In this document: piece by piece, positions 1-64,000 of the stretch
Numbering within the stretch: the first letter of the stretch is position 1
Layout of the letters: each line of letters opens with the position of its first letter
Assembly (NCBI RefSeq): GCF_013343215.1
Contig: NZ_CP039144.1
Location: forward strand, 331,495-395,494
DNA length: 64,000 bases
Direction of reading: 5' to 3'
DNA from: Acinetobacter sp. 10FS3-1
GTDB lineage: Bacteria > Pseudomonadota > Gammaproteobacteria > Pseudomonadales > Moraxellaceae
Translations under genes and position numbers: made by a program
Notes under the pieces: model-generated
The model's database searches: none
What the model was told of the DNA's origin: nothing
Seen by the model: only the letters and a program-made list of their open reading frames with translations

Positions 1-1
1 T

Positions 2-235
2 GAAAGAGGTCTAACACTTTCTGGTGGTGAACGACAAAGAATATCAATTGCAAGAGCTTTATATGAATCACCTCTATTTCTTTTATTAGATGAAGCAAGT
101 TCCAGTCTAGATGAGGATACAGAAGCAGATATAATGGATAATCTAAGAAAAATTAGCAATGAAACAAATATTATAGCAATTACACATAATTTAAATCTTA
201 TAAACAGCCAAGATAATGTAGTAAAGTTAAATTAA
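2..235 (+). CDS. Lasso-peptide ABC exporter, C-terminal end (McjD-like), truncated by window start
   Basis: The visible 77 residues are the end of an ABC ATPase domain. They show the signature LSGGERQR, a Walker B stretch LFLLLDEASSSLD, and the switch histidine in AITH. It lies directly upstream of a lasso precursor, cyclase and protease gene, so it is most likely the McjD-type exporter that pumps out the mature peptide and gives self-immunity. The membrane domain lies outside the window, so substrate assignment rests only on context. There is no promoter-free read-through into the next gene: a separate promoter lies at 303-331. Confidence 0.8.
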   Translation, partial: ERGLTLSGGERQRISIARALYESPLFLLLDEASSSLDEDTEADIMDNLRKISNETNIIAITHNLNLINSQDNVVKLN

Positions 236-302
236 CGTGTAATAATTTTTTACATTATTTAGTGTTGAAAATCAATAAGCTGCGATTACTGGTAATATTC
301 AC

Positions 303-331
303 TTGATCTTTATTTTTCCTGATGGTATAAA
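303..331 (+). promoter_or_regulatory. Sigma-70 type promoter of the lasso precursor gene
   Basis: TTGATC at 303-308 and TATAAA at 326-331 are separated by exactly 17 bases. The ribosome binding site AAGGA at 358-362 precedes the ATG at 370. This gives the precursor its own promoter, independent of the transporter gene. Confidence 0.6.
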
Positions 332-369
332 AAATATTCAATTTAATGTTTGTTTATAAGGAAATCACT

Positions 370-495
370 ATGAAAAAGTTTCTAAATATGATTAAACGTG
401 ACAAAAAACTAGCTTCTATTAAAGCAAGTAGTAATGTAAATGGTAAACCAGGCGGTTCAATTGTAGAAGGCAGCTTCTCAGTTTGGAAGCGATAA
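370..495 (+). CDS. Lasso peptide precursor (41 aa)
   Basis: This short gene encodes a 41-residue peptide, too short for usual ORF calling. A basic leader (residues 1-24) is followed by a probable core at Gly25: GKPGGSIVEGSFSVWKR. Gly1 and Glu9 of the core are correctly spaced for a nine-residue isopeptide ring. The eight-residue tail carries Phe and Trp that could act as steric locks. The leader has Val at position -2, where most lasso leaders have Thr. The start has a good RBS (AAGGA) and a promoter at 303-331. The next two genes encode the lasso cyclase and the leader peptidase, which makes the assignment strong. The exact ring and cleavage point are inference. Confidence 0.85.
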   Translation: MKKFLNMIKRDKKLASIKASSNVNGKPGGSIVEGSFSVWKR

Positions 496-516
496 TTAAT
501 AATTTCATTAAATGAT

Positions 517-555
517 AAATGTAGTACATTAAGCAATTAATGTACTACATTTTTT
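517..555 (+). terminator. Strong intrinsic terminator/attenuator between precursor and processing genes
   Basis: A near-perfect 16-bp stem closes on a GCAA tetraloop (533-536) and is followed by a short T run. It sits 22 bases after the precursor stop. It probably lets the precursor mRNA outnumber the cyclase and protease message. The ATG at 540 lies inside the right arm, which argues against it as the start of the next gene. Confidence 0.8.
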
Positions 556-569
556 GTAGAATATATAAA

Positions 570-1925
570 ATGTTAAAATCAATTACATTAGAAGATCTGG
601 AAAGCAATTCAAGTAATATTAATATATTTAATTTAAAATTATTAAGACTTGATAATTTAATAACTATTGAAAATCCATACAACTCCAATACTTTATATTT
701 TATTAATTTTGATTATCATGTAATAATAATTTCTGATTCTTTTTTTGAATTTGATGATTTTAAAATTGATATTAATGGAGTGGATGAGTCAATTTTAGAT
801 CACTTTAATTCAAATTCAGTTTTCTTTAAAAATTACCATACTTTAGCTCATGGTTTTAAAATTGTATTTGATTTAAATAATGGTAGCTATATTAAATCTA
901 GAATTAATAACAATTTATTAATAAGTAAAAACCCCGTGAAATGCCTTCACAATACTTTAAGGTATATTGAAAAGGATAATATAGCTGTTAGCTTCTCTGG
1001 AGGGTTAGACTCAACTATTCTTTTGTATTCTTTAAAAGATCTTTATCCAGATAAGAATATTGTTGCTTTTAATTGGTATAATAAAGGAACTTCAAATAAT
1101 GATTTATTTGAATCCAGAAAAATATGTAAAAAGTTAAATATTAAACTTATAGAAATAGAAATATCTCCAGAAATTTTATTCACTGATTTGGATATTAACA
1201 AACATTTTATACCTCCATATCCATCAACTTATATAAGTTATTTAGGTTTTATAGAAAAATATATCTCAATTCTTGATGATTATTTTAATGAACAACCGTT
1301 TACTATAGTTAATGGTCATGGGGGAGATCAAATATTTTATGAAGATATACCATTAGAAATATTTAGTTTGAAAAATATAATAAAATATAAATCAAAAATT
1401 AAGGATTATATTGAACTTTATTCCTTAAATTATTTTTCTTTTTTTAAAAGTATTGCTAATCGAAAATTCAATTTTAAAGAATATAAAGAGAAACTTATTA
1501 ATGATACATTGTATCAAACATCTACTACTTTTATTAAATTGCCTCAGCATATAAATTTTTTCTATCCTTTTACTTCAGAAGAGATGATTACGTGCATGGG
1601 AGATGTAGATATTTTTTATACATTCAATAATAAGTATTCCCGATATAATATTAGGAAATCCTTTTCAATTCATTATAATTCGAATGACTTTTATCGGATT
1701 AATAAAGGTCATATGACTGGTGCCTATCAGTATGCACTAAAGACTCATGAGGATAAAATTTTAAAAAGTATTAAAACTGGGAGGTTACAAGAATTAAAAA
1801 TTGTAGATCTGGATTTATTAATTGAAAAATTTAAATTAACTTCTATTGGAGTTAATGGGTTTGATCCGGTGTTATTTTATGTGATTAATTTTGAAAATAT
1901 TTTAAATGCTATTAAGGATGTTTAG
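570..1925 (+). CDS. Lasso cyclase, asparagine-synthetase-like (McjC-type)
   Basis: This enzyme adenylates the ring Asp/Glu side chain of the leader-free core and closes the isopeptide bond. The PP-loop SGGLDS (residues 143-148) binds ATP, and NGHGGDQIF (from residue 248) is the second asparagine-synthase-B motif. Length (451 aa) is a little under that of McjC. I chose ATG 570 because the upstream in-frame ATG at 540 lies in the terminator stem. The 3' end overlaps the next gene in the sequence ATGTTTAG, which suggests translational coupling. Base composition is extremely AT-rich compared with genes after 5 kb, a sign of separate origin. Confidence 0.88.
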   Translation: MLKSITLEDLESNSSNINIFNLKLLRLDNLITIENPYNSNTLYFINFDYHVIIISDSFFEFDDFKIDINGVDESILDHFNSNSVFFKNYHTLAHGFKIVFDLNNGSYIKSRINNNLLISKNPVKCLHNTLRYIEKDNIAVSFSGGLDSTILLYSLKDLYPDKNIVAFNWYNKGTSNNDLFESRKICKKLNIKLIEIEISPEILFTDLDINKHFIPPYPSTYISYLGFIEKYISILDDYFNEQPFTIVNGHGGDQIFYEDIPLEIFSLKNIIKYKSKIKDYIELYSLNYFSFFKSIANRKFNFKEYKEKLINDTLYQTSTTFIKLPQHINFFYPFTSEEMITCMGDVDIFYTFNNKYSRYNIRKSFSIHYNSNDFYRINKGHMTGAYQYALKTHEDKILKSIKTGRLQELKIVDLDLLIEKFKLTSIGVNGFDPVLFYVINFENILNAIKDV

Positions 1926-2595
1926 TTTGAAATATTATAAATTTAAAAAGGATTACTATCCTATAATTATTGAAGATGAATTAGTAGTTTTAGATATATG
2001 TTCTAACAATTTCTTCTTTTTTGATAAGAATGAGTCGTTAGAGATATTAAATATAACCAGTTCAGTACATCCTTTCATTCCAGATCATCTATCATTTTTC
2101 TTTGAAAAATCTAAGTTATCTTTAGAAATTATAGCTTTTGATGAAATTAATGGTATTGATAACTATAGCTGGTCTGACGTTAAGTTTTTTAGAAAAGACA
2201 CAAATCTAAAAATCAGTATTTATGACAAAAGTTTAATTATTTTTTTATATTTTGCTTTTCAAATAAATAAAAATAGTTTTTTTAAATATAAAATAAACTT
2301 ATTAAATTTCATAAAAAGATTTTTAGAAAAACCCTCAAGTATAAATATTAATTATGCTAACAGTGCTGCTAACTATATACATGATATTTCTAAATATCTG
2401 CCATTTAGATTAAAGTGTTTAGAATTTTCATTCATATTAACAGCCTTTTTATATCTTAAAAGAATTAATTGCACAATGCATATAGGAGTGCAAAAGTATG
2501 ATTTTTTATCCCACGCTTGGGTATCTATTGAAAATGATATTATAAGCGATTCTCCTCATCTTTCAGATAATTTAGCAATTATTTTGTCTATATAA
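1918..2595 (+). CDS. Lasso leader peptidase (McjB-type, transglutaminase-like fold)
   Basis: This cysteine protease removes the leader peptide. The C-terminal half carries the Cys-His-Asp triad: Cys167 (FRLKCLEF), His199 (SHAWVS) and Asp211. The gaps between them (32 and 12 residues) equal those I recall for McjB of microcin J25. The N-terminal 90 residues are the expected place for the leader-recognition (RRE-like) domain, as in fused proteobacterial B proteins. The start at 1918 overlaps the cyclase stop; an in-frame ATG at 1906 is the alternative. The order here is D-A-C-B, not the A-B-C-D of the mcj cluster. Confidence 0.85.
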   Translation: MFSLKYYKFKKDYYPIIIEDELVVLDICSNNFFFFDKNESLEILNITSSVHPFIPDHLSFFFEKSKLSLEIIAFDEINGIDNYSWSDVKFFRKDTNLKISIYDKSLIIFLYFAFQINKNSFFKYKINLLNFIKRFLEKPSSININYANSAANYIHDISKYLPFRLKCLEFSFILTAFLYLKRINCTMHIGVQKYDFLSHAWVSIENDIISDSPHLSDNLAIILSI

Positions 2596-2640
2596 TTTGC
2601 ATTAAGGATAAGAAATTAACTTGATAAAAGTTATTGACCA

Positions 2641-2666
2641 AAAAAACCACTTTGCAGTGGTTTTTT
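2641..2666 (+). terminator. Intrinsic terminator of the lasso operon
   Basis: An 11-bp stem (ACCACT / AGTGGT core, A/T flanks) with loop TTGC and a T run lies 46 bases after the peptidase stop. A lone sequence matching the DnaA box TTATCCACA follows at 2734-2742, too isolated to call an origin. Confidence 0.8.
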
Positions 2667-2777
2667 ATATTAATCGGTCCAATATCTTTAATTTACACAA
2701 AGATTTACCCCAGGGCAAAGGCTTCGCAAAGACTTATCCACACCCATTGTGTACAAATGATTTTCTTAAAGAAGATC

Positions 2778-3648
2778 GGCTTTGTTGAATAAACATTCAA
2801 AAGTTGATTTCTCCCCAATCCATTCAAATTTAAGTGACAACTTGGGTGTGAGGTCTACCTAATTCCGTAAATCTATTCAGAACTGCCACACGCGCATGAA
2901 TCTCATTGACTTGGCTTTGAAAATTTCTCGCACTGAGTTTATCCCCCAATAATTTGCTGCAATGCATCTTGGTTTCAACCAAACTTCGGCGATGATAGCC
3001 TGACCATTTTTTCCATAGAGTTCTGCCTAAATGTTTAACCGTTTGAAGTAACTCATTTCGTTCTATAAGTACTTGTGAATCACTGATATTATTTGTCGTA
3101 AGCTGAACAGCCCGTATTTGCAGTGTTTCAGCATCTATACCAATATGCAGTTTACGCCATTGCCGACGGTATTCAGGCTGATGTTTCTTACGCTTCCATT
3201 CGCCTTCACCTAAAAATTTTAAACCCGTAGAGTCGACGAGTAGGTGTAACCCATCACGACTTTTTTGATAGCTTATCGCAATATCAATATGCTTTTGTTG
3301 TCTACAGAGGGTAGAGTAATCTGGTGCTGTCCAATTCAGGCCACAGAGTTTAATCAGGCTTTGAGCAAAGCCTGTGACTATACGTAAAGAAAGACGGAAT
3401 AGAGATTTGATCATTAAACAGCATTGAATCGCTGTATCGGAATAAGTTTGATTTCGACCGTGCTTGCCTTGTGGTTGCGCATACCATTGGGTCTTAGGAT
3501 CAAACCAGATTGAAATTTTTCCTCGCTTGATTAAAGCTTGGTTATACGAGGACCAATTAGTTGTACGGTAGATTTTAGGCGTGGGCTTATTCATTTGAGC
3601 ATTATATTGCTGAAGAAGCCCTTAGAGATAGGTTTGTGCAACAAAGCC
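2778..3648 (-). mobile_element. IS5-family insertion sequence, internal deletion derivative
   Basis: The ends are inverted repeats that begin GGCTTTGTTG on both sides (2778 reading right, 3648 reading left). The element is 871 bp. It encodes a single transposase on the minus strand with an in-frame internal deletion. I see no matching direct repeat in the bases flanking the two ends, so it probably did not arrive by simple insertion at this place, or one flank was later deleted. A related but distinct copy starts at 63828 in the opposite orientation. Confidence 0.85.
2830..3594 (-). pseudogene. IS5-family transposase with central deletion
   Basis: The N-terminus (MNKPTPKIYRTTNWSSYN) and the C-terminus with the catalytic Glu region (RSLVETKMHC) are intact. 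The first catalytic Asp is in LLVDSTGLKF. The segment that should carry the second catalytic Asp (the DGAYDT motif in intact relatives, from memory) is missing: DSQVL runs straight into ERNELLQTV. About 55 residues are lost in frame, which fits 254 aa against roughly 308 for the family. Lacking one member of the DDE triad, it should be inactive unless complemented in trans. Confidence 0.8.
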
Positions 3649-3914
3649 GCCTAATTGATGAAAGATACTCTAATGAAGTTGATATTCGTAAAATCTATTT
3701 TTGCAAGTTTGAAAATAAAAACAAAGATACTCCTAGCGTAGTATTTCAAGTTTTAGGTCCAGAAAATACTAACTTTCTGGCTAACTATAACTTAGAAGAA
3801 TGGGGTATTAATGTCCGTTGGAAGACTAATAAAAAAAATAGGAAAGATTTAGAAAGGATTCACGAGCATGTTTTGCAGTTGCTTAATGTATGGAATGTAT
3901 CGTCAAAGCAATAA
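3649..3914 (+). pseudogene. 3' fragment of an unknown gene cut by the IS5 element
   Basis: The reading frame continues from the IS end to a stop at 3914. A GTG at 3636 inside the IS terminus gives a nominal start, but no proper RBS is visible, so the true 5' end was probably removed. The peptide includes FENKNKDTPSVVFQVLGPEN and a basic C-terminus. I do not recognise the family. It could be expressed as a short fusion from the IS end, but that is speculative. Confidence 0.45.
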
Positions 3915-3956
3915 AAACCACTTTGTGTAAATTGTATTTAAAAATTTAGGTTAAAA

Positions 3957-4212
3957 ATGTCTATCCAATTAAATTCTAACTTACTCAAGCACCTGGATTG
4001 AACAGTTTGAGTTCACGGACCAGACATTAAGCTTGGCAGAGCTGCTAGAAAAGCATGCAATTCAGAGTACAGATAGCAATGATAACTTCTCAGCACCATC
4101 ACAATTAACTGGAAACGTGACGGTTACAAGTCAAAAAATCCCTGTTCTCACAAATCAAAAGTTTATCAATAGTCTTGACGACTTGATTAATGCCAACGCA
4201 TTCATTGTGTAA
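3957..4212 (+). pseudogene. Small gene with an early frameshift
   Basis: An ATG at 3957 opens 14 codons (MSIQLNSNLLKHLD) and stops. A second frame then runs without interruption through WIEQFEFTDQTLSLAELLEK to a stop at 4212, followed at once by a good terminator. Together the two pieces would make a normal protein of about 84 residues, so a single indel near 3998 has probably broken it. The function is unknown. No homologue is recognised. Confidence 0.5.
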
Positions 4213-4230
4213 ATGTGAATTTGAATGAGC

Positions 4231-4261
4231 AAAAAGCTCTGATTCGTTCAGGGCTTTTTTT
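4231..4261 (+). terminator. Intrinsic terminator
   Basis: The stem AAAGCTCTGA / TTCAGGGCTTT is followed by a T run and lies 19 bases after the stop of the frameshifted gene, which supports that gene once being real. Confidence 0.75.
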
Positions 4262-4462
4262 GTATAAAAGTATCGAATTAAGGTGTGAAGTGACTAACCT
4301 AAGTTCAGATTCTAATTCTCATAGTCAAATTCTAATAATTAGGTAGTCAATGCAGTAGGTGAGAGCAAGATAAATATGAACTTATTGTTTAGTACACTTC
4401 GTTTAACATAATCCTTAGTCGGGGTAATTGGGTATTTATCCAGATCCCATATTTTATAAGGG

Positions 4463-4767
4463 TTTTCTCGGTGTATTACACCGAGAAAAATGATTTTGCA
4501 TAATAATTATTTTATAAATTTTCTCTCACCAAAACTTTAGGAATTAAATTCTTTGATAAAAATTCCGATGTATTACACCGGCAAAATGGATTCCAGAAAC
4601 TTTGTTTGACCAATGCGCTAAGTCTTGATCAGTATCGGTGTATTACACCGGCAAAAATGGTTACGTTGGCTCGTAAATTGAATAATGAACAGAATTTGTT
4701 TGACTGTTGTTTGACTGGATACCAGATTAAATGATGATCTAGGCTTAATTATCGGTGTAATACACCG
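4463..4767. repeat. Four-copy palindromic repeat array (core CGGTGTA-N-TACACCG)
   Basis: Copies are centred at 4476, 4573, 4643 and 4760. The first is a perfect 27-bp palindrome with arms TTTTCTCGGTGTA. The second has one mismatch; the third and fourth are perfect over 15 bp. Copies one to three are also followed by a similar tail (G-C/A-AAAAATG). The array occupies most of a gene-free stretch from 4270 to 5187. It could be a set of protein-binding sites (partition, replication or operator), or a multi-hairpin RNA if transcribed. Nothing else convincing was seen in this gap apart from the leftward promoter-like motif at 4898-4926. Confidence 0.75.
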
Positions 4768-4897
4768 TGAAATCATAGATTTAGGCTTTTTGATTGGTTG
4801 CTGATATTTATGCAAATATCAATTATTCAGCTTTTTGGCAGAAATTGCAGTTTTGAAGCCTGATTTTAGTCACATTTTATATACACTTTATTGCAGT

Positions 4898-4926
4898 TTG
4901 AATCCTTTAAATATGGCATAAGTCAA
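4898..4926 (-). promoter_or_regulatory. Leftward copy of the shared TTGACTTATGCCAT promoter motif
   Basis: Read on the minus strand, TTGACTTATGCCATATTT starts at 4926. The match to the other copies covers the -35 and the first half of the spacer. The -10 is poor (ATTCAA at 17 bp). If active, it would transcribe leftward through the palindrome array. Confidence 0.4.
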
Positions 4927-5187
4927 TGCGCTTTCTTGTAGCAAGTTCAACCTTTAAAATACCTCTAAATGCTTGTATATAAAGGTTTTTAGTATTATTT
5001 GTGATTAAGTTTTATCTTGATTTTCATGTACAGTTCATGCAATGGATACTTGCAAGTTCTTATCTTTTATCTTGATAAAGAATATATCGTGACTGTATGT
5101 TCTATGAATTAGTTAAAAAGCTTTTTATAATAGGTCTTAATGCAATTAGCCAAATGCCATATTTGGTGCAATTATTGGTGAATTTAT

Positions 5188-6276
5188 ATGTCTGAAACAC
5201 AGCTTAATAATGATAGTCAGGATGATGCTCAAAGTACGTCTAAACGTACTGGTGTCAAGTCTGGCAACTCATTAAAAAATAAGATTAGTGAGATTAAAGA
5301 AAAAGCTAAAAAAGATATAGCTGATTTGAAAGATGCTCAGGTTCCATTAAAGAAAGAAATCCGGGCAAAAATTTATGAAATTAATCGCCGTATTAAAGCC
5401 CTTAATATCGCAATTGAGCAAAATCTAACTCAGATCGCAGAGTTAAAGAATAGCCCTGCTGATTCAATCATACTGCCTAAGTATGCTATCAAGATCAAGA
5501 AGCTCGACAACCAGAATCACGCTGCTGTGATTAAAGTGTATGAAGATATTGTCCTTGAGCATAACAAAGCGATTGAAGAACTAGATCGTCTGTATGGCGA
5601 GAAAGTTGCGTTGATTAATACCAAAGCTGATAAGCAGATTGAGACTGAACGTAAAAATGATATTCAGCGTAAAAAGAACCAAGCTGCTAAAGCGAAGGCA
5701 AAAAATCAAGCTGCTGCCAAAGCCAAGCGCGAAGCTCGCCAAAAAGCAAAGGAAGAGGAACGCGAATCTGGTCTAGCTGTATTGCGTCAGCACTTACCTA
5801 TTCATCAGTCTGCACCGATCACAAACCTTTCTGATTTGCCTAAAGAGCTGTCAGGCTTGTTCCAGGTGTTAGACCAGAAGTTTAAGATCGTAAATGATGA
5901 AAATTTAGTGTCTAAGCTCGTGGCAGCGAAAACAGTAAATAAATACCTTTCTGTCATTCGTCAAACGATGGTAGATGCAATTGGTGGCGTACCCCCTGCT
6001 GACTTGCTTCTGGTTAGCTTTGAAGAGCTTTTGGATAATGTATATGACTTCTCGTTGCATGTATTTAAAAACCGCCGTATTGAGCGTTTAGCTACGCAGT
6101 ATGGGTTTGTTAAGAAGCCACAATCAGCGAACCTTACATTGCGCGTTAATCTGAACGATAATCAGAAAGAAGCTGTCTTGAAAGACATGGATATGTTCTT
6201 TGCTGATCTTAGCCAAAAAGGATTCTGTTCATACATTTTTGATGCACAGCATAATGCCCTATTCAAAGCTGTATAA
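5188..6276 (+). CDS. Unknown lysine-rich coiled-coil protein (362 aa)
   Basis: The N-terminal 40 residues are polar and probably disordered. Residues from about 45 to 195 are strongly charged and helical, with heptad-like KEIRAKIYEINRRIKALN and an Ala/Lys-rich stretch (AKAKAKNQAAAKAKREAR). The last 160 residues look like a compact domain. There is no signal peptide or membrane segment. A -10 TATAAT at 5126 and a small hairpin (CCAAAT-GCCAT-ATTTGG, 5150-5166) flanked by TGCAATTA repeats lie in the leader. It follows the palindrome array, so a DNA-binding or structural plasmid role is possible but unproven. I do not recognise the family. Confidence 0.8.
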   Translation: MSETQLNNDSQDDAQSTSKRTGVKSGNSLKNKISEIKEKAKKDIADLKDAQVPLKKEIRAKIYEINRRIKALNIAIEQNLTQIAELKNSPADSIILPKYAIKIKKLDNQNHAAVIKVYEDIVLEHNKAIEELDRLYGEKVALINTKADKQIETERKNDIQRKKNQAAKAKAKNQAAAKAKREARQKAKEEERESGLAVLRQHLPIHQSAPITNLSDLPKELSGLFQVLDQKFKIVNDENLVSKLVAAKTVNKYLSVIRQTMVDAIGGVPPADLLLVSFEELLDNVYDFSLHVFKNRRIERLATQYGFVKKPQSANLTLRVNLNDNQKEAVLKDMDMFFADLSQKGFCSYIFDAQHNALFKAV

Positions 6277-6287
6277 TCGGTTCCATG

Positions 6288-6319
6288 AAAAAAGCCTATT
6301 CTAAAAATGGGCTTTTTTT
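6288..6319 (+). terminator. Intrinsic terminator
   Basis: AAAAAAGCC pairs with GGCTTTTTT around an 11-13 base loop, 12 bases after the coiled-coil gene, with a T run. Confidence 0.7.
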
Positions 6320-6468
6320 GTCTCAAAATTCTTATTGTCAGTTCCATTAATTAGTTAGAGTGAGTGAACATAAAGTCAATGTGTTACTAATTTAATTTCA
6401 CAGCAATAGATTAGATTAGTAACCGAAATAAGCAAGAGTGGCTTGCAGATTCCCACTAATAAGCACGA

Positions 6469-6789
6469 TTAGACCTGATAGACCTTACAATCGTTTTCGT
6501 ACTGATCGTCCACTATCATTGTTAAATTCTTTGGCTCTAGCTTGTAACCTATTTCACCAGTTTCCAAAATTGATTTAATTATAGCTTTAGCCTTGTTTGT
6601 TGCTTCTGCTATATCTCGATCTTTCCATTCAGGTTTGAAAGTGCTATCCCATTGATGAACAATATAGAGTTCATCATCATTACTTAAATCTTCATCAAAA
6701 ATTAGAACAGAATGAACAAGTAATTGATCACCCTTATAATTGGTTAAATCGCTCTTTTCTGCTTTAGAGAATGCAAATTTTAAATCCAT
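6469..6789 (-). CDS. Unknown small cytosolic protein (106 aa)
   Basis: This acidic protein begins MDLKFAFSKAEKSDLTNYKG. It is predicted soluble, has no signal peptide, and ends KVYQV. It stands alone with about 130 bases upstream before the next leftward gene. No family is recognised, and the neighbours give no clue beyond being small accessory genes of the same orientation. Confidence 0.6.
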   Translation of the reverse strand: MDLKFAFSKAEKSDLTNYKGDQLLVHSVLIFDEDLSNDDELYIVHQWDSTFKPEWKDRDIAEATNKAKAIIKSILETGEIGYKLEPKNLTMIVDDQYENDCKVYQV

Positions 6790-6920
6790 TGTGACCTCAC
6801 TCTAATCTATTTGTGTAAACTCTCATTTATTGGCGTAACTGACACTTATTTTTCACATCCGATTGATGTACGAGAATATAATAAAAAGTATCATACTAGC
6901 TTACTCTCAAGTCCTTGATT

Positions 6921-7118
6921 TTATTTACCACCCACAATTGAGTAATCCTGTTCTCTCCTTTTTTCCTGTTCTGCTAACTGTAGATTAGCCAGTGATTTGA
7001 TCATAACCGGTATCATTTCGGGGTCGATCTCTTCCCCACTGTACCAGTTATTCAGATGGTAAATTACATGGTGCAATTCATCATGCAAACCCTTGTCGGT
7101 TAGATCAGAAATTTTCAT
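6921..7118 (-). CDS. Unknown small protein (65 aa)
   Basis: The protein is a short helical acidic sequence beginning MKISDLTDKGLHDELHHVIY. A stretch of His/Asp/Glu residues near the start (HDELHH) could bind metal, but this is not a known motif to me. It starts 14 bases downstream of the stop of the membrane protein at 7133-7558, so the two are probably co-transcribed. An RBS-like GAGGTG lies upstream of the ATG. Confidence 0.6.
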   Translation of the reverse strand: MKISDLTDKGLHDELHHVIYHLNNWYSGEEIDPEMIPVMIKSLANLQLAEQEKRREQDYSIVGGK

Positions 7119-7132
7119 TTTTACACCTCAAA

Positions 7133-7558
7133 TTAGAAGATAGCTTTGATCGTAAAAATCAGCCAAAAAATTAAAGTTAATACAAGTGAAGTAATCATAG
7201 TCGCCGTGGCATCCAACCTTGCGGATAAGAGTTCATGCTTCTTGCGATATTCGATACGCTCTTCTGGACTACCCTTAATATCTTCGGAAAATTTACTCAG
7301 GATATCGAAAATACTGTTCTCTTTTGAGCTGTATCCAGTGGCTAAGGCATCACGTTTTACATGGGTTATAGCCATTTTAAGGAAAATTACATTAATGACT
7401 ACACTAATAGAAAATAACCCGGCTGTTTCAAGATCACCGGTATAACCACATAGGTATGAACCCCAAATTGCCAGATTCAAAATCAGAAGCAAAAACTTAT
7501 TGAGTTTGTTTGTTCGGAGGTATCCCCTCGCTTCTACCCCTGCCCTATTCTCGCTCAT
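7133..7558 (-). CDS. Unknown membrane protein (141 aa)
   Basis: There are three probable transmembrane segments: around residues 21-40 (FLLLILNLAIWGSYLCGY), 46-63 (AGLFSISVVINVIFLKMA), and 118-139 (ATMITSLVLTLIFWLIF). A charged loop with EERIEYRKKHE lies between the second and third. It is the first gene of a probable two-gene leftward unit with 6921-7118. I do not recognise the family. Confidence 0.65.
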   Translation of the reverse strand: MSENRAGVEARGYLRTNKLNKFLLLILNLAIWGSYLCGYTGDLETAGLFSISVVINVIFLKMAITHVKRDALATGYSSKENSIFDILSKFSEDIKGSPEERIEYRKKHELLSARLDATATMITSLVLTLIFWLIFTIKAIF

Positions 7559-7633
7559 TTATCAATCCAATTTATTAAGAGATATCTCATTCATTACTGA
7601 GACTAATTTACACATGAAAATTGGCATAGGTCA

Positions 7634-7670
7634 ACATAAAAAATGGAGCACCCAAAATAGGTGCTCCATT
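7634..7670 (-). terminator. Intrinsic terminator for the leftward gene at 7719-8021
   Basis: GGAGCACC pairs with GGTGCTCC. Read leftward, the stem is followed by ATTTTTTATG. It lies about 50 bases after the stop of the leftward ORF and so supports that ORF as a transcribed gene. A second small hairpin (TTGCCA / TGGCAA, about 7679-7700) lies between. Confidence 0.75.
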
Positions 7671-7718
7671 CAAAAAAGTTGCCAAGCCTAAACCTGGCAA
7701 CAAGGGCTGATTAAACTC

Positions 7719-8021
7719 TTATTTCCACTGCATACCTATTGATGCAGCACCACCAGTATCATTGCGTGAAGTAGTCGTTGCTGCGATCTTGAAGACATAG
7801 CGTTTATAAGTTGCTACACCCATTGAGAACATTGAGTAACCCGCTTCGCTGGGTTGCGGTAAGTTACCTACAACCATTGCATCGGTACTGAATGTAATAC
7901 CAAGTACAGCGACTACCGCAACAGCTACAGTTATTGTTTTAGAGGATTTGGTTTTGGTGCGAGCTTTTTCCGACGTTACTACGAAACGTCCAAGCTGCTT
8001 ACTGAAAAAACTCTTATACAG
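7719..8021 (-). CDS. Small membrane or exported protein with no standard start codon
   Basis: An open frame of about 100 codons ends at 7719. It has a basic N-terminal part (KARTKTKSSK), one long hydrophobic segment (ITVAVAVVAVLGITFS) and a Gly/Thr-rich C-terminus ending GGAASIGMQWK. The frame is closed upstream by TGA and contains no ATG, GTG or TTG before the hydrophobic part. A CTG at 8021-8019 is the only near-cognate start I find; the first ATG would give just 50 residues and cut off the membrane segment. A leftward terminator follows. It is either a non-canonical-start gene or a recently mutated one. The size and layout resemble pilin-like or small exported proteins, but this is a guess. 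Confidence 0.45.
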   Translation of the reverse strand: MYKSFFSKQLGRFVVTSEKARTKTKSSKTITVAVAVVAVLGITFSTDAMVVGNLPQPSEAGYSMFSMGVATYKRYVFKIAATTTSRNDTGGAASIGMQWK

Positions 8022-8179
8022 TCAAAAATTACTCTACTCTATCCGCTATAAATCGAAAAAACGGTCACATTTTTTTGTAACTGACTTATCCGTTATAACT
8101 CAAATATGTTTTTTCATTGTGTTTTTGCTAAACTCTTGAGAAATAAAGACCTGTTGTTTAACGGTTAGCCAGGAAAACA

Positions 8180-9100
8180 ATGCAAGCACAAATTCAGGAT
8201 TTACTCGAAAAGTTCTGCAATGAGCAAGAAATACGCAACTTGTCTGCCCGGACAATTGAGACGTATCAACAAGCCTTAACAGAATTTTTTGACTACTGCG
8301 AAGAGAATGAACTCGACCTACAGGATATCGAGCAATCAGACTTGCGTTCTTACATGGGTGTCCGTGTTCAGCAGTATGAAAACAAAAATGAAACCCTCAG
8401 TAAAAAGCTCAATGCAATACGCCAATTCATGAAGTGGGCGGTGCTGAATAATCTGCTTGAATATAATCCAACGGATGAAATTAAGCTGAAACGCGCTCAC
8501 CGACCACTTCCTGATATGCTTGATATTGAGACGGTGAACCTTGTCATGGACCAACCGGCTCCGGTAGATGAAAAAGAGAAGCTGCTTTGGGTTCGTGATA
8601 AGGCAATTCTGGAATTACTGTATTCCAGTGGACTTCGTATTTCTGAGCTGCAAGGGCTACGCATTAAGGATGTAGACCCCTCACGACTACTGGTGCGTGT
8701 TACAGGTAAAGGGAATAAGACCCGCATAATCCCTATGGGTGCTAAGGCGCGTGATTCGATCTTGACCTGGCTGCAAGTTTATGGGGAGTTTAAAGGAGTG
8801 CTGAATCCTAATAGCCCTCTATTCCTGTCTAAACATGGTCGCACCCTTTCAATCCGTCAAATCCGTAACCGAGTCGTATTCCAGGCTGAACGTGCCGGGA
8901 TTGAAAAACATTTATATCCTCACTTATTACGACATTGCTTTGCCACGCACATGCTATCTAACAGCCAAGACCTGAGGGCTGTTCAGGAAATGCTTGGACA
9001 TGCCAATGTTTCAACCACCCAGATATATACCCATTTGGATTTTGATAACCTAGCTTCGATCTACGACCGAGCACACCCTCGCGCATCCCTAAAAAAATAG
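8180..9100 (+). CDS. XerC/XerD-like tyrosine recombinase
   Basis: This is a 306-residue site-specific recombinase with an N-terminal SAM-like core-binding domain (residues 1-100) and a C-terminal catalytic domain. All catalytic residues are visible: Arg153 (SSGLRISEL), Lys177 (GKGNK), His248 and Arg251 (HLLRH), His274 (LGHANVSTT) and Tyr283 (QIYTHL). It would resolve plasmid dimers or mediate module exchange at dif-like sites. The length is typical. The gene stands alone with a leader containing GTTAGCCAGGAAAACA before the ATG. No complete XerC/D site was found in this window. Confidence 0.92.
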   Translation: MQAQIQDLLEKFCNEQEIRNLSARTIETYQQALTEFFDYCEENELDLQDIEQSDLRSYMGVRVQQYENKNETLSKKLNAIRQFMKWAVLNNLLEYNPTDEIKLKRAHRPLPDMLDIETVNLVMDQPAPVDEKEKLLWVRDKAILELLYSSGLRISELQGLRIKDVDPSRLLVRVTGKGNKTRIIPMGAKARDSILTWLQVYGEFKGVLNPNSPLFLSKHGRTLSIRQIRNRVVFQAERAGIEKHLYPHLLRHCFATHMLSNSQDLRAVQEMLGHANVSTTQIYTHLDFDNLASIYDRAHPRASLKK

Positions 9101-9112
9101 AAAAAGGACCGC

Positions 9113-9387
9113 TTATGAGTAGTGAACATTGGAATTGTTGTTGGTGATGTTAATTACATCCCCACCTAGTTTCAGCTTATAGGCAATTACATCAGCACAC
9201 TGATCGGTTACGCCGTCTTTAGACAAGCCTTTTTTCAAAAGGTTTACCTGGTCATAATTGATGTTCAGGCTTACGTCTGCTAAACCGCTATATTTTTCAC
9301 TTCTTCACTTTTAGATAGATCAATAAATTAAATAAAAATTCCACGATCACCTACGTCATAGTTATGCTTAATTTGGTACACACCCAT
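9113..9387 (-). pseudogene. Decayed leftward ORF of unknown function
   Basis: Reading leftward, ATG at 9387 gives MGVYQIKHNYDVGDRGIFI and then a stop. A second frame then gives FIDLSKSEEVKN, and a third runs from about 9300 to the stop at 9113 through KYSGLADVSLNINYDQVN and CADVIAYKLKLGGDV. The last part has normal protein character and no start of its own. The simplest reading is one gene broken by two lesions. The 370-base gap between the recombinase and the next gene holds nothing else I can support, apart from an 11-codon ORF right after the recombinase. Confidence 0.4.
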
Positions 9388-9472
9388 AGCAAACTCATTC
9401 AGTCTGTTTGATTTACATACAAAATAGTATGATACTTTTCTGATCAGTATGACACTCTATTGTTTAATGACA

Positions 9473-9988
9473 CTAACAAAATTCAGGACTAATCAAATCG
9501 TACATGAAATAACGCATACGGATAGTGTTCAGTGCCAGACCGTCATGCAGATCATTGGCTATATCGAAATTGGTTTTAAAGTAGTTATCTGCAATAAAGA
9601 AAAAATGCACAAATAACCGGATAATCTCGCTCATTTCTTGATGGTAAATGCTGCACCCCACCTTAATCTCTGCCATTTTTTCCGGGTCCAGATAGATACA
9701 GATTTTTTCCTCAAATAAACTACCCTTTACGTTGTACAGGTTCATGTACTTGTTGAACGATTGCTTAATCTGTTGGATATGAGGTAGCTCTACACGCAGA
9801 TCATAAATATCATCTGGGTCATATTCACTTTGGCAGAAATTAATAATCTCGTAGATATAACTTGAGATCGAGATATTTTCTCTTTCAGTTTGCCGATCTA
9901 ACCACTTTTTAATTGTCGAGTTAATACGGACACTAACTTTAATATCCCTAGTCTGCTCAGAATTAAAGCCCTTTGTATATTGAACCAC
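9473..9988 (-). CDS. Double ribbon-helix-helix-like protein
   Basis: The protein appears to contain two RHH-type units. Residues 17-48 read IKVSVRINSTIKKWLDRQTE and then a helix with SISSYIYEII. Residues 96-127 read ICIYLDPEKMAEIKVG followed by a second helix (QEMSEIIRLFVHFF). This is the strand-helix-helix order of CopG/Arc/MetJ DNA-binding proteins, here apparently as an intramolecular dimer. It may be a transcriptional regulator or a plasmid mobilisation/partition accessory protein. It is divergent from the gene at 10165, with a 176-base AT-rich intergenic region that is the likely operator. It is a single-gene transcript. Confidence 0.6.
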   Translation of the reverse strand: MVQYTKGFNSEQTRDIKVSVRINSTIKKWLDRQTERENISISSYIYEIINFCQSEYDPDDIYDLRVELPHIQQIKQSFNKYMNLYNVKGSLFEEKICIYLDPEKMAEIKVGCSIYHQEMSEIIRLFVHFFFIADNYFKTNFDIANDLHDGLALNTIRMRYFMYDLISPEFC

Positions 9989-10164
9989 TCAGTTTAAACC
10001 TTAGCATTTTATGTATTAACGGAACGCAGAATAGCATTAAAAAAATGATTTAAAAAAGGCATTTTAAACCAAAATATATGGGCCTTATTATGATATTATT
10101 CAAACTTCAATGAAGATTGATCGTTCTGCCGTGTGCGAACATTTTAAAGCAATAAGAGTAAGTT

Positions 10165-11568
10165 ATGAAAGCCAGTTTTGGTAAACGAGACATTCCTGTA
10201 TTTCTGTCGTTAGCATCACAGTATGCTCCTAAAAATATTATTGAGCCGGCAAGAACGGCGTTAAGACTGTTTGCATTTGGATATAACCAGGGTGTTGTAT
10301 ATACAGATTGTGCCGACCGACATATTCTGGCGATCAGTAGCCTTTTAAATATTATTGTTCAAAACCTGGCTCTGAAAGAATCTTGCTACTTTTTTGAAAT
10401 TAATCAGATAGAGTTTAGTGGAATATCAAGCTATAAACACGCTTTTACCAAATTGAAAGAATTTGAAGCGAGCAATTTACGTCCATATAATGATGAAATA
10501 TTGCGCTTTCTAAGCGAAGATTTAACACACATCAGTAGAGTAATATCTGTTTGCGAAGGTTTATTAAAACCCCGGAATGAAAGACCGGCTCTTGATAAGG
10601 AAGCCAAAAAACCAGTCATTAAGGATATTGGCTCCTACCCTTACCTATTAGATAGTGTAAGCCGTTCCGCAGTGTTAAAGCACAAGAAAAATGACCCTGT
10701 TTTAAATGCTCACCGCATATTAGCCAAATCACTCCGATTCGATTCTATTACCGAAGAAGAGTTGAATGCAGTACATGGATATTTAGAAACCATGCTGATT
10801 AATGGTTGGGATTATTACTACCGCCAGATCAAAATAACGTATTCGACTGTAGAGCATAATATCCGCTATACCAGTATTCTGAAAAAGCTCGAATCTGTTG
10901 GCAATAACATTATCAATGTGTCTTTGATTGGTCGCCATAATCGCCAGATCGCAGCAATCGACATTAAACACTCATTTGATAATGAAGCTCACCGCAAAAT
11001 GATGTTTGAACTACAGGGTTTCATCAGTAATGTGTTCTGTTTCTTTCTTGCCTACAACTATCTGTCACACCGTATTGAGAAATCTGCTGCATCCCTAGAA
11101 CCGGAAAACACCGTGTTCTACACATGGACATGCGGTTACTGCAATAAGAAATTTGGCAACTCTAAAGCTGTAGTGATAGATCATAACATCACGATTACTG
11201 ATGCCAACGGCGCACCACGTAAAACGATTTGTCCTGGTAAAAAGCATCCACCTCTTGAGATTGATGATTCTGGTCTACGCATTAAGGCTGAATCTGAAAG
11301 AACCCGCTATGAACATGCCGTGCTTGAGCTTAGAGCCTTAGACACTGCTACAAGCCTAATGGTGGTGGGTAAGCATTCAAATCGCATCTTTACCCCGAAA
11401 GACATGAGTTGGAATGACCGCTTGAATAAAGCCAAAGCTGAAAAGAAAGCTACTGTAGATCAGCTTAAATCTGTCTACGAGAAGTTTAAAAAAGAACTGG
11501 CTGCATGGAAGCCAACATCGACTGAACAGCTAACTGTCTGGACCAGTTCAAAGAAAAAGATCGCATAA
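10165..11568 (+). CDS. Unknown protein with a zinc-binding motif (467 aa)
   Basis: The first 300 residues are mixed helical with no motif I know. Around residues 324-365 there is a putative zinc site: WTCGYCNKKFGNS gives the first CxxC, and TICPGKKHPP supplies another Cys and His. The C-terminus is Lys-rich and helical. It is a cytosolic protein without a membrane segment. It starts after an AAGAG RBS and is followed by 100 bases before the SMR transporter gene. A nucleic-acid-binding role fits the zinc motif, but it is inference only. Confidence 0.7.
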   Translation: MKASFGKRDIPVFLSLASQYAPKNIIEPARTALRLFAFGYNQGVVYTDCADRHILAISSLLNIIVQNLALKESCYFFEINQIEFSGISSYKHAFTKLKEFEASNLRPYNDEILRFLSEDLTHISRVISVCEGLLKPRNERPALDKEAKKPVIKDIGSYPYLLDSVSRSAVLKHKKNDPVLNAHRILAKSLRFDSITEEELNAVHGYLETMLINGWDYYYRQIKITYSTVEHNIRYTSILKKLESVGNNIINVSLIGRHNRQIAAIDIKHSFDNEAHRKMMFELQGFISNVFCFFLAYNYLSHRIEKSAASLEPENTVFYTWTCGYCNKKFGNSKAVVIDHNITITDANGAPRKTICPGKKHPPLEIDDSGLRIKAESERTRYEHAVLELRALDTATSLMVVGKHSNRIFTPKDMSWNDRLNKAKAEKKATVDQLKSVYEKFKKELAAWKPTSTEQLTVWTSSKKKIA

Positions 11569-11669
11569 GCAATATTAAAAGATACGGTGTATTTGTACGC
11601 CGTGGTAGTACCGCCCTGATGTGTTCGGGCATTGAGATAGAAATTTTAAAAATATATTGGGGTTTTTAA

Positions 11670-12017
11670 ATGGAGCTTTCAAAAGGAGCCATTGGTGTTA
11701 CGTGGTTGTTAGGAGCTATTGCTACTGATGTTCTCTCAACCTTCTTTTCAGCAAAAGCCAATGGTCTTGAGGACAAAATTAGTCAAGGGATTGCCGGACT
11801 GCTTTATTTAGGCTCCTTTATTTGTTGTGCCATTGCCTTGAAGTACATGCAAGCCGGCATTCTTTATACGTTATGGTCTGGTATTGGCGTGATCGCTACG
11901 GCGTTCCTTGCACAAACTTTTTTAGGTCAGCGTATTGATACCCCGGCATGGATTGGCATTGGATTTATCGTGGTTGGGCTAACAATCATTGCTCAATTTT
12001 CCAATATTGATGTTTAA
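11670..12017 (+). CDS. SMR-family (EmrE-like) membrane transporter with Asp in place of the catalytic Glu
   Basis: The protein is 115 residues with four transmembrane helices and the SMR hallmarks: an aligned GAIATDVLSTFF first helix, the YTLWSGIGV motif in helix three and FLGQRIDTPAWIG before helix four. SMR proteins export cationic drugs, guanidinium or polyamines by proton exchange through one essential Glu (Glu14 in EmrE). Here that position is Asp20. It is followed with slight overlap in promoter space by a YgiB-like lipoprotein and a YgiC-like synthetase, so the substrate may be a polyamine-type metabolite. The RBS region contains GGGG before the ATG. Confidence 0.85.
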   Translation: MELSKGAIGVTWLLGAIATDVLSTFFSAKANGLEDKISQGIAGLLYLGSFICCAIALKYMQAGILYTLWSGIGVIATAFLAQTFLGQRIDTPAWIGIGFIVVGLTIIAQFSNIDV

Positions 12018-12033
12018 GTTGGTGGGAAACCAA

Positions 12034-12771
12034 ATGAAGAAACATTTTAAGAAAAGTATTGTCCTTTCTATTGTTCCGGTGTTTGTATTAGCTGGCTGTT
12101 CAAGCAATGATGATCATGCGCGTTTAGCTGTGCCAAATACTGAAAGCGAAGTCATGGTGAATGATGATGGCTCCTATACTCAGGAAGTCGCTGCTATTGA
12201 CGAAAATGGAATTGATGCTGCACCAGATGATAACGCTGATAAGCTCCTTGCTAGTTATGATGAAGCGAAGTCTAAGGGTTATACCGGTTCACTAGATGAC
12301 TGGATTGCATTGGTTCAATTACATGACACCAATCCAGAACAAGCCCAGGCTCAAGCCGAAGAATCTGGTTTTAGCGGTGGTACAGTATTAATGGGTGCGC
12401 TTGCCGGTGCTGCGGTGGGTGCAATGTTGGCATCATCTTCAAATTCCCGATCAGGTCTGGCAAACAGCTCTTATTCAGCTCAACGCTACAACAACGCCAA
12501 CAACTATGCGTACAGCCGTCCTAAGGATGAACAACAAAGTTCTAGCTCAGGTGGTGGTCGTGGCGGTTCTACGGCTGCTGCTGTTGCCGGTTCAAGCAAT
12601 ACAGCTCGTTCCGGTTCACCTGTTTCTGGTTCAAGCAATACGGTTAAATCCACACCTTCGTATTCTGCATCAACCAAAACAACGTCATCTTATACAAGCT
12701 CTCGCCCTACTGCGTCTTATAGCTCAGTATCTCGCGGTGGCTTCGGTGGGGCTGTCAGCTCAGGTGGTTAA
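12034..12771 (+). CDS. YgiB/YjfM-like (DUF1190-type) lipoprotein
   Basis: I chose the ATG at 12034 because it has an RBS (GTGGGA) and opens a lipoprotein signal peptide: MKKHFKK, a hydrophobic stretch, then lipobox LAGC. An in-frame ATG at 11989 lies inside the transporter gene. The mature part is acidic, then has a Gly/Ala segment (LMGALAGAAVGAML) and a long Ser/Gly/Thr-rich low-complexity tail containing SRGGFGGAVSSGG. E. coli YgiB has a similar layout and an RGGFG near its end. YgiB-type genes sit beside YgiC-type genes, exactly as here. It probably acts at the outer membrane or periplasm. Confidence 0.75.
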   Translation: MKKHFKKSIVLSIVPVFVLAGCSSNDDHARLAVPNTESEVMVNDDGSYTQEVAAIDENGIDAAPDDNADKLLASYDEAKSKGYTGSLDDWIALVQLHDTNPEQAQAQAEESGFSGGTVLMGALAGAAVGAMLASSSNSRSGLANSSYSAQRYNNANNYAYSRPKDEQQSSSSGGGRGGSTAAAVAGSSNTARSGSPVSGSSNTVKSTPSYSASTKTTSSYTSSRPTASYSSVSRGGFGGAVSSGG

Positions 12772-12847
12772 TACCCCTGAATCAGACCGTCTAACGGCGG
12801 TCTGAACATATAACAACTGAAATCTAAATATTTGCTAAGACATTAAA

Positions 12848-14128
12848 ATGAAACCTTATTACTTTCCTATTCGTCAAAACTACCCGGAAGAGTTAGAAAA
12901 AATCGGGTTTAACTACTGGAACCTACCATCAGGTCCCAAAAATCTACCTTACTGGCAAGAAGGTAAAGTCTATATCTTGTCAGAAACTCAGATTGACCAG
13001 ATTCAACAAGCCACTCAAGAGCTGCATGATATGTCGGTGGCAATGGTCGATCAGATGGTGAAGTCTGGTGACTACCCAGACTATTTCTGTCTTGATGAAT
13101 TTTCTATTCCTTTGATTGAACAATCGTGGAAGCGTAAAGACCCATCGTTATACGGTCGTTTCGATCTGGTATTCAATAAAAATGCAGACGGTTCCAATGG
13201 CATTAAGATGTTGGAGTACAACGGCGATACACCTGTCTCCATTCTCGAATGTTCCGTTGCGCAATGGAACTATGTAGAGCAGCTTACAGAGCTACCGCCA
13301 CAGCTTGCCATTAACGGTGATCTTACTTTCCCAAAAGAGCTGCGGATTCAATACAACCTGATTGATGAAACCCTTATTGAAACCTGGCAAAAACGATTTA
13401 AGCCAAACACCCTGCTTCACTTTGCTGCCAGTGGCGGGTTCCGTCACGAGGATTGGGGCAACCTGATCTATGTTATGGATACAGCAGTTCGCGCCGGCAT
13501 GGATGTGAAAGAAATCCAGATGAATGATATTGGCTTCACGGATACCAAGCTGTTCATTGATATGGATGGATATTCCATTGATAACATTTTCAAGCTCTAC
13601 CCCTGGGAATGGATGACGCGAGAAAAATTCGGTCGCAACATCGTTGAAACGCCTACTCGTTGGATGGAACCAGCTTGGAAAATGTTGCTATCGAACAAAG
13701 CCATGTTAGTTCGCTTATGGCAAATGTTCCCAAATCACCCTTACCTTCTGGAATCGTACTGTGAGGAAGATTTTAAAAAGATTCAGGGCGGTGACTGGTG
13801 TAAGAAAGTGATACATGGGCGTGAAGGGAGCAATGTAAACAAGGTTGCTAAACGCTTTGGCGTGACTATAGAGGACCGTTTAGCTCAAGGCAGTCACTTC
13901 GTTAAGGATTATTTGCAATGGGGCTATATGTACCAGAAATGGCACGATATCCCGGTGTATGAAGATGGTATGCGTCCAATCATCGGGTCATGGATTATTG
14001 GTGACAAGGCGTGTGGCATGTCCATTCGTGAAGATAAGAACCTTGTGACAGGCAATGATGCTTTCTTTGCGAGCCATATCTTTGTGCCAGAAGAGTACGA
14101 AGATCAGTACCGCTATATGTTCGAGTAA
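12848..14128 (+). CDS. Glutathionylspermidine-synthase-family ATP-grasp enzyme (YgiC-like)
   Basis: The 426-residue protein matches the YgiC/YjfC family: LEYNGDTPVSILE near residue 125, HFAASGG, the stretch EWMTREKFGRN, HGREGSNV and the ATP-grasp end SWIIGDKACGMSIRED. The family joins an amine to a carboxylate, using ATP. Some members lack the amidase domain of true bifunctional glutathionylspermidine synthase, as this one does. The exact substrate is unknown. It is the third gene of a probable unit with the SMR transporter and YgiB-like lipoprotein, separated from the latter by 76 bases. Confidence 0.85.
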   Translation: MKPYYFPIRQNYPEELEKIGFNYWNLPSGPKNLPYWQEGKVYILSETQIDQIQQATQELHDMSVAMVDQMVKSGDYPDYFCLDEFSIPLIEQSWKRKDPSLYGRFDLVFNKNADGSNGIKMLEYNGDTPVSILECSVAQWNYVEQLTELPPQLAINGDLTFPKELRIQYNLIDETLIETWQKRFKPNTLLHFAASGGFRHEDWGNLIYVMDTAVRAGMDVKEIQMNDIGFTDTKLFIDMDGYSIDNIFKLYPWEWMTREKFGRNIVETPTRWMEPAWKMLLSNKAMLVRLWQMFPNHPYLLESYCEEDFKKIQGGDWCKKVIHGREGSNVNKVAKRFGVTIEDRLAQGSHFVKDYLQWGYMYQKWHDIPVYEDGMRPIIGSWIIGDKACGMSIREDKNLVTGNDAFFASHIFVPEEYEDQYRYMFE

Positions 14129-14188
14129 TAACTCTTTAGAAAAAATCCGTATTTCGGAATAACGTGTGGAATATTTAAAGGAAAAATT

Positions 14189-14632
14189 ATGGAAAACCAA
14201 TCAAAACAGAATCAACAGGAACAATTCGAGTTTGGCATCCTTGTGTTAAAGCATGAACGTCCACTCTTTGAAGAGAATTACGTCAATATGGGTGGGCGAA
14301 TGGACTTTCTGAAATGGTCCGAGTGTTCTGATGGCACTGGCTCCTATCAGCCGGACTGGACTGCAATTGGTGAAGCAGATATTGACGACCCTCATTTTGA
14401 TGACCAGATTCAGGAGCATGCAGAGCATGTCACCGGCTGTCTCCAATCATGGTTGGAGTGTGCTAAGTCTAAAGCTATTCCTGAGGGCTACTACTTGATG
14501 CCTATGCAACCAAGTCTGGAAATGCTGCAAAAGGCAGAGCAAGAGTTTAATGATTTAGACATTGAGGATATTCAAGATCGCATTGTCTTTGCGCATCAGG
14601 CAATGATTCAAGCCCTTATACAATCTGCTTAG
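14189..14632 (+). CDS. Unknown acidic protein (147 aa)
   Basis: This soluble acidic protein begins MENQSKQNQQEQFEFGILVL. It contains many Trp and His residues (DFLKWSECSDG, HAEHVTGCLQSWLECAKSK) and lacks a signal peptide. It follows the YgiC-like gene by 60 bases with RBS AAAGGAAAA and ends before a strong terminator, so it is probably the last gene of the transporter/lipoprotein/synthetase unit. The family is not recognised. Confidence 0.7.
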   Translation: MENQSKQNQQEQFEFGILVLKHERPLFEENYVNMGGRMDFLKWSECSDGTGSYQPDWTAIGEADIDDPHFDDQIQEHAEHVTGCLQSWLECAKSKAIPEGYYLMPMQPSLEMLQKAEQEFNDLDIEDIQDRIVFAHQAMIQALIQSA

Positions 14633-14665
14633 TAATTCAGTTCTTAGAGCTAAGTAGATATGCAG

Positions 14666-14693
14666 CCACGGCGTAAAAACCGTGGTTTTTTTT
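14666..14693 (+). terminator. Intrinsic terminator closing the 11670-14632 unit
   Basis: CCACGG and CCGTGG pair around an eight-base loop and are followed by eight Ts. Confidence 0.85.
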
Positions 14694-14707
14694 GATTTAT
14701 AGGTTTT

Positions 14708-15421
14708 TCATATAAATAGGTACTGGTTCTTATGGTAGCGCGGGGTAAAACTCTCAGGCACTTTCAGAGATTTTGTTGCTTTTAGGTGCGCCGGTAAAAA
14801 TTCATCCAAAACTTCGCGCATCACCATATCAGCGACTTGTTGGATATTCAGACCTTCCAGGCTTGGTTCTTCATATAAGTACGCCATCATTGCATAGTAA
14901 TTTCGCGTGTATTCCATATCTAGCAAGGGTTGTGTACCCAACCTACCCCGGAATGCGCAGTTGCCTACAGGTAGGCTTTCCTGATTCTTGAGCTGTGCCA
15001 ACCAATAGCTCGCATTCCCATAGTGCGGTAATACCTGAGTATTGCTGAAACAGTATCGACTTTCATACATCGAAATCCCCATACCGTCTGCATCATAATT
15101 TACGCAGATCGCCGTAGTTGCGACCAGACGAGTGAGTGCAGCCCAGGTTCCATCTTCCAGTCTGCGCGGAGCATATAGGCTGAACTTTTCAAGGACTTCC
15201 TTTTCGACTTCGAGGTATTCTTGGTTTGGCTCAAAACCATCATCCATCAAGGCGGTGAGGTGCGGATATTTCTTCAATCCTATGCCGTTTTCATCTTTGA
15301 GTGCGCCATACACAGCGCGGTCATCCACATGCAAAATTGTAAATTCTTGCACATTGCTTTTTTCAAACAGGTCTCCCGGAAGATATGAAAACACACTCCG
15401 ATCACGGCTAGAAACATCCAT
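14708..15421 (-). CDS. Unknown protein (237 aa)
   Basis: The gene is leftward and convergent with the preceding unit. It begins MDVSSRDRSVFSYLPGDLF. It is soluble, with a segment TTAICVNYDADGMGISMYES and a Tyr-rich region (MEYTRNYYAMMAYLYEEP). There is no known motif. It has its own 5' region divergent from the gene at 15619. Function and family are unknown to me. Confidence 0.65.
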   Translation of the reverse strand: MDVSSRDRSVFSYLPGDLFEKSNVQEFTILHVDDRAVYGALKDENGIGLKKYPHLTALMDDGFEPNQEYLEVEKEVLEKFSLYAPRRLEDGTWAALTRLVATTAICVNYDADGMGISMYESRYCFSNTQVLPHYGNASYWLAQLKNQESLPVGNCAFRGRLGTQPLLDMEYTRNYYAMMAYLYEEPSLEGLNIQQVADMVMREVLDEFLPAHLKATKSLKVPESFTPRYHKNQYLFI

Positions 15422-15618
15422 TTTTGGTGCACAAAATCGCTAAAAGTATTGATAAATATAGCATACAGCCGAATCGAGCTTTATAGGAATAATCCTGTGA
15501 ACTTGTGTATCTTTGCCAATATTTTTTATATAAAATTAAGATTTAGAGCAATTGCTAAAATACTATATATTAGCTCCCGCAATATACATATATCCCGTCC
15601 TGTCAGGTGGATTCAATC

Positions 15619-16224
15619 GTGCAAGAACAATTAATTTACGTTGCTGCTATTCAAAGTAAAGAACAGATCAAAGCCGAAATGAACCTTTCTATGGTCGAAA
15701 AACATGCCTTACTCTCTAAGGTCGATCAAGAAATTAAACAAGCCCATCACCAAATTAGTATGACTGTAGCTAACCTTCTCGCTCAACGCACCGGTTTAGA
15801 TGCAAATTTCCTTACTCGCCTAATACATAATGTATTTGGCTTCGAGAAAGTATTGGTAAACCTGAAACCTATCAAATTCCAACCTTACTTCCACTTAAAA
15901 GAAATGAAGCGTTTACGCGAAACTCTCAAATTTCTGGAAGAAAATAGTCTTGTTGAAATCGACCATATCTTTACTAATAAAGATGAAAAATGCTTTCTGA
16001 TCAATTCATTCTTGCCAGAAGTCAATCGCAACCTTGCTAATGATCGTTTTGTTAATCCACTAGACAATACCCAAATGGCAAAACACGAGTTTTACCGTCA
16101 CTATTTCCAGGTCATTCACCTTACAGACAAGTATCTGGACTTAGCTGTAGAAGCTCTTGATCAACAAGCTTTTAAAGCTTCCGCAAATGGTTATGACTGC
16201 GACCAATACCAAGCAGTTGCTTAA
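15619..16224 (+). CDS. Unknown protein (201 aa), GTG start
   Basis: I prefer the GTG at 15619 because AGGTGG at 15605-15610 is a good RBS eight bases upstream; a GTG at 15607 overlaps that RBS. The protein is helical with a coiled-coil-like start (KAEMNLSMVEKHALLSKVDQ) and no membrane segment. It is followed after 17 bases by the next gene in the same direction, so the two form an operon. No family is recognised. Confidence 0.65.
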   Translation: MQEQLIYVAAIQSKEQIKAEMNLSMVEKHALLSKVDQEIKQAHHQISMTVANLLAQRTGLDANFLTRLIHNVFGFEKVLVNLKPIKFQPYFHLKEMKRLRETLKFLEENSLVEIDHIFTNKDEKCFLINSFLPEVNRNLANDRFVNPLDNTQMAKHEFYRHYFQVIHLTDKYLDLAVEALDQQAFKASANGYDCDQYQAVA

Positions 16225-16241
16225 TCTGGTATGGGTTTAAT

Positions 16242-17642
16242 ATGACAAATAAGACATACGAGGGCTTCTTTGAAGCCCATCCGTACTGTAATGCTTTGCG
16301 AACTGTGGAAATTGAAGAAACTACTGTTTTCACAGATCATTCAAAATATGCTTTAGCCGTCCAGGTGGTTCGCAATCATTTTCATCAGTACCCGAAACTC
16401 TCTTTTTCAGAGTTATTTGAGCACTTTGCAAATGGCATAGGGCAGCTTTCTCTTCTAGGCGAAGTTATCCCTTTTGCTTATCTGACAAAGCCAAACAAGG
16501 CTTATCATGGCCCAGACAAGTTTGAGCCGTTCAATGTATTAAATAAAAATGTGGACAAGGATTATCAGCCGAATACTCTCACCGGTTCCTTATTCTTCTT
16601 GTGTACCCCGGATGCTGAATATCCGACTGAATATTTCTGCATAGAGCTAGTTTCTGTGGGCGATAAATCAGGCGAGACGTTCTATATCGACATGAAAAAT
16701 GGTGTAGCGCGTATCAGGTTGCATATCGGTCATAACTTGCCTATCCGTTGGGCGCAGACTTCGACCCGCTTTGAAGGAGCCACTGCCAAGCATGCGGTAT
16801 TTAATGCCCTGCTGTACCAGTTTCAGCATATTTTTCAAAACTCACGCAGTATTGAAGAGATTGCAAAGTGGATTGAGGACTTTAAGCATATTGCTGACCA
16901 TACCGGTGCTGAGATCGGCTTGAATTTCTATCAAGAACTTCGCCATACCCTGAAAAATCCGCTCTATGGAAATCTGGATTCCACCATACGCAATGAGCAT
17001 ATCGTGGAGTTATTCGGGAGCCGATTTAATTTTATTAGTAGCTTAGTCAGACCATTTCCGAGGGCGAAAGAACATACCAAGAACATTCTGCTTGCCAATT
17101 TTGGTATCGACTATGCTCACCCTGAACTTGGTTTTAAGCACCAGTTCTGCCCGGAGCTGAATTTCAGCTACAACCTGACCCAATTTCATCAAGCCGAATT
17201 TTCATTAAATCACTGCTTTAGTTATGCTTTAAATCAACTTGAAAATGCCAGAAAAACCTCCCCAGAATGCGACATTGAATTATGGGCGATTATCTATGGC
17301 GAAAGCGGTACTTATGCAGTGCGTTCGTCAGAGTTTCATATACTTGGAATGACCATCAAGAGCGCGATTGATGAACTTTTGCTAAACAAAAAAGACAATA
17401 TTATTGTTCAAAGTTTTATTGCACAATTGCCAGAATTTGAATGTAAAAAAATCAATTCTAGCTTTGATGAATATTCGCAAAAATTCGTTGAATATTTTGC
17501 AGCTATTGAATGTGATTTAAGAGTAGACTATATAGCAAAAGGTCAGGTATTCTTTGTGTCTGAGATCGCTAAATCTCAATGCAACATTGAGTTGGCGACT
17601 AAGTACGCGGAACAATGGGGCGAAATGGACTTAGCCTTTTAA
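16242..17642 (+). CDS. Unknown protein (466 aa)
   Basis: This large soluble protein begins MTNKTYEGFFEAHPYCNALR. It has several aromatic-rich strands (GSLFFLCTPDAEYPTEYFC) and no recognisable catalytic motif, signal peptide or membrane helix. It is second in a probable operon with 15619-16224. A stem-loop (GGCAAGGG / CCCTTGCC, 17667-17687) without a T run lies between it and the next gene and may process or pause the message. No function is proposed. Confidence 0.7.
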   Translation: MTNKTYEGFFEAHPYCNALRTVEIEETTVFTDHSKYALAVQVVRNHFHQYPKLSFSELFEHFANGIGQLSLLGEVIPFAYLTKPNKAYHGPDKFEPFNVLNKNVDKDYQPNTLTGSLFFLCTPDAEYPTEYFCIELVSVGDKSGETFYIDMKNGVARIRLHIGHNLPIRWAQTSTRFEGATAKHAVFNALLYQFQHIFQNSRSIEEIAKWIEDFKHIADHTGAEIGLNFYQELRHTLKNPLYGNLDSTIRNEHIVELFGSRFNFISSLVRPFPRAKEHTKNILLANFGIDYAHPELGFKHQFCPELNFSYNLTQFHQAEFSLNHCFSYALNQLENARKTSPECDIELWAIIYGESGTYAVRSSEFHILGMTIKSAIDELLLNKKDNIIVQSFIAQLPEFECKKINSSFDEYSQKFVEYFAAIECDLRVDYIAKGQVFFVSEIAKSQCNIELATKYAEQWGEMDLAF

Positions 17643-17720
17643 AAACCATTTAATGCGCGTGAATATGGCAAGGGTTAATCCCTTGCCGGACAATGTACAT
17701 ACAGAGTAAAAGACATTTAT

Positions 17721-18626
17721 ATGCTGACGAAAAAAGACTTGAAGAGGAAAAATTTTAACCTGTCTGAGTTAAATAAACTGCCAAATATAGTTTTTACGCC
17801 GACCACTAAAATCGACCTCCCTCCAAATCTCGATACGCTATTGTTTTTGCTGCGCCAACTTCAAACACGGAACTACTATGAAAAGTTCAAGTGTGATCAG
17901 TACCTTTTAGAGTTGCAACTGCAAGAACCGAATGAAGAACTGGAAAGCCAGATTGAAGCTGCTAAAGAGAAAGCTCAAAAAGCTGAATTTGCGCGTCATC
18001 ATACTCATACGATCTATACCCAAATATTGCTTCATCTGTTCCATACCAAACAGCTTGAACTTCTGTATGTACAATCGTATGAATCGAAACCTGATACGAA
18101 AAATGTACTTTCAGTGAATTATGGTGGTCATACCCATCGGTTCCAAGTCAAGGCAGCCCATCTGGAAGGCTTTAATCTGGAAGATCGCGGTGTCAGTTTT
18201 AAACCAGACCCGGCACAACTTGAACCTGTGACAGACGAGAAAATGCTCAATGAATTTGGTTATGCCCCTATTGAGGTTATTCGGGAATGTCGTCGTCTAA
18301 GTAATTACTTGACTAATCGCGCACGGTCTATTAGAGAAAAAAATACCAAGATCACGATACATAACACGATCATTGGTCAGATCAAGAAAATGGCTGCTGC
18401 TGGTGAAGTAACCATTATTGATAATACTAAGCCACAACCGGAAACTATTGCGGAAGAAGCACCAAAGCCTAAAGCGAAGGAAAAGCAGAAACAGGCTCAA
18501 GCTACTGTAAAACCACAGTTCAAGAAGCCTAGCGGTAATCGCCAGTCCTCTTCTGCTGCTGCGGAACCGCCGGCGAAGAAACCAATCAATGTGATTCGCA
18601 AGCGTACTTTCCAGTTGAAGAAGTAA
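17721..18626 (+). CDS. Unknown protein with a disordered Lys/Pro/Ala-rich tail (301 aa)
   Basis: Residues 1-230 form a helical domain with a charged coiled coil near 70-95 (EPNEELESQIEAAKEKAQKA). Residues from about 235 are low complexity and strongly basic (KPKAKEKQKQAQ and KKPSGNRQSSSAAAEPPAKK), ending in KRTFQLKK. Basic tails of this type often bind nucleic acid; that is inference. It is in the same direction as its neighbours. Confidence 0.7.
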   Translation: MLTKKDLKRKNFNLSELNKLPNIVFTPTTKIDLPPNLDTLLFLLRQLQTRNYYEKFKCDQYLLELQLQEPNEELESQIEAAKEKAQKAEFARHHTHTIYTQILLHLFHTKQLELLYVQSYESKPDTKNVLSVNYGGHTHRFQVKAAHLEGFNLEDRGVSFKPDPAQLEPVTDEKMLNEFGYAPIEVIRECRRLSNYLTNRARSIREKNTKITIHNTIIGQIKKMAAAGEVTIIDNTKPQPETIAEEAPKPKAKEKQKQAQATVKPQFKKPSGNRQSSSAAAEPPAKKPINVIRKRTFQLKK

Positions 18627-18701
18627 GCCTGAATACACTCCAAACAAAATCCTTCAATGCCAATAGATTTTATTGGTATTGTTATTTTAAGGAATATAAC
18701 A

Positions 18702-19127
18702 ATGACAATTGCTACACAGGTACTTGTTTCCCAAGAAACGATTGACCGACTAATGGCCTGGCTTATCCAGGGAGATACAGGTTTATCTAGTAAATGCCTT
18801 GCAGCTACGATCATGAGCAAGGGAAAAACTGCAAAAATCAAAGCGTATGAAGCATCTCAACATCCTCTTGATGGCAGTGATTTAAATCGCTGTGTAAAAC
18901 TATTGCGACAGGTTCCAGAAATGCGTGAGCACTTGTCTATCATGCGCCCTGTCTCTAAATATTGGGAAGTGCTTGTAGATCATTGGGATGAGTTAGAAGA
19001 AATACTTGATAACGAGCTGATGGCAAATAAAAAACTTAGTTCATCTAGCCTAAAAGGTTCCACCTATAAGCGTATGAAAGAGCTGTACGCGCCCATTGAC
19101 GCTGAACGCTATAAACACCGCATATAA
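18702..19127 (+). CDS. Unknown protein (141 aa)
   Basis: The ATG at 18702 has an RBS (AAGGA) eight bases upstream and is preferred over the in-frame ATG at 18657. The protein is a compact helical sequence beginning MTIATQVLVSQETIDRLMAW, with LAATIMSKGKTAKIKAYEAS. It ends nine bases before the next gene, so the two are translationally close and probably functionally linked with the metalloprotease-like protein. No family is recognised. Confidence 0.7.
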   Translation: MTIATQVLVSQETIDRLMAWLIQGDTGLSSKCLAATIMSKGKTAKIKAYEASQHPLDGSDLNRCVKLLRQVPEMREHLSIMRPVSKYWEVLVDHWDELEEILDNELMANKKLSSSSLKGSTYKRMKELYAPIDAERYKHRI

Positions 19128-19136
19128 GGACATGAT

Positions 19137-20174
19137 ATGAGCCAGACTGAATCAAAACGTAAAACAGTACACGCTATTTTATTTCTGATCAGCCTGGCTG
19201 TGTTAGTGGTCTGTGCCAATGCCCTTACTATTCAATTTGCCTACATTGCGCATAATTGGATGGCGTTAAATATTTTATTGCCGATTATTCTATTAATAGT
19301 GAGCTTCTTTTACATTATTTGGTATGTCAGCCCAAGCCTGCCTTTTAATACAAGCCCTAGCTTCATATTCGGCGTTTGTGGCGTGTTTATGCTGATCTTC
19401 GCATCTGCATACCTAACTGCAAATGCAGATAAGCTGCGTGACATGACAGTGTTTAAGAAACAGAACTTACTAGACGCTCAAAGTAAAGAGTTTGGGATAG
19501 TGAAAGCGATAGGTAGAGATCATAATGTTCTTATTCGTCTAGGTAATACTAAGAACTCCTGGGCCATGAGCCGGCTGAATTTGCCTAACAGCTCAGGAGC
19601 TTCTATTACGCTTGAAAATGCGCACTGTAAACTTAATTATAATGGTGAGAGCATTCAGGACATGACTAATGCAGTTGCGGTAAATCTACCAAATGTAAAA
19701 ACCGATATCGACATTCCAAAATTGATGATCATGGTTCATGAGTTGGCCCACTGTTTAGATATTAAACGTGACTTTGCTACATTTAATCTCGACCGGGTGG
19801 ACCCGAAGCACCCTCACAACATAGTCATTGGTACTCATGCAATTGCACCACAGTTCCGTTCGGCTATTTTAGTCGATGATGTAGAAACCTATTATGTTGA
19901 AGCAGGAAAATCAGTGCTTTGGAAGGAAGCGTTTGCTGATGTATACAGTATTGGTTTTTTGTATGTGCAATATCCGAAAATTGCCTCTTCTGTTACCCAA
20001 AACCTAATCTCATTCAGAGCTAAGTACGCTTCTCAGGACCCGACTCATGATACGACTTGTTGGTTGGCGAATATTGAAAATACAGTAAAGCCAGAAAATG
20101 TGAATGAACTAATAGAGTGGAGTGATAAGATCAGAAATAATTCAGAGTGCACTAAAAAGATGTATGCAAATTAA
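19137..20174 (+). CDS. Membrane-anchored zinc metalloprotease-like protein
   Basis: Three hydrophobic segments near residues 11-33, 41-65 and 72-96 anchor the protein. The catalytic part follows: HELAH at 201-205 is the HExxH zinc motif, and LWKEAFADVYSIGF at 261-274 supplies a candidate third zinc ligand (Glu264) and Asp268, as in gluzincins. The C-terminus has Cys residues that could form disulfides if it faces the periplasm. The immediate upstream gene (18702-19127) is nine bases away. Proteolysis of envelope proteins is likely; the target is unknown. Confidence 0.65.
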   Translation: MSQTESKRKTVHAILFLISLAVLVVCANALTIQFAYIAHNWMALNILLPIILLIVSFFYIIWYVSPSLPFNTSPSFIFGVCGVFMLIFASAYLTANADKLRDMTVFKKQNLLDAQSKEFGIVKAIGRDHNVLIRLGNTKNSWAMSRLNLPNSSGASITLENAHCKLNYNGESIQDMTNAVAVNLPNVKTDIDIPKLMIMVHELAHCLDIKRDFATFNLDRVDPKHPHNIVIGTHAIAPQFRSAILVDDVETYYVEAGKSVLWKEAFADVYSIGFLYVQYPKIASSVTQNLISFRAKYASQDPTHDTTCWLANIENTVKPENVNELIEWSDKIRNNSECTKKMYAN

Positions 20175-20185
20175 AAATATATGAT

Positions 20186-20860
20186 TCAGTTTGGCATCAT
20201 CACAAAGTCTATCGGTGCAATATACTGAATCTCTTGTTTAGAAAATATTTCGCGCTCTTTAAGTCCATTCATAAAGTTCAGATAATCAAATCGTTCATAT
20301 AAAAACTCTGAAAATGCTACATCACCATTCTGCAAAATAATTAATACATCTGCACCAGGTTTAATATCTGAAATTTTCGAGCAACCTATAAGCTGTCCAT
20401 TCCGATAGAAAGATTTTGTACTATTCCCTTCTATTAAGAAAAGTTTTGAAGTCTTTAATAAGTATTCAGCATGACGAATTTTACTGTACTTTTTAAGAAT
20501 ATCTTCCAGAGTATATTCCACACTAAAATCTATTCGTAGATTACTATTCTTCTGTGCCTTGATGGTAAGAATATCAAGCAAATTAAAAGAATCTATTTCA
20601 TCTTCAATTTCTAGTTGGCTATTCAGTGCAAGTTTCACCTGATTTAAAGTATGAGGTGTATCCATCCAATTCTCAGGAAGATTTAAACCTGTATTAATTT
20701 TTGCTGCGATTTTTGGGCCAATTTTTTTCTTGGCATTAGCACCCAGATATTGATTTAGAAGGTTATATTCAGTGTCGATAATGGTACTTAAATCTTTACG
20801 TTTTATAAAATTCAAAATATGCTTCAAGTTTTCTAATCGAACATCATAAATGCTTTTCAT
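20186..20860 (-). CDS. CI/LexA-like repressor (HTH plus S24-like C-terminal domain)
   Basis: The N-terminal 75 residues resemble phage CI-type HTH domains: RLENLKHILNFIKRKD, then GPKIAAKINTGLNLPENWMD followed by TPH, which is typical for these repressors. The C-terminal 110 residues have strand-rich DVLIILQNGDVAFSEFLY resembling the S24 fold (ADVLIV..GD). I do not see a clear Ser-Lys autocleavage pair, so it may be a non-cleaving member. It is a candidate binder of the TCTGTATATACAGA palindromes found elsewhere in the window; this is inference. Its promoter region (20861-21099) is divergent from a small membrane gene and contains the inverted repeat AATTAC / GTAATT. Confidence 0.6.
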   Translation of the reverse strand: MKSIYDVRLENLKHILNFIKRKDLSTIIDTEYNLLNQYLGANAKKKIGPKIAAKINTGLNLPENWMDTPHTLNQVKLALNSQLEIEDEIDSFNLLDILTIKAQKNSNLRIDFSVEYTLEDILKKYSKIRHAEYLLKTSKLFLIEGNSTKSFYRNGQLIGCSKISDIKPGADVLIILQNGDVAFSEFLYERFDYLNFMNGLKEREIFSKQEIQYIAPIDFVMMPN

Positions 20861-21099
20861 ACTCTAAAAAATCACCAATTCAGTACCTATTATCATAAAG
20901 AATTAGAGAGTTGATTTTCAATCACCGCACAAGGTTATCTTTTTGTTTTATAATTACTTTTTTGGTAATTAAATCACCTAATAAGTAGTTTTTTTGGTAT
21001 TTTATAAAATAAAAAATATTGTGGTAGAATGTTTTATTCATTTTCTTGGGAAAGTGTTTGAATGTGTAGATAAGGTATTTTAAAAAGGATAAAGAAAAT

Positions 21100-21341
21100 A
21101 TGTTATTTATGAAAAAGTTTGCTTTTTTTATTTTTTGATATGTATGTTATTAGCATTGGTTTTATTTTCTTTACAGGCTTTTAACTACTACTTAGTAAAT
21201 GAAAATGTAACCAGTTGGTTGATGTATCCAAGCTTCATATTTTTTATAATTGTTATATTGCTTCCATCTACTAAACAGGTTGATGGTGAGTTTAAAAAAA
21301 CTATTCTAGGTTTTGTAAATTTATTTATCCGAATAAAGTGA
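21100..21341 (+). pseudogene. Small membrane protein gene, frameshifted in a T tract
   Basis: An ATG at 21100 or 21109 with RBS AAAAAGGA opens MKKFAFFIF and hits TGA at 21136, directly after six Ts (21131-21136). One extra T would join it to the next frame, LICMLLALVLFSLQAFNYY, giving an about 77-residue protein with two hydrophobic segments and a basic end. As it stands, only the downstream frame (TTG 21135 or ATG 21144) is open, without an RBS. It could be a phase-variable gene, a real lesion, or a sequencing error in the homopolymer. Confidence 0.5.
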
Positions 21342-21556
21342 TATTTTAGCTATATGAAGTAAGTCGTGGAAAAGCTAATTTTAGCTAACTTACAAAATCA
21401 TCGGTTCTTTTCACATTAAAGTCTTGAACTGATGCAATCTAAAATTAATAGCTTAGATCATGTGTTTTGAATAAATTTACATTATAGTTCTAAACTTAAT
21501 CAAACTTGGATTTAGAACTATAAAGCGATTTTTGACATAATAGATGTAAACTAATT

Positions 21557-21643
21557 TTAGAATACATCTAGTAAAACTAATATTGTCATAATAAATACAG
21601 ATACTATTAAACTAACTGCTAATGTTTTAGCAAATTTTTCCAT
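21557..21643 (-). CDS. 28-residue single-pass membrane peptide
   Basis: Read leftward, AAAAGGTATTCAAAA precedes an ATG at 21643 that encodes a 28-residue peptide. It starts MEKFAKTLAVSLIV and ends TILVLLDVF, a single hydrophobic helix. A good leftward promoter at 21894-21922 would give a 5' UTR of about 240 bases. A 13-bp inverted repeat (TTATAGTTCTAAA, 21482-21523) lies just after the stop. A long leader, hydrophobic peptide and terminal hairpin are the layout of type I toxins and of regulatory small membrane proteins. It is too short for standard calls. The gap 21342-22013 otherwise shows no gene. Confidence 0.5.
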   Translation of the reverse strand: MEKFAKTLAVSLIVSVFIMTILVLLDVF

Positions 21644-21893
21644 TTTTGAATACCTTTTGAGTTTACAACTCTATTGTTAAAGTTTAAGAGTTTAATGTCC
21701 AGTTTACGACCTGATAATTATACGACAATTCATAGCTCAAAAAGTTCGATACTTTACGGCTCATAAAGAAAAGATTGTTTTGCAGTTCCCCGCCCATATT
21801 AAATCCGATAGTCTGTGAAGTTTATTTATCTTTAAAATACCATTAATTTAGATTAGTAGAACTATATAAAAATACACTAAATAGCATGAATAA

Positions 21894-21922
21894 TTATTAC
21901 TTTAAAACATGGCATAAGTTAA
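21894..21922 (-). promoter_or_regulatory. Leftward promoter with the shared TATGCCATGTTTT spacer
   Basis: On the minus strand TTAACT (21922-21917), a 17-base spacer starting TATGCCATGTTTT, and TAATAA (21899-21894). It matches the promoter family at 33673, 44813 and 49545. It points at the 28-residue peptide gene. Confidence 0.6.
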
Positions 21923-21938
21923 TTTATTGAAAACTGGT

Positions 21939-21954
21939 TTCTGTATATACAGAA
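21939..21954. promoter_or_regulatory. Palindromic operator-like box TTCTGTATATACAGAA
   Basis: A perfect 16-bp palindrome lies 17 bases upstream of the -35 of the leftward promoter. Related boxes occur at 44695, 44849 and 47634. The half-site spacing differs from the E. coli LexA box (CTG-N10-CAG), being CTG-N6-CAG. Confidence 0.55.
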
Positions 21955-21974
21955 CATGACAACCTAAAATAATA

Positions 21975-21996
21975 AAACCCCGCCGGAGCGAGGTTT
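21975..21996 (-). terminator. Intrinsic terminator of the 22014-23494 operon
   Basis: Read leftward, AAACCTCG-CTCCGG-CGGGGTTTTATT forms a stem with a T-rich end, 18 bases after the stop at 22014. Confidence 0.75.
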
Positions 21997-22013
21997 ACCA
22001 AGAAGACTATAGT

Positions 22014-22829
22014 TTATGGGTGTTGGCGGGTTGGCTTAACCACTTGCTTTTCCGTTTGCTTATCATATATCTGTTGGATATTCAGGTATTTACCATTATC
22101 CAAAGCCACTTCCTGTACTTTAGCTTGGTACACTAGACGTTCACTTGGGATGTTGGCAAAGTGTGGATTGTCGATCTTCACGGTTTCAGAGAATTTGATC
22201 ATACGGTCGCTTGAAATCGGTAAAGCGAAGCGTTGCTTGAACTGACCATCATAGATCACATTGCCATTTTCACTGTCCAGAATACGCAAATTACCGCGAA
22301 TGGCATTGATCTTGTATTGAGAGAAGTTCGTGAAAGTTGCCTTAACGGTATTCCCTTTTTTCTCTAACAATGCAACGGCGAAATGATAATCGAAAACATC
22401 CTGATACATAGCACGAAGCACAGTCAGGTAATCTTCATTGGTACGGATATTTTCAGTGCTGGGGTTATTCTCTTCAATGATTTGTAACAGAGAAATCTTT
22501 TCTACTTCATCCCCACGTTTCAGAGGTGAACCGGCAAGCGCATTTTCCAGAGAAGTACGATGCAAGTAAGCATTAATGTTGTACTTGTATGTCTGTGGCA
22601 AGCGATCATAAATATGCTTGGTTTCCAGATCACGTACATTCAGGTAAATGTCCTTAATATCGTTTGACAGGAAGTGCTTAGACAGCTCACCCGCTAATTC
22701 TGGCTGAATGATAGTGATGTTATCTGACAAACCTTTATTCAGGCTGAGTTCACTTACCTTGAATGCACCGGTGAAAGTCGTAAGAGCGACCGCAGCACCT
22801 AAAGCAATAGCTAATTTTTTAAGTTTCAT
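22014..22829 (-). CDS. Exported protein of unknown function (271 aa)
   Basis: A signal peptide is clear: MKLKKLAIALGAAVALTTFT followed by GAFK. The mature part is mixed, with FTNFSQYKINAIRGNLRILD and VIYDGQFKQRFALPISSD resembling an Ig-like beta segment, and ends in a basic tail. The start codon overlaps the stop of the upstream gene by one base, so the pair is translationally coupled and probably works together in the periplasm. No family is recognised. Confidence 0.75.
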   Translation of the reverse strand: MKLKKLAIALGAAVALTTFTGAFKVSELSLNKGLSDNITIIQPELAGELSKHFLSNDIKDIYLNVRDLETKHIYDRLPQTYKYNINAYLHRTSLENALAGSPLKRGDEVEKISLLQIIEENNPSTENIRTNEDYLTVLRAMYQDVFDYHFAVALLEKKGNTVKATFTNFSQYKINAIRGNLRILDSENGNVIYDGQFKQRFALPISSDRMIKFSETVKIDNPHFANIPSERLVYQAKVQEVALDNGKYLNIQQIYDKQTEKQVVKPTRQHP

Positions 22830-23494
22830 TATAGGTCAGCTCCGTTGATGTTTGCTGTAGGGAGTTTACGGTCATAGAAGTCTTGAAGAACCATACCGTG
22901 AACTACTAATGTTTTAATATTGATCACTGCATTTTCCTGTGCCGGTTGGCTATTCAGGGCGCGTTGGAACAGTTGGAAATGTTCTGGGGTCATACGTGAC
23001 TTGTGGTACTTCACGAATGGATGGTTTTCGTCTTGAACGTACTGTTTAAGATCGTTAATGAACCATCGTTTATTCAGGAAGTCATAAGTCAGTTCATCAT
23101 CTACAGCTTGCTGAACGGTGACAAAGTTTTTCACATCCAAGAAGTTTGTAATGCCCTGACGGTACATATAACTGATAACTAGCTCTTTAACTTCTGGGTA
23201 TTGGTCCAGATACGCATAGACACGTTCATGGTTTAGACCAAACCAGTTTTTACCAGGCTTTAATGCCGATTTTGGTGTGCTAATAACTTGGTTGCCTACG
23301 TCTTTCGCCAGACGTTGCTCTTTTAAATCCACATATTGCGGTGGGAGCTGATAGCTTGATTCTAACTGTTGGGCGAATATAGGGGCTTTACTTGGAACCT
23401 CAGTGTGAGAAAAGCTAACCCGCACTTCTGCCATAGCAGTTGTTGTTATCAAACAGGTCGCTGACAGCAGACCTAAAATTAATGCCTTTTTCAT
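22829..23494 (-). CDS. Exported protein of unknown function (221 aa)
   Basis: The signal peptide MKKALILGLLSATCLITTTA with cleavage near AMA-EV targets it to the periplasm. The mature part includes NWFGLNHERVYAYLDQYPEV and a helical C-terminal region. I use the second of two adjacent ATGs (23494; the first is at 23497). It is the first gene of a two-gene leftward operon whose second product is also exported. No motif gives a function. The upstream 490 bases (23498-23985) contain two leader hairpins of the rightward gene and otherwise no gene. Confidence 0.75.
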   Translation of the reverse strand: MKKALILGLLSATCLITTTAMAEVRVSFSHTEVPSKAPIFAQQLESSYQLPPQYVDLKEQRLAKDVGNQVISTPKSALKPGKNWFGLNHERVYAYLDQYPEVKELVISYMYRQGITNFLDVKNFVTVQQAVDDELTYDFLNKRWFINDLKQYVQDENHPFVKYHKSRMTPEHFQLFQRALNSQPAQENAVINIKTLVVHGMVLQDFYDRKLPTANINGADL

Positions 23495-23938
23495 CATTAT
23501 TTCCTAAGACTATTTTTCCCAATGACTACGCCACTTGGGTCAGGTGTAAATCTACCATGACTGAGCATGAAAGACTTAAAAAAAACTTCTGCTTAAAAAG
23601 AAGCATGAATATGAAATTCATTTTCCACAAGAGCCTTTAATTCTTCTTTTGAGTTTCCCCGGTTAATTTGACATTGATTTTGCTCTTATGTTTTAGAAAT
23701 CGTCGCGTAAACAACTGCGATAGCGGTAGTATATTAAAAGTAATTGATTTGTGAAGTATCTAACTATATTTAATCCATATTTTTAACCAGTTTAAAAAAT
23801 AGTTTAAACCGACTTCATAGATTAATTTATAGGCACATACTGCTATGCCAAAAATTTTATATTGAACTATATTTTTGCTTTGTTTTAAGTCAGAATAAGG
23901 ACGAATTAATTGTGGGCTTTCAGCCACAGAAAAAACAT

Positions 23939-23956
23939 AGTGAGCATTTAGCCACT
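23939..23956 (+). promoter_or_regulatory. Leader hairpin, loop AGCATTTAGC, stem AGTG/CACT
   Basis: A four-base stem closes the loop AGCATTTAGC. It lies 29 bases before the start of the gene at 23986. A second hairpin (TGTGG / CCACA, about 23910-23927) lies just upstream. The same loop on different stems occurs at 52770 and 60006. Confidence 0.5.
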
Positions 23957-23985
23957 GCTATATAAAACAATGGAGTTATCATTCA

Positions 23986-25233
23986 ATGATAAAAATTTCC
24001 GGTAACGATGGTGGTTTGCTAACCATCGGTGAAGTAGACCTGTTAGGTCAAACCCTCTCTGTTCCTGTTGAAACCCTGATTATTATTGAAAGTGGTCTAT
24101 ATCCTTTCTTTCAACCGCGCCGTATCATCAAGGCAACCAATTTGCGGTTCAGTGGCAGCATCTTCTATGAGGCTAATCCCTTACAAGATCACTTAATGCT
24201 GCGTAAGCAACTGGTTCCGACAAATGCCTTTGGTTTTTACTCTATCAGCCTGAAAAAAGATGATGAAACTGACGTTGCATACTTGCTCGTAAACTTTGAT
24301 GAATCTGTAGCTGTCCTTTCGACTTCTTTCTATCATGTCTGCCGTTTTTGCCAGGACTTCAACGCATTCAAAATCAATGGCATCCTGCTTGATCAAAGCA
24401 AAATCTATTCGCAGCAATCTCCAAAGCTGAACCTGTCATCTGACCTTCTGGGTGAAGAATACGAAAAAATGTCTTTCCCAAGTGGTCCAATGCACGACTT
24501 TAATTGGGGTGATGACTATACACCTTCTGTTATTGCGCATGTAGATCGTGGAGATATTGAACAAATCCCATTCGGGTATCAACATAAAGGCAGTCTAATT
24601 GGTGTCGGTAATTTCACCACCTGGTATGTAACTGCATTCAATGAAATTCCAGACAACCATTTGAACAACCTTCGTCATCTGGTACTTGATATTGAAGTGA
24701 CCCAGATCAAAGCGCGTCAGTTTGTATTGAATACAGTAACTACGCCTGAATATCTGGATATCCTGATTGCACAGCATGAACAGCAAGGTCAGCACCGAAT
24801 CCACATTACAAGTGAAACTCGACAAGGCTTGCCAATCTATATCGTGTACAACCTCGACACAGAGACGATTGAAGAGTGTTATATCACTTACTCACCTTCG
24901 GTCCTTCAAGACTATATCAACTCAAAGCACTTGAAATTTGTTGCCGAAAATACAGCACAGCCACAATTGGTTGACGAGGATACGCCTGTAGTAAAAGACA
25001 ATCGCTATGAACATGCCGATGTAAGTTTGACTAAGATTTTAGCTGAATCACAACAAAAGCAAGAAGAAGCTGCTTTGGCAGTAAAAACGGCAGTAGATAC
25101 ACCTGTAGCTGTACAAGAAGATCGTCCTTATGAACCGGAAGATTTGCGTACTTTAATGGGGGGTGATGATGGTAGCTATAACCCAGAAGCAAACGTGTTG
25201 GAATTGCAGAAAGCAAACCACTCAAGCCAGTAA
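23986..25233 (+). CDS. Unknown protein (415 aa)
   Basis: The protein begins MIKISGNDGGLLTIGEVDLL and is beta-rich for the first 300 residues, with no membrane segment. The last 90 residues are acidic and disordered-looking (AESQQKQEEAALAVKTAVD). The start has GGAG ten bases upstream and follows a leader with two hairpins, one of a family repeated upstream of two other genes. It is monocistronic, ending in a bidirectional terminator. I do not recognise the family. Confidence 0.75.
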   Translation: MIKISGNDGGLLTIGEVDLLGQTLSVPVETLIIIESGLYPFFQPRRIIKATNLRFSGSIFYEANPLQDHLMLRKQLVPTNAFGFYSISLKKDDETDVAYLLVNFDESVAVLSTSFYHVCRFCQDFNAFKINGILLDQSKIYSQQSPKLNLSSDLLGEEYEKMSFPSGPMHDFNWGDDYTPSVIAHVDRGDIEQIPFGYQHKGSLIGVGNFTTWYVTAFNEIPDNHLNNLRHLVLDIEVTQIKARQFVLNTVTTPEYLDILIAQHEQQGQHRIHITSETRQGLPIYIVYNLDTETIEECYITYSPSVLQDYINSKHLKFVAENTAQPQLVDEDTPVVKDNRYEHADVSLTKILAESQQKQEEAALAVKTAVDTPVAVQEDRPYEPEDLRTLMGGDDGSYNPEANVLELQKANHSSQ

Positions 25234-25252
25234 TCATCATCAATGGTGACAC

Positions 25253-25283
25253 TAAAAAAGGTCGTGAAATTCACGACCTTTTT
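25253..25283. terminator. Bidirectional intrinsic terminator
   Basis: AAGGTCGTG and CACGACCTT pair, with an A run before and a T run after, between convergent genes ending at 25233 and 25299. Confidence 0.9.
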
Positions 25284-25298
25284 TAATGCTGCACTGAT

Positions 25299-26207
25299 TT
25301 AGATATCCGCAGTCAAAATATCAGCAATGGTTAGACCTACTGGTAGATTTACCGTATCACCGGTACGCATGGTGTTAATGTATTTCCAGAAAAGAATCCG
25401 GTCACTTGGCGTTAAGCGCAGCATAATATAGAGATACTTCTCTTCTGCTTCTTTGGCAGATCGAACAGACCGCACCGGGGTATCAGCAAACTTGTACCCA
25501 AGTTCATCAATAAATGCTTTGTAAAGCGTGACCTTTTTCCCGATAACACCATCATTCAAGGTGATTTTGCGAGCCAAGTAAGCCGAGAACAATTCACTAT
25601 GGCGTTGATGGTTCTGGAAATAGGCATCAGCTAAAGCTTTACTGGAAACGTCTCGATAAATCCGCAGCGAGCCAACACTTGTGTAGTTTACCCGCCCGAT
25701 CAGACCAATATTTTTTACATTGTCTGGCAGCAATGTGTACAACTTCGGATTGTACCTGTACTTGAGGTTGACCCCCATTTTTTGTATATCGGTTGCCTTA
25801 TGCTCACTAAGTTTTTGTTTAGCTGTTTTACCCGCAGTGATCTGACGGACCCGAATCGTATCTTTTGCCGGAGTTGATTGCACCGGTGCAGTCATAGGAG
25901 CTTTTGGCTTTACCTTCTCTGAGGCTTTCATTGGGGTTTTCACAGATTCCTGAGTAACAGATTTTGATGTTTCAGGTTTATTTTGAGTAGCTTGCTTCTG
26001 CGCCCATTCCTTCGGGAAATGGATACGCATTAATTTGTCGATTTCATCTGGTGTCGGGTATTTTTCAGGCAGCTTGGCCGAAGATACAGGCGCAATATTT
26101 TTTTCTTTGCTTTCCTGAGGTTGTGTATTGTCTTGTGCCTTTTCTGCGAAAGTTACACTGCTCAACAAACTACTTAAACTTAGTGCTAAAAAAGTGTGTT
26201 TAAACAT
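25299..26207 (-). CDS. Exported protein with a disordered linker (302 aa)
   Basis: The ATG at 26207 opens a signal peptide (MFKHTFLALSLSSLLSSVTF, then AEKA) and is preferred to the in-frame ATG at 26255. Residues 25-130 are Lys/Pro/Thr-rich and probably disordered (KPKAPMTAPVQSTPAKD). The C-terminal 150 residues form a domain with YTSVGSLRIYRDVSSKALAD and end in VNLPVGLTIADILTADI. The layout is typical of a periplasmic protein tethering or spanning the envelope, such as transfer-apparatus accessories, but I cannot assign it. Confidence 0.7.
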   Translation of the reverse strand: MFKHTFLALSLSSLLSSVTFAEKAQDNTQPQESKEKNIAPVSSAKLPEKYPTPDEIDKLMRIHFPKEWAQKQATQNKPETSKSVTQESVKTPMKASEKVKPKAPMTAPVQSTPAKDTIRVRQITAGKTAKQKLSEHKATDIQKMGVNLKYRYNPKLYTLLPDNVKNIGLIGRVNYTSVGSLRIYRDVSSKALADAYFQNHQRHSELFSAYLARKITLNDGVIGKKVTLYKAFIDELGYKFADTPVRSVRSAKEAEEKYLYIMLRLTPSDRILFWKYINTMRTGDTVNLPVGLTIADILTADI

Positions 26208-26422
26208 ATAAATATTTTCCAATCTTGGCTGAAAGCTCAAGTTATTAAAAGCCAAGTAAATATAGCAGTTTAATCACTAAAAATAAAAACAATCTAAACC
26301 GTAAATTAGTCGCTTTAAATTTGTAATATATATGTTGATTATATCTAGGTTTTTATCAACAGTTTTGATAATGTGAATGCCATTAATTACACACCAAAAA
26401 CCACTATTTAAGGGTTGATTTG

Positions 26423-27739
26423 ATGGTTTCAGAGCTACTCACTCCTGATGAAATTGAACGCATCGAACAAGATAAAAAGTTCTATCAATTTCAAGAAAAA
26501 TTACAAAAGGCTAAATTGGCTGCGGGTATCCCTTTAGTTCAGTTTGACTATGATTCCCGGTTTAACATGATTAAGCGCGTGGATTGGTTGAAGAAAATTG
26601 AGTCTAATGTCCAGGCTCGTTTAAACATGAGCTATGAAAAGCAAACTCTGATTACCTCAAACACCCCTGATTTTGAAGATGCAAAAAAGCTAATCTATAA
26701 AGAAGAGAATACTCGTAAAGATTTACATATTTTCCTGGCGAAAATTAAAGAAAAGATCAGCAGTATTGTCAGCAGCCGGAAAGGGCTTCCTTTACTTGCA
26801 ATCCAGTGGAAAAACCATGCTGCCAAGATTGCCAGATATGACTATGATTTATATTTCCTTTCTCCAACTTATCAGAATCATTTTGCGTTTATCCGTCCTG
26901 AATTTGATGAACAGGATTTTGAAATAATCCAGGAAATTTATAATAGCTTTCTTTCCCCTACTGACCTAATTAATGCTTTCTCTAAATTTTTGGGAATAGA
27001 TGCAACCAAAATAGTTGTCGCTTGTTCTAATCAGCGTTTTAATGGCATCGAAATATGGGTGTCGAATGAAGCTAAAATCTATGAAAGTTTTAAAAATAAT
27101 AAGTGTATAGAATATATAGACTTTGATAATTCATTTGTTCTGAAATACGACAATAGCTTCATTGATTGTTTTGTGGAATCAGATACTTTTAAGAATATTG
27201 ATGTATGGATTGACCCGCTTTCCTTAGAAATATTTGTGAAGCGTACTACCATGCCATTAAATATTAATCGTGTTTTGGATTTCCCAGAATTGCTGAATAT
27301 TGAATATATACCTCTAGTGGCATTTGATTATTCTCTTAAAGTACATTTAATAGATATTCCATCAATAATTAAACAGATTAACGATATATTACCTACTGTA
27401 ATTATTCGTGATATTTTTGCATACGATGGCAAAGATTTTGAATTAATCCCCTGTACCCAGGATACAATTTGGACATTCGCAAATTTAGTCTTATTTTCAC
27501 TCAGCAACGATAGTGCTAATGGGCGATTTATCTTTGTTTATAATGTCGAAAAACGCACACTCAGCAAGTTTGAATATAGACAGTCTTTCAGCTTTGATGA
27601 TCTAATCAAATTGGTATCTGAAACCCTAGAATATTTAAGGATTTCGGGTTTTGAACTCTATAGTCCTGACAAGCTCATAGAAAAGTACGATAATCAGGGA
27701 AGAAGGAACGCCGATGGCACTGCCATCAGATTAACTTGA
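26423..27739 (+). CDS. Unknown protein (438 aa)
   Basis: The ATG at 26423 has AAGGG ten bases upstream. The product is a soluble helical protein beginning MVSELLTPDEIERIEQDKKF, with an amphipathic N-terminal helix region (KEENTRKDLHIFLAKIKEK) and a more hydrophobic, aromatic C-terminal half. AT content rises in its second half. The DUF2726 gene follows 18 bases later, so the two probably form an operon. No family is recognised. Confidence 0.7.
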   Translation: MVSELLTPDEIERIEQDKKFYQFQEKLQKAKLAAGIPLVQFDYDSRFNMIKRVDWLKKIESNVQARLNMSYEKQTLITSNTPDFEDAKKLIYKEENTRKDLHIFLAKIKEKISSIVSSRKGLPLLAIQWKNHAAKIARYDYDLYFLSPTYQNHFAFIRPEFDEQDFEIIQEIYNSFLSPTDLINAFSKFLGIDATKIVVACSNQRFNGIEIWVSNEAKIYESFKNNKCIEYIDFDNSFVLKYDNSFIDCFVESDTFKNIDVWIDPLSLEIFVKRTTMPLNINRVLDFPELLNIEYIPLVAFDYSLKVHLIDIPSIIKQINDILPTVIIRDIFAYDGKDFELIPCTQDTIWTFANLVLFSLSNDSANGRFIFVYNVEKRTLSKFEYRQSFSFDDLIKLVSETLEYLRISGFELYSPDKLIEKYDNQGRRNADGTAIRLT

Positions 27740-27757
27740 TGTTTTAGGTTTAATTTT

Positions 27758-28234
27758 ATGACACTGGTTGGCTCAGTTTTTTTGACAGTTTCAATCGTAT
27801 CAGGGCTTATTTTAATTTGGTTAATGATTAAGCCAAAGAAACGTATTGGCTTTGAAAACTGTAAGAAAATTTATACTGATATTAAAGCGAAGAAAATTCT
27901 TACAGTAAAAGAAAGACCTATGTATTACGATTTAGTTAAAGCATGCCCTTCTAATTTAATTGTTTTATGCCAGGTAAGTTTTAACTCTATGATTACAACT
28001 CGCAATATTGCGCGAAGAAATGAATTTAATCGTGCAGCATGTGATTATTGTCTGTGTGATAAAGATTTCAACCCGGTACTTGTTCTTGAATTAGATGATC
28101 GCAGTCATCTTTATCATAAAGAGCGTGATATTAAACGAGACACTTTATTAAATAGTGCCGGTATTCCAGTTATTCGATTTACCGAGCGTCCTAGTATTAG
28201 TGAGCTTAAAAAAGCAATTAGAAATGCAATTTAG
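27758..28234 (+). CDS. Membrane-anchored DUF2726-type protein
   Basis: An N-terminal transmembrane helix (residues 4-24, LVGSVFLTVSIVSGLILIWL) is followed by a domain matching DUF2726: YDLVKACPSNLIVLCQVSF, then VLVLELDDRSHLYHKERD and a final SAGIPVIRF. The D...H..ERD..R arrangement resembles Vsr/PD-(D/E)XK nuclease folds, and the family is thought to act on DNA or RNA. That activity is inferred, not shown. It follows 26423-27739 closely and precedes the H-NS-like gene. Confidence 0.75.
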   Translation: MTLVGSVFLTVSIVSGLILIWLMIKPKKRIGFENCKKIYTDIKAKKILTVKERPMYYDLVKACPSNLIVLCQVSFNSMITTRNIARRNEFNRAACDYCLCDKDFNPVLVLELDDRSHLYHKERDIKRDTLLNSAGIPVIRFTERPSISELKKAIRNAI

Positions 28235-28335
28235 TTTCAATATAAGTTTATTGTTTATTGCATTAAATATAGTAATAGTTTTAAATGTACGCAAAATCTG
28301 TATTACATATTAAAGTTATATAATTGGAGTGAATC

Positions 28336-28722
28336 ATGTCTAATTTAAAAGAGACAAAAGCAGAAGATATTGATTTGAGTAATCTAACAGTAGAACAGTT
28401 AAAAGATATGCAGCACCAAATTGAAATTGAATTGCAAAATAAAGAGCGTGAAGAAGTTATTGGCTTATATGAGGTAATGGAATCTCAAGCTCAGGCATTA
28501 GGTTTTGAAAACTTAGAAGCCCTCCGTGCTAAATATGATGAATATATTGCTGAAAAGAAAAAATCTTCTAAACGTCGTACCCCTGTAGTGCCTGTTTACC
28601 GTAACAAGGCAAATGAAAAAGAAACCTGGACTGGTCGCGGTAAGCCGCCACGTTGGTTGAATAATATTGCTCAAGAGCGTGGTGTAGACGTTTCTACGAT
28701 CTTAGAAGAGTTCCGTATTTAA
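28336..28722 (+). CDS. H-NS-family nucleoid-associated protein
   Basis: The N-terminal helices (LTVEQLKDMQHQIEIELQNK) form the oligomerisation domain. The C-terminal domain carries TWTGRGKPPRWL, the H-NS DNA-binding loop that inserts in AT-rich minor grooves. Its 128-residue length is normal. Plasmid-borne H-NS homologues silence horizontally acquired AT-rich DNA and lower plasmid cost; the AT-rich lasso cluster and the 36-kb desert here would be natural targets. The gene is monocistronic with a GGAG RBS and a terminator. Confidence 0.9.
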   Translation: MSNLKETKAEDIDLSNLTVEQLKDMQHQIEIELQNKEREEVIGLYEVMESQAQALGFENLEALRAKYDEYIAEKKKSSKRRTPVVPVYRNKANEKETWTGRGKPPRWLNNIAQERGVDVSTILEEFRI

Positions 28723-28745
28723 TCGGACACACTCTTATTAAGAAG

Positions 28746-28772
28746 CCCTCAGTTTTTTTGAGGGTTTTTTTT
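28746..28772 (+). terminator. Intrinsic terminator of the H-NS-like gene
   Basis: CCCTCA and TGAGGG pair around a T-rich loop, followed by eight Ts. Confidence 0.85.
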
Positions 28773-28876
28773 GATCTTTTACTATGGTTTTAAATAGATT
28801 TTAACCCATAATATGAGAATGCCAACTTATTACTCAATATTATAGTTGCCAAAAATTAACGTAGAGTAGTCAACCT

Positions 28877-29395
28877 ATGCAATCAAATCAAAATGAAAGC
28901 GTCCATGACGCGAAAGCGGTTAAACCGCAGAAGGATAAAATTATTGGTCTAAGCACACGCCTAGCTGATGGTACTGTTGCTTCGGGATGGAAAATCATTG
29001 CGACAGAATTTGGATACCACTTGTTCAATATCATCACCATTTTATTGCTGCTTATTATAGTAGCTTGTAATTGGTCTGATGCGTCAAAAGGACAGGTATT
29101 AGAAGTTGCCCGGATTATCAAAAGTTTTAGTATTTACGGCTTTTTCCTCGCATTCTGGGCGGGATGGCATCAGCGACTATTCGCCAACACTGCTTATTTC
29201 ACCGGGTTACTCCTTCTTTATTTCCTAATTCTACAATTATTAAGTAATTCAATGTACGGCAGCATGGCGCAGCTCGCTATTATTTGCCTGTTCCAGTTCT
29301 GTTTCCTGGCATTAGTTTTGGCTCTGGCTACTATGTTCTGCCAGAATCGCGGTATCAGCCCGATTTCTTCAATTACTAATAATCAATATCAATAG
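28877..29395 (+). CDS. Unknown membrane protein (172 aa)
   Basis: A basic, polar N-terminus (about 45 residues) is followed by about four hydrophobic helices: FNIITILLLLIIVACNWS, then SIYGFFLAFWAGW, YFTGLLLLYFLILQLL and LAIICLFQFCFLALVLALAT. This suggests an inner-membrane protein with both ends in the cytoplasm. It ends in a bidirectional terminator. A transfer-apparatus or surface-exclusion role is possible for a plasmid but not supported by any motif. Confidence 0.7.
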   Translation: MQSNQNESVHDAKAVKPQKDKIIGLSTRLADGTVASGWKIIATEFGYHLFNIITILLLLIIVACNWSDASKGQVLEVARIIKSFSIYGFFLAFWAGWHQRLFANTAYFTGLLLLYFLILQLLSNSMYGSMAQLAIICLFQFCFLALVLALATMFCQNRGISPISSITNNQYQ

Positions 29396-29428
29396 TGAAA
29401 TGAAGTGCTGCACAAAATATAAAATATA

Positions 29429-29458
29429 AAAAATGCCACCGATCAGGTGGCATTTTTT
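29429..29458. terminator. Bidirectional intrinsic terminator
   Basis: AATGCCACC and GGTGGCATT pair around GATCA with flanking A and T runs, between the convergent genes ending at 29395 and 29473. Confidence 0.9.
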
Positions 29459-29472
29459 ATATCTAAAAATTT

Positions 29473-30234
29473 TTAAGCCGGTTGCTGAACTACATCCTGA
29501 CCCTCTACAGGAGCTTGAACCTCTACAGGAGCTTGACCCTCTACAGGAGCTTGACCCTCTACAACCTGACCTTCTTGTGGTTGTGGCATTGGCTGTGGAA
29601 CTGTACCCACAGCATTTGGAGCCATCTGCATATTTTGTGGTTGTGAATCGTCAGCGATCAATGTAGCGCGTGGTGTTAAGATCAATGAAACGCTGTATTC
29701 GATGTTTGGATTCAGGTTGTCATACGAACCTAACAAGCTTTCGATCAGCTTTTTAGGATTTGAGGTCGTCATACGCTGACAGATATAAAGATGATGGTTG
29801 TTCGGACGACAATCAGTATTCACCGCAGCTTCCTGAGGGGCTAATTTGGTTGGAACCACCTCAAGCATAATGTCGTAACTGGTACTTGGCTTAACCTGTA
29901 ACGTGCGTGAAAGAATCATTAAATAATCATCAACAGCAGTCGTTTTACCGTATAAGCAGATTGAGTTATTGCCTTCCTGACAAAGATTCGGAACCACCTG
30001 TGTTTCATTATAGGCAGCAAGGATTTGATTTCGCTCGCTCTTAATTTTGCTGTTCTGGAACATAGCAAAGGCTACGACCGCAAGAAGGAATACCGTAGAA
30101 ACACCTAAAACAATGATTGGAGCCTTACTTGGTCCTTTTGGTTGTTGTGGTTTTGATGTTTGAGTTGGAGCTGCTTTAGTGCTTGCCACCTGAGATTTCA
30201 CAGGTGCTTTCTTTGGTTGATTATCTGTTGTCAT
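29473..30234 (-). CDS. Single-pass membrane protein with a short C-terminal repeat (253 aa)
   Basis: The N-terminal 35 residues are Lys/Pro/Gln-rich and cytoplasmic. One membrane helix follows (APIIVLGVSTVFLLAVVAFA). The periplasmic part has paired Cys residues. The C-terminus contains four short imperfect repeats of the type EGQAPVEGQAPVEVQAP, encoded by repeated DNA at about 29490-29565 that could change copy number by slippage. The family is unknown. Confidence 0.75.
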   Translation of the reverse strand: MTTDNQPKKAPVKSQVASTKAAPTQTSKPQQPKGPSKAPIIVLGVSTVFLLAVVAFAMFQNSKIKSERNQILAAYNETQVVPNLCQEGNNSICLYGKTTAVDDYLMILSRTLQVKPSTSYDIMLEVVPTKLAPQEAAVNTDCRPNNHHLYICQRMTTSNPKKLIESLLGSYDNLNPNIEYSVSLILTPRATLIADDSQPQNMQMAPNAVGTVPQPMPQPQEGQVVEGQAPVEGQAPVEVQAPVEGQDVVQQPA

Positions 30235-30368
30235 CGTTACTCACTTGAGTAGGGATAAATTCGCCTACCTAATTAGTTGTTTATTAAAAACATAGTGGTC
30301 TAACTGAACCGCAAGGCATTATATACAAATTAAGGATGTTCAGAAAAGAATCCAAACACCCTGTCTTT

Positions 30369-32912
30369 TTATTTGCGATCAGCAATTTCCTTACCGATCG
30401 TATTATCTTCATTATTCCAGTAACGACGATTACACTTACCGCACTTCCACATGAAATAATCGCTGTTATTTTTCTTGCTGAACATTTTGTACAGCTTCAA
30501 CTCACCTGAACAGCGCGAGCCGGTACAGCTTGCAGTATGACCGTCAACGATCTCTTCTTTTGGTGCAGCAGCTTTTTTGGCTTTATAAGCTTCATAGTCA
30601 GGTTCAGTACCGTTGGCAGCCACCGGGTAATAGGATTTACATGGATTCTTTTTGCGACTGATGTTTTCGCAAATAAAAGCAGTCCATTGAGTACCATCAC
30701 GATCACCGCTACGGAACCGGATATAGCCATCACATTCCAAGCACTTGTGAGTATGATCTCTACGCCACTTCTCAAAATTTGGCTCACCTGTCTCTGGTAT
30801 GTAATCGAAATATTCACCACACTTCGGTTTTGAGTTGTCTAGGGAGCCGGCGCAACGATAGTAAGCGCGGTCTTTTCCTGCATCATCTTTACCTTCAATC
30901 AAGATTAGCTTATGTGTTTCACATTTCAGGCATGTATGCGCAGTCTGGGTCTTTTTCCAACGAATACCTGGTTCACCGTTATTATCCGGCATACTGTGAC
31001 CACAGCCTTTATTGTTGCAACGCCAGTAAGCACGTTCAAATGACTTTTTGGTTTTACTATCTGTGCCGACATAAAGCCGGGGCATCATACGGCCGTTACA
31101 GTTAGGTTCTGTACATTTATGTAGTGGAATAGATGCCAGAACATTACGCTGAAAAACCTCACGTTCAACTTCGAGTGTCTGTTTATGAATATCAGACATG
31201 ATCTCAAGCCAGTTAGCTTTTCCAGACGCAATCGTATCCAGTGCTTTTTCCATCTTCGCGGTATAGTCGTAATTCACGAAGCTAAACTGGTCCTTGATGG
31301 TTTCGATCAGCTTGATACCGTTTGGATTGGCATGGATTTTTTGCTTCTTCTCACCAATAAACTCACGCTCATAAAGCTTCGCCAGAATAGTTGCGTAGGT
31401 AGATGGACGACCAATCCCTAGTTTTTCCAGTGCAGAAACTAACGATGCTTGGTTATAGCGTTTAGGTGTTGTGGTACGACGAGATTTCATCTGAACTTCA
31501 AGTGGTTTGATTACATCACCTTCTTTCAGATCATCTGGGATAGGGTTATTGAAAAGAGCAGCTTCCTCCTCCTTTTCTTCCTTAGCCTTCTCTTCATCAC
31601 TCAGGTCGATTTTTTGAGATTCAGTGAATTGCAGCCAACCTTTAGAAATCAGCTTTCTGGCACGAGCCACGAAATGCGCTGTACGTTGTTCAAGTTCACC
31701 ATTGATGGTCACAAAGACTTCTTTTTCCATGCGAACTTCACGTACATCATAGGTTGCTTCTTCGAGCTGAGAACATAGAGTACGGTTCCAGATCAGATCG
31801 TAGAGCTGCTTTTCTTTTGGGTCAGAAAATTGAATTTGAGTATTAAAGATACTGGTTGGACGGATAGCTTCGTGGGCTTCCTGTGCTGATGCCCCTGCTT
31901 GCCATTTACGCCCCACTACAATGATATCTTCTTTACGCCCATACGCTTTAATTTCTTCTATGGCTTCATCACTGAGGTTAGGCGAATCGGTACGATGATA
32001 AGTGATATGACCATCTTCAAACAGCTTTTGCGCATACTTCATCGTATCAGCCGGATACATACCTAATTGGGTAAAGGCTGTCTTTTGCAGAGTTGAGGTA
32101 ATAAACGGTTTAGCCGGAGCTGATGGTGACTGTTTATTTTTGATTGAAGTAACAGTCAGATCGGTAATTTTGGTTTTTAATTCCTCTACCATTGCCTTGT
32201 CAGTAATGTATTCCTGACCTGGACTAAACCAAGAATGGTTTTTTGATTCCCCGGCTTTAGGGTCCCATTTAGCCGACCAACCTTTATCAAAATTGCTGAA
32301 CAGCTCATAGTAAGCGGTAGGTTTGAAATCGCGGATATCAATTTCTTTTTCAACGATCAGTCGCAATGCCGGTGTCTGTACTCGACCTACGCTAGAAGTG
32401 AAACGGACAGCATCATGGACCACCTGATGTAATCCCCAACCAATACAACGATCTAGCAGTCGGCGGGTTTCCTGGGCAGCGACCAGGTGCATATCAATTT
32501 TTCGTGGATTTTGAATAGCTTTGATGATTTCATTTTTAGTGATCTCACCAAAAGTCACACGTTCATAGTCAGCGTCTTTCAGACCAAGCAAGACTTTTAA
32601 ATGCCAGGAAATACCTTCGCCTTCCCGGTCTAAGTCCGTTGCGAGAAAAACTTTTTCTACACGTTGAGCGGTATTCTTGAGCTTAATGGCAATGTTCTTT
32701 TTGCTTTCAGAAATAGCATAAATGCCTTTGAAGCCTGGAACTGTATAGCCTAAATCCTCAAACCCGCCTTTTCCTAAGTCTCGGATATGACCGGCACTTG
32801 CCATCACTTCATATTGACCAGGATATTCAGAATCCAGGTAGCCTTTAATTTTTTCGCATTTATTTGGTGATTCTACGATCACTAAATATTTTAGGTTCGC
32901 GCTCGCGCCCAT
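30369..32912 (-). CDS. Type IA DNA topoisomerase (topoisomerase I)
   Basis: The protein relaxes negatively supercoiled DNA. The Toprim domain is at the N-terminus (VIVESPNKCEKIK at 11-23, ATDLDREGEG at 91-100). The active-site Tyr305 is in HITYHRTDSPNLS. From about residue 600 there are four Cys-pair zinc modules, such as CTEPNCNGRM and CTGSRCSGELK. At 847 residues it is the size of chromosomal TopA. Plasmid-coded copies are common on large conjugative plasmids, where they may help single-strand transfer or supercoil balance. It is monocistronic and leftward. Confidence 0.93.
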   Translation of the reverse strand: MGASANLKYLVIVESPNKCEKIKGYLDSEYPGQYEVMASAGHIRDLGKGGFEDLGYTVPGFKGIYAISESKKNIAIKLKNTAQRVEKVFLATDLDREGEGISWHLKVLLGLKDADYERVTFGEITKNEIIKAIQNPRKIDMHLVAAQETRRLLDRCIGWGLHQVVHDAVRFTSSVGRVQTPALRLIVEKEIDIRDFKPTAYYELFSNFDKGWSAKWDPKAGESKNHSWFSPGQEYITDKAMVEELKTKITDLTVTSIKNKQSPSAPAKPFITSTLQKTAFTQLGMYPADTMKYAQKLFEDGHITYHRTDSPNLSDEAIEEIKAYGRKEDIIVVGRKWQAGASAQEAHEAIRPTSIFNTQIQFSDPKEKQLYDLIWNRTLCSQLEEATYDVREVRMEKEVFVTINGELEQRTAHFVARARKLISKGWLQFTESQKIDLSDEEKAKEEKEEEAALFNNPIPDDLKEGDVIKPLEVQMKSRRTTTPKRYNQASLVSALEKLGIGRPSTYATILAKLYEREFIGEKKQKIHANPNGIKLIETIKDQFSFVNYDYTAKMEKALDTIASGKANWLEIMSDIHKQTLEVEREVFQRNVLASIPLHKCTEPNCNGRMMPRLYVGTDSKTKKSFERAYWRCNNKGCGHSMPDNNGEPGIRWKKTQTAHTCLKCETHKLILIEGKDDAGKDRAYYRCAGSLDNSKPKCGEYFDYIPETGEPNFEKWRRDHTHKCLECDGYIRFRSGDRDGTQWTAFICENISRKKNPCKSYYPVAANGTEPDYEAYKAKKAAAPKEEIVDGHTASCTGSRCSGELKLYKMFSKKNNSDYFMWKCGKCNRRYWNNEDNTIGKEIADRK

Positions 32913-33096
32913 CTTTAATTAATCTCCGTACTATGCCTAACAGGTCATATCACGTAGATAATACATTAGAAATCAAAAAATGTGGGGATGAATTTGGTTT
33001 TATAGTTTTCAAATCCACCTATAACTTAATTACGTGAATACGCTGAACTTATGTTATATTTTTGCTCGATTTTACCTGTTCGGAAAATTCTCAAAG

Positions 33097-33663
33097 ATGA
33101 ATAAAATACTATCTATCGCTTTCGCTGTAATATCTACTTTTGGTTTAACCGCATGCAACAAATCATTATCAGAAGAAGAAGCGCGTTTAAATGAAATTGT
33201 TTCTAAAACCCAAACCACAGAAAAAGCACGTACTGTCGAGTGGTATCAGAGCAATGACTTTGTTCGTAACGATGTGCTCAAAACCTGTTTGAATATGGTG
33301 GAGCGTAAAGTTGCCGAAGTAAATGCCATCGGTGGTGAACTCAAATATGAAGATATCGACAAACAAGTAAATAAAAACCTTGATTGCTTAAATGCGCGTC
33401 AGGCGAATATCAATATTGAAGCCGAGCTTGATAAAAGCCGTATCACTTATAATGAATATAATAAGCGTTTAAACCAGTACCCTAAAGAATCTGAAAAAGT
33501 AGTGCTTACCGAAGAAGAGCGTAAACAAGCCCAAGCCTATATGAATGAGGTGATGAAAGACATGGATAAAAACCAGGTTGCTCGCCAGGGTGAAGAACAG
33601 TTTGACCAATTAAGAAAGCTTGCTGAACAAGAAGTTAAAACAGCACAAGCAGAATCAAATTAA
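33097..33663 (+). CDS. Lipoprotein resembling entry-exclusion EexN
   Basis: The ATG at 33097 opens a lipoprotein signal (MNKILSIAFAVISTFGLTAC); an earlier in-frame ATG at 33034 would bury it. After the lipid-modified Cys, residues include ARTVEWYQSNDFVRNDVLKT, then CLN and later NLDCLNARQAN. EexN-type proteins share a VxWYxxN..R...L..C pattern and a second C-N-A motif. These block redundant conjugative uptake. The assignment is by eye and moderate; the C-terminal half is a long charged helix unlike short EexN proteins. The SNase gene follows 86 bases later. Confidence 0.55.
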   Translation: MNKILSIAFAVISTFGLTACNKSLSEEEARLNEIVSKTQTTEKARTVEWYQSNDFVRNDVLKTCLNMVERKVAEVNAIGGELKYEDIDKQVNKNLDCLNARQANINIEAELDKSRITYNEYNKRLNQYPKESEKVVLTEEERKQAQAYMNEVMKDMDKNQVARQGEEQFDQLRKLAEQEVKTAQAESN

Positions 33664-33672
33664 TCAAAAACA

Positions 33673-33702
33673 TTGACTTATGCCATGTTTTGTGGGTATA
33701 AT
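33673..33702 (+). promoter_or_regulatory. Promoter of the thermonuclease gene, shared-spacer family
   Basis: TTGACTTATGCCATGTTTT is followed by TATAAT at 33697-33702 with an 18-base spacer. The downstream leader contains a small inverted repeat (CTGTT-CTA-ACAG). Confidence 0.75.
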
Positions 33703-33749
33703 CTGTTCTAACAGAGAAGTTATCCTGTTCTAAAAAGGTATAGCAATAA

Positions 33750-34250
33750 ATGAAACGTCTATCAGCAATAACAATTGGTTTAACAATCGCTTGCAGCATG
33801 CAAGCTCACGCAGATTTCTCAGGTAAGGTCGTCCGTATTTCTGATGGTGACACTATTACCGTTTTGGATGGTCGCAACCAACAACAACGCATTCGCTTCA
33901 ACCAGATTGATGCACCGGAAAGCTCACAAGCATTTGGTCAGAAGTCTCGCCAAAATATCAGCTACATTCACAACCAGTACGTGTATGTGGTGGAAGATAG
34001 CCGAGATCGTTATGGTCGTGTATTGGGTACAGTGTATTTAATGCAGAATGGTAAGGCTCCGGCACTGAAATTCCGCAATAGCATAAACTATAAACAGGTT
34101 AAAGACGGCTATGCTTGGGTTTATCGTCAATATATGAAAGACCCTACTTTATTGGTCGATGAAAACAATGCACGAGCGAATAAGCGCGGTTTATGGGCTG
34201 ACCCTCACCCTGTCGCGCCGTGGGATTATCGCAAATCAAAGAAATCATAA
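33750..34250 (+). CDS. Exported thermonuclease (SNase family)
   Basis: A signal peptide (first 21 residues, ending QAHA) directs export. The SNase fold shows VVRISDGDTITVLD, RFNQIDAPES with a catalytic Arg-Asp neighbourhood, and RDRYGRVLGTVYL, with a family-typical ending NARANKRGLWADPHPVAPWD. These calcium-dependent nucleases hydrolyse DNA and RNA. Exported SNases are frequent on conjugative plasmids, probably acting on DNA outside the cytoplasm. It has its own promoter from a family shared with at least two other genes here and a strong terminator. Confidence 0.9.
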   Translation: MKRLSAITIGLTIACSMQAHADFSGKVVRISDGDTITVLDGRNQQQRIRFNQIDAPESSQAFGQKSRQNISYIHNQYVYVVEDSRDRYGRVLGTVYLMQNGKAPALKFRNSINYKQVKDGYAWVYRQYMKDPTLLVDENNARANKRGLWADPHPVAPWDYRKSKKS

Positions 34251-34265
34251 GCCTGATGTGAGCTT

Positions 34266-34293
34266 AAAGGTGATCGGAAATCCGATCACTTTT
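34266..34293 (+). terminator. Intrinsic terminator of the thermonuclease gene
   Basis: GTGATCGGA and TCCGATCAC pair with a two- to four-base loop and a short T run. The gap to 34603 also holds an inverted repeat GACTTATC / GATAAGTC (34325-34354), preceded by TTGACT, which might be a diverged version of the shared promoter. Confidence 0.75.
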
Positions 34294-34603
34294 ATGCGAG
34301 AAAAAAGTCAAGAGTTTAAGAATTGACTTATCCTGCCAAGCCTGTTGATAAGTCCGTGGATATGTAACAAAATAGAAAATTAATTCCAACTAAAACATTA
34401 ATTTATACATATTGATCAAAAAACAACCTATTAAAATCAATGATTATTTTGAGTTATTTTTCTGTGACAATTGTAGCGAAAATATTGTCTATTTCGGTCA
34501 ATGTTTTATGGTGAAAAAAGCTTAAAGAGTTTAAATGTATTATAATATCCTTGCAGCTTTTTTTAATCTGCGTTGAAGTTTAGATATGGGATTGCACTAA
34601 AAA

Positions 34604-35749
34604 ATGAATACTAATGTGGACTATGAAAAATTAGGCAGCCTAGTTGCTAATTTAGAATTAGCCGGAAAAGCCGGAAAGGTTTTCAATCCTGTCTTGCAGA
34701 TGCGCAGTATTGATGTGCTTTTTAAAAGTATGCCACCTACTGACACAGATCAGACTATTTGGCAGCGCACACAAAGCATTTACATCAAGCGTAAACTCGC
34801 GTGTGCTAAACCAGAATGGCACGATTCTGTATTTATCCCAACAGAAGTATGGATGAGCATTCTTGAGCCGTTTAGCCCCGCTCTAACAAATCACCGCCTA
34901 GATCGCACCATGTTCAATGCAATGTTCGCTCAATTAAGCTGTCTTGCAACCTGGCGTTATTCTCAGGGAGTGTACCGTATTGACCCATATTCTTATAAGC
35001 GTGTTTTTAACCTTAATGCGGGTTCAATCCTGAGTATTAAACATATTAACCACTTCCCAGAATGGTGTATCTATATTGAAACGCCTAATTACAAGTATCT
35101 GGGGCGTGAAGTAAAAGGTGTACTCGTTCAACGCAACTATATGAATGAGTTTGACCGTAACAAGCAGCCGGATTCGCTGATCATTTCATTGGACATGGAT
35201 AAAATCTATGACCAGGAAAATGACACTATGAACCCTGCCCCTTATGCAGTGTTCAATACGAATACATTAGAAGATAAATCGCTTCGTGATTGTTTCATGT
35301 TTGGTTACGCCGGTACGATCAATGCTCGCCGTAAAAATATCCCAAGTGAGTATCTATTCTGGACAGAAGAAACCTTAACTCAGGTATTCGGTCCGATCTT
35401 TAGCTTGATCAACTTGATTTGTGAGCCAACTATTTTAGTTGAATCAGAGAACTATATTGGTGTTAAGCCGAGCTATAAAAATATTGAAGCAAGCTTTATC
35501 AGCATGAAAGGCAATAAGCCAAACTACAAGCTTCAAGCTCCAAGTAACCCGCGTATGTGGTCGGTAGCTTCTAATGTAGGTAAAAATAAACGTCTATACG
35601 ATCTCAGAAAGACGCATGGAATGGAATTTACGTCACCAGAACTTGAATGGTTCATCAATATTAATGGTGAATTAGAGATCAAACAGCCTGAGTTTATGTC
35701 TTTTGAAGAAATGATTGAACTCACGAGGTCAGTAAAAATCCCGACCTAA
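34604..35749 (+). CDS. AcrVA2-like protein (candidate inhibitor of Cas12a)
   Basis: Several stretches resemble AcrVA2 of Moraxella as I remember it: CLATWRYSQGVYRID (113-127) against an AWRNTLGIYQLD-type stretch, FPEWCIYIE (151-159) against LPDWCVYV, LICEPTIL (271-278) against CVAEPDI, and NVGKNKRLYD (324-333) against a LGSEVRRYQS-type stretch, all in the same order. AcrVA2 binds the nascent N-terminus of Cas12a and triggers loss of its message; relatives occur on plasmids. This protein is longer (381 aa) with an extra N-terminal 100 residues. Activity and target are unproven. It is monocistronic with a terminator. The 353-base upstream gap is AT-rich and carries the inverted repeat noted at 34325. 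Confidence 0.6.
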   Translation: MNTNVDYEKLGSLVANLELAGKAGKVFNPVLQMRSIDVLFKSMPPTDTDQTIWQRTQSIYIKRKLACAKPEWHDSVFIPTEVWMSILEPFSPALTNHRLDRTMFNAMFAQLSCLATWRYSQGVYRIDPYSYKRVFNLNAGSILSIKHINHFPEWCIYIETPNYKYLGREVKGVLVQRNYMNEFDRNKQPDSLIISLDMDKIYDQENDTMNPAPYAVFNTNTLEDKSLRDCFMFGYAGTINARRKNIPSEYLFWTEETLTQVFGPIFSLINLICEPTILVESENYIGVKPSYKNIEASFISMKGNKPNYKLQAPSNPRMWSVASNVGKNKRLYDLRKTHGMEFTSPELEWFININGELEIKQPEFMSFEEMIELTRSVKIPT

Positions 35750-35767
35750 TTAGTAGTACATTTTGCC

Positions 35768-35804
35768 AATCTCCCGCAAGCTCCCACAAGGGAGATTTTT
35801 TTTT
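35768..35804 (+). terminator. Intrinsic terminator of the AcrVA2-like gene
   Basis: AATCTCCC and GGGAGATT pair and are followed by eight or more Ts. Confidence 0.85.
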
Positions 35805-36627
35805 ACTTTTTATTTTAAAATCTCCCCTAAAAATACGTGATTTTAAGGACATATAAATTTTAAAAATAGAAAATTAAAGTTCCATACACTTTTTATACTA
35901 TATTTATAATTTGAGTATTTACTCTTATTTAATCAATTTCACATATTTAAACATCTCTTAACAGTTATACTGAATTAAGCCAAAAAATAAACATTTTGAC
36001 CAAATGAACAGCGATTTTTGAATATTTGCACTATTTTAGGGTATTGGTCGAGATTTTGATCACTTATTTACCCTCCCAACTTATATATTTTATATATTAA
36101 TAAAGATGGGTGCTTCACGTTATAAAGGATTTTAATATATATAGCTAAAAGTATTATTGAGATAATATAAATATTATAAAAGCGATTATATTTTTGCCTT
36201 TAAATGTATATTTGTAAACACAAACCTATATTAATTAAATTCCTCTTTTGTGCGCCTATTATTTATACAAATTTTTATTTAAAATATTGTTTTATATGAT
36301 TTTTTGTTTTTTTAAGTGTGAAAGTTTGTGAAAAAAATAAAAGTGATAGTTTATTAATATTATTTGCCACTACCGATTACAAATTACCGGTATGCTGATT
36401 TGTTTTATTGGTAATAAACTGACCTTTATCATTAAAAAAAATGGTAAAAAAAGCTCAATTTATATGGATTTAATTTTATTCATATTATATTATTCAGGCA
36501 CAGTGTTGTCGGGCTGCTGATCTTTTGAAGGGTAAGAACAGTACAGCAACTAGCCACTAAGCAGTGACTAGAACTGATGGCAAAATAATTGCGTTGTTGT
36601 ACGTTGTTTTAAGAGTTTAAGTAGTAA
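35805..36627. other. AT-rich gene-free region
   Basis: Over 800 bases contain no plausible gene on either strand and are extremely AT-rich, with long A/T runs such as TATATATTTTATATATTAAT. The right end holds the leader of the next gene with a hairpin (TAGCCACT / AGTGACTA, about 36549-36568). Such a region next to primase genes and direct repeats could be a replication or transfer origin, or H-NS-bound silenced DNA. I found no DnaA box or iteron series in it. Confidence 0.6.
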
Positions 36628-37665
36628 ATGCTTCAGACACACGAGCGAGACATACAAGCTGGCAGCTCCCCGGCTTTACAAGCGAATCTATTGGATTTGC
36701 TAGGTACAAACGTACCCTCTATTAGTGTACGTTTGGATAAAGTGGCACTTAATAAGTTTTTGCGCGACAAATCTGGGTTTCATTCATACGAGAATGATGA
36801 AGCCTTATTCAAAGACGTAGCAAACTACATCAACTATCATCTTCAAAAAGAATATTCTTTCTATTTTCTAACCGTCAGTGCGGGTAACAAAAACTCAATC
36901 ACTATTAAAAATGCGTTTCAGTTGCTTAATGAAAAGCAAATGGCAGCAAATGAAACTGACGAAACAGATAACAAGTCTCTATATAAGAAACTACATGCTG
37001 AAATCAGTTCAGTCTTAAATCGTATCATTACCGAGGTTAGTAAAAACACTTCTCTTCTTAAAGAGTTCGTGAATAAAACAACCACTTCTAAATCTTGGGA
37101 TAGCTTTGTTGAAGCGCGTCAGTTAGGCGCAGTACATGACAATATTGCTGATGCACTCGTAGAGCTGAATAACGATTTAAAAATGTATTTCCTGGATAGC
37201 GAGTTTCTTTCAGTAGATCGCTATAACACCAATATCCCTGCTATCTATCTATATGACTGCCAGTGTCGTGTGATCTGTATGTTCAGTTTACAGACAGGCA
37301 AGCGCACCATTGAAAGTGTCGTTAAGGCATGCGCAGCTATTAGCTGTGATGGTGAAGCTCATGGTCAGTTATTCTACAGTCAGAATGCACAAATTCGCGC
37401 AATTGATGGTATGCCTACCCCATCCGAGGTAACGGAACAATATGTTCGCGTGGCATACAAGAATGAAATTGCTGAGTGGGTAAGCCAAGTTCGTGCTGCG
37501 TTAAATGAAATCGACGCGACACAAAACTTTTTAATGATAGAACTACAAGAAATTGTCGTTAATCGCTTCTACAACGGTTTCGTTGTGGGTCATTTCTTAT
37601 CGAATGAACGAGCATATAACGCATCTAAGATGGCTGTAGCACCACCCAAAATAAGCTACAAGTAA
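36628..37665 (+). CDS. Unknown protein (345 aa)
   Basis: The protein begins MLQTHERDIQAGSSPALQAN and is soluble. The middle is charged and helical, then a segment PAIYLYDCQCRVICMFSLQT is Cys-rich. It sits alone between an 800-base AT-rich desert and a 570-base region with direct repeats, a position expected of a replication or partition gene. I cannot see a Rep, ParA/B or HTH motif, so no function is given. The leader has a hairpin (36549-36568). Confidence 0.65.
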   Translation: MLQTHERDIQAGSSPALQANLLDLLGTNVPSISVRLDKVALNKFLRDKSGFHSYENDEALFKDVANYINYHLQKEYSFYFLTVSAGNKNSITIKNAFQLLNEKQMAANETDETDNKSLYKKLHAEISSVLNRIITEVSKNTSLLKEFVNKTTTSKSWDSFVEARQLGAVHDNIADALVELNNDLKMYFLDSEFLSVDRYNTNIPAIYLYDCQCRVICMFSLQTGKRTIESVVKACAAISCDGEAHGQLFYSQNAQIRAIDGMPTPSEVTEQYVRVAYKNEIAEWVSQVRAALNEIDATQNFLMIELQEIVVNRFYNGFVVGHFLSNERAYNASKMAVAPPKISYK

Positions 37666-37758
37666 ATTTCGCAATCTACTTGAAGTTATTGGGGGTATTA
37701 CAAAGGTTTTTGCCTGATTCAGTAGTGGTGTACTAGATCAGGCAATGTTCGAGAGGTT

Positions 37759-37867
37759 GGTAGCTGTGTGCGCCATAATTCTCAAACAAAAAGTGTGGTA
37801 GCAGTTTGCGCCACGATAATTGGATACGGTTGCAGTTCGCGCCGTAGAAATGGTAGCAGTTTGCGCC
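37759..37867 (+). repeat. Four direct repeats, consensus GGTAGCAGTTTGCGCC
   Basis: Copies are at 37759-37774, 37797-37812, 37828-37843 and 37852-37867, with start spacings of 38, 31 and 24 bases. A fifth partial copy is at 40608, upstream of the second primase-like gene. They could be operators that co-regulate both primase genes or irregular iterons. The rest of the gap 37868-38235 is AT-rich and holds no gene. Confidence 0.7.
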
Positions 37868-38235
37868 GTAGGTGAAGTATGGTTTGGCTATAAACTCATA
37901 ATTAGCGTTCTGATTTATAGTCAAACTTCTCTTTTCATAATCTGATTCAAACAAAATGCGATAACTTAATCAATACTTTAAAGTTACTGGCTAGTCATCT
38001 ACTCTTTGATCACATTAGGAAAACATACAAATGTGAATAAATTATGTGGATTTAGGATATTTTCTAATAACACTATCTTTCTTTACCAACATTTGTGTAA
38101 AGCGAATAGTATTCCTATTTAGAACCTTTTTAAATATTAAATATTGTTATATTTTGAAAATGGCTAATGGTTTTTTATATCCTCATAATTGAATTGATTG
38201 AATTTATAGATTTTATTTAAACCACTGTATAACTG

Positions 38236-40530
38236 ATGGTGACGCGCTTCATGGTTAAAAGAGACTTTACGGAATTTGAGCACAATTTAAGTGACGGTCA
38301 AATAATTGATGCTTTTGAAGATTTTTGCATCCAGAAAGGCTTGATTTTTAATGGCAAGGAATCGCATGTAATCGCAGATGGAAAAACACATTACGTTAAG
38401 GTCGATAATCGAAGTAATAAAAATAGAAATAAAAAGTCAGGTTGGTACGTCTTAGATTTAACCGGTGACATTGCAAAAGGTCGTTGCGGTTGGTATCACG
38501 GTGACAGTCCCTCTTTCTCCTGGCATTTATATTTTGACTACATTGCAAAAAATAAGAATGACCGTGGTATCAAGTTCCAGAAAGCTGATGAATTGTCGAT
38601 TTTGAAACGCCAAGAAGAGCGCGAAGAAAAGATGATCGCGCAGCGTCTTGAAGAGCAGCTTACCGCGAACTCTGCAAAGGTTTATACAGCGTTTAATATG
38701 TGGCGGTCTATCCCGACGACAAGCCATCCCTACACTACTTCTAAGGGGATTGACCCGAAGTATGTGCGAACCCTTAACCCGGCTCCATATACTAAAGAAG
38801 AATTAGAATCATTCGTTCAGCAGCACTATCCGAATCTGTTTAAGCCAGAACTGATTAAACGCATCATGCACTGGCAAGAAAGTGACGATGATAAAGTTTT
38901 CTATGACCGTAACAACGTCCTGATCATTCCGGCATTTGATTTCAACATGGAGTACCGTACATTCCAGTACATTCTCCCGAAGAAAACCAAATATGGGAAA
39001 CAAAAGTTATTTCTGGGCGCACCAGGTACTAAGTCGGGTTCCTTCCACTTGATCTATGATTATGATCTTCCTAATCCAGATCGCAATACTAGATTGAAGT
39101 TTATTGTCTGTGAAGGTTGGGCTACTGGCTTTGCCTTATTCTTGCTGACTAAAGGAACCATCCCTATCATTGTGGCGTGGGATGCCGGTAATGTCATTCC
39201 AGTATGTCGCCAGTTACGCAACACCTATTATTCAGCGAGCATCTATATTTGCGGTGATAATGACCACGATTCTTATAATAAGAATTTGCAGATGATTGTG
39301 AATGCCGGACTGAATCATGCTACTCGTGCAGCAAAACAAGTAGGGGCCGTTGTAGCACTGCCACCTTTTAATAAGGATATTCCAGAGCATAAAGACCTGT
39401 CAGACTGGGATGATTATATGAAGTATGCTGGATTCAATGTGGCGCAGGATGCTCTACGTGCAGCTATGAAAACTACAATTATCCATGCGACCTACAAAGA
39501 CTTGGAAAATGAACATTTACATCAACCGGTGAAATGGTCAGATCGCCTGGAATACATTAATCACTATGCTTTCCCTGTTTCTACCTGTGGTTTTACTCGA
39601 TATTTACAGGCTCAGGTGAACGCCGTCCGTTTAGGTCTAAATGATAACTTTGACGACCAAGCATTAGACAACATTATCCGCTTTAATATGGAACAGACCC
39701 CATGCTATGACTTCCTTCTGGAACAACGCATGGATAACCCCGCTCGTAATTTTGTAAATCGTTACATCAATAAAATGCTCAGTGAATTAGAATCCCGGAT
39801 GGTGATGGATACCGACATTCGCTCACTGGTTCCAGATATTTCAAAACTCATTGATATTTTGCGTCTTTGCAATTCAGAGCTTATAGATCAGTTCCAACAG
39901 TTTATCCGTCAACATTGCTTGCAATACAATAGTGAAGTATGGGTCGATAGCGTGATTGCTCCGCTATTTGATCTTGAAAAACATCCGGCAAAACTTGTAG
40001 CTGATGACATTATTCAGATACTTAAAGATCAGGATATCTTCTGCGAAATCCCGCATTACTACAAAGAACTGATTGGAGAGCCTAAAGATGCCAAGTCATT
40101 TACAAAATATTGGCTATGGTACTTAAATCTTTGCTTTGGCAAAAATATACCTATCCAGTTATGCAACCTCACTCAGCGTCAATTTAAAGAACATTTTGAT
40201 TCATATATACAAACGCATCCTGAGATCGAGGACCGATTCCCAGTAGTAGAAAAAAGTATATCTACTCAAGCTCACCAAGCCCTTGATGGCTCCTTACATT
40301 TAATTGTAAATGATCTGCATAATCAGATGATTGACGAGGAAGTAGAGGACATTCGATTCTATGAAGATCAGGTGTTAAGTGGCTTTAAAATCTTTGCAAA
40401 ATTCCCTGCCCTTATCCATTATTTTAAGCAAGAAGTTATTGGAATTTTCTCGCAAAATGAATCCCCAGAGTGGAGTAAATGCGTAGTTGAAAATATGTGG
40501 GAAAAATACCTACAAACACAGTCAGGATAA
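38236..40530 (+). CDS. Toprim-domain primase-like protein (764 aa)
   Basis: The central region has Toprim signatures: KFIVCEGWATGFALFLL (catalytic Glu293), IYICGDNDHDSYN (Asp-x-Asp, from 337) and later KDLSDWDDY. This layout is found in plasmid and phage primases that make RNA primers on incoming or lagging single strands. The N-terminal 100 residues (W/Y-rich, KSGWYVLDL and GWYHGDSPSFSWH) and the 350-residue C-terminal domain are not recognised. An ATG at 38251 with GGTGA upstream may be the true start. A paralogue follows at 40666. Confidence 0.75.
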   Translation: MVTRFMVKRDFTEFEHNLSDGQIIDAFEDFCIQKGLIFNGKESHVIADGKTHYVKVDNRSNKNRNKKSGWYVLDLTGDIAKGRCGWYHGDSPSFSWHLYFDYIAKNKNDRGIKFQKADELSILKRQEEREEKMIAQRLEEQLTANSAKVYTAFNMWRSIPTTSHPYTTSKGIDPKYVRTLNPAPYTKEELESFVQQHYPNLFKPELIKRIMHWQESDDDKVFYDRNNVLIIPAFDFNMEYRTFQYILPKKTKYGKQKLFLGAPGTKSGSFHLIYDYDLPNPDRNTRLKFIVCEGWATGFALFLLTKGTIPIIVAWDAGNVIPVCRQLRNTYYSASIYICGDNDHDSYNKNLQMIVNAGLNHATRAAKQVGAVVALPPFNKDIPEHKDLSDWDDYMKYAGFNVAQDALRAAMKTTIIHATYKDLENEHLHQPVKWSDRLEYINHYAFPVSTCGFTRYLQAQVNAVRLGLNDNFDDQALDNIIRFNMEQTPCYDFLLEQRMDNPARNFVNRYINKMLSELESRMVMDTDIRSLVPDISKLIDILRLCNSELIDQFQQFIRQHCLQYNSEVWVDSVIAPLFDLEKHPAKLVADDIIQILKDQDIFCEIPHYYKELIGEPKDAKSFTKYWLWYLNLCFGKNIPIQLCNLTQRQFKEHFDSYIQTHPEIEDRFPVVEKSISTQAHQALDGSLHLIVNDLHNQMIDEEVEDIRFYEDQVLSGFKIFAKFPALIHYFKQEVIGIFSQNESPEWSKCVVENMWEKYLQTQSG

Positions 40531-40607
40531 GGCTTTCAAGTTTATATAATATCGCCCTTGCGATAAATAATTAAGCCTTTATACTGGATTTAGAGCCTTA
40601 CTTAAAT

Positions 40608-40623
40608 GGTAGCAGTCAGCACC
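40608..40623 (+). repeat. Diverged fifth copy of the primase upstream repeat
   Basis: GGTAGCAGTCAGCACC matches the 37759-37867 consensus at 13 of 16 positions and lies 43 bases upstream of the second primase-like gene. Confidence 0.5.
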
Positions 40624-40665
40624 ATTCAGGGTTACTTGAAATCAATAAACTAAAGGCAGTTTCCA

Positions 40666-43428
40666 ATGTCCAGACCTAGCAATAGTGCTATTCATGGTTA
40701 CTCAATTGACGAGGTATACAAGGCAATTGAGGAACACTTGATTGAAAAGGGGTTTGACTTTTCCAAAAAATCATTCGATGCAACTTTTGGTAAACGAGTA
40801 GTTGCAGACATTAAGACCGGCTCCGGCAAGTTTGGTGAAGGTCGTGGAATGTATGTCATCCATCCCAATATTAACAACGAGACAGGCGAGTATTGGAGTA
40901 CCGTAACTTACAATACTTTTGCAGCCAATGGCGTAAACCAATCCTGGTCCTTTGCTGAATACTATAAGGAACACAAGGAAGAACGCTTACGCACAGGCAA
41001 GGTAGAACCGCAAAAAATCAGTCCAGAACGTAAAGCTGAAATTGAAAAGTTAGCCAGGGATGCCGAGCTTGCAGAACAACGTGAAGCAGCTCGAAAAGAA
41101 CTGCTTGCGACCGCAGCCAAAGTCTATACTGAATTTGATTTTGCTCGTGCTTCCGATATTCATGTGTTCAGGAATTATAAAAACCATGTGAATAAATATC
41201 CTTATATCCAACATAAGGGCTTTTCGCATGCGTATGGAGCCAAATTCCTACCTACTACTGCTATCAATATCAAAGACCTTAAAGCCTTTGTAGATCAAAA
41301 CTATGCTGATAAGTTCCCAGAACCAAAACAACGTCAGGCTTTGGTTACAGCCGTTCTTGATCTTGAAGACAAGTTCATCAACATGAGCGAAAAGGAAAAT
41401 GCGAAATCGCGCCGTAATTTTGCGCAGCTTATGTTGCCTTTGATTAATGTGAATAATGAGATTACTTCTGCACAGTTACTCAATGGTTTCTACAATAAAA
41501 ATGATAGTGGACCTGATGTTTTTGGTCGCAAAAAATTAGTATCCATGAAAGCCCTGTTGAGTAATGGTGTCACCAAAGGCAGTTTCCAGGTGATTAATTC
41601 AACTGGTAAGCCTGAGGATAGCCAGTTTAATCCCAACAAAAAGATTTATACACTTGCCGAAGGTTGGGCGACCTCGATTAGCTTGTCACAGCTTTCCGAA
41701 AATGCTTATCCAAATTCTAAGCACCAGATGCAGCATTTGTTTGGTGTGAACACACTTAATTTGGCTGAGATCGCTCAACGTATTCTTGAAGTGAATAAGG
41801 ATGCTCTTGTTCTCATTGCATACGACAACGATGCCAGTAATCTACATGAAAAGTTAGGTATCAATGCCGGGATTGAAACTGGATGCCGGGTGTTCGCTGA
41901 GATCGGTCCATTTGGTGCACCTGAACTTCAAAAGAATGTTCGTACTATTGCCCCTCCTGTTCTGGAAACTGATAAAGGTATCAGTGATTGGAATGATGTT
42001 GTAGTCGGTAAAGGCATGGCACAGGCAATTGAAATATTTAAGTCGGTCATGGCTGATGCTGCTGATCGCCGTAAGAACAACGTCAATGAGTACCAATACT
42101 TAGTTGATGTCTATGATGCTCAACGTGAAAACTTCTTTAACAGCCTTTCTAAAGAAGAACAAAATGAATATCGCAACCCCCCAGAAGGCGGTAAGCTGAA
42201 AAGCCCTTATGTGGTGAAATTCAGCACCATTATTGCTGAAAAGATTGAGGATGCTAATTTTAATAAAGAGTACGAGAAGCGTCTAAAAGAAGCCCAGAAT
42301 GCCCCTGCTGCGCCGGCACAAACTAAGCAACCTAATAAGGCCGTTTTGCCGAAAGATATGCCATTGGATAAAAGCTTAGGATTCCAGTATGACTTGAACC
42401 GTCCTGTAGCACCTGTCCAGGTAAATGCCAAAGAACCGGCTGTTAATCTATTGGCAAGTTTGATGCAAAGCGTGGATATGAACGCTGTACGCAATTCAGG
42501 CTTAAATCTGGTGAGCGGTGAAAAGCTCGTTGATGGTTTTGTGCGTGAGGAACCAAAACAGGCTGCTCCGGCTCCTGTAGTGGATACCCCTGCTGCTGCA
42601 CCTAAAGATGAACCTGTTGTACGTGCAGAAACATTAAATGAAAAGATACAAACCAAGATGCCTGTAATTGATGCGGATACCGCAGCAAAATATGAGCGTC
42701 AGCCGATTGAATCTGCTCCTAAAGGGGCTTCACCACAAGATCGCGCAGAGAACCTAGATCACCGTAAATCAGAGCTGTTCACAGCTTTCTGGTTATATCA
42801 GTCTGAGATTCATCGTGCAAAAGAAATCATTGCTCAGGCAGAGGTAATGCCAGATCAAGCACCGGTACAAGAAAAGGTGCGTGAGCTGAGTTCTACTGAT
42901 CAGCAATTCTTAATCAATGAGAATACGATCAGTCAAAGTTTTGCATTGGTGGCTACGGACCCAGAGCTTCGGGAAAAACTAATTACTGATCTTCAAGACA
43001 TTGTGGACAATAACCCGCATTGGGAAAATTTAGGTCGCTTCACTACATTTATTAACGATCACGTTATTGCAATGGATGATGCACAGCGTCAGAACATGCT
43101 TTTGCAGAACAATGCTGTAACCAAGATCATTGCCAATTTGGGTAGCACTGAACAATATGCCCCAGAAACTATCCAGGCAATTTCCGAAGCCCTGAAAGAC
43201 ACCAGTAACTTAGCAACAAGCCGTATTGGTCGTCAGTCTTTATATGGTGAAGTGGTAAGTGCCTTATACCATGCAGATGAAGAACCTCAATGGGTTAAAA
43301 CAGCGATTGAATCTTGTAATAACTACATGAACCGGTCTTTACAGCGTATTGAGCGTGAACAAACTCAAACTGCTGCTGTTCAGCAACAACCACAAGCTAC
43401 AGCATCCAGTCCTTCAATGGGAATGTAA
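40666..43428 (+). CDS. Second Toprim-domain primase-like protein with a long C-terminal extension (920 aa)
   Basis: The N-terminal 100 residues are similar in plan to the upstream protein (an IDEVYKAIEEHLIEKGFDF helix and W/Y-rich strands). The Toprim motifs are IYTLAEGWATSISLSQL, ALVLIAYDNDASN and ISDWNDVVVGKG. From about residue 560 there is a Pro/Ala-rich linker and then a helical C-terminal domain of about 220 residues (from ENLDHRKSELF). It is probably a paralogue with a different partner-binding end. It ends in a strong terminator. Both genes share an upstream repeat, which suggests joint control. Confidence 0.75.
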   Translation: MSRPSNSAIHGYSIDEVYKAIEEHLIEKGFDFSKKSFDATFGKRVVADIKTGSGKFGEGRGMYVIHPNINNETGEYWSTVTYNTFAANGVNQSWSFAEYYKEHKEERLRTGKVEPQKISPERKAEIEKLARDAELAEQREAARKELLATAAKVYTEFDFARASDIHVFRNYKNHVNKYPYIQHKGFSHAYGAKFLPTTAINIKDLKAFVDQNYADKFPEPKQRQALVTAVLDLEDKFINMSEKENAKSRRNFAQLMLPLINVNNEITSAQLLNGFYNKNDSGPDVFGRKKLVSMKALLSNGVTKGSFQVINSTGKPEDSQFNPNKKIYTLAEGWATSISLSQLSENAYPNSKHQMQHLFGVNTLNLAEIAQRILEVNKDALVLIAYDNDASNLHEKLGINAGIETGCRVFAEIGPFGAPELQKNVRTIAPPVLETDKGISDWNDVVVGKGMAQAIEIFKSVMADAADRRKNNVNEYQYLVDVYDAQRENFFNSLSKEEQNEYRNPPEGGKLKSPYVVKFSTIIAEKIEDANFNKEYEKRLKEAQNAPAAPAQTKQPNKAVLPKDMPLDKSLGFQYDLNRPVAPVQVNAKEPAVNLLASLMQSVDMNAVRNSGLNLVSGEKLVDGFVREEPKQAAPAPVVDTPAAAPKDEPVVRAETLNEKIQTKMPVIDADTAAKYERQPIESAPKGASPQDRAENLDHRKSELFTAFWLYQSEIHRAKEIIAQAEVMPDQAPVQEKVRELSSTDQQFLINENTISQSFALVATDPELREKLITDLQDIVDNNPHWENLGRFTTFINDHVIAMDDAQRQNMLLQNNAVTKIIANLGSTEQYAPETIQAISEALKDTSNLATSRIGRQSLYGEVVSALYHADEEPQWVKTAIESCNNYMNRSLQRIEREQTQTAAVQQQPQATASSPSMGM

Positions 43429-43446
43429 TACGCCGTCGAAAAAAAT

Positions 43447-43469
43447 GCCCTCGTAAAGAGGGCTTTTTT
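43447..43469. terminator. Bidirectional intrinsic terminator
   Basis: GCCCTC and GAGGGC pair around GTAAA, with A and T runs on the outside, between convergent genes. Confidence 0.9.
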
Positions 43470-43506
43470 AATGTTTTGGGATTTGCCGGCTCCAAGTGGA
43501 GTTGAT

Positions 43507-44454
43507 TTAAAAAAAATTCGACAAAGCATTACTACGGCGTTCAAATGCCGCATACCAGGTAGGTTCATTAACTTTTGACCATGCTCTCACTTTTTTGCTG
43601 TTTGCATAGCAGCGTGACAGTAAAGTTTGCGCCTTAGCCTTGTCCTGATCAATCAGAGGGTTTGCGCCGTAATACAAATCAAATCCTACAGCTTCTAATA
43701 GATTATCGTCTGTTGAAGAATCTAGGTAGCTAAGAGCCTTTTTTTGGTCATTAGGAATGCCATATTTTCCTTTAAGGTAGATATAGAAGAGAGCTTCACG
43801 CGCCTGGTTTTGAATGTGTAATGGGATGCCAAACTCATTCACTACAGTTTCGTAGTTGCTCAATATTGTGAGAATTTGCTGTGGGCTTAGTTCTTCTTCT
43901 TTAGCGAGGAAATAAGCGTTGTAATCCACTAGAATTGACGGATAACCTACTTGCCCCAAGATGCGTACCAGAACTGTTTTAAGTTCTTTTAATTGGGCTT
44001 GTACTTCGACTGGAAAGCTCTCATGCAATGGGATATTCAGAATCCCGCGAAAATCATACGACATGCAGAGAATACGGTACAGCTCATAAGCAATGTATTT
44101 TTCAAAATCTGATTCTTTATCCAGTGTTTCACCAAATGACTTGATGATTTCTGAATAGTATTTGATGCCCTTTAAGTAGTTCTGGTGGTACACCGGGGTA
44201 TTGGCATCTTTAATATTTTGAGCCACGAAGTCATTTAACTGATTGTGGTAATAGAGCCACTTGATATTTACCAAGTTGCCAAAGATATATGCTTTCGCCA
44301 GAAGATAACGTGGCTCAATTGCATCATTTGTATCGAGTTGCAAACGTATTTGTTCGAGCTGCTTGAATACAGCTCCTTCCCCTGCGCTGTATGCTGCTAA
44401 TAAATCACTGTGCATTTTGGCAGTGCTATATGCGTCTGTTGAGGGTTCAGTCAT
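43507..44454 (-). CDS. Sel1/TPR-like repeat protein (315 aa)
   Basis: The C-terminal half has Sel1-type helical repeats: IYLKGKYGIPNDQKKALSYL and LYYGANPLIDQDKAKAQTLL, each followed by a second helix. The rest is also helical. There is no signal peptide, so it is probably a cytosolic scaffold for protein contacts. It is monocistronic, with a 438-base upstream region (44455-44892) that carries two palindromic boxes and the rightward promoter of the next gene; the 240-base ORF in that region looks spurious. Confidence 0.65.
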   Translation of the reverse strand: MTEPSTDAYSTAKMHSDLLAAYSAGEGAVFKQLEQIRLQLDTNDAIEPRYLLAKAYIFGNLVNIKWLYYHNQLNDFVAQNIKDANTPVYHQNYLKGIKYYSEIIKSFGETLDKESDFEKYIAYELYRILCMSYDFRGILNIPLHESFPVEVQAQLKELKTVLVRILGQVGYPSILVDYNAYFLAKEEELSPQQILTILSNYETVVNEFGIPLHIQNQAREALFYIYLKGKYGIPNDQKKALSYLDSSTDDNLLEAVGFDLYYGANPLIDQDKAKAQTLLSRCYANSKKVRAWSKVNEPTWYAAFERRSNALSNFF

Positions 44455-44694
44455 TCATATTCTCGCTTATTCTTGATCTAAAGACCGAGTTAAATACATC
44501 GGGAACGCTTTATTAATGGATGAATAATACCCTACTGTCATGCGCCTACATAGAGGGAAAAACTAATCTCATTGAAAACAATAAGAAAAAACCACTAATG
44601 ATATTAAAGAACACACAGAGATTAGAGCCAGATCAGTGACTACTTCATGGTTAAATTGGGAAAGTTTGCCGATTTTTTTGTTGAAAACTTCCAA

Positions 44695-44708
44695 TCTGTA
44701 TATACAGA
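44695..44708. promoter_or_regulatory. Palindromic box TCTGTATATACAGA
   Basis: A perfect 14-bp palindrome between the Sel1-like gene (leftward) and the gene at 44893 (rightward), 105 bases before the -35 of the latter. Confidence 0.5.
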
Positions 44709-44812
44709 CTGATTTTTTGGCTAGAAAACAAACATATTGTGGGTAGAGATAAGCTGAGACACTATATCTTGTTAAAGTTTTGTAAATCAGCACAAGATAG
44801 CACAACACAATA

Positions 44813-44841
44813 TTGACTTATGCCATGTTTCTTGTTATCTT
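44813..44841 (+). promoter_or_regulatory. Promoter of the shared-spacer family
   Basis: TTGACTTATGCCATGTTT starts at 44813, and a -10 TATCTT is at 44836-44841 with a 17-base spacer. A TTCTGTATATACGGAA box follows at 44849-44864, over the start-site region. Confidence 0.65.
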
Positions 44842-44848
44842 TGAGTTG

Positions 44849-44864
44849 TTCTGTATATACGGAA
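44849..44864. promoter_or_regulatory. Palindromic box TTCTGTATATACGGAA at the transcription start
   Basis: The box has one mismatch from a perfect 16-bp palindrome. Its place just after the -10 is suited to repression. Confidence 0.55.
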
Positions 44865-44892
44865 TATTCAACGAACTATTGAGGTAATAAAT

Positions 44893-45306
44893 ATGAACTT
44901 AAACGGTAAAGAATTACATGCTTTCGTTTACTCTGATGCGACTGTTATCAATCCATTGGAGCGCGTGAAAACTGTAGCATTCGCTAACAAGAATGATTTA
45001 GAAGCTGCGTTACTTCATGTTCGCGGTATGTCCAACATCACTGTGCTGAAAAGCCAGGTGCACATTGTTGTTCCGGGTATGGCTCGTGACACAAATACTT
45101 TTGCTTCTCTGGTGACAAACCCTAAAAACAACACCAAACGTATTTTTATCCAGTTGTTCAAGGATGCCGAAGCTCTAAACGGCGCATTGGACGTACTGGC
45201 CAGTGAGTTTGACACTTTAAACATGGCTTCTTTCAGCAAAGAAACTCGCGTAATGAACTATACAGAATTTCGTCGTGCCTTCCGTGAGACTACTCGCGTA
45301 ATATAA
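44893..45306 (+). CDS. Unknown protein (137 aa)
   Basis: The protein begins MNLNGKELHAFVYSDATVIN. It is small, soluble, and mixed alpha/beta (MSNITVLKSQVHIVVPGMAR, then KNNTKRIFIQLFKDAEALN). It has a GAGG RBS, a promoter of the shared-spacer family, a palindromic box at the start site and a strong terminator. This compact, tightly controlled unit suggests a dose-sensitive or conditionally expressed function. No family is recognised. Confidence 0.75.
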   Translation: MNLNGKELHAFVYSDATVINPLERVKTVAFANKNDLEAALLHVRGMSNITVLKSQVHIVVPGMARDTNTFASLVTNPKNNTKRIFIQLFKDAEALNGALDVLASEFDTLNMASFSKETRVMNYTEFRRAFRETTRVI

Positions 45307-45329
45307 GCCATACCAAATAGTTCGTTATA

Positions 45330-45356
45330 AATAAGCCCCGATTTTCGGGGCTTATT
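45330..45356. terminator. Bidirectional intrinsic terminator
   Basis: AATAAGCCCCG and CGGGGCTTATT pair around ATTTT, followed by Ts. Confidence 0.9.
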
Positions 45357-45426
45357 TTTTGTCTGTAGAACTGTCTTTGTACATTAATGTCTTAAATTTA
45401 CGTTTTTATTGTCCAATCACAGTAGA

Positions 45427-46533
45427 TCAGTAGTTTCTAGCTAAAGACTGGTACTGCGGGTTCTTATTGAGCCAAACTAGCCATTCCTGAGCGTAGTGCT
45501 TCAATCCTTTGTTTTTGGCAGTACCGTGGACGTAAATACGGTTTGGTCCAGGTGTCCATGAATGGTATCCCCCTGCGCGTGTCCAGAAGTCTACTCCTTC
45601 TTTCCCTTTCTTTGTGAGCTGACGGTTTAAGTGCCAAGCTGCTAATTCAGCGTTATAACAACCGCGCCAACGTGCATCTTCCATCTTGATATGACCGAAG
45701 GCTTCACCAGGTCTGAAATGGATTGTGTTCAACTGAAAATGACCCATATCGTATGAGTTATTTGTATTGCGCACAGTTTGTCCATTGCGACCATATTCCT
45801 TGCTCGCAATACCCAATAAAACATGAGCCGGAACATTATGTTTATTAGCTGCTTCAATCACGCATTGAATGGTTGCGGGTCCACGCGCATAGAATTGACC
45901 TGTGCCAATAGTCGGTGCAGAACTGCTAGATCGGCGTACCACATTTTGCCCTGTGTAAACCTGATTATTTGGCATCTGGTAGCTTGCCTGTTGTACCTGA
46001 GCTGACCCAAAGTGTCCTACGGCGATTTTACGTTTCTGTTCTTGAAGTTGCTGCGCTGTGGTGATGGTTGGTTCTTGTTTTGATGGAACCCAAACCTTTG
46101 CCATCCAACCTAAATGACCATGATCATTCTCTGTCTGTTGAGTTGCTGTTTCAGCCTTTTCTTCTTTTACAGGAGCTTCCTGTTTTTTGGAGGTAGATTC
46201 AATGGTCTCTTCGACCTTTTCTGGTTGAGAAATACGTGAACCTTTTGGCTTTAATCGAACCGTGGTAAACCCGGTATTTTCCGGTTCCTCTACCTGGTTG
46301 TGTTGAAGCATTGCCAGTTGAGACAGAATATATGCCTTTTCACCTACTGACAGATCATGGATAGTCCGTGCACCAGACTGATTGCTAGTATTGTAGGTTG
46401 GCTGCTGTGTCTGAGCGTTTGCATACTGAGCCAATTGCTGAGAGTTCATCCCGCGTACATTGGCATGCGCCGTAGTACAAACAGCTACGGCTAATACAGA
46501 TAAAGAAAATAAATGTCTTTTTGTGAAATCCAT
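45427..46533 (-). CDS. Conjugation-type lytic transglycosylase
   Basis: A signal peptide (MDFTKRHLFSLSVLAVAVCT, cleavage after AHA) and a long disordered linker (residues 30-215) precede an SLT domain. It has HVLLGIASKEYGRNG with catalytic Glu246, SYDMGHFQLNTIHF and ELAAWHLNRQL, as in VirB1-like enzymes. It cuts peptidoglycan to let transfer machinery through the wall. The membrane protein at 46549-47331 lies 15 bases upstream of its start, so they are co-transcribed. This gene is the clearest sign of a conjugation module near the window. Confidence 0.85.
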   Translation of the reverse strand: MDFTKRHLFSLSVLAVAVCTTAHANVRGMNSQQLAQYANAQTQQPTYNTSNQSGARTIHDLSVGEKAYILSQLAMLQHNQVEEPENTGFTTVRLKPKGSRISQPEKVEETIESTSKKQEAPVKEEKAETATQQTENDHGHLGWMAKVWVPSKQEPTITTAQQLQEQKRKIAVGHFGSAQVQQASYQMPNNQVYTGQNVVRRSSSSAPTIGTGQFYARGPATIQCVIEAANKHNVPAHVLLGIASKEYGRNGQTVRNTNNSYDMGHFQLNTIHFRPGEAFGHIKMEDARWRGCYNAELAAWHLNRQLTKKGKEGVDFWTRAGGYHSWTPGPNRIYVHGTAKNKGLKHYAQEWLVWLNKNPQYQSLARNY

Positions 46534-46548
46534 TACATCACCCTATTA

Positions 46549-47331
46549 TCATGCCCGACCGTTTGGTTTGGATTCTTTTCTGTTGGCGTATTCTTCATTT
46601 TCATCAATAAGGTTTTGCAACTGTATACGCTTCTCTTCGTTTTCGTCGTACCAGTTCAGAGAGAACCATTTAGGCGCGTTGAAAAGCCAACCGATGAATG
46701 GACTATGTTTAAGGTGGATGTTTTTAGATTTGATCTGCCATGCACGATACGCCCACTTTAAAGCGAACAGATATGCAAGCGTCATAATAATTAGCCACTG
46801 AACAACCAGGAACCATTGTTGTGAGAAGAGCTGCCAGATCGCCATAAAGAGGAAGCCGTAAGCTGCGGTACGAAAAAGTTTGCTCTTGTATTGGTGTTCT
46901 TTGATGATTTTTTCGATTTGTTCTGAGGTCATACTGGCAAGGCGTTCTTGCGCAATATAATAAGCCGGTGCTTTCACAGCTTCACGCACTGCTTTGAAGG
47001 TCGGTTCAGAGAATACTTTGAAGCCACATTTTGCACTGCACCACCATTCTACTTTGCCTGGATAGTCACGGCTGATCTCGTGGTCGCACATCAAAATGCC
47101 ATGACTACATTTCGGGCATACAATTGAATTAGCTGCCTTAAAGGTTTTGACCAGTTCTTCTGTGGAATTAGAAAGATTTTCCAGACTTGATGCCTTCATT
47201 GGCATTTTTTTAAATAGCCAATGGCGTTTACCCTTTTTTTGATTAACGCGATCTACAAGTCGTTGTTTACGGAGCAGCAAGTCGTCGATTTCACTGTCTC
47301 GTGAATTTTGGTTATGTGAGGTCATCTTCAT
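46549..47331 (-). CDS. Membrane protein with a zinc-ribbon-like N-terminus (260 aa)
   Basis: Around residues 73-103, CPKCSHGILMCDHE and WWCSAKCGFK give two Cys pairs typical of a zinc ribbon. Two membrane helices follow (AYGFLFMAIWQLFSQQWFL and VVQWLIIMTLAYLFAL). The C-terminus is charged and cytoplasmic. It is the first gene of a two-gene leftward unit with the lytic transglycosylase, suggesting a role in the transfer apparatus. The second in-frame ATG (47325) may be used instead. Confidence 0.7.
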   Translation of the reverse strand: MKMTSHNQNSRDSEIDDLLLRKQRLVDRVNQKKGKRHWLFKKMPMKASSLENLSNSTEELVKTFKAANSIVCPKCSHGILMCDHEISRDYPGKVEWWCSAKCGFKVFSEPTFKAVREAVKAPAYYIAQERLASMTSEQIEKIIKEHQYKSKLFRTAAYGFLFMAIWQLFSQQWFLVVQWLIIMTLAYLFALKWAYRAWQIKSKNIHLKHSPFIGWLFNAPKWFSLNWYDENEEKRIQLQNLIDENEEYANRKESKPNGRA

Positions 47332-47589
47332 TCTCTATGATTTCGGTTGATTGGTTAAACACTCAATCGGGTCGCCTAACAGGACGACCGGATTATATTA
47401 CCTTAATTTATTGAAAAATGCCTTTATAGATTAAAAAATGACGTAGTTTCATATTTTGATCAAATAGTTACTTAATATAATAAGATTTGAGTATAAGTCT
47501 TTGTCCTGTTTAATCTTCGCATTATGACGATAAAACACTGTAAACCGTTATTTTTGTGCTAATATCTGATTCCCTCTAAATACTGTACT

Positions 47590-47602
47590 TACCGGTCCGG
47601 TA
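47590..47602. promoter_or_regulatory. Palindrome TACCGGTCCGGTA
   Basis: A perfect 13-base palindrome lies in the 418-base divergent gap 47332-47749. It is a possible operator for the leftward or rightward operon. The rest of the gap holds the box at 47634 and no gene. Confidence 0.4.
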
Positions 47603-47633
47603 CATTAAGTAAGTTAAGAATAAGTGGGGTTTG

Positions 47634-47647
47634 TCTGTATATACAAA
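47634..47647. promoter_or_regulatory. Diverged palindromic box TCTGTATATACAAA
   Basis: The left half matches the other boxes; the right half has a change (CAAA for CAGA). It lies about 100 bases upstream of the operon at 47750. Confidence 0.4.
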
Positions 47648-47749
47648 CCGTATATTAAATGTATATCAGGCTGTATTCTTTGCATTTTTAATGCGTGTTT
47701 TACTTAATATAGAGAAGTAATTTTTCTTTTCTTTGAGCAAGGTTGTCTA

Positions 47750-48262
47750 ATGTCTGATTATGTTTGTTTACGGTCAGTAAATTCGGGGAGAATTATTCGT
47801 ACCTACCGTTCTACCTTGTTTGGTAGCGATAGTAAGAACCCTGATGCAGCGATCAACAACCAACTGATGTATCAACGCCTGAAAAACGTAATAGAAACGA
47901 TTGCTCAAATCAATGATGTTGAGCAAATGGTGAAGCTTTTTGAAGGTGAGGACTATTATGTTCGCGGAATCGTTAGGAATCCGAAACGTAGTGGCTATCT
48001 TTTCCTTTATAAAAATCGTACTTTAATTTGCGAGTTAGGTTTCTGTGACCGTGGCTTAGTGGCTCAACGTGTATGGAGCGATCTGTCTGGACAAGGCTTT
48101 GCGCCAACACCACCTTTTTTAGCAATTAAAAATGTGGTGGATATTAACTTTGTGCCAAAATGGACAGTGTATTATTGCAAGCTCTTGAGTTGGGCTTGGC
48201 TAGACTATTTTGACGATGAAGAGAAGCTTCAAACAAATGTTCAAGAAAAGGAACTTAATTAA
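47750..48262 (+). CDS. Unknown protein (170 aa)
   Basis: This soluble protein begins MSDYVCLRSVNSGRIIRTYR, with a central basic region and a Trp-rich end (WTVYYCKLLSWAWLDYFDDE). Its 3' end overlaps the start of the next gene by 26 bases, so the genes are translationally coupled. It heads a three-gene rightward unit with a lipoprotein and a DNA methylase-like protein. No family is recognised. Confidence 0.65.
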   Translation: MSDYVCLRSVNSGRIIRTYRSTLFGSDSKNPDAAINNQLMYQRLKNVIETIAQINDVEQMVKLFEGEDYYVRGIVRNPKRSGYLFLYKNRTLICELGFCDRGLVAQRVWSDLSGQGFAPTPPFLAIKNVVDINFVPKWTVYYCKLLSWAWLDYFDDEEKLQTNVQEKELN

Positions 48263-48689
48263 GCTGATTCCAGTGATCTTCGCACCAACTATAGCTATGC
48301 TATTGGTTGGCTGTGAAGAGAAGAAGGTTACTTTTCGAGGTGAAGTACCTTTATTTGCTCAAAACCAAGATAATCTTTCTGTAAAACTCAATATCCAAAA
48401 TAATGTCCAGGTGATCGAGTACACTTTCTATAAGCTCCCCCCTGCACAGGGAAAACGTTTCCTTCCTGATGAAGTACCAGAGCCGAAGCCTTACCAGTTT
48501 ACACCAGAGGAAATTGAAAGGATTTTTTATGGTTCTGAAAGCATGGCAAACCTTCGTGATGACCGTTTGAATCGCATCAATGAGCGTTTAAAAAAGCTAA
48601 ATAACACCCCGCTTCCGCATGAGTTAGATCAGTTGACCCAGATCAATAAAGACACTAGAGCTGCTGCAACTTCTAATTCCTTAAATTAA
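48237..48689 (+). CDS. Lipoprotein of unknown function (150 aa)
   Basis: The ATG at 48237 opens MFKKRNLIKLIPVIFAPTIA followed by MLLVGC, a normal lipoprotein signal with lipobox LVGC; GAGAAG lies 9-12 bases upstream. An in-frame ATG at 48210 is the alternative. The mature part is acidic and helical toward the end (RDDRLNRINERLKKLNN). It overlaps the upstream gene. The D12-methylase-like gene begins 13 bases after its stop. Confidence 0.7.
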   Translation: MFKKRNLIKLIPVIFAPTIAMLLVGCEEKKVTFRGEVPLFAQNQDNLSVKLNIQNNVQVIEYTFYKLPPAQGKRFLPDEVPEPKPYQFTPEEIERIFYGSESMANLRDDRLNRINERLKKLNNTPLPHELDQLTQINKDTRAAATSNSLN

Positions 48690-48702
48690 GCATTATATTG
48701 TT

Positions 48703-49509
48703 GTGACCGTGCAGTTAGCCGATACCCCTATAATGCAAAAAAAGATATCTCACCCACTGCTTCGTATTCAGAGCAGTAAATTCAAGATCGGTGATTGGGT
48801 CTTGAGCTTCTTTCCGAAGCATCGAATTTATGTGGAGCCATTTGGCGGTTGCGCATCTATTCTCTTGAATAAATCACCAAGCGAAGTTGAGGTTTATAAT
48901 GACCTTAACCGAGATTTATATAATCTATTCCGTATATTAAGGGAGCCAGAGCAAGCTCAATCTCTAATATATGCAGTAGAGAATACGCCATTTAGTCGGC
49001 AAGAGTTTAAACAGGCATTTCGTAATACCCAGAACAGTATAGAAAAGGCGCGAAGATTATTTATTCGTAGCCAATTAGGTTTCTTTGAAGATGGTAGATC
49101 AAGCGATATTCAAAGCGGTAATCTAGTATCTAGTTTAGAATCTTGGAACCAACAACCGAAGGTCATTCAATATGCTTCTAAAAGGTTAAAAAATACTATT
49201 ATAGAAAATAGGGATGCGTTGGATGTAATCGACTTTTACGACACCCCTGATACACTTTTCTTTATCGACTACCCCTTTCCTTCTGAGCATGTTTCTAAAC
49301 GCGAAACAGAGCTAATTAATAAGCTGATTTGCGTGAAAGGTAAAGTGATTTTATGCGGGTGGGATAATGCCTTATACTATGATTTGTTGTACGGTTGGGT
49401 CAAAAAAAAGCGTGTACAGCCAGGGCGAACTCGTGCTGAATGCCTGTGGGTTTGCCCTAAAACCAAGCAATTTGACCTCTTTGAAGGTTTAACGCCTACT
49501 GGAACCTAA
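48703..49509 (+). CDS. D12-class DNA adenine methylase-like protein with an altered catalytic motif
   Basis: The fold is that of Dam-type N6-adenine methylases: YVEPFGGCASILL (43-55) is the SAM-binding motif, YNDLNRDLYNLFR follows, and a target-recognition region lies at 85-165. The catalytic motif IV, normally DPPY, reads DYPF at residues 189-192 (FFIDYPFPSEH). This keeps the Asp and one Pro but swaps the second position, so activity is uncertain; it might be a dead or changed-specificity enzyme. The GTG start at 48703 and an ATG at 48733 are both possible; neither has a strong RBS. Confidence 0.75.
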   Translation: MTVQLADTPIMQKKISHPLLRIQSSKFKIGDWVLSFFPKHRIYVEPFGGCASILLNKSPSEVEVYNDLNRDLYNLFRILREPEQAQSLIYAVENTPFSRQEFKQAFRNTQNSIEKARRLFIRSQLGFFEDGRSSDIQSGNLVSSLESWNQQPKVIQYASKRLKNTIIENRDALDVIDFYDTPDTLFFIDYPFPSEHVSKRETELINKLICVKGKVILCGWDNALYYDLLYGWVKKKRVQPGRTRAECLWVCPKTKQFDLFEGLTPTGT

Positions 49510-49544
49510 TACTGAAATATCTTTAATTGTTTCTATTTGTTATA

Positions 49545-49573
49545 TTGACTTATGCCATGTTTTGAATGATAAT
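49545..49573 (+). promoter_or_regulatory. Promoter of the shared-spacer family
   Basis: TTGACTTATGCCATGTTTT at 49545 and GATAAT at 49568-49573 are separated by 17 bases, and drive the gene at 49610. Confidence 0.75.
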
Positions 49574-49609
49574 CAAAAAAGTTAATTATTTTTTGTTTTG
49601 GAGTGAAGT

Positions 49610-50971
49610 ATGGCTCATGGTAAAGATGCTTTGCCGACTTTAGATCGTGCTACCGTTGGCATCAATACTGCTGAATCAGTTGAAACACGCCAGCATTTAA
49701 TCTCTCTCATTCAGGAAGAAGTGCCGAATTTTGCGGAACTAATAGAAAAAGCAAAAACCCTGAAAAATGATGGTGTAGCTCACTTTACTAAAGAAGTGAT
49801 TGAACTGCTGTCAGATAAGAATTTAAAAATTGGTAATTGGAAGCCAAATATCGCTTCTCTTTTATTTCCACCGGTGAACTTAACCAACCGCAAACAGCTT
49901 ATGAGTTTTGTTCACTCTCCTATCGACATTGAGTTATTGTCGATTGGTAGTGGTCACGTATCTGTTGCACCTCCGTTGAACCCAAATATTTATGAGGTTC
50001 TGCGTAAGAATTATAAGAGCAAGCTGTACCTGGCAAAACTGGCAAATGTCGATATTAGTGTTTGGTACAAATACGAAGCTGCGAAAGTAATTCCTAGTGC
50101 TAATACTTGGGGCTTGTTACTTCTGACTGCGGGTATCCATCCGGTTTATCAACTGGCATTCCGTGATGATGCTGAAAAGTTCAAGCAAAGCGAGTTCTCT
50201 CAGCTATTAACTGAACACTGCATGGTGCGCTACGCATCAACTGGTTCAGCAGATAATAATGATCTCCGAACTTTAACTTACTCTGCTTCTGATGTTGTGA
50301 GCTACAATAAAGAAGAGACTGAGAATGTGAGTTCTGACCGCATTATTAATCAGATCAAGTCTGCCGGCGTATCTCTTGAGCCAGTTTACAAACAACTTGG
50401 TTTGAAAAATGGTGAAAAATTTACAGGCAGCTTGAACAAGAAAGACTTTAAGGATTTAACTGAAACTATCAAGAAACTTGTTAAGGATAATCTTAGCAAG
50501 TTCCCATCAGCATCATACGATCACAACATTACTTGGGAACGTGCGATCTTAATGGGTATCTTGGAAGCTGATTTATCTCCTGAGCTTCTTGAGGACTTCC
50601 ACAACTACACTCGTAATGTTGAAATTGCGAATCGTCTGTATGTGGAATCTCCGAATAATCCAAATGTTTATACAGCTTTGAAAAATATGCTGATAAGCCC
50701 TGAAAGTATTACTTCTTTCTATCGCATGGTGAATGTCGATATCGGCATGTGGGTACGCCTTGAAGCCGGTACTCGTAACTTGAGTACAAGCCTATGGTCT
50801 ACGATCTTATTAGTGCTGAACTTGCACCCTTTCTACAAACTGAAAGTACGCAAGGATATTGCTAATAATGTAGCGGGTAAAATCTTCGTAGCGTCTCATA
50901 AAGTCGTGGTGAAAGAAGATAAGCCTGAAAACCAAAATCTAGTACCGCAAGCTTTCTCGCTACTCAAATGA
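49610..50971 (+). CDS. Protein with duplicated HTH-like domain (453 aa)
   Basis: Two parts of the protein look like copies of each other: residues about 127-185 (NPNIYEVLRKNYKSKLYLAK, then VDISVWYKYEAAKVIPS and WGLLLLTAGIHPVYQLAFR) and about 347-420 (NPNVYTALKNMLIS, then VDIGMWVRLEAGTRNLS and WSTILLVLNLHPFYKLKVR). Each resembles an XRE-type HTH (a recognition helix after VDIxxWxxxEAG) ending in a LLxxxxHPxYxLxxR signature. A DNA-binding regulator is likely. The gene has a promoter of the shared-spacer family and GGAG RBS. A neighbour with the same signature follows at 51002. Confidence 0.65.
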   Translation: MAHGKDALPTLDRATVGINTAESVETRQHLISLIQEEVPNFAELIEKAKTLKNDGVAHFTKEVIELLSDKNLKIGNWKPNIASLLFPPVNLTNRKQLMSFVHSPIDIELLSIGSGHVSVAPPLNPNIYEVLRKNYKSKLYLAKLANVDISVWYKYEAAKVIPSANTWGLLLLTAGIHPVYQLAFRDDAEKFKQSEFSQLLTEHCMVRYASTGSADNNDLRTLTYSASDVVSYNKEETENVSSDRIINQIKSAGVSLEPVYKQLGLKNGEKFTGSLNKKDFKDLTETIKKLVKDNLSKFPSASYDHNITWERAILMGILEADLSPELLEDFHNYTRNVEIANRLYVESPNNPNVYTALKNMLISPESITSFYRMVNVDIGMWVRLEAGTRNLSTSLWSTILLVLNLHPFYKLKVRKDIANNVAGKIFVASHKVVVKEDKPENQNLVPQAFSLLK

Positions 50972-51001
50972 GTAGCGGTTGGTTCGGAACAGACAATTAC
51001 T

Positions 51002-52126
51002 ATGGAAGAAATCATGGATAAAGTTGCTTGCGTACACCAGTTTCCTCCTTTAGAGATCGACCGCAATATTAGGAATTACACTCGTCGAATCGGTACGCTT
51101 CAACGAGTGACCCACTTGATCTGCTTACGTCTGGAATTGCTTACCGACAAGGTAAACAACAATGGTCAGATTTCAGAAGAGCATTGGAATTACTTTCTCT
51201 TGGCTATTAATGAACATCCGACCTACCAGGTTCGCAATCGTACCAAAATAGCTTTGCACGACTTCCATGCCTTAGCAGAACAGTTTTGGGAAAATCATGG
51301 TGAAAAACGCATTGAAACCTTAATGTGTTGGACACTATGGCTTATTCAGCGCGATCTTCACCCGCTCTACTACTTAATCCCTCGTGTTTATCCAGTAGTG
51401 CGTTCTTATGAAGAAGCACAGCTTTACTCAGGTCTACCTTCAACAGCGTATGTTGAATCTGACATGCTCCAACAGATCACCGACCGCAAAAAGGCGCAAC
51501 GTGAGAAACTGGAAATGCTGATTGCTCAAGGGCGCGGTAACTCTCAAGAAGCACTTGGTTTAGCAAAAGCAATTAAACGTATTCACCCGAATGAGTACGT
51601 TTATGGCAACTGTTTTGACGACTTCGAGCTGTATTTGAATCAAGACTTCCTAGACCCGAAAACATTGCTTTTGGGTCAATATATTGGAAGCCGTGATTGG
51701 TTCGACTGCGATTACGGAACTTATGATCGCGTTGCCAAAGCAAAGAATTATCAGCGTAAGCCGAAGAAAACAGACGCTTACAACAAAATGACTGACCCAG
51801 GACTTACTTTGAAGTTCCCGGATGGTTCCAATGTTTCAGACGAACCATTAGTTGCTCAAGATACACGATTACTCGTTAATCTAATGGGTATTCGACAAGG
51901 CTCTAATTTCCGCATTGGATTTGATAATCAGCGCGGTCAGAATATTCAGCACGAGGGTCATGCTCCGGTGCAGAATGGGTGGGTTGACTTCGATCAGCTC
52001 CCAATGAGCCAAGCAAAGAAACAAGCTGAACAATTGGCGAATCCTAATGAGGATGATCAATTGGATGATTGGGATGACGACTACTTCAATAGTGAAACCT
52101 ATTGGAAAGAATCAAATACCGATTAA
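51002..52126 (+). CDS. Protein sharing the HPxY signature of its upstream neighbour (374 aa)
   Basis: Two segments carry the WxxxLLxxxxHPxYxLxxR-like signature: HWNYFLLAINEHPTYQVRNR (60-79) and CWTLWLIQRDLHPLYYLIPR (116-135). The rest is soluble, with an acidic C-terminus (DDQLDDWDDDYFNSETYW). It begins 30 bases after the stop of the HTH-like gene, so they form an operon. The function is unknown. The acidic tail suggests a partner for a basic protein or DNA mimicry, which is speculative. Confidence 0.65.
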   Translation: MEEIMDKVACVHQFPPLEIDRNIRNYTRRIGTLQRVTHLICLRLELLTDKVNNNGQISEEHWNYFLLAINEHPTYQVRNRTKIALHDFHALAEQFWENHGEKRIETLMCWTLWLIQRDLHPLYYLIPRVYPVVRSYEEAQLYSGLPSTAYVESDMLQQITDRKKAQREKLEMLIAQGRGNSQEALGLAKAIKRIHPNEYVYGNCFDDFELYLNQDFLDPKTLLLGQYIGSRDWFDCDYGTYDRVAKAKNYQRKPKKTDAYNKMTDPGLTLKFPDGSNVSDEPLVAQDTRLLVNLMGIRQGSNFRIGFDNQRGQNIQHEGHAPVQNGWVDFDQLPMSQAKKQAEQLANPNEDDQLDDWDDDYFNSETYWKESNTD

Positions 52127-52182
52127 TAGAGTTTTTTCTTTGATTAGGACCCCGATTATCGGGGTCTATGTTTATAAGGAAT

Positions 52183-52617
52183 ATGACATTGAATAAACAA
52201 CATGCAGACAATATAAATCAGCTCACCAAAGATTATTTGCAAGACGAGGAAGCTTTTGAGTTAGCCGGGAAACTAGCTACTTATGTCAAAGAAAATTGTG
52301 ATGATCTATATATTAATGACAAAGTTAATCTAATTGGACAGACGATTCCCCTGCTTTTCAATCAACCTAGTGTGGATAGCGAACAGATGCTAGACGGCAA
52401 TCCTTTACCAGAGGTTGTTAAGGCAATTAATTACGTGGTCAGTGATGAAGTATTCGATATCTTTGTAGCTGAAACTAAAATTGAGCTAACCGAAGAAAAT
52501 AAGAGTGATATCTATAACTTCTTCATTGCTAAAGGTAACTGGCAGTCTGACGAATACCGAAAACAAGGTCTGGCAACCTTAATTGAAGCCCTTCTGAAAT
52601 CGTATAACACACTATAA
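52183..52617 (+). CDS. Unknown acidic protein (144 aa)
   Basis: This small acidic helical protein contains LNKQHADNINQLTKDYLQDE. The start is unclear. ATG 52168 immediately follows a hairpin (ACCCCG / CGGGGT, 52149-52166) that may terminate the upstream operon; ATG 52183 has AAGGA only two bases away; TTG 52189 has the best RBS spacing (eight bases). The end at 52617 is firm. No family is recognised. Confidence 0.6.
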   Translation: MTLNKQHADNINQLTKDYLQDEEAFELAGKLATYVKENCDDLYINDKVNLIGQTIPLLFNQPSVDSEQMLDGNPLPEVVKAINYVVSDEVFDIFVAETKIELTEENKSDIYNFFIAKGNWQSDEYRKQGLATLIEALLKSYNTL

Positions 52618-52757
52618 GCCTATGTATTTCCAAAAGAAGGAGCTGATACAGGCTCCTTTCTTTTTATATGAAATTTTTGGTAATACATTTCTTAAATAAA
52701 TTTAGAGTATGTAGCCTATTATTTAAGCTAAAGCCTTGTAATTAAAAAAGCAGGTTC

Positions 52758-52787
52758 TATAATACCCGCGTCGAGCATTTAGCCGAC
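52758..52787 (+). promoter_or_regulatory. -10 element plus leader hairpin with loop AGCATTTAGC
   Basis: TATAAT lies at 52758-52763. The hairpin (GTCG / CGAC around AGCATTTAGC, 52770-52787) would start almost at the first transcribed base. It precedes the gene at 52823 by 35 bases. Confidence 0.55.
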
Positions 52788-52822
52788 TAAGTGTGTGAAT
52801 AAATTATATAAATGAGTTTGTT

Positions 52823-53542
52823 ATGGTTCACTTCAAAAACCTTGTATTGGAGTTTGAGTCCGATACAGGTAAGCAAAGCATGTCGTTTGATGGCATTCTT
52901 CTTGCGACTAAAGAAAGTTTTGATCTTTCAGAAAACGATGCTCAACAGCTCGAATTTTTTGACTTGAGCATTTACCAGACTTGCAATCACAAACTTGTGA
53001 TTCACGGCTTCTCTCCGTTCTGTAATGAGCAGTTTTTAGAAGTTATCGACAGCAACAGCACCCTGGACCTTTCCTCGCTTATTGAGCGAATCGTCGGTTG
53101 TATGAGTATTGGTAATGATCAGGTGATTGTTGATAGCTTTATGCAAAAGGTTAAGAGCTTTGCTGAAAGCATCTTTATCTCTGAAATCGTCAATGTTGAT
53201 TCAATCTTTGATACTTCTGCCGGTATTACTGCCAAGATCAATGAATTTGAAAAAATGGCTTACTGCGCGTCTCGCAATAATCAGGTATGGAGCCACCGAG
53301 GTAAGGCGATCATTGAAACCATCAGCCATAAGATTCAATTAAATCTTGAATGGCGCGTGGTTCGTAACACCTGTGAGTTACAGGTGATTGATTTCGACTT
53401 CTTTGGTTTGATCTTGAATAACAAGGAAAACATTAACCAGATTTTTGCCAAGCTTAATTCTCCGCAGATCATCAATCTGATCTACAAGAAGATTAAAGCC
53501 CTAGTTCCCTCTTTTGAGATCAACCAACCTAAAATCGCATAA
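52823..53542 (+). CDS. Unknown protein (239 aa)
   Basis: The protein begins MVHFKNLVLEFESDTGKQSM and is mixed alpha/beta without membrane segments. It has a promoter with TATAAT at 52758 and an early hairpin. It is monocistronic and closed by a strong terminator. Family and function are not recognised. The leader element groups it with the genes at 23986 and 60021. Confidence 0.7.
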   Translation: MVHFKNLVLEFESDTGKQSMSFDGILLATKESFDLSENDAQQLEFFDLSIYQTCNHKLVIHGFSPFCNEQFLEVIDSNSTLDLSSLIERIVGCMSIGNDQVIVDSFMQKVKSFAESIFISEIVNVDSIFDTSAGITAKINEFEKMAYCASRNNQVWSHRGKAIIETISHKIQLNLEWRVVRNTCELQVIDFDFFGLILNNKENINQIFAKLNSPQIINLIYKKIKALVPSFEINQPKIA

Positions 53543-53548
53543 TAAAAA

Positions 53549-53573
53549 GCCCGGCATTAACCGGGCATTTTTA
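53549..53573. terminator. Intrinsic terminator between convergent genes
   Basis: GCCCGG and CCGGGC pair around CATTAA; A and T runs flank the stem. Confidence 0.9.
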
Positions 53574-53583
53574 TGTGTGGTAT

Positions 53584-54291
53584 TTACTGCGTAGACGCTA
53601 CACGTTCATCTTTCTTAGCTTTTTCTTCTTCTTGAAGTTGCTTTAATGGTTCATTAAAAATCGCTTCAACCACTGCATCTAAATTCTCCTGAGAAGATTT
53701 ATTCGGGTCTTTTTCTACTGGAGCTGGCGCACGACCTTGAGCTTTGTCCACTTCCCCTTTTAGCTGATTCATTAGCTTGTGTAATTCATTTTCAACAGTA
53801 GTTGTTGGGTCTTTAGCAGCACGTTTTTTGGCTTCTTCTTCTAGTAGTCGTTTGCTATTGTCAATTTCCTGGCGTACATCACGGTCGATCTGTGCCATTT
53901 CCTCAGGAGTAATTGGAGCCATTGCCTGATTCATTTCGTAATCAAGAATTGCCTGAGTTTCTTTTTTTGCCGTGCTTTCAAGCATAATCGACTGTTCTTG
54001 TAACGTATGGCGAATATCTTGGACTTTAAAGAATAGGATGCCAGATGCTAAGACTGCTACTGCCGATGCTACAAAGAATACAGACATTAAAATACGGAAA
54101 AGTTTTGGTGTTTGGCTATTAGGTGCGTAATTTCCAGAGGTAATCGCCTTATGTAACTCTTTACGCATAATGAATGCAGCAACAATTAAAACGAAGAATA
54201 TGACTACTGAAAAATACAACCAGATAACTAATGTATTTTCTAAAAGGGCATTATCTTGAATAGCGAGAATGAGGTTGTCTTTTTGGCTCAT
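53584..54291 (-). CDS. Membrane protein with a long cytoplasmic or periplasmic coiled coil (235 aa)
   Basis: Two transmembrane helices lie near residues 20-43 (LVIWLYFSVVIFFVLIVAAF) and 67-89 (LMSVFFVASAVAVLASGILF). The remainder is charged and helical (RQEIDNSKRLLEEEAKKRAA and LKQLQEEEKAKKDER), probably a coiled coil. It is monocistronic and leftward with a 239-base upstream gap shared with the gene at 54543. A structural role in the envelope is plausible but not shown. Confidence 0.7.
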   Translation of the reverse strand: MSQKDNLILAIQDNALLENTLVIWLYFSVVIFFVLIVAAFIMRKELHKAITSGNYAPNSQTPKLFRILMSVFFVASAVAVLASGILFFKVQDIRHTLQEQSIMLESTAKKETQAILDYEMNQAMAPITPEEMAQIDRDVRQEIDNSKRLLEEEAKKRAAKDPTTTVENELHKLMNQLKGEVDKAQGRAPAPVEKDPNKSSQENLDAVVEAIFNEPLKQLQEEEKAKKDERVASTQ

Positions 54292-54542
54292 TTGGGAAAC
54301 CTTTAAAATACATGCTTATATTTGAATTTATCTAAAAAACGAGATTTACTATGCTCAATTTCATTATAGGGTTATTAGTCAATCTTGCATATTATTTTTA
54401 ATTAGCAAACAACAATTATTAAATAAAAGAATTTAATCTGGCTCCTTCACCACCAGATATTTTTTCATTGAGTTGGCAACTTTTCATAGTCCTAATTTTC
54501 AATTTTCATGTAGTATAAATTTCATATTTTTTGGAGACAGAA

Positions 54543-55049
54543 ATGAAACTCAAGAGCTTGTTTCTAGCTGCGGGTATTTCCGTTGGATGTATGTCATCAG
54601 CCTATGCTTATGAACCTTTCCCGCTTTCACCCGCTTGGATTAAAACAACATTTTCTGCTATGAAAATTGCAGAATCGCCAGTCTTTCGCGGTAAAGTTTT
54701 AATGGTTAATGGACAGAATAGTTTTCTGGTTGAGCGTGAAGATGGCTCACAAATGACAGTTCGTTTGTTTCATACACACGTAACTGGCAATGAATCACCT
54801 AAGCTCATGCAGCGTCAGCAAAATGCCCTTAAAGAGTTTGTTGGTTATACTTGGTATATAAGAGGTGATCAGAAAGAAAACAATACTGAGGGGGTGTTTT
54901 TAACTAAAGATGGTGAAAACGCTAATATGTTATTAGTTTATTCTGGCTTATATGATCTTAATACTAGATCGCTTATTTATAGCTATGATAAAAAACTAAT
55001 GGAAAATAAGTATAAATATATGCAAAGCCGTAATTTGATTCCAAAGTAA
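54543..55049 (+). CDS. Exported SNase-fold protein lacking catalytic residues
   Basis: The ATG at 54543 has GGAG six bases upstream and opens a signal peptide ending SAYA. After it, FRGKVLMVNGQNSFLVERED aligns in position with the start of the thermonuclease at 33750, and so do QRQQNALKEFVGYTWYIRGD, LLVYSGLYDLN and NKYKYMQSRNLIP. The DGDT, DAPE and RDRYGR catalytic signatures are absent. It looks like a degenerate SNase that may bind nucleic acid or act as a structural paralogue. This is inference from alignment by eye. Confidence 0.6.
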   Translation: MKLKSLFLAAGISVGCMSSAYAYEPFPLSPAWIKTTFSAMKIAESPVFRGKVLMVNGQNSFLVEREDGSQMTVRLFHTHVTGNESPKLMQRQQNALKEFVGYTWYIRGDQKENNTEGVFLTKDGENANMLLVYSGLYDLNTRSLIYSYDKKLMENKYKYMQSRNLIPK

Positions 55050-55171
55050 GTTAAAAATTAAACTAAAATTTAATGCCAAATTTACTTTTTTAGTTTATAT
55101 TCGTTAGCGAGTTAAGAGTACGTGTTGCAGTAAGCGCACAGTCTTAGAATAGAAAAATGTTGGAGTAAACC

Positions 55172-56134
55172 ATGACCAGTTCAGCAGTTATTGTTGCAAA
55201 AAAGAAGCAGTCTCAAGCCACGGAAGTAGCTAAATCTAATAAACCAGTTTCTTCATATCGCGCAAAACAGCAAGGGAAATATGATGCTCAAAAACGCTCA
55301 GACGCTCCAAAAAAAACAAACTTTAAAGGCAAAGGCAAACCTTCTGCCAAAGCCAAAAAACCACAAGCTCCACGTAATATCATTTACAGCAGCATTGAAT
55401 TAACTTCTGGTGGTAACTCAGACGCAAAAATTCTGCAATTCAACTTGGTAATTCCAGATACGAAACCTGGTTCGGTTGATTTCAAACGTGAAACTATTCT
55501 CTGCAATAATAATGGCGTAGAAATTTCTGCCGAAGCTCAGGCGTATCACGGCATTACTGCTGAAATGGTTGCTGACGCTCCATTGGCAAAAGACGTAACT
55601 CTACCTACCTATGGTTATCTTGTTCTGTATGATGGTTTCGTAGGCAACATCCTATTGAACACTAACGAAGTTCAGGTGCGCCGAGGTTCATTGGTTGATT
55701 TGCACAAATTACTTCGTTTCACTAAAGAGCATGCGTCTCACCGTATCACTCTGAAAAAAGCTGCGATTGAAGCAACACAAGACAGCTTGACACCAGAACA
55801 AGTAGAAGGCTTCTTGGCTAGTTCACAAAACAAAGTAATGTTGCTTCCGATCATCATGGATTACATCCGCGCTATCTATAAATCGAAGTATGGTGTTGAA
55901 GATTTGGGTGCATTAGCTCGTTTAAGCCGTCAAACCACCAAAAAAGCATTCTTGGAAACTTTGAAGCGTATTCAAGAGAACAATTCTCGTAAGAAAGCAG
56001 CTCTGAATAAACGTAATAAAAATGCGAAACGCCCTTCTAATCGTAACCGTAACGACAGCAGCATTAAACGCTTCCCTCGTCCGGCTCCGGTTCTACAACG
56101 TACTAGCGTACCAACTATCAAAGCAGTTGCTTAA
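55172..56134 (+). CDS. Basic protein with a degenerate DnaQ-like exonuclease domain (320 aa)
   Basis: The first 70 residues and last 60 are strongly Lys/Arg-rich and disordered (KGKGKPSAKAKKPQAPR; NKRNKNAKRPSNRNRNDSS). The middle has AYHGITAEMVADAPLAKD, the usual YHGIT..M...P segment of DnaQ-type 3'-5' exonucleases, preceded by a strand SSIELTSGG where the catalytic Asp-x-Glu should be; the Asp is Ser. A non-catalytic, nucleic-acid-binding member is plausible. It has a leader of about 120 bases with GC-poor pairing and a good terminator after it. Confidence 0.55.
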   Translation: MTSSAVIVAKKKQSQATEVAKSNKPVSSYRAKQQGKYDAQKRSDAPKKTNFKGKGKPSAKAKKPQAPRNIIYSSIELTSGGNSDAKILQFNLVIPDTKPGSVDFKRETILCNNNGVEISAEAQAYHGITAEMVADAPLAKDVTLPTYGYLVLYDGFVGNILLNTNEVQVRRGSLVDLHKLLRFTKEHASHRITLKKAAIEATQDSLTPEQVEGFLASSQNKVMLLPIIMDYIRAIYKSKYGVEDLGALARLSRQTTKKAFLETLKRIQENNSRKKAALNKRNKNAKRPSNRNRNDSSIKRFPRPAPVLQRTSVPTIKAVA

Positions 56135-56146
56135 TAATAGTGATAT

Positions 56147-56176
56147 GAAAAAGGTAGTTTTCGGCTACCTTTTTTT
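56147..56176 (+). terminator. Intrinsic terminator
   Basis: AAAGGTAG and CTACCTTT pair around TTTTCGG and end in seven Ts. Confidence 0.9.
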
Positions 56177-56295
56177 ATTAAAGAGATAAGGCACAGGTTT
56201 GGTTCTGCTAAACTGCCTGTTACTGATACTTGTCCAGATCAGTGCCAATGCGAGTTCTATTTAAGGCTCGATATGAGATAACGGAGTAAAACATA

Positions 56296-57141
56296 ATGTC
56301 TGCCACCCAACACAACTATGTACCGGGGTTTGAAATTGCTGTGCTTAAATCACTTGGCGAAGCCGGTGAGCAAGGTAAACGTGACGTAGTTATAAAAGTA
56401 GAATCGGGTAAAGAAGATTTAAACGAGACTGTTCAATCAATAACTATTCCAGAAGTTAGTTCAGTCAATTTAAGCATTAAAACTAATGGCTTTGATATTT
56501 ATGAAGAGAATGCTGATTTAGGCATTAAAACTTTATCTGGCAACATTATTATCGTGGCTAAAATTAATGGTGAAGCTGTAAAAGAATATAAGGTTCATTC
56601 ACCAGTTGTTCCGATCAGCCCAATTAATGCGAAAAATAATGTATACCCACCTATCCTTGAATCTAAGCAATTCATTGAACGTGCTTGGTTCGCGTCTTTT
56701 GCAGAAGCTCTGTCAGATATTATTGACCAGACCACGGTTATTACAGGCAACCAGGCTGCATTTAATCCATACAGCTTAGAATCAGGTGAAAGCAATTCAA
56801 TGGCGAATCCTAAACGCCAAGTTGAAAAGAGTGCTAAATCAGATTCACCTCTACGCTATTGGGGGGGTGTTGCGATAATTGCAATTATTGTTTTTGGTGC
56901 TGTCTTAGGTGGAATGAAGCTCATAAAAGACCGCAGCAGTGAGCAACAGGCTCAAGAAAATCCGGCTCAAAGCGGTATTCAACAAGTACCTTATGATGAA
57001 TCCCAAGACGTACAAAATCAGGGTTCTTTCCCGCCGGTTCCACAATTAAACGGCTCAGTCAGTGAACAAAACAGCGAACAGCAAATCGAAGCCGAAGTGC
57101 TAGACGAATTTGGCTTAGAATCGAATGTAAGTCTCGAATAA
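56296..57141 (+). CDS. Single-pass membrane protein (281 aa)
   Basis: A soluble N-terminal domain of about 185 residues (start MSATQHNYVPGFEIAVLKSL; contains SLKTNGFD-type strands) precedes one membrane helix (YWGGVAIIAIIVFGAVLGGM, about 194-213). The C-terminal 65 residues are Gln/Ser/Glu-rich and probably periplasmic. There is no signal peptide. A leader hairpin (CGAG / CTCG, about 56250-56270) precedes it. The family is unknown. Confidence 0.7.
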   Translation: MSATQHNYVPGFEIAVLKSLGEAGEQGKRDVVIKVESGKEDLNETVQSITIPEVSSVNLSIKTNGFDIYEENADLGIKTLSGNIIIVAKINGEAVKEYKVHSPVVPISPINAKNNVYPPILESKQFIERAWFASFAEALSDIIDQTTVITGNQAAFNPYSLESGESNSMANPKRQVEKSAKSDSPLRYWGGVAIIAIIVFGAVLGGMKLIKDRSSEQQAQENPAQSGIQQVPYDESQDVQNQGSFPPVPQLNGSVSEQNSEQQIEAEVLDEFGLESNVSLE

Positions 57142-57152
57142 TAATGCTTCCG

Positions 57153-57176
57153 AAGCCCCAAAGAATGGGGCTTTTT
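57153..57176 (+). terminator. Intrinsic terminator
   Basis: AAGCCCC and GGGGCTT pair around AAAGAAT, followed by Ts. Confidence 0.85.
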
Positions 57177-57208
57177 CATTTATTCACATCCAAATTTAAA
57201 GGTTCGTT

Positions 57209-57766
57209 ATGTTTACTAAAAAATTAATAGGCACAGCTTTTATCCTTTCGGCTGTGATAACCACCGGCTGCTCTACTCTGCCTAAAAAACCTCAAGCAGC
57301 AGATCACAATACTGCACAGGTTCAGATCAGACCGATTGCGATTAGTGTGGAAAATATGTACATGAACCATATCAATATTGAGCCAGATTTCTTCCATGCC
57401 AGTACCAAAAGTATATTTAAGAGTTTTTTGTCGAGCTATGAAATTCAGTTTGTTGATGACCAAGTAAACGAAAAAGTATCCACTTTATCAACGCTGCCAG
57501 TAGAAATTTCAGTAGATGATCTAGTGAAGTATGGTTTTGTCGATCACACGTTTGAAAAAGGAAAATTGGTAGCGGTTAGTCGGTCCATCCTACATCCAGG
57601 TACAAAAAAATCCATTACCGGCATTGGCTTCTTCCTAGAAGGTTGGGATGGAAAGAAATGGGTGTCTGTTGAATCAAACCGGATGTACGAGCAACGTGCA
57701 TATAACATTATCAATGACATTGTGACTAAAACTGAGAAAGAAATTGCTCAAGGGGCAGTAAAATGA
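57209..57766 (+). CDS. Lipoprotein of unknown function (185 aa)
   Basis: The signal MFTKKLIGTAFILSAVITTG is followed by lipid-modified Cys21. The mature part contains SVENMYMNHINIEPDFF and a C-terminal helix. The stop overlaps the next start in ATGA, so translation is coupled. It is the first gene of a four-gene rightward operon running to 59369. Transfer-system lipoproteins of similar size exist, but I see no diagnostic motif. Confidence 0.7.
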   Translation: MFTKKLIGTAFILSAVITTGCSTLPKKPQAADHNTAQVQIRPIAISVENMYMNHINIEPDFFHASTKSIFKSFLSSYEIQFVDDQVNEKVSTLSTLPVEISVDDLVKYGFVDHTFEKGKLVAVSRSILHPGTKKSITGIGFFLEGWDGKKWVSVESNRMYEQRAYNIINDIVTKTEKEIAQGAVK

Positions 57767-58428
57767 ATCAGGCTTTACGCAAGTCATTCGATAGTTTTTT
57801 CAACAAAAATGACAAGTTCCTTAGAAGTTTTAGTGAATTTAATCCAGAAATACCTCTAGTAATTGTCAATAGAACTGAGAAGTTTGAGATTAAAAGTGCC
57901 TTTCGTGATAGTTATACATTCACTATTAAATGCAGAATCCATAAGAAAAGTGCAGAAAAGCCACGGACTTCAACATTAAAGTTTTCCGCACAGCACAGTA
58001 GTTATATCAAGCTAGTTGAGCGTTTTGGTTTAACTCAGGAAGCAAAAGAGCTATATCGTGGTATGGATGTTTACGATACACATTTCTCCGGGCAAGCAAA
58101 CCTTACGACATTAAGATGGCAAAACACTGTTGACCAAAATCTTATTATTGCCTGTTCAGATGAAGGGAAAGATTTAGTTTTTAATGGTGAGTTAATCCCC
58201 GGTTCACCATTAATGCAAATGGAAAATATCAAGATTTACAGATCACATCGTAAAGATAGTGAATTTGTTGTGACTTACCAGATTGAAAACTCAAGTTTAT
58301 CAAGACCAGCGAATTGCTTTAGAATCACAAATAACGACAGCCTTTTGCTAAGTTTTGGCAATAAAACCAACTTGATTAAATATCTTGAAAATTTAGAAAA
58401 TTATTGGGATTGTAAGCATGTCTATTAA
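57763..58428 (+). CDS. Unknown protein (221 aa)
   Basis: This soluble, basic protein begins MNQALRKSFDSFFNKNDKFL, with strand-rich sequence after residue 40. It starts within the ATGA overlap of the upstream lipoprotein gene and overlaps the next gene by 11 bases, so all three are tightly coupled. No motif is recognised. Confidence 0.7.
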   Translation: MNQALRKSFDSFFNKNDKFLRSFSEFNPEIPLVIVNRTEKFEIKSAFRDSYTFTIKCRIHKKSAEKPRTSTLKFSAQHSSYIKLVERFGLTQEAKELYRGMDVYDTHFSGQANLTTLRWQNTVDQNLIIACSDEGKDLVFNGELIPGSPLMQMENIKIYRSHRKDSEFVVTYQIENSSLSRPANCFRITNNDSLLLSFGNKTNLIKYLENLENYWDCKHVY

Positions 58429-58858
58429 AAATAAAATTAATACTGTTTTATTGGCAAGTTTGGCATTTGGTTTAGTATCATGCCAGGACCAAAAAAAGGA
58501 AAAAGTTAGTCCAGAAGTATTCCATCATTATAGTGACCCCGGTGAGACAATTGAGCCTTCTGTTAAAGATATTGTTTCAGAACTGCAAGCCCCTGTTGAA
58601 GAATACCGAAAATTAACACCGGTTTTGGATGCTGAATTTGAAGAAAATATGAGAAGAAAAACTGAGCTATTGGAACAGTCTAATGCCAATTTGGAAAACT
58701 CAAGTACAACGCATTATGCGGAAAATGATGCTAATATAAATACACATGATAATGTGACAACGAAATCCGATAACAAGACTGGCTTAACGGAGCTAGATGC
58801 AGTGGAACAGGCTATTCAAGCTGCTACCCCGGCATTAGATGATAATACGGAAAATTAG
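58418..58858 (+). CDS. Lipoprotein of unknown function (146 aa)
   Basis: The signal MSIKNKINTVLLASLAFGLV ends in lipobox VSC. The mature part is acidic, Asn/Thr-rich and disordered in the second half (HYAENDANINTHDN). It is the second lipoprotein of this operon. Its start overlaps the end of the upstream gene. Confidence 0.7.
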   Translation: MSIKNKINTVLLASLAFGLVSCQDQKKEKVSPEVFHHYSDPGETIEPSVKDIVSELQAPVEEYRKLTPVLDAEFEENMRRKTELLEQSNANLENSSTTHYAENDANINTHDNVTTKSDNKTGLTELDAVEQAIQAATPALDDNTEN

Positions 58859-58889
58859 TTGTCCATTGTGATCAAACTAAAGGTAATTT

Positions 58890-59369
58890 ATGGAAATTCA
58901 AACTCAATTAGGTACAACTGTCGAAGTTCAACCAACTTCAAGAGCCATTCCTATTTTTGATAATCAGATAGATCACCCTGCAACGCTTATTGTCGATTTT
59001 GCAGCATATACTGCTTCTTTTGCATTTCCAGATAAGCCAGAAACATTCCGTATCCACATGGAAATGTTTATTGAATTTAACCCTGATCTTAAAGCACCAA
59101 TTCAAATCCAGATTACACCTAATATTCAAACTGCAAAGTTCATCACTTACAATCAGGCGGTAGTTAATGAAGTAAATAGCTTTGCACAACAACTGGAACA
59201 GTTCTTTATTGTTCATTATTTTGAAAACAACTCAGAACAAGTTGTCTACAACACAATTGTTGAAGCTATTAAGTCGTGCAATAACCCGATCTACAGCATT
59301 TTCTTTTATGAGCGAGACTTTAATGTGTCTTTGGCAGATAAGGATTATTTCTTACGCCATAAGGTATAA
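58890..59369 (+). CDS. Unknown protein (159 aa)
   Basis: The protein begins MEIQTQLGTTVEVQPTSRAI. It has strand-rich sequence followed by helices with many aromatic residues (FFIVHYFENN, SIFFYERDFN). No signal peptide is seen. It is the last gene of the operon, with RBS AAAGGTAA and a terminator straight after it. The family is unknown. Confidence 0.65.
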   Translation: MEIQTQLGTTVEVQPTSRAIPIFDNQIDHPATLIVDFAAYTASFAFPDKPETFRIHMEMFIEFNPDLKAPIQIQITPNIQTAKFITYNQAVVNEVNSFAQQLEQFFIVHYFENNSEQVVYNTIVEAIKSCNNPIYSIFFYERDFNVSLADKDYFLRHKV

Positions 59370-59394
59370 AAAAAGCCCTCATGAGGGCTTTTTT
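59367..59394. terminator. Bidirectional terminator (AAAAGCCCTC / GAGGGCTTTT)
   Basis: A palindrome flanked by A and T runs lies directly at the end of the 58890 gene and faces the convergent gene ending at 59408. Confidence 0.85.
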
Positions 59395-59407
59395 ACATCA
59401 CTTGATC

Positions 59408-59845
59408 TTAGTGATTGTGATGATCTTTTTGAAGCTGTTGAGCTACAATATTTTCACAGTCTGCTTTGTTAAAGCTAACCAGATCAGCCACAGTAGAGTT
59501 CTGTTCATCAACTACATCAAATTGGAAAGCGACTACGCATTTTTCTTTTGTGTTGCCAGTAGTAGTAATTTCTAAACCATAAAACCAGGTTTCAGCTTCA
59601 TCATTATAGCGAACATTGTTTGAAGTACCCAGGTTTGCTTGAAGTGCTTTGCGACTTGGTTGTTCAATTAATTTAGCAAGTGCAGCAACGTCAAGTGGAC
59701 GATACTCAGTAACTTGAGCAACTACTTTATTGTTAAAAAGAGCTTCATCATTAGAAATCAATTCTTCTGTAGAATCTGCGTTTGCAAAAGCTGTAATAGC
59801 CGTTAAAGTGAAAGCCGTTGCAAGTTTTAATATTGTAAATTTCAT
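59408..59845 (-). CDS. Exported protein with a BamE/SmpA-like domain and His-rich end (145 aa)
   Basis: The ATG at 59845 opens a signal peptide (MKFTILKLATAFTLTAITAF, then ANA); an earlier in-frame ATG at 59890 is less likely. The mature domain has LQANLGTSNNVRYNDEAETW, then FYGLEI, followed by KCVVAFQFDVVD. This resembles the L..LGTP....TWFY......L.F plan of BamE/SmpA. There is no lipobox. The C-terminus is KDHHNH, which could bind metal. The assignment is by eye and moderate. Confidence 0.5.
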   Translation of the reverse strand: MKFTILKLATAFTLTAITAFANADSTEELISNDEALFNNKVVAQVTEYRPLDVAALAKLIEQPSRKALQANLGTSNNVRYNDEAETWFYGLEITTTGNTKEKCVVAFQFDVVDEQNSTVADLVSFNKADCENIVAQQLQKDHHNH

Positions 59846-59988
59846 AAATTTTCCGTATTGAAAAATGTGTGACCCTTGAATAGTGGTCATTTAAAATATG
59901 TGCAAAGTATAGCCGATATTTTTAAAATTAAAATATTTTAAACAAAGAAGTTTTGTATTTTAATATTAATAATATTAATATCTTAGAC

Positions 59989-60023
59989 TATAGTATCGAA
60001 TACACCATGAGCATTTAGCCGTG
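59989..60023 (+). promoter_or_regulatory. -10 element plus leader hairpin with loop AGCATTTAGC
   Basis: TATAGT (59989-59994) precedes a hairpin CATG / CGTG around AGCATTTAGC (60006-60023). The right arm overlaps the nominal GTG start of the next gene. Confidence 0.5.
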
Positions 60024-60560
60024 ATTGAAAAACTTATAAATAAAGGTATGGCACTTTTTATTAGTGTTTACCAGGATGAGCCTTATATAACCATAGCGGT
60101 ACTATTAACTATTTTGATATTCATAGTTTGTTGTATACGTTTTTTTAAGTATTTAATTGTGATTTTTTTCGCATTTATAACAGCTATTGTTCTCGCTATC
60201 TGTATTAATTCATATATGGAAACACATAGCCTAGAATATCAATTAGCTCAACAAATGATTTCTGAAAAATGTACTGACACGATTGACCTTGAGTTATACC
60301 TGGGGTATGAAAACATTACTTTTGTGAATGGTCAGCAATATAGATATGGTCAAGAACCGGCTAACAGTATTGCTCGCAACTATGTTTGCCATTCTAGTAA
60401 ACGTACTTATTCTGTGGATTTCCTTTTAGAGCAATATAAGGACAGACTTACATTTAAAGATCATGTAGACGCATTATCAGAGGATTTGAAGTTATTAGCT
60501 AATGCTTTGAATAATAGAAAGAAAAACGAGAAGTCCGAAGAAGATAATACATCAGAATAG
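60021..60560 (+). CDS. Unknown membrane protein (179 aa)
   Basis: Two hydrophobic stretches (ITIAVLLTILIFIVCCIRFF and YLIVIFFAFITAIVLAICIN) anchor the protein; the C-terminal half is soluble with Cys residues and a charged end. The nominal start is GTG 60021, which lies in the hairpin stem; ATG 60048 is an alternative at the distance seen in the two other hairpin-led genes, though its RBS AAAGG is too close. The family is unknown. Confidence 0.6.
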   Translation: MIEKLINKGMALFISVYQDEPYITIAVLLTILIFIVCCIRFFKYLIVIFFAFITAIVLAICINSYMETHSLEYQLAQQMISEKCTDTIDLELYLGYENITFVNGQQYRYGQEPANSIARNYVCHSSKRTYSVDFLLEQYKDRLTFKDHVDALSEDLKLLANALNNRKKNEKSEEDNTSE

Positions 60561-60727
60561 TATTTGAAGATTTCCTTTCCGTGGTAAAATTGCAAAATAC
60601 TGGATAAAACGACCACCCATTCCTGTTCGTACCATACCAGTCATTCCTATTCGTGCTATACCACTTGAGTTAAAATAAAAGAGAGAACAGTAGTGGAACC
60701 GTCTCCCTGAGATAAAGAAGGTAGCTT

Positions 60728-61465
60728 TTACTGAGAATAGATTTTTTCTCGATACGATCGACCAGAAATTTCTAACTCGTATGAACGATGTAAAATGCGA
60801 TCCATAACTGCATCTGCAATCGTTGGATCTTGGAATTGCTCAAACCACAATTTTTTAGGTACTTGACTAGTAATGAGCAAGCCACCATTTTGTGATTGCT
60901 TATCAATGATTTCCAAGAATGATGGAGCTAAAGATTGATTAAAACCACCTAATCCAAAATCATCAATAATAAGTAATTTCACAGAACATACCTTTTTCTT
61001 AAAATCTTTGATTTCACCTAATGTAATTGCACTGCTAATTTCATCGAATAGGCTTATTGCATTAAAATACATGGCACTGTAGCTACGATGACAAGCTTCA
61101 GCACCCAAAGCACAAGCTAACCATGATTTCCCTACGCCTGTCGCCCCTGAGATAATTAGCCCCCTGTAATCACTGATCCACTCACAATTAGCATAGCGAG
61201 CAATATCTGCCTTTTTAATTTTTCGTTCAGAAGCGTAGTCAATATGCTCTAATCGTGCAGTGGGATAACGAAATTTTGCAATCGAAAAAAGTCTTTCGAT
61301 CCGTCTATTTGTCCGATCATTTAATTCTGCATCTAGACACAAATCTAAGAATTCTTCAAAGCTTTTACCTTCAGCAAGCATTTGATCTAAAGAAGCCTCT
61401 GCTGTACGCAAGAAGCCTTTGAGTTTTAGTTGCTCTAATTTATCTTTCACCGATTGTTTAAGCAT
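60728..61465 (-). CDS. istB: IS21 helper ATPase IstB
   Basis: The 245-residue protein has Walker A GATGVGKSWLACALG and Walker B VKLLIIDDFGLG, with the AAA+ fold of IstB, which remodels target DNA for IstA. The ATG at 61465 (MLKQSVKDKLEQL) fits the family start. It overlaps istA by eight bases, the normal IS21 arrangement. It appears intact, although its transposase partner is truncated. Confidence 0.88.
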   Translation of the reverse strand: MLKQSVKDKLEQLKLKGFLRTAEASLDQMLAEGKSFEEFLDLCLDAELNDRTNRRIERLFSIAKFRYPTARLEHIDYASERKIKKADIARYANCEWISDYRGLIISGATGVGKSWLACALGAEACHRSYSAMYFNAISLFDEISSAITLGEIKDFKKKVCSVKLLIIDDFGLGGFNQSLAPSFLEIIDKQSQNGGLLITSQVPKKLWFEQFQDPTIADAVMDRILHRSYELEISGRSYREKIYSQ

Positions 61466-62519
61466 GAGCAACTCCAGAATTTTGTAAATAGTAATCAGCA
61501 CCGCGGATATTATGGTGGGATGTTGGAGTATGAACTAATGCATCTGACAATGGTTGTTGCTGGATTTGATAAGCACTGTTTGCAATGATGCGTTGTAGTC
61601 GATCCAGAGCATAAATTTGTCGTTGTGTTGCAAAATCACAAGCCTCTTCAAGACAATGGGACTTTTGATTGTCAACTACCCACTTTCTCAGTTTGTTTAA
61701 TGATTTAATATTTCTAGCGAGATCACGTTTTTGATTTAAAATATGGCATACATAATGTGAAGTATTTGGGCCAGCCCGATTTGCCCAATAAATAATTTCA
61801 TCTTTTGATAAACCTTTTTGAGTAAGGTGTGCAGGTGACATATGTTCATCAAGACATATATCTTGGCGTATACCGTGACTAATCACGTGTTCCGCAATTT
61901 TTTCACGCTCATAAAAGATATGTAGTGTTGATTGAGTAACTTTGAGATCGACATGCAAATGTATATGGCTATAAGGAACTGAATATTGATTCCCATCATA
62001 TTCAACTCGATAGAATTCACTCACCCGCACATGTCTTTTCCATGAGCAGAGTTCATAAGGATAAAGTGGTAATGGTGATATATCCTTGCTATCCAGCACC
62101 AAAAATTGTTCGTAGCGACTGATGGTAAAACGTCGAGTTATTTTTCGATTGATGATATCCATTTTTTCCTGAATGACTTGGTTTAACTCTTCAATCGAAA
62201 AGAATTTTTGATTTCGTAAAGAGGCAAGTACAGCACGTTGCACAATTTGAACACTAACTTCAGCTAGACCTTTATCTTTAGGATGACGAGGACGAGTTGG
62301 AATAATTGCAAAGTCATAATGTGCCGCAAAGTCTTCAAAATCCTTTTGAAAAACTAAACCAGTCTTATTGTTTTTAATGACTGCTGATTTGAGATTGTCT
62401 GTGATCACGGTTGCAGGAACACCACCGATATGAGCAAAAGTTTTGATAAAACATTCGAGCCAATGTTCCACCCTTTGACTTGGCACAGCATAAGCAAATG
62501 TATAAGCAGAAGCCCCATT
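61458..62519 (-). pseudogene. istA: IS21 transposase IstA, N-terminal part missing
   Basis: The retained part starts near GASAYTFAYAVPSQRVEHWL and includes VITDNLKSAV (second catalytic Asp region) and RPRHPKDKGLAEVSVQIVQR (catalytic Glu region), then the usual C-terminal beta domain. The HTH and the first catalytic Asp, about 150 residues, are absent. A GTG at 62486 gives a nominal start of a fragment. It is truncated at about 62519. Confidence 0.8.
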
Positions 62520-62530
62520 AAGACAACATT

Positions 62531-62558
62531 AGAGACTCATGTACCCGCATGAGTCTCT
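62531..62558. terminator. Perfect hairpin AGAGACTCATG / CATGAGTCTCT
   Basis: An 11-bp stem without a strong T run lies between the truncated IS21 element and the Arc-like gene. It could terminate the leftward Arc-like gene or mark the former junction. Confidence 0.5.
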
Positions 62559-62574
62559 ATTATTTCTGCCATAT

Positions 62575-62751
62575 TTAATTATCTTTCATCTGTTGTACAT
62601 TGCTAGGAATTTGCAAAAATTGCTTTAAAATAAAGTTAATTTGAGCATTCATGGATCTTTGTTGAGCAATAGATTCTTCCTGCAGTTGCTTTCTTAAATG
62701 AGCAGGAATACGAATTTTAAGTTGAGCGAGTTCATGAGTATTGGGGTTCAT
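62575..62751 (-). CDS. Arc-like ribbon-helix-helix protein (58 aa)
   Basis: The ATG at 62751 has GAGAGG five bases upstream and begins MNPNTHELAQLKIRIPAHLR. The RHH strand is LKIRIP and the helices are KQLQEESIAQQ and SMNAQINFILKQFL, as in Arc-family proteins. It is divergent from another Arc-like gene over a 35-bp palindrome, so it probably controls both. It may also be the antitoxin-like half of a decayed system, but no toxin gene is beside it. Confidence 0.8.
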   Translation of the reverse strand: MNPNTHELAQLKIRIPAHLRKQLQEESIAQQRSMNAQINFILKQFLQIPSNVQQMKDN

Positions 62752-62765
62752 AGAAACCTCTCTGG

Positions 62766-62800
62766 ACCACATTGGTTTAAATATATTAAACCAATGTGGT
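62766..62800. promoter_or_regulatory. 35-bp operator palindrome between divergent Arc-like genes
   Basis: Arms ACCACATTGGTTTAA and TTAAACCAATGTGGT flank ATATA with no mismatch. It lies 15 bases from the leftward start and 30 from the rightward start. This is a likely autoregulatory site of one or both RHH proteins. Confidence 0.75.
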
Positions 62801-62830
62801 TTATATATCAATATATAAGGTCCATGTTCT

Positions 62831-63772
62831 ATGAGTCTATTAAGTGATTCTCAAGTAAAACTAAGAATACCAACTGAATTAAAACAAAGAATTGAAGCTG
62901 AAGCGCAAGATGCTAAACGTTCAATGAATGCAGAAATTGTGGCACGCCTTGAAAATAGCTTTAATTTCAAGAAGTTGGATTCAGAACATGGGAATATTAC
63001 ATTAAGCCCTTACCAACTTTTAGATCGTAAAAAAGAATTATCAGATAGATTAGTTCATGCTATTCAATGGGCAAATTTTAATAACTTTCGAGAGTTAAAG
63101 TATTCTCATATTGCAGAACAGCTTGAGTATGAAACAGCAGAAATCTTTTTGGATTGGGTACAAGGCAAACATGAACCTACATTTGTTGAACTCAGAAAAA
63201 TCGCTGAATTCTTAGGGGTAGAGCAAGATTGGCTGGTGCATGGTGATGGCTATCCAACACCACATTCTTCATTCGATGCTTCAGGTTCACCTGAGCGAGA
63301 TATTCTAGAGCTATTTCAAACAGAAGGAATCTCTGATCATGAAATTTTTATGAGCAAAGTTAAAAAGATTCACTTTGTAAGGAATATCTCCCCTGAGGGT
63401 GAGTTAGTGATTGTTCGAGAATATAAGAATGAGAAAGTTGATGTATTGGAAACTCGAGCTCATATTTCTACAGTAATTGGTGATGGTGGGCGAAGAATGC
63501 TACAAAATTTTGCGAGTTTATGGGCTTACCTTTATGATAGTCCTCACCGTAATTCAGTACATAGTTATTTAATGAAGAAAGAAAAATTTAATGAACTTCG
63601 TAAATTATACGTGCATCCTTTAGCTATTCTTCGTCACACTCAACCCTCTTATTGGTGGGAGGAAATTTGGAGAAAGCAACCAAGCTCACATATGAAAGAC
63701 TTATTAGCTGACCAGTGGGAAGATTGGGTTTCAACAACTCATACAGCAAGTGAGGGTGTTGAGGCAAAATAA
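62831..63772 (+). CDS. Fused Arc-type RHH and HTH-like regulator (313 aa)
   Basis: Residues 1-48 form an Arc domain (VKLRIPTELKQRIEAEAQ, then SMNAEIVARLENSF). Residues about 85-140 look like an XRE-type HTH (YSHIAEQLEYETAEIFLDWV, then PTFVELRKIAEFLGVEQDWL with VHGDG, as in phage repressors). The C-terminal 170 residues have no known motif. A regulator with two DNA-binding domains is unusual. Its neighbour on the other strand carries only an Arc domain and shares the operator palindrome. Confidence 0.75.
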   Translation: MSLLSDSQVKLRIPTELKQRIEAEAQDAKRSMNAEIVARLENSFNFKKLDSEHGNITLSPYQLLDRKKELSDRLVHAIQWANFNNFRELKYSHIAEQLEYETAEIFLDWVQGKHEPTFVELRKIAEFLGVEQDWLVHGDGYPTPHSSFDASGSPERDILELFQTEGISDHEIFMSKVKKIHFVRNISPEGELVIVREYKNEKVDVLETRAHISTVIGDGGRRMLQNFASLWAYLYDSPHRNSVHSYLMKKEKFNELRKLYVHPLAILRHTQPSYWWEEIWRKQPSSHMKDLLADQWEDWVSTTHTASEGVEAK

Positions 63773-63827
63773 TTTATATTATTTTAGAGCATATTAACAT
63801 TCTCTGTTCAAAGGAATAACGAGAAAG

Positions 63828-64000
63828 GGCTTTGTTGTACAAACCTATCCAAGAAGGTCTGTTCAGCAATATAATTTCAAAATGAATAAGCCTACACCCA
63901 AAATCTATAGAACAACGAATTGGTCCGCTTATAACCGAACATTAATAAATCATGGAAATATCTCGATTTGGTTTGATCCTACGACTCAATGGTATACTCA
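63828..64000 (+). mobile_element. Second IS5-family element, cut by the window end
   Basis: The left inverted repeat GGCTTTGTTGTACAAACC starts at 63828 and matches the ends of the element at 2778-3648. This copy reads rightward. The rest lies outside the window. Confidence 0.8.
63882..64000 (+). CDS. IS5-family transposase, N-terminal part
   Basis: The first 39 codons begin MNKPTPKIYRTTNWSAYN and are close to the transposase at 2830-3594, with differences such as NHGNISIWFDPTTQWYT. It is a related but different IS, not a duplicate of the internal-deletion copy. Confidence 0.85.
   Translation, partial: MNKPTPKIYRTTNWSAYNRTLINHGNISIWFDPTTQWYT

Follow-up and report, generated by a model that had tools for sequence, protein, structure and literature searches.

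Analysis of a 64,000-nucleotide stretch of DNA from Acinetobacter sp. 10FS3-1 (the window: positions 331495-395494 of the 395-kb contig NZ_CP039144.1, C2 below) led us to an intact plasmid-borne lasso peptide cluster of gene order D-A-C-B, which we read, with a probability of roughly 0.82, as making, threading and exporting a 17-residue peptide that likely kills related Gram-negative bacteria. Judged from its sequence, the peptide, whose gene set is intact, is so far unrecorded and belongs to a little-described branch of lasso peptides; the class itself is known, and what is new here is a variant within it and not a new kind of system. To our knowledge, acinetodin is the only characterised lasso peptide of the genus Acinetobacter. 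A compact 17-residue peptide with a computed mass is also easy to test.

A lasso peptide cluster at the left edge of the window

The four lasso genes lie at the left edge of the window on the + strand (Table 1), with all reading frames open and motifs intact. This bears out the sequence-only reading, which had proposed a lasso cluster in which a 41-residue precursor sits with cyclase, peptidase and exporter genes. The same DNA was found in plasmid pB18-1 (Acinetobacter indicus B18, pigeon stool) with 1 mismatch in 16,000 bases, the single difference being Ala/Thr at exporter residue 203. The GC content is 0.238 in window positions 1-2600 against 0.379 over the whole window and an IS5-family transposase gene adjoins the cluster, so that a horizontal gain is likely. 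In the pB18-1 annotation the precursor is a 'hypothetical protein' (WP_257234942.1) and the cyclase a '7-cyano-7-deazaguanine synthase'; with such names clusters of this type are easily missed. The left flank (L003:3600-8030) matched 329 plasmid records at 659 places, 327 of the records being from Acinetobacter. Among the matches listed besides pB18-1, the best was L003:3656-4085 (about 430 bp, HicB-like antitoxin genes) in 8 out of 11, and the remaining three matched about 360 bp of it.

Table 1 Coordinates of the lasso peptide cluster and its neighbours in the window.
Feature	Position	Strand	Remarks
Gene D, ABC exporter, 3' end	2..235	+	Mostly outside the window; full length 565 aa, L003:8032-9729 (contig C2:330032-331729)
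Ribosome-binding-site-like AAGGAA	358..363	+	6 nt upstream of the precursor ATG; read directly
Gene A, lasso precursor	370..495	+	41 aa; stop codon included
Leader peptide	370..441	+	Residues 1-24, C-terminal Asn-Val-Asn (Val at -2)
Core peptide	442..492	+	17 residues; predicted ring Gly1-Glu9, tail GSFSVWKR
Perfect 16-bp hairpin then T, between A and C	517..552	+	Probable attenuating terminator
Gene C, lasso cyclase (macrolactam synthetase)	570..1925	+	451 aa; SGGLDS motif
Gene B, leader peptidase	1927..2595	+	222 aa; lasso B2 domain at residues 135-221
Terminator-like inverted repeat 3' of B	2641..2666	+	Read directly; not listed by a separate scan
IS5-family transposase	2830..3594	-	Cluster neighbour outside the pathway; NCBIfam transpos_IS5_2, 309 bits

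Gene C encodes the asparagine/beta-lactam-synthetase-like ATP-dependent cyclase expected of a lasso cluster. The nearest solved structure of its profile by sequence was QueC, and the Foldseek global TM-scores against synthetases were just 0.43-0.53. Gene B is a B2-type leader peptidase by its match to NF033537 (60.9 bits, cut-off 33), and its Cys164, His196 and Asp208 are invariant in all 10 aligned rows. The first 100 residues, where a leader-recognition (RRE) domain would be expected, gave no Pfam match in any of seven B proteins, among them that of acinetodin, and a single-sequence model of B was unusable (pLDDT 36.6).

The precursor and its predicted core

The precursor consists of a 24-residue leader followed by the core GKPGGSIVEGSFSVWKR. 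We infer that the cut falls at Asn24/Gly25, as the sequence-only reading had it; the Asn-Gly junction aligns at one place in all six family precursors. Glu9 of the core (Glu33 of the precursor) is its sole Asp/Glu, and because only Gly25 sits 7-9 residues ahead of it the ring must be Gly1-Glu9, the nine-residue ring already proposed. This places the acidic residue at position 9, where lasso rings close between the N-terminal residue and an Asp/Glu at position 7, 8 or 9. The computed mass of the cyclised core is 1771.937 Da (MH+ 1772.944), in agreement with the earlier hand calculation of about 1771.94 Da.

The earlier suggestion that the core is undescribed stands within the searches made. Among 5.77 billion clustered proteins the precursor matched only its own cluster (1 hit of 1 candidate), in a search limited to predicted proteins that have five-residue words in common with the query; absence is thus no proof. 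The core was not found in open PMC full text, supplementary tables lying outside that search, and no record of the window core or the related family cores was found in the open-licence literature, part of which was judged by title and start of abstract among the papers listed. By these searches the precursor appears confined to one plasmid lineage, that of Acinetobacter sp. 10FS3-1 and pB18-1.

Relatives of the cluster

Searching with the window cyclase and with that of Acinetobacter sp. WCHAc010034 (genome G103), we scored the 7,995 candidates sharing most words and kept matches with E up to 0.001. This search returned 17 proteins: the window's own cyclase, one weak match (P0018) that was set aside as a non-relative, and 15 relatives, including the G103 cyclase, that are 38-67% identical to the window cyclase. 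The named sources are A. nosocomialis, A. baumannii, A. oleivorans, A. gyllenbergii, A. calcoaceticus, Acinetobacter sp. WCHAc010034 and Oligella urethralis, whose cyclase is 67% identical. Such a cyclase is present in 2 out of 175 Acinetobacter genomes and any lasso B2 gene in 4 out of 175, the genome under study counted in both cases. G103 has an A-C-B arrangement with a 42-aa precursor (...SNIN/GRGVGPIIEVRLGVYKFN).

More distant cyclases were found in 32 plasmid records (25 Escherichia, 4 Pantoea, 1 Salmonella, 1 Rhizobium and 1 Acinetobacter, which is pB18-1), and precursors were read in five of these loci: E. coli (...STN/GTGGGSIIEGSYTVYRCDGGSVPSRPFGPPFCP), Salmonella (nearly identical), two Pantoea plasmids with the same core (...ATN/GNGSGSLVEGRRRVYRCSSSSGIGFSVC) and Rhizobium (...FTN/GQGGGAIVEGSYAVYRDLTGPGDDDWCGEGYFVPWCPNTW). 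The family cores follow the pattern Gxxx-G[SAP][IL][IV]E for the ring, then usually G...V[YW][RK]. Positions that do not vary across the six-row precursor alignment include Asn24, Gly25, Gly29, Glu33 and Val38, and the window core is the shortest. The gene order is A-C-B, not A-B-C-D, at every family locus where a precursor was read. In trees of 10-13 rows with long branches and uneven composition, the window C and B fall with the A-C-B branch, separated from the MccJ25-type (J25-type) rows by splits of 100/99 and 97/97. Core signature, gene order and the placement of C and B in one branch all assign the window cluster to this branch.

As an independent test, we built a profile solely from the non-Acinetobacter precursors (E. 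coli, Salmonella, Pantoea, Rhizobium) and ran it on six-frame translations of the 175 Acinetobacter genomes, 50 of which had at least one match with E up to 1. The window precursor was the top match (E 8.3e-7, 31 bits; runner-up 18.7). The G103 precursor scored 17.8 bits, no better than background, so its tie to the family rests on its neighbours C and B. The window core is less isolated than it looked from the sequence alone, and by these alignments it has clear relatives.

Few independent copies of A-C-B clusters are known. Among 5,426 complete genomes, 27 carry the E. coli version, 24 of them with 80% or more of the query covered, and all 28 places are plasmid-borne. On the E. coli plasmid NZ_CP103975.1 the cluster is interrupted by IS5, in some other E. 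coli copies the cyclase is in pieces or incomplete, and the exporter of the Salmonella plasmid (L037) is spread over two overlapping frames. These damaged copies suggest that the cluster is often lost.

Leader position -2 and the A-C intergenic hairpin

The residue at position -2, assigned from the alignment and not from a measured cut, is Val23 in the window, Ile in G103 and Thr in all four non-Acinetobacter precursors aligned. The Thr(-2) usual in lasso leaders is thus absent from the window precursor, and with Val in its place cutting by B is not assured. In one review all lasso peptides aligned have Thr(-2) (PMC6784204). A second paper (PMC10368454) reports Ile/Val(-2) precursors in Bradymonadales, Acidobacteriaceae and Sphingomonadales; it shows that the cognate B2 enzyme of Bradymonas cleaves an Ile(-2) precursor, and it refers to other precursors predicted to have Ile/Val/Ala(-2) (Kretsch et al. 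2023). The same paper describes a kinase or phosphotransferase in every Ile/Val(-2) cluster that its authors unveiled, and one cluster with a non-Thr -2 residue that was silent under laboratory conditions. The annotation of the 26.7 kb around the pB18-1 cluster (31 features, many of them 'hypothetical') names no kinase. Acinetobacter precursors that combine Ile/Val(-2) with a single-chain B and lack a kinase would, on this sequence evidence, extend the published picture of position -2, and the difference between Thr and Val/Ile at -2 where no kinase is annotated bears on cut-site selection by B enzymes.

The hairpin between A and C of the window has a fold z-score of -4.95, and 0 out of 200 shuffles folded as well; a second scan recovered the same hairpin. 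Hairpins also follow A in G103 (17 bp, unrelated sequence, z -7.34), in the Pantoea locus L035 (z -4.48) and in the J25-type cluster of A. soli (L007, z -6.68), and no clear hairpin follows A in the E. coli relative (z -1.65). Removal of a hairpin or an altered intergenic structure has served to raise lasso yield (PMC7549694). The window hairpin is likely an attenuator that favours the precursor over the enzymes.

An exporter of apparently different origin

The exporter gene follows B in E. coli, Salmonella, Pantoea and Rhizobium, is divergent in G103 and lies upstream of A in the window cluster. The window exporter is 49% identical to that of A. soli and 46% to that of Cupriavidus, both from J25-type clusters, against 23% for G103. 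In a tree with the same limits as those of C and B (10-13 rows, long branches, uneven composition) it groups with these two and with two Rhizobium exporters (100/100) and is split from the A-C-B family's own exporters (100/99), the split being the part that holds; the exporter tree leaves out the exporters of acinetodin and MccJ25 themselves, and placement inside the branch is unsure (82/83). The window cluster is best read as a mosaic, with an exporter apparently acquired from an MccJ25/acinetodin-type cluster, a label test on the exporter tree not by itself forcing two origins. Since the exporter is not of the A-C-B family's own kind, it may not fit the product. MacA/MacB-like genes are also present at G103 and at the two Pantoea plasmids examined, and those of G103 and of the Pantoea locus L040 match the MacA and MacB models with scores that fall short of the equivalog cut-offs.

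Two further observations concern the exporters. A perfect 21-bp hairpin lies at the Walker A codons of the exporter gene, just left of the window (L003:9164-9209, C2:331164-331209; RNA fold z -8.68); among perfect hairpins with loops of 3-12, the longest in the 64-kb window reaches only 17 bp. The 21-bp hairpin is also present in pB18-1 and may be a scar of template switching or serve in regulation. In Rhizobium sp. NLR16a (L052:4758-9602) an exporter related to that of the window is followed by genes for an asparagine-synthase-like protein, a phosphotransferase and a GNAT acetyltransferase. The stretch read showed no B gene and is perhaps a modified lasso-type cluster.

Tentatively, and at somewhat less than even odds, the A-C-B clusters would form a separate, mostly plasmid-borne lasso family of Gamma- and Alphaproteobacteria, with ring and loop (Gxxx-G[SAP][IL][IV]E) as the conserved working part, aimed at something other than the MccJ25 target, and with exchangeable tail and exporter. 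The Acinetobacter lineage would then have dropped the long Cys-bearing tail and changed the -2 residue and, in the present cluster, swapped in a J25-type exporter. The branch is a natural experiment in which tails and exporters vary while ring and loop stay related, and the differing exporters bear on how lasso peptides are recognised for export.

Proposed pathway and role

From the genes, their motifs, the core family and the mismatched exporter we infer how cutting, cyclisation, threading, export, immunity and killing would proceed. Peptidase B would bind the leader and cut after Asn24, and cyclase C, using ATP, would activate Glu9 for bonding to the Gly1 amino group around the prefolded tail. 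In the product, the eight-residue tail would pass through the nine-residue ring, and Phe12 and Trp15 could be its plugs. The ABC exporter D would pump out the 1771.94-Da product and probably confer immunity on the producer. The hairpin after A would probably stop most transcripts and so yield more precursor than enzyme. Killing of related Gram-negative bacteria is the most likely role in our analysis, being the default reading for an exporter-bearing plasmid lasso cluster.

An MccJ25/acinetodin-like action, with uptake by a siderophore receptor and blockage of the RNA polymerase secondary channel, would treat the nine-residue ring as a one-residue insertion in the same pharmacophore. The sequence-only reading had set the core apart from this RNA-polymerase-inhibiting group, and part of that claim stands: ring size, C terminus and the cyclase and peptidase branch do differ. 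The other part does not, as three J25-type cores have the same second ring half, Gly-[Ser/Pro]-[Ile/Val/Leu]-x-Glu, and the exporter groups with those of two such clusters. Capistruin has a nine-residue ring. Although outside the group, it also inhibits RNA polymerase (PMC6784204); excluding this target from dissimilarity is therefore weak. We nonetheless consider such an action unlikely for a core with Gly10 instead of an aromatic residue after the ring Glu, no Tyr-Gly end, and a conserved Val-[Tyr/Trp]-[Arg/Lys] tail motif that has no counterpart in the three J25-type cores.

Many lasso peptides have no known function, and the product could instead be a signal or a metal or nutrient scavenger; in keeping with this, the 31 features around the pB18-1 cluster, many of them 'hypothetical', include no named receptor and no distinct gene for immunity. 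We judge this improbable in view of the bacteriocin-like immunity genes near two family clusters, namely a colicin E1 family microcin immunity gene directly upstream of the E. coli cluster (L034:2775-3134) and a contact-dependent inhibition immunity gene near a Pantoea cluster (L035), and of the exporters that these clusters carry, like antibacterial lasso clusters. That the cluster is a defunct mosaic, its exporter left from a lost J25-type cluster and its A-C-B genes silenced by Val(-2) or low expression, would account for the differing branches of exporter and enzymes and recalls the silent non-Thr(-2) cluster, but is very improbable given the open frames and intact motifs, the near identity of two plasmids, the Ile(-2) of the relative G103 and the cutting of an Ile(-2) precursor in Bradymonas (PMC10368454 for both published cases).

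Comparison with known systems

The G103 locus (L005/L008) shares with the window the Asn-Gly junction, the nine-residue Gly-Glu ring, the A-C-B order and a hairpin after A, and its C and B have nearly the same lengths (40% and 50% identity, respectively). Unlike the window, it has the core GRGVGPIIEVRLGVYKFN with Ile at -2, lies on a 3.6-Mb contig and has its own divergently placed exporter with MacA/MacB-like genes. Beside it, L008:3655-8949 (- strand) encodes a 1764-aa protein with PADLOC matches to DUF626_VIII and PDC-M54A, a possible anti-phage NTPase. The plasmid clusters of E. coli/Salmonella (L034, L037), Pantoea agglomerans (L035, L040) and Rhizobium leguminosarum (L036) have the A-C-B order of the window and the core signature GxGxG[SA][IL][IV]EG...VYR. 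They differ in Thr(-2), in the longer tails with two Cys of the precursors read, in an exporter of another branch after B and in a C that is about 25-30% identical.

The Ile/Val(-2) lasso peptides of Bradymonadales, Acidobacteriaceae and Sphingomonadales resemble the window in their non-Thr residue, and the clusters found by the authors of PMC10368454 carry a kinase or phosphotransferase, of which none is named near the same cluster in pB18-1 (31 features, 26.7 kb), which sets the window apart from that phosphorylated group. A further Acinetobacter lasso-type cluster, in genome G132 (L014:4329-9968), has a candidate precursor of 55 aa, very acidic in its C-terminal part, followed by B, C, D and a 388-aa protein, and falls outside both the A-C-B and the J25-type branches.

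The J25-type clusters of acinetodin, A. soli and Cupriavidus (L013, L007, L053) share the half ring G-P-x-x-E with the window and, in A. soli, the hairpin after A; the A. soli and Cupriavidus exporters resemble that of the window at the identities given above, acinetodin's lying outside that comparison. In contrast to the window they have an eight-residue ring starting Gly-Gly, a Tyr-Gly end, Thr(-2), the order A-B-C, and C and B on the other branch. Set against the MccJ25/acinetodin group, the window cluster thus stands outside by its nine-residue ring, its Trp-Lys-Arg end and its enzyme branch, and inside by the branch of its exporter.
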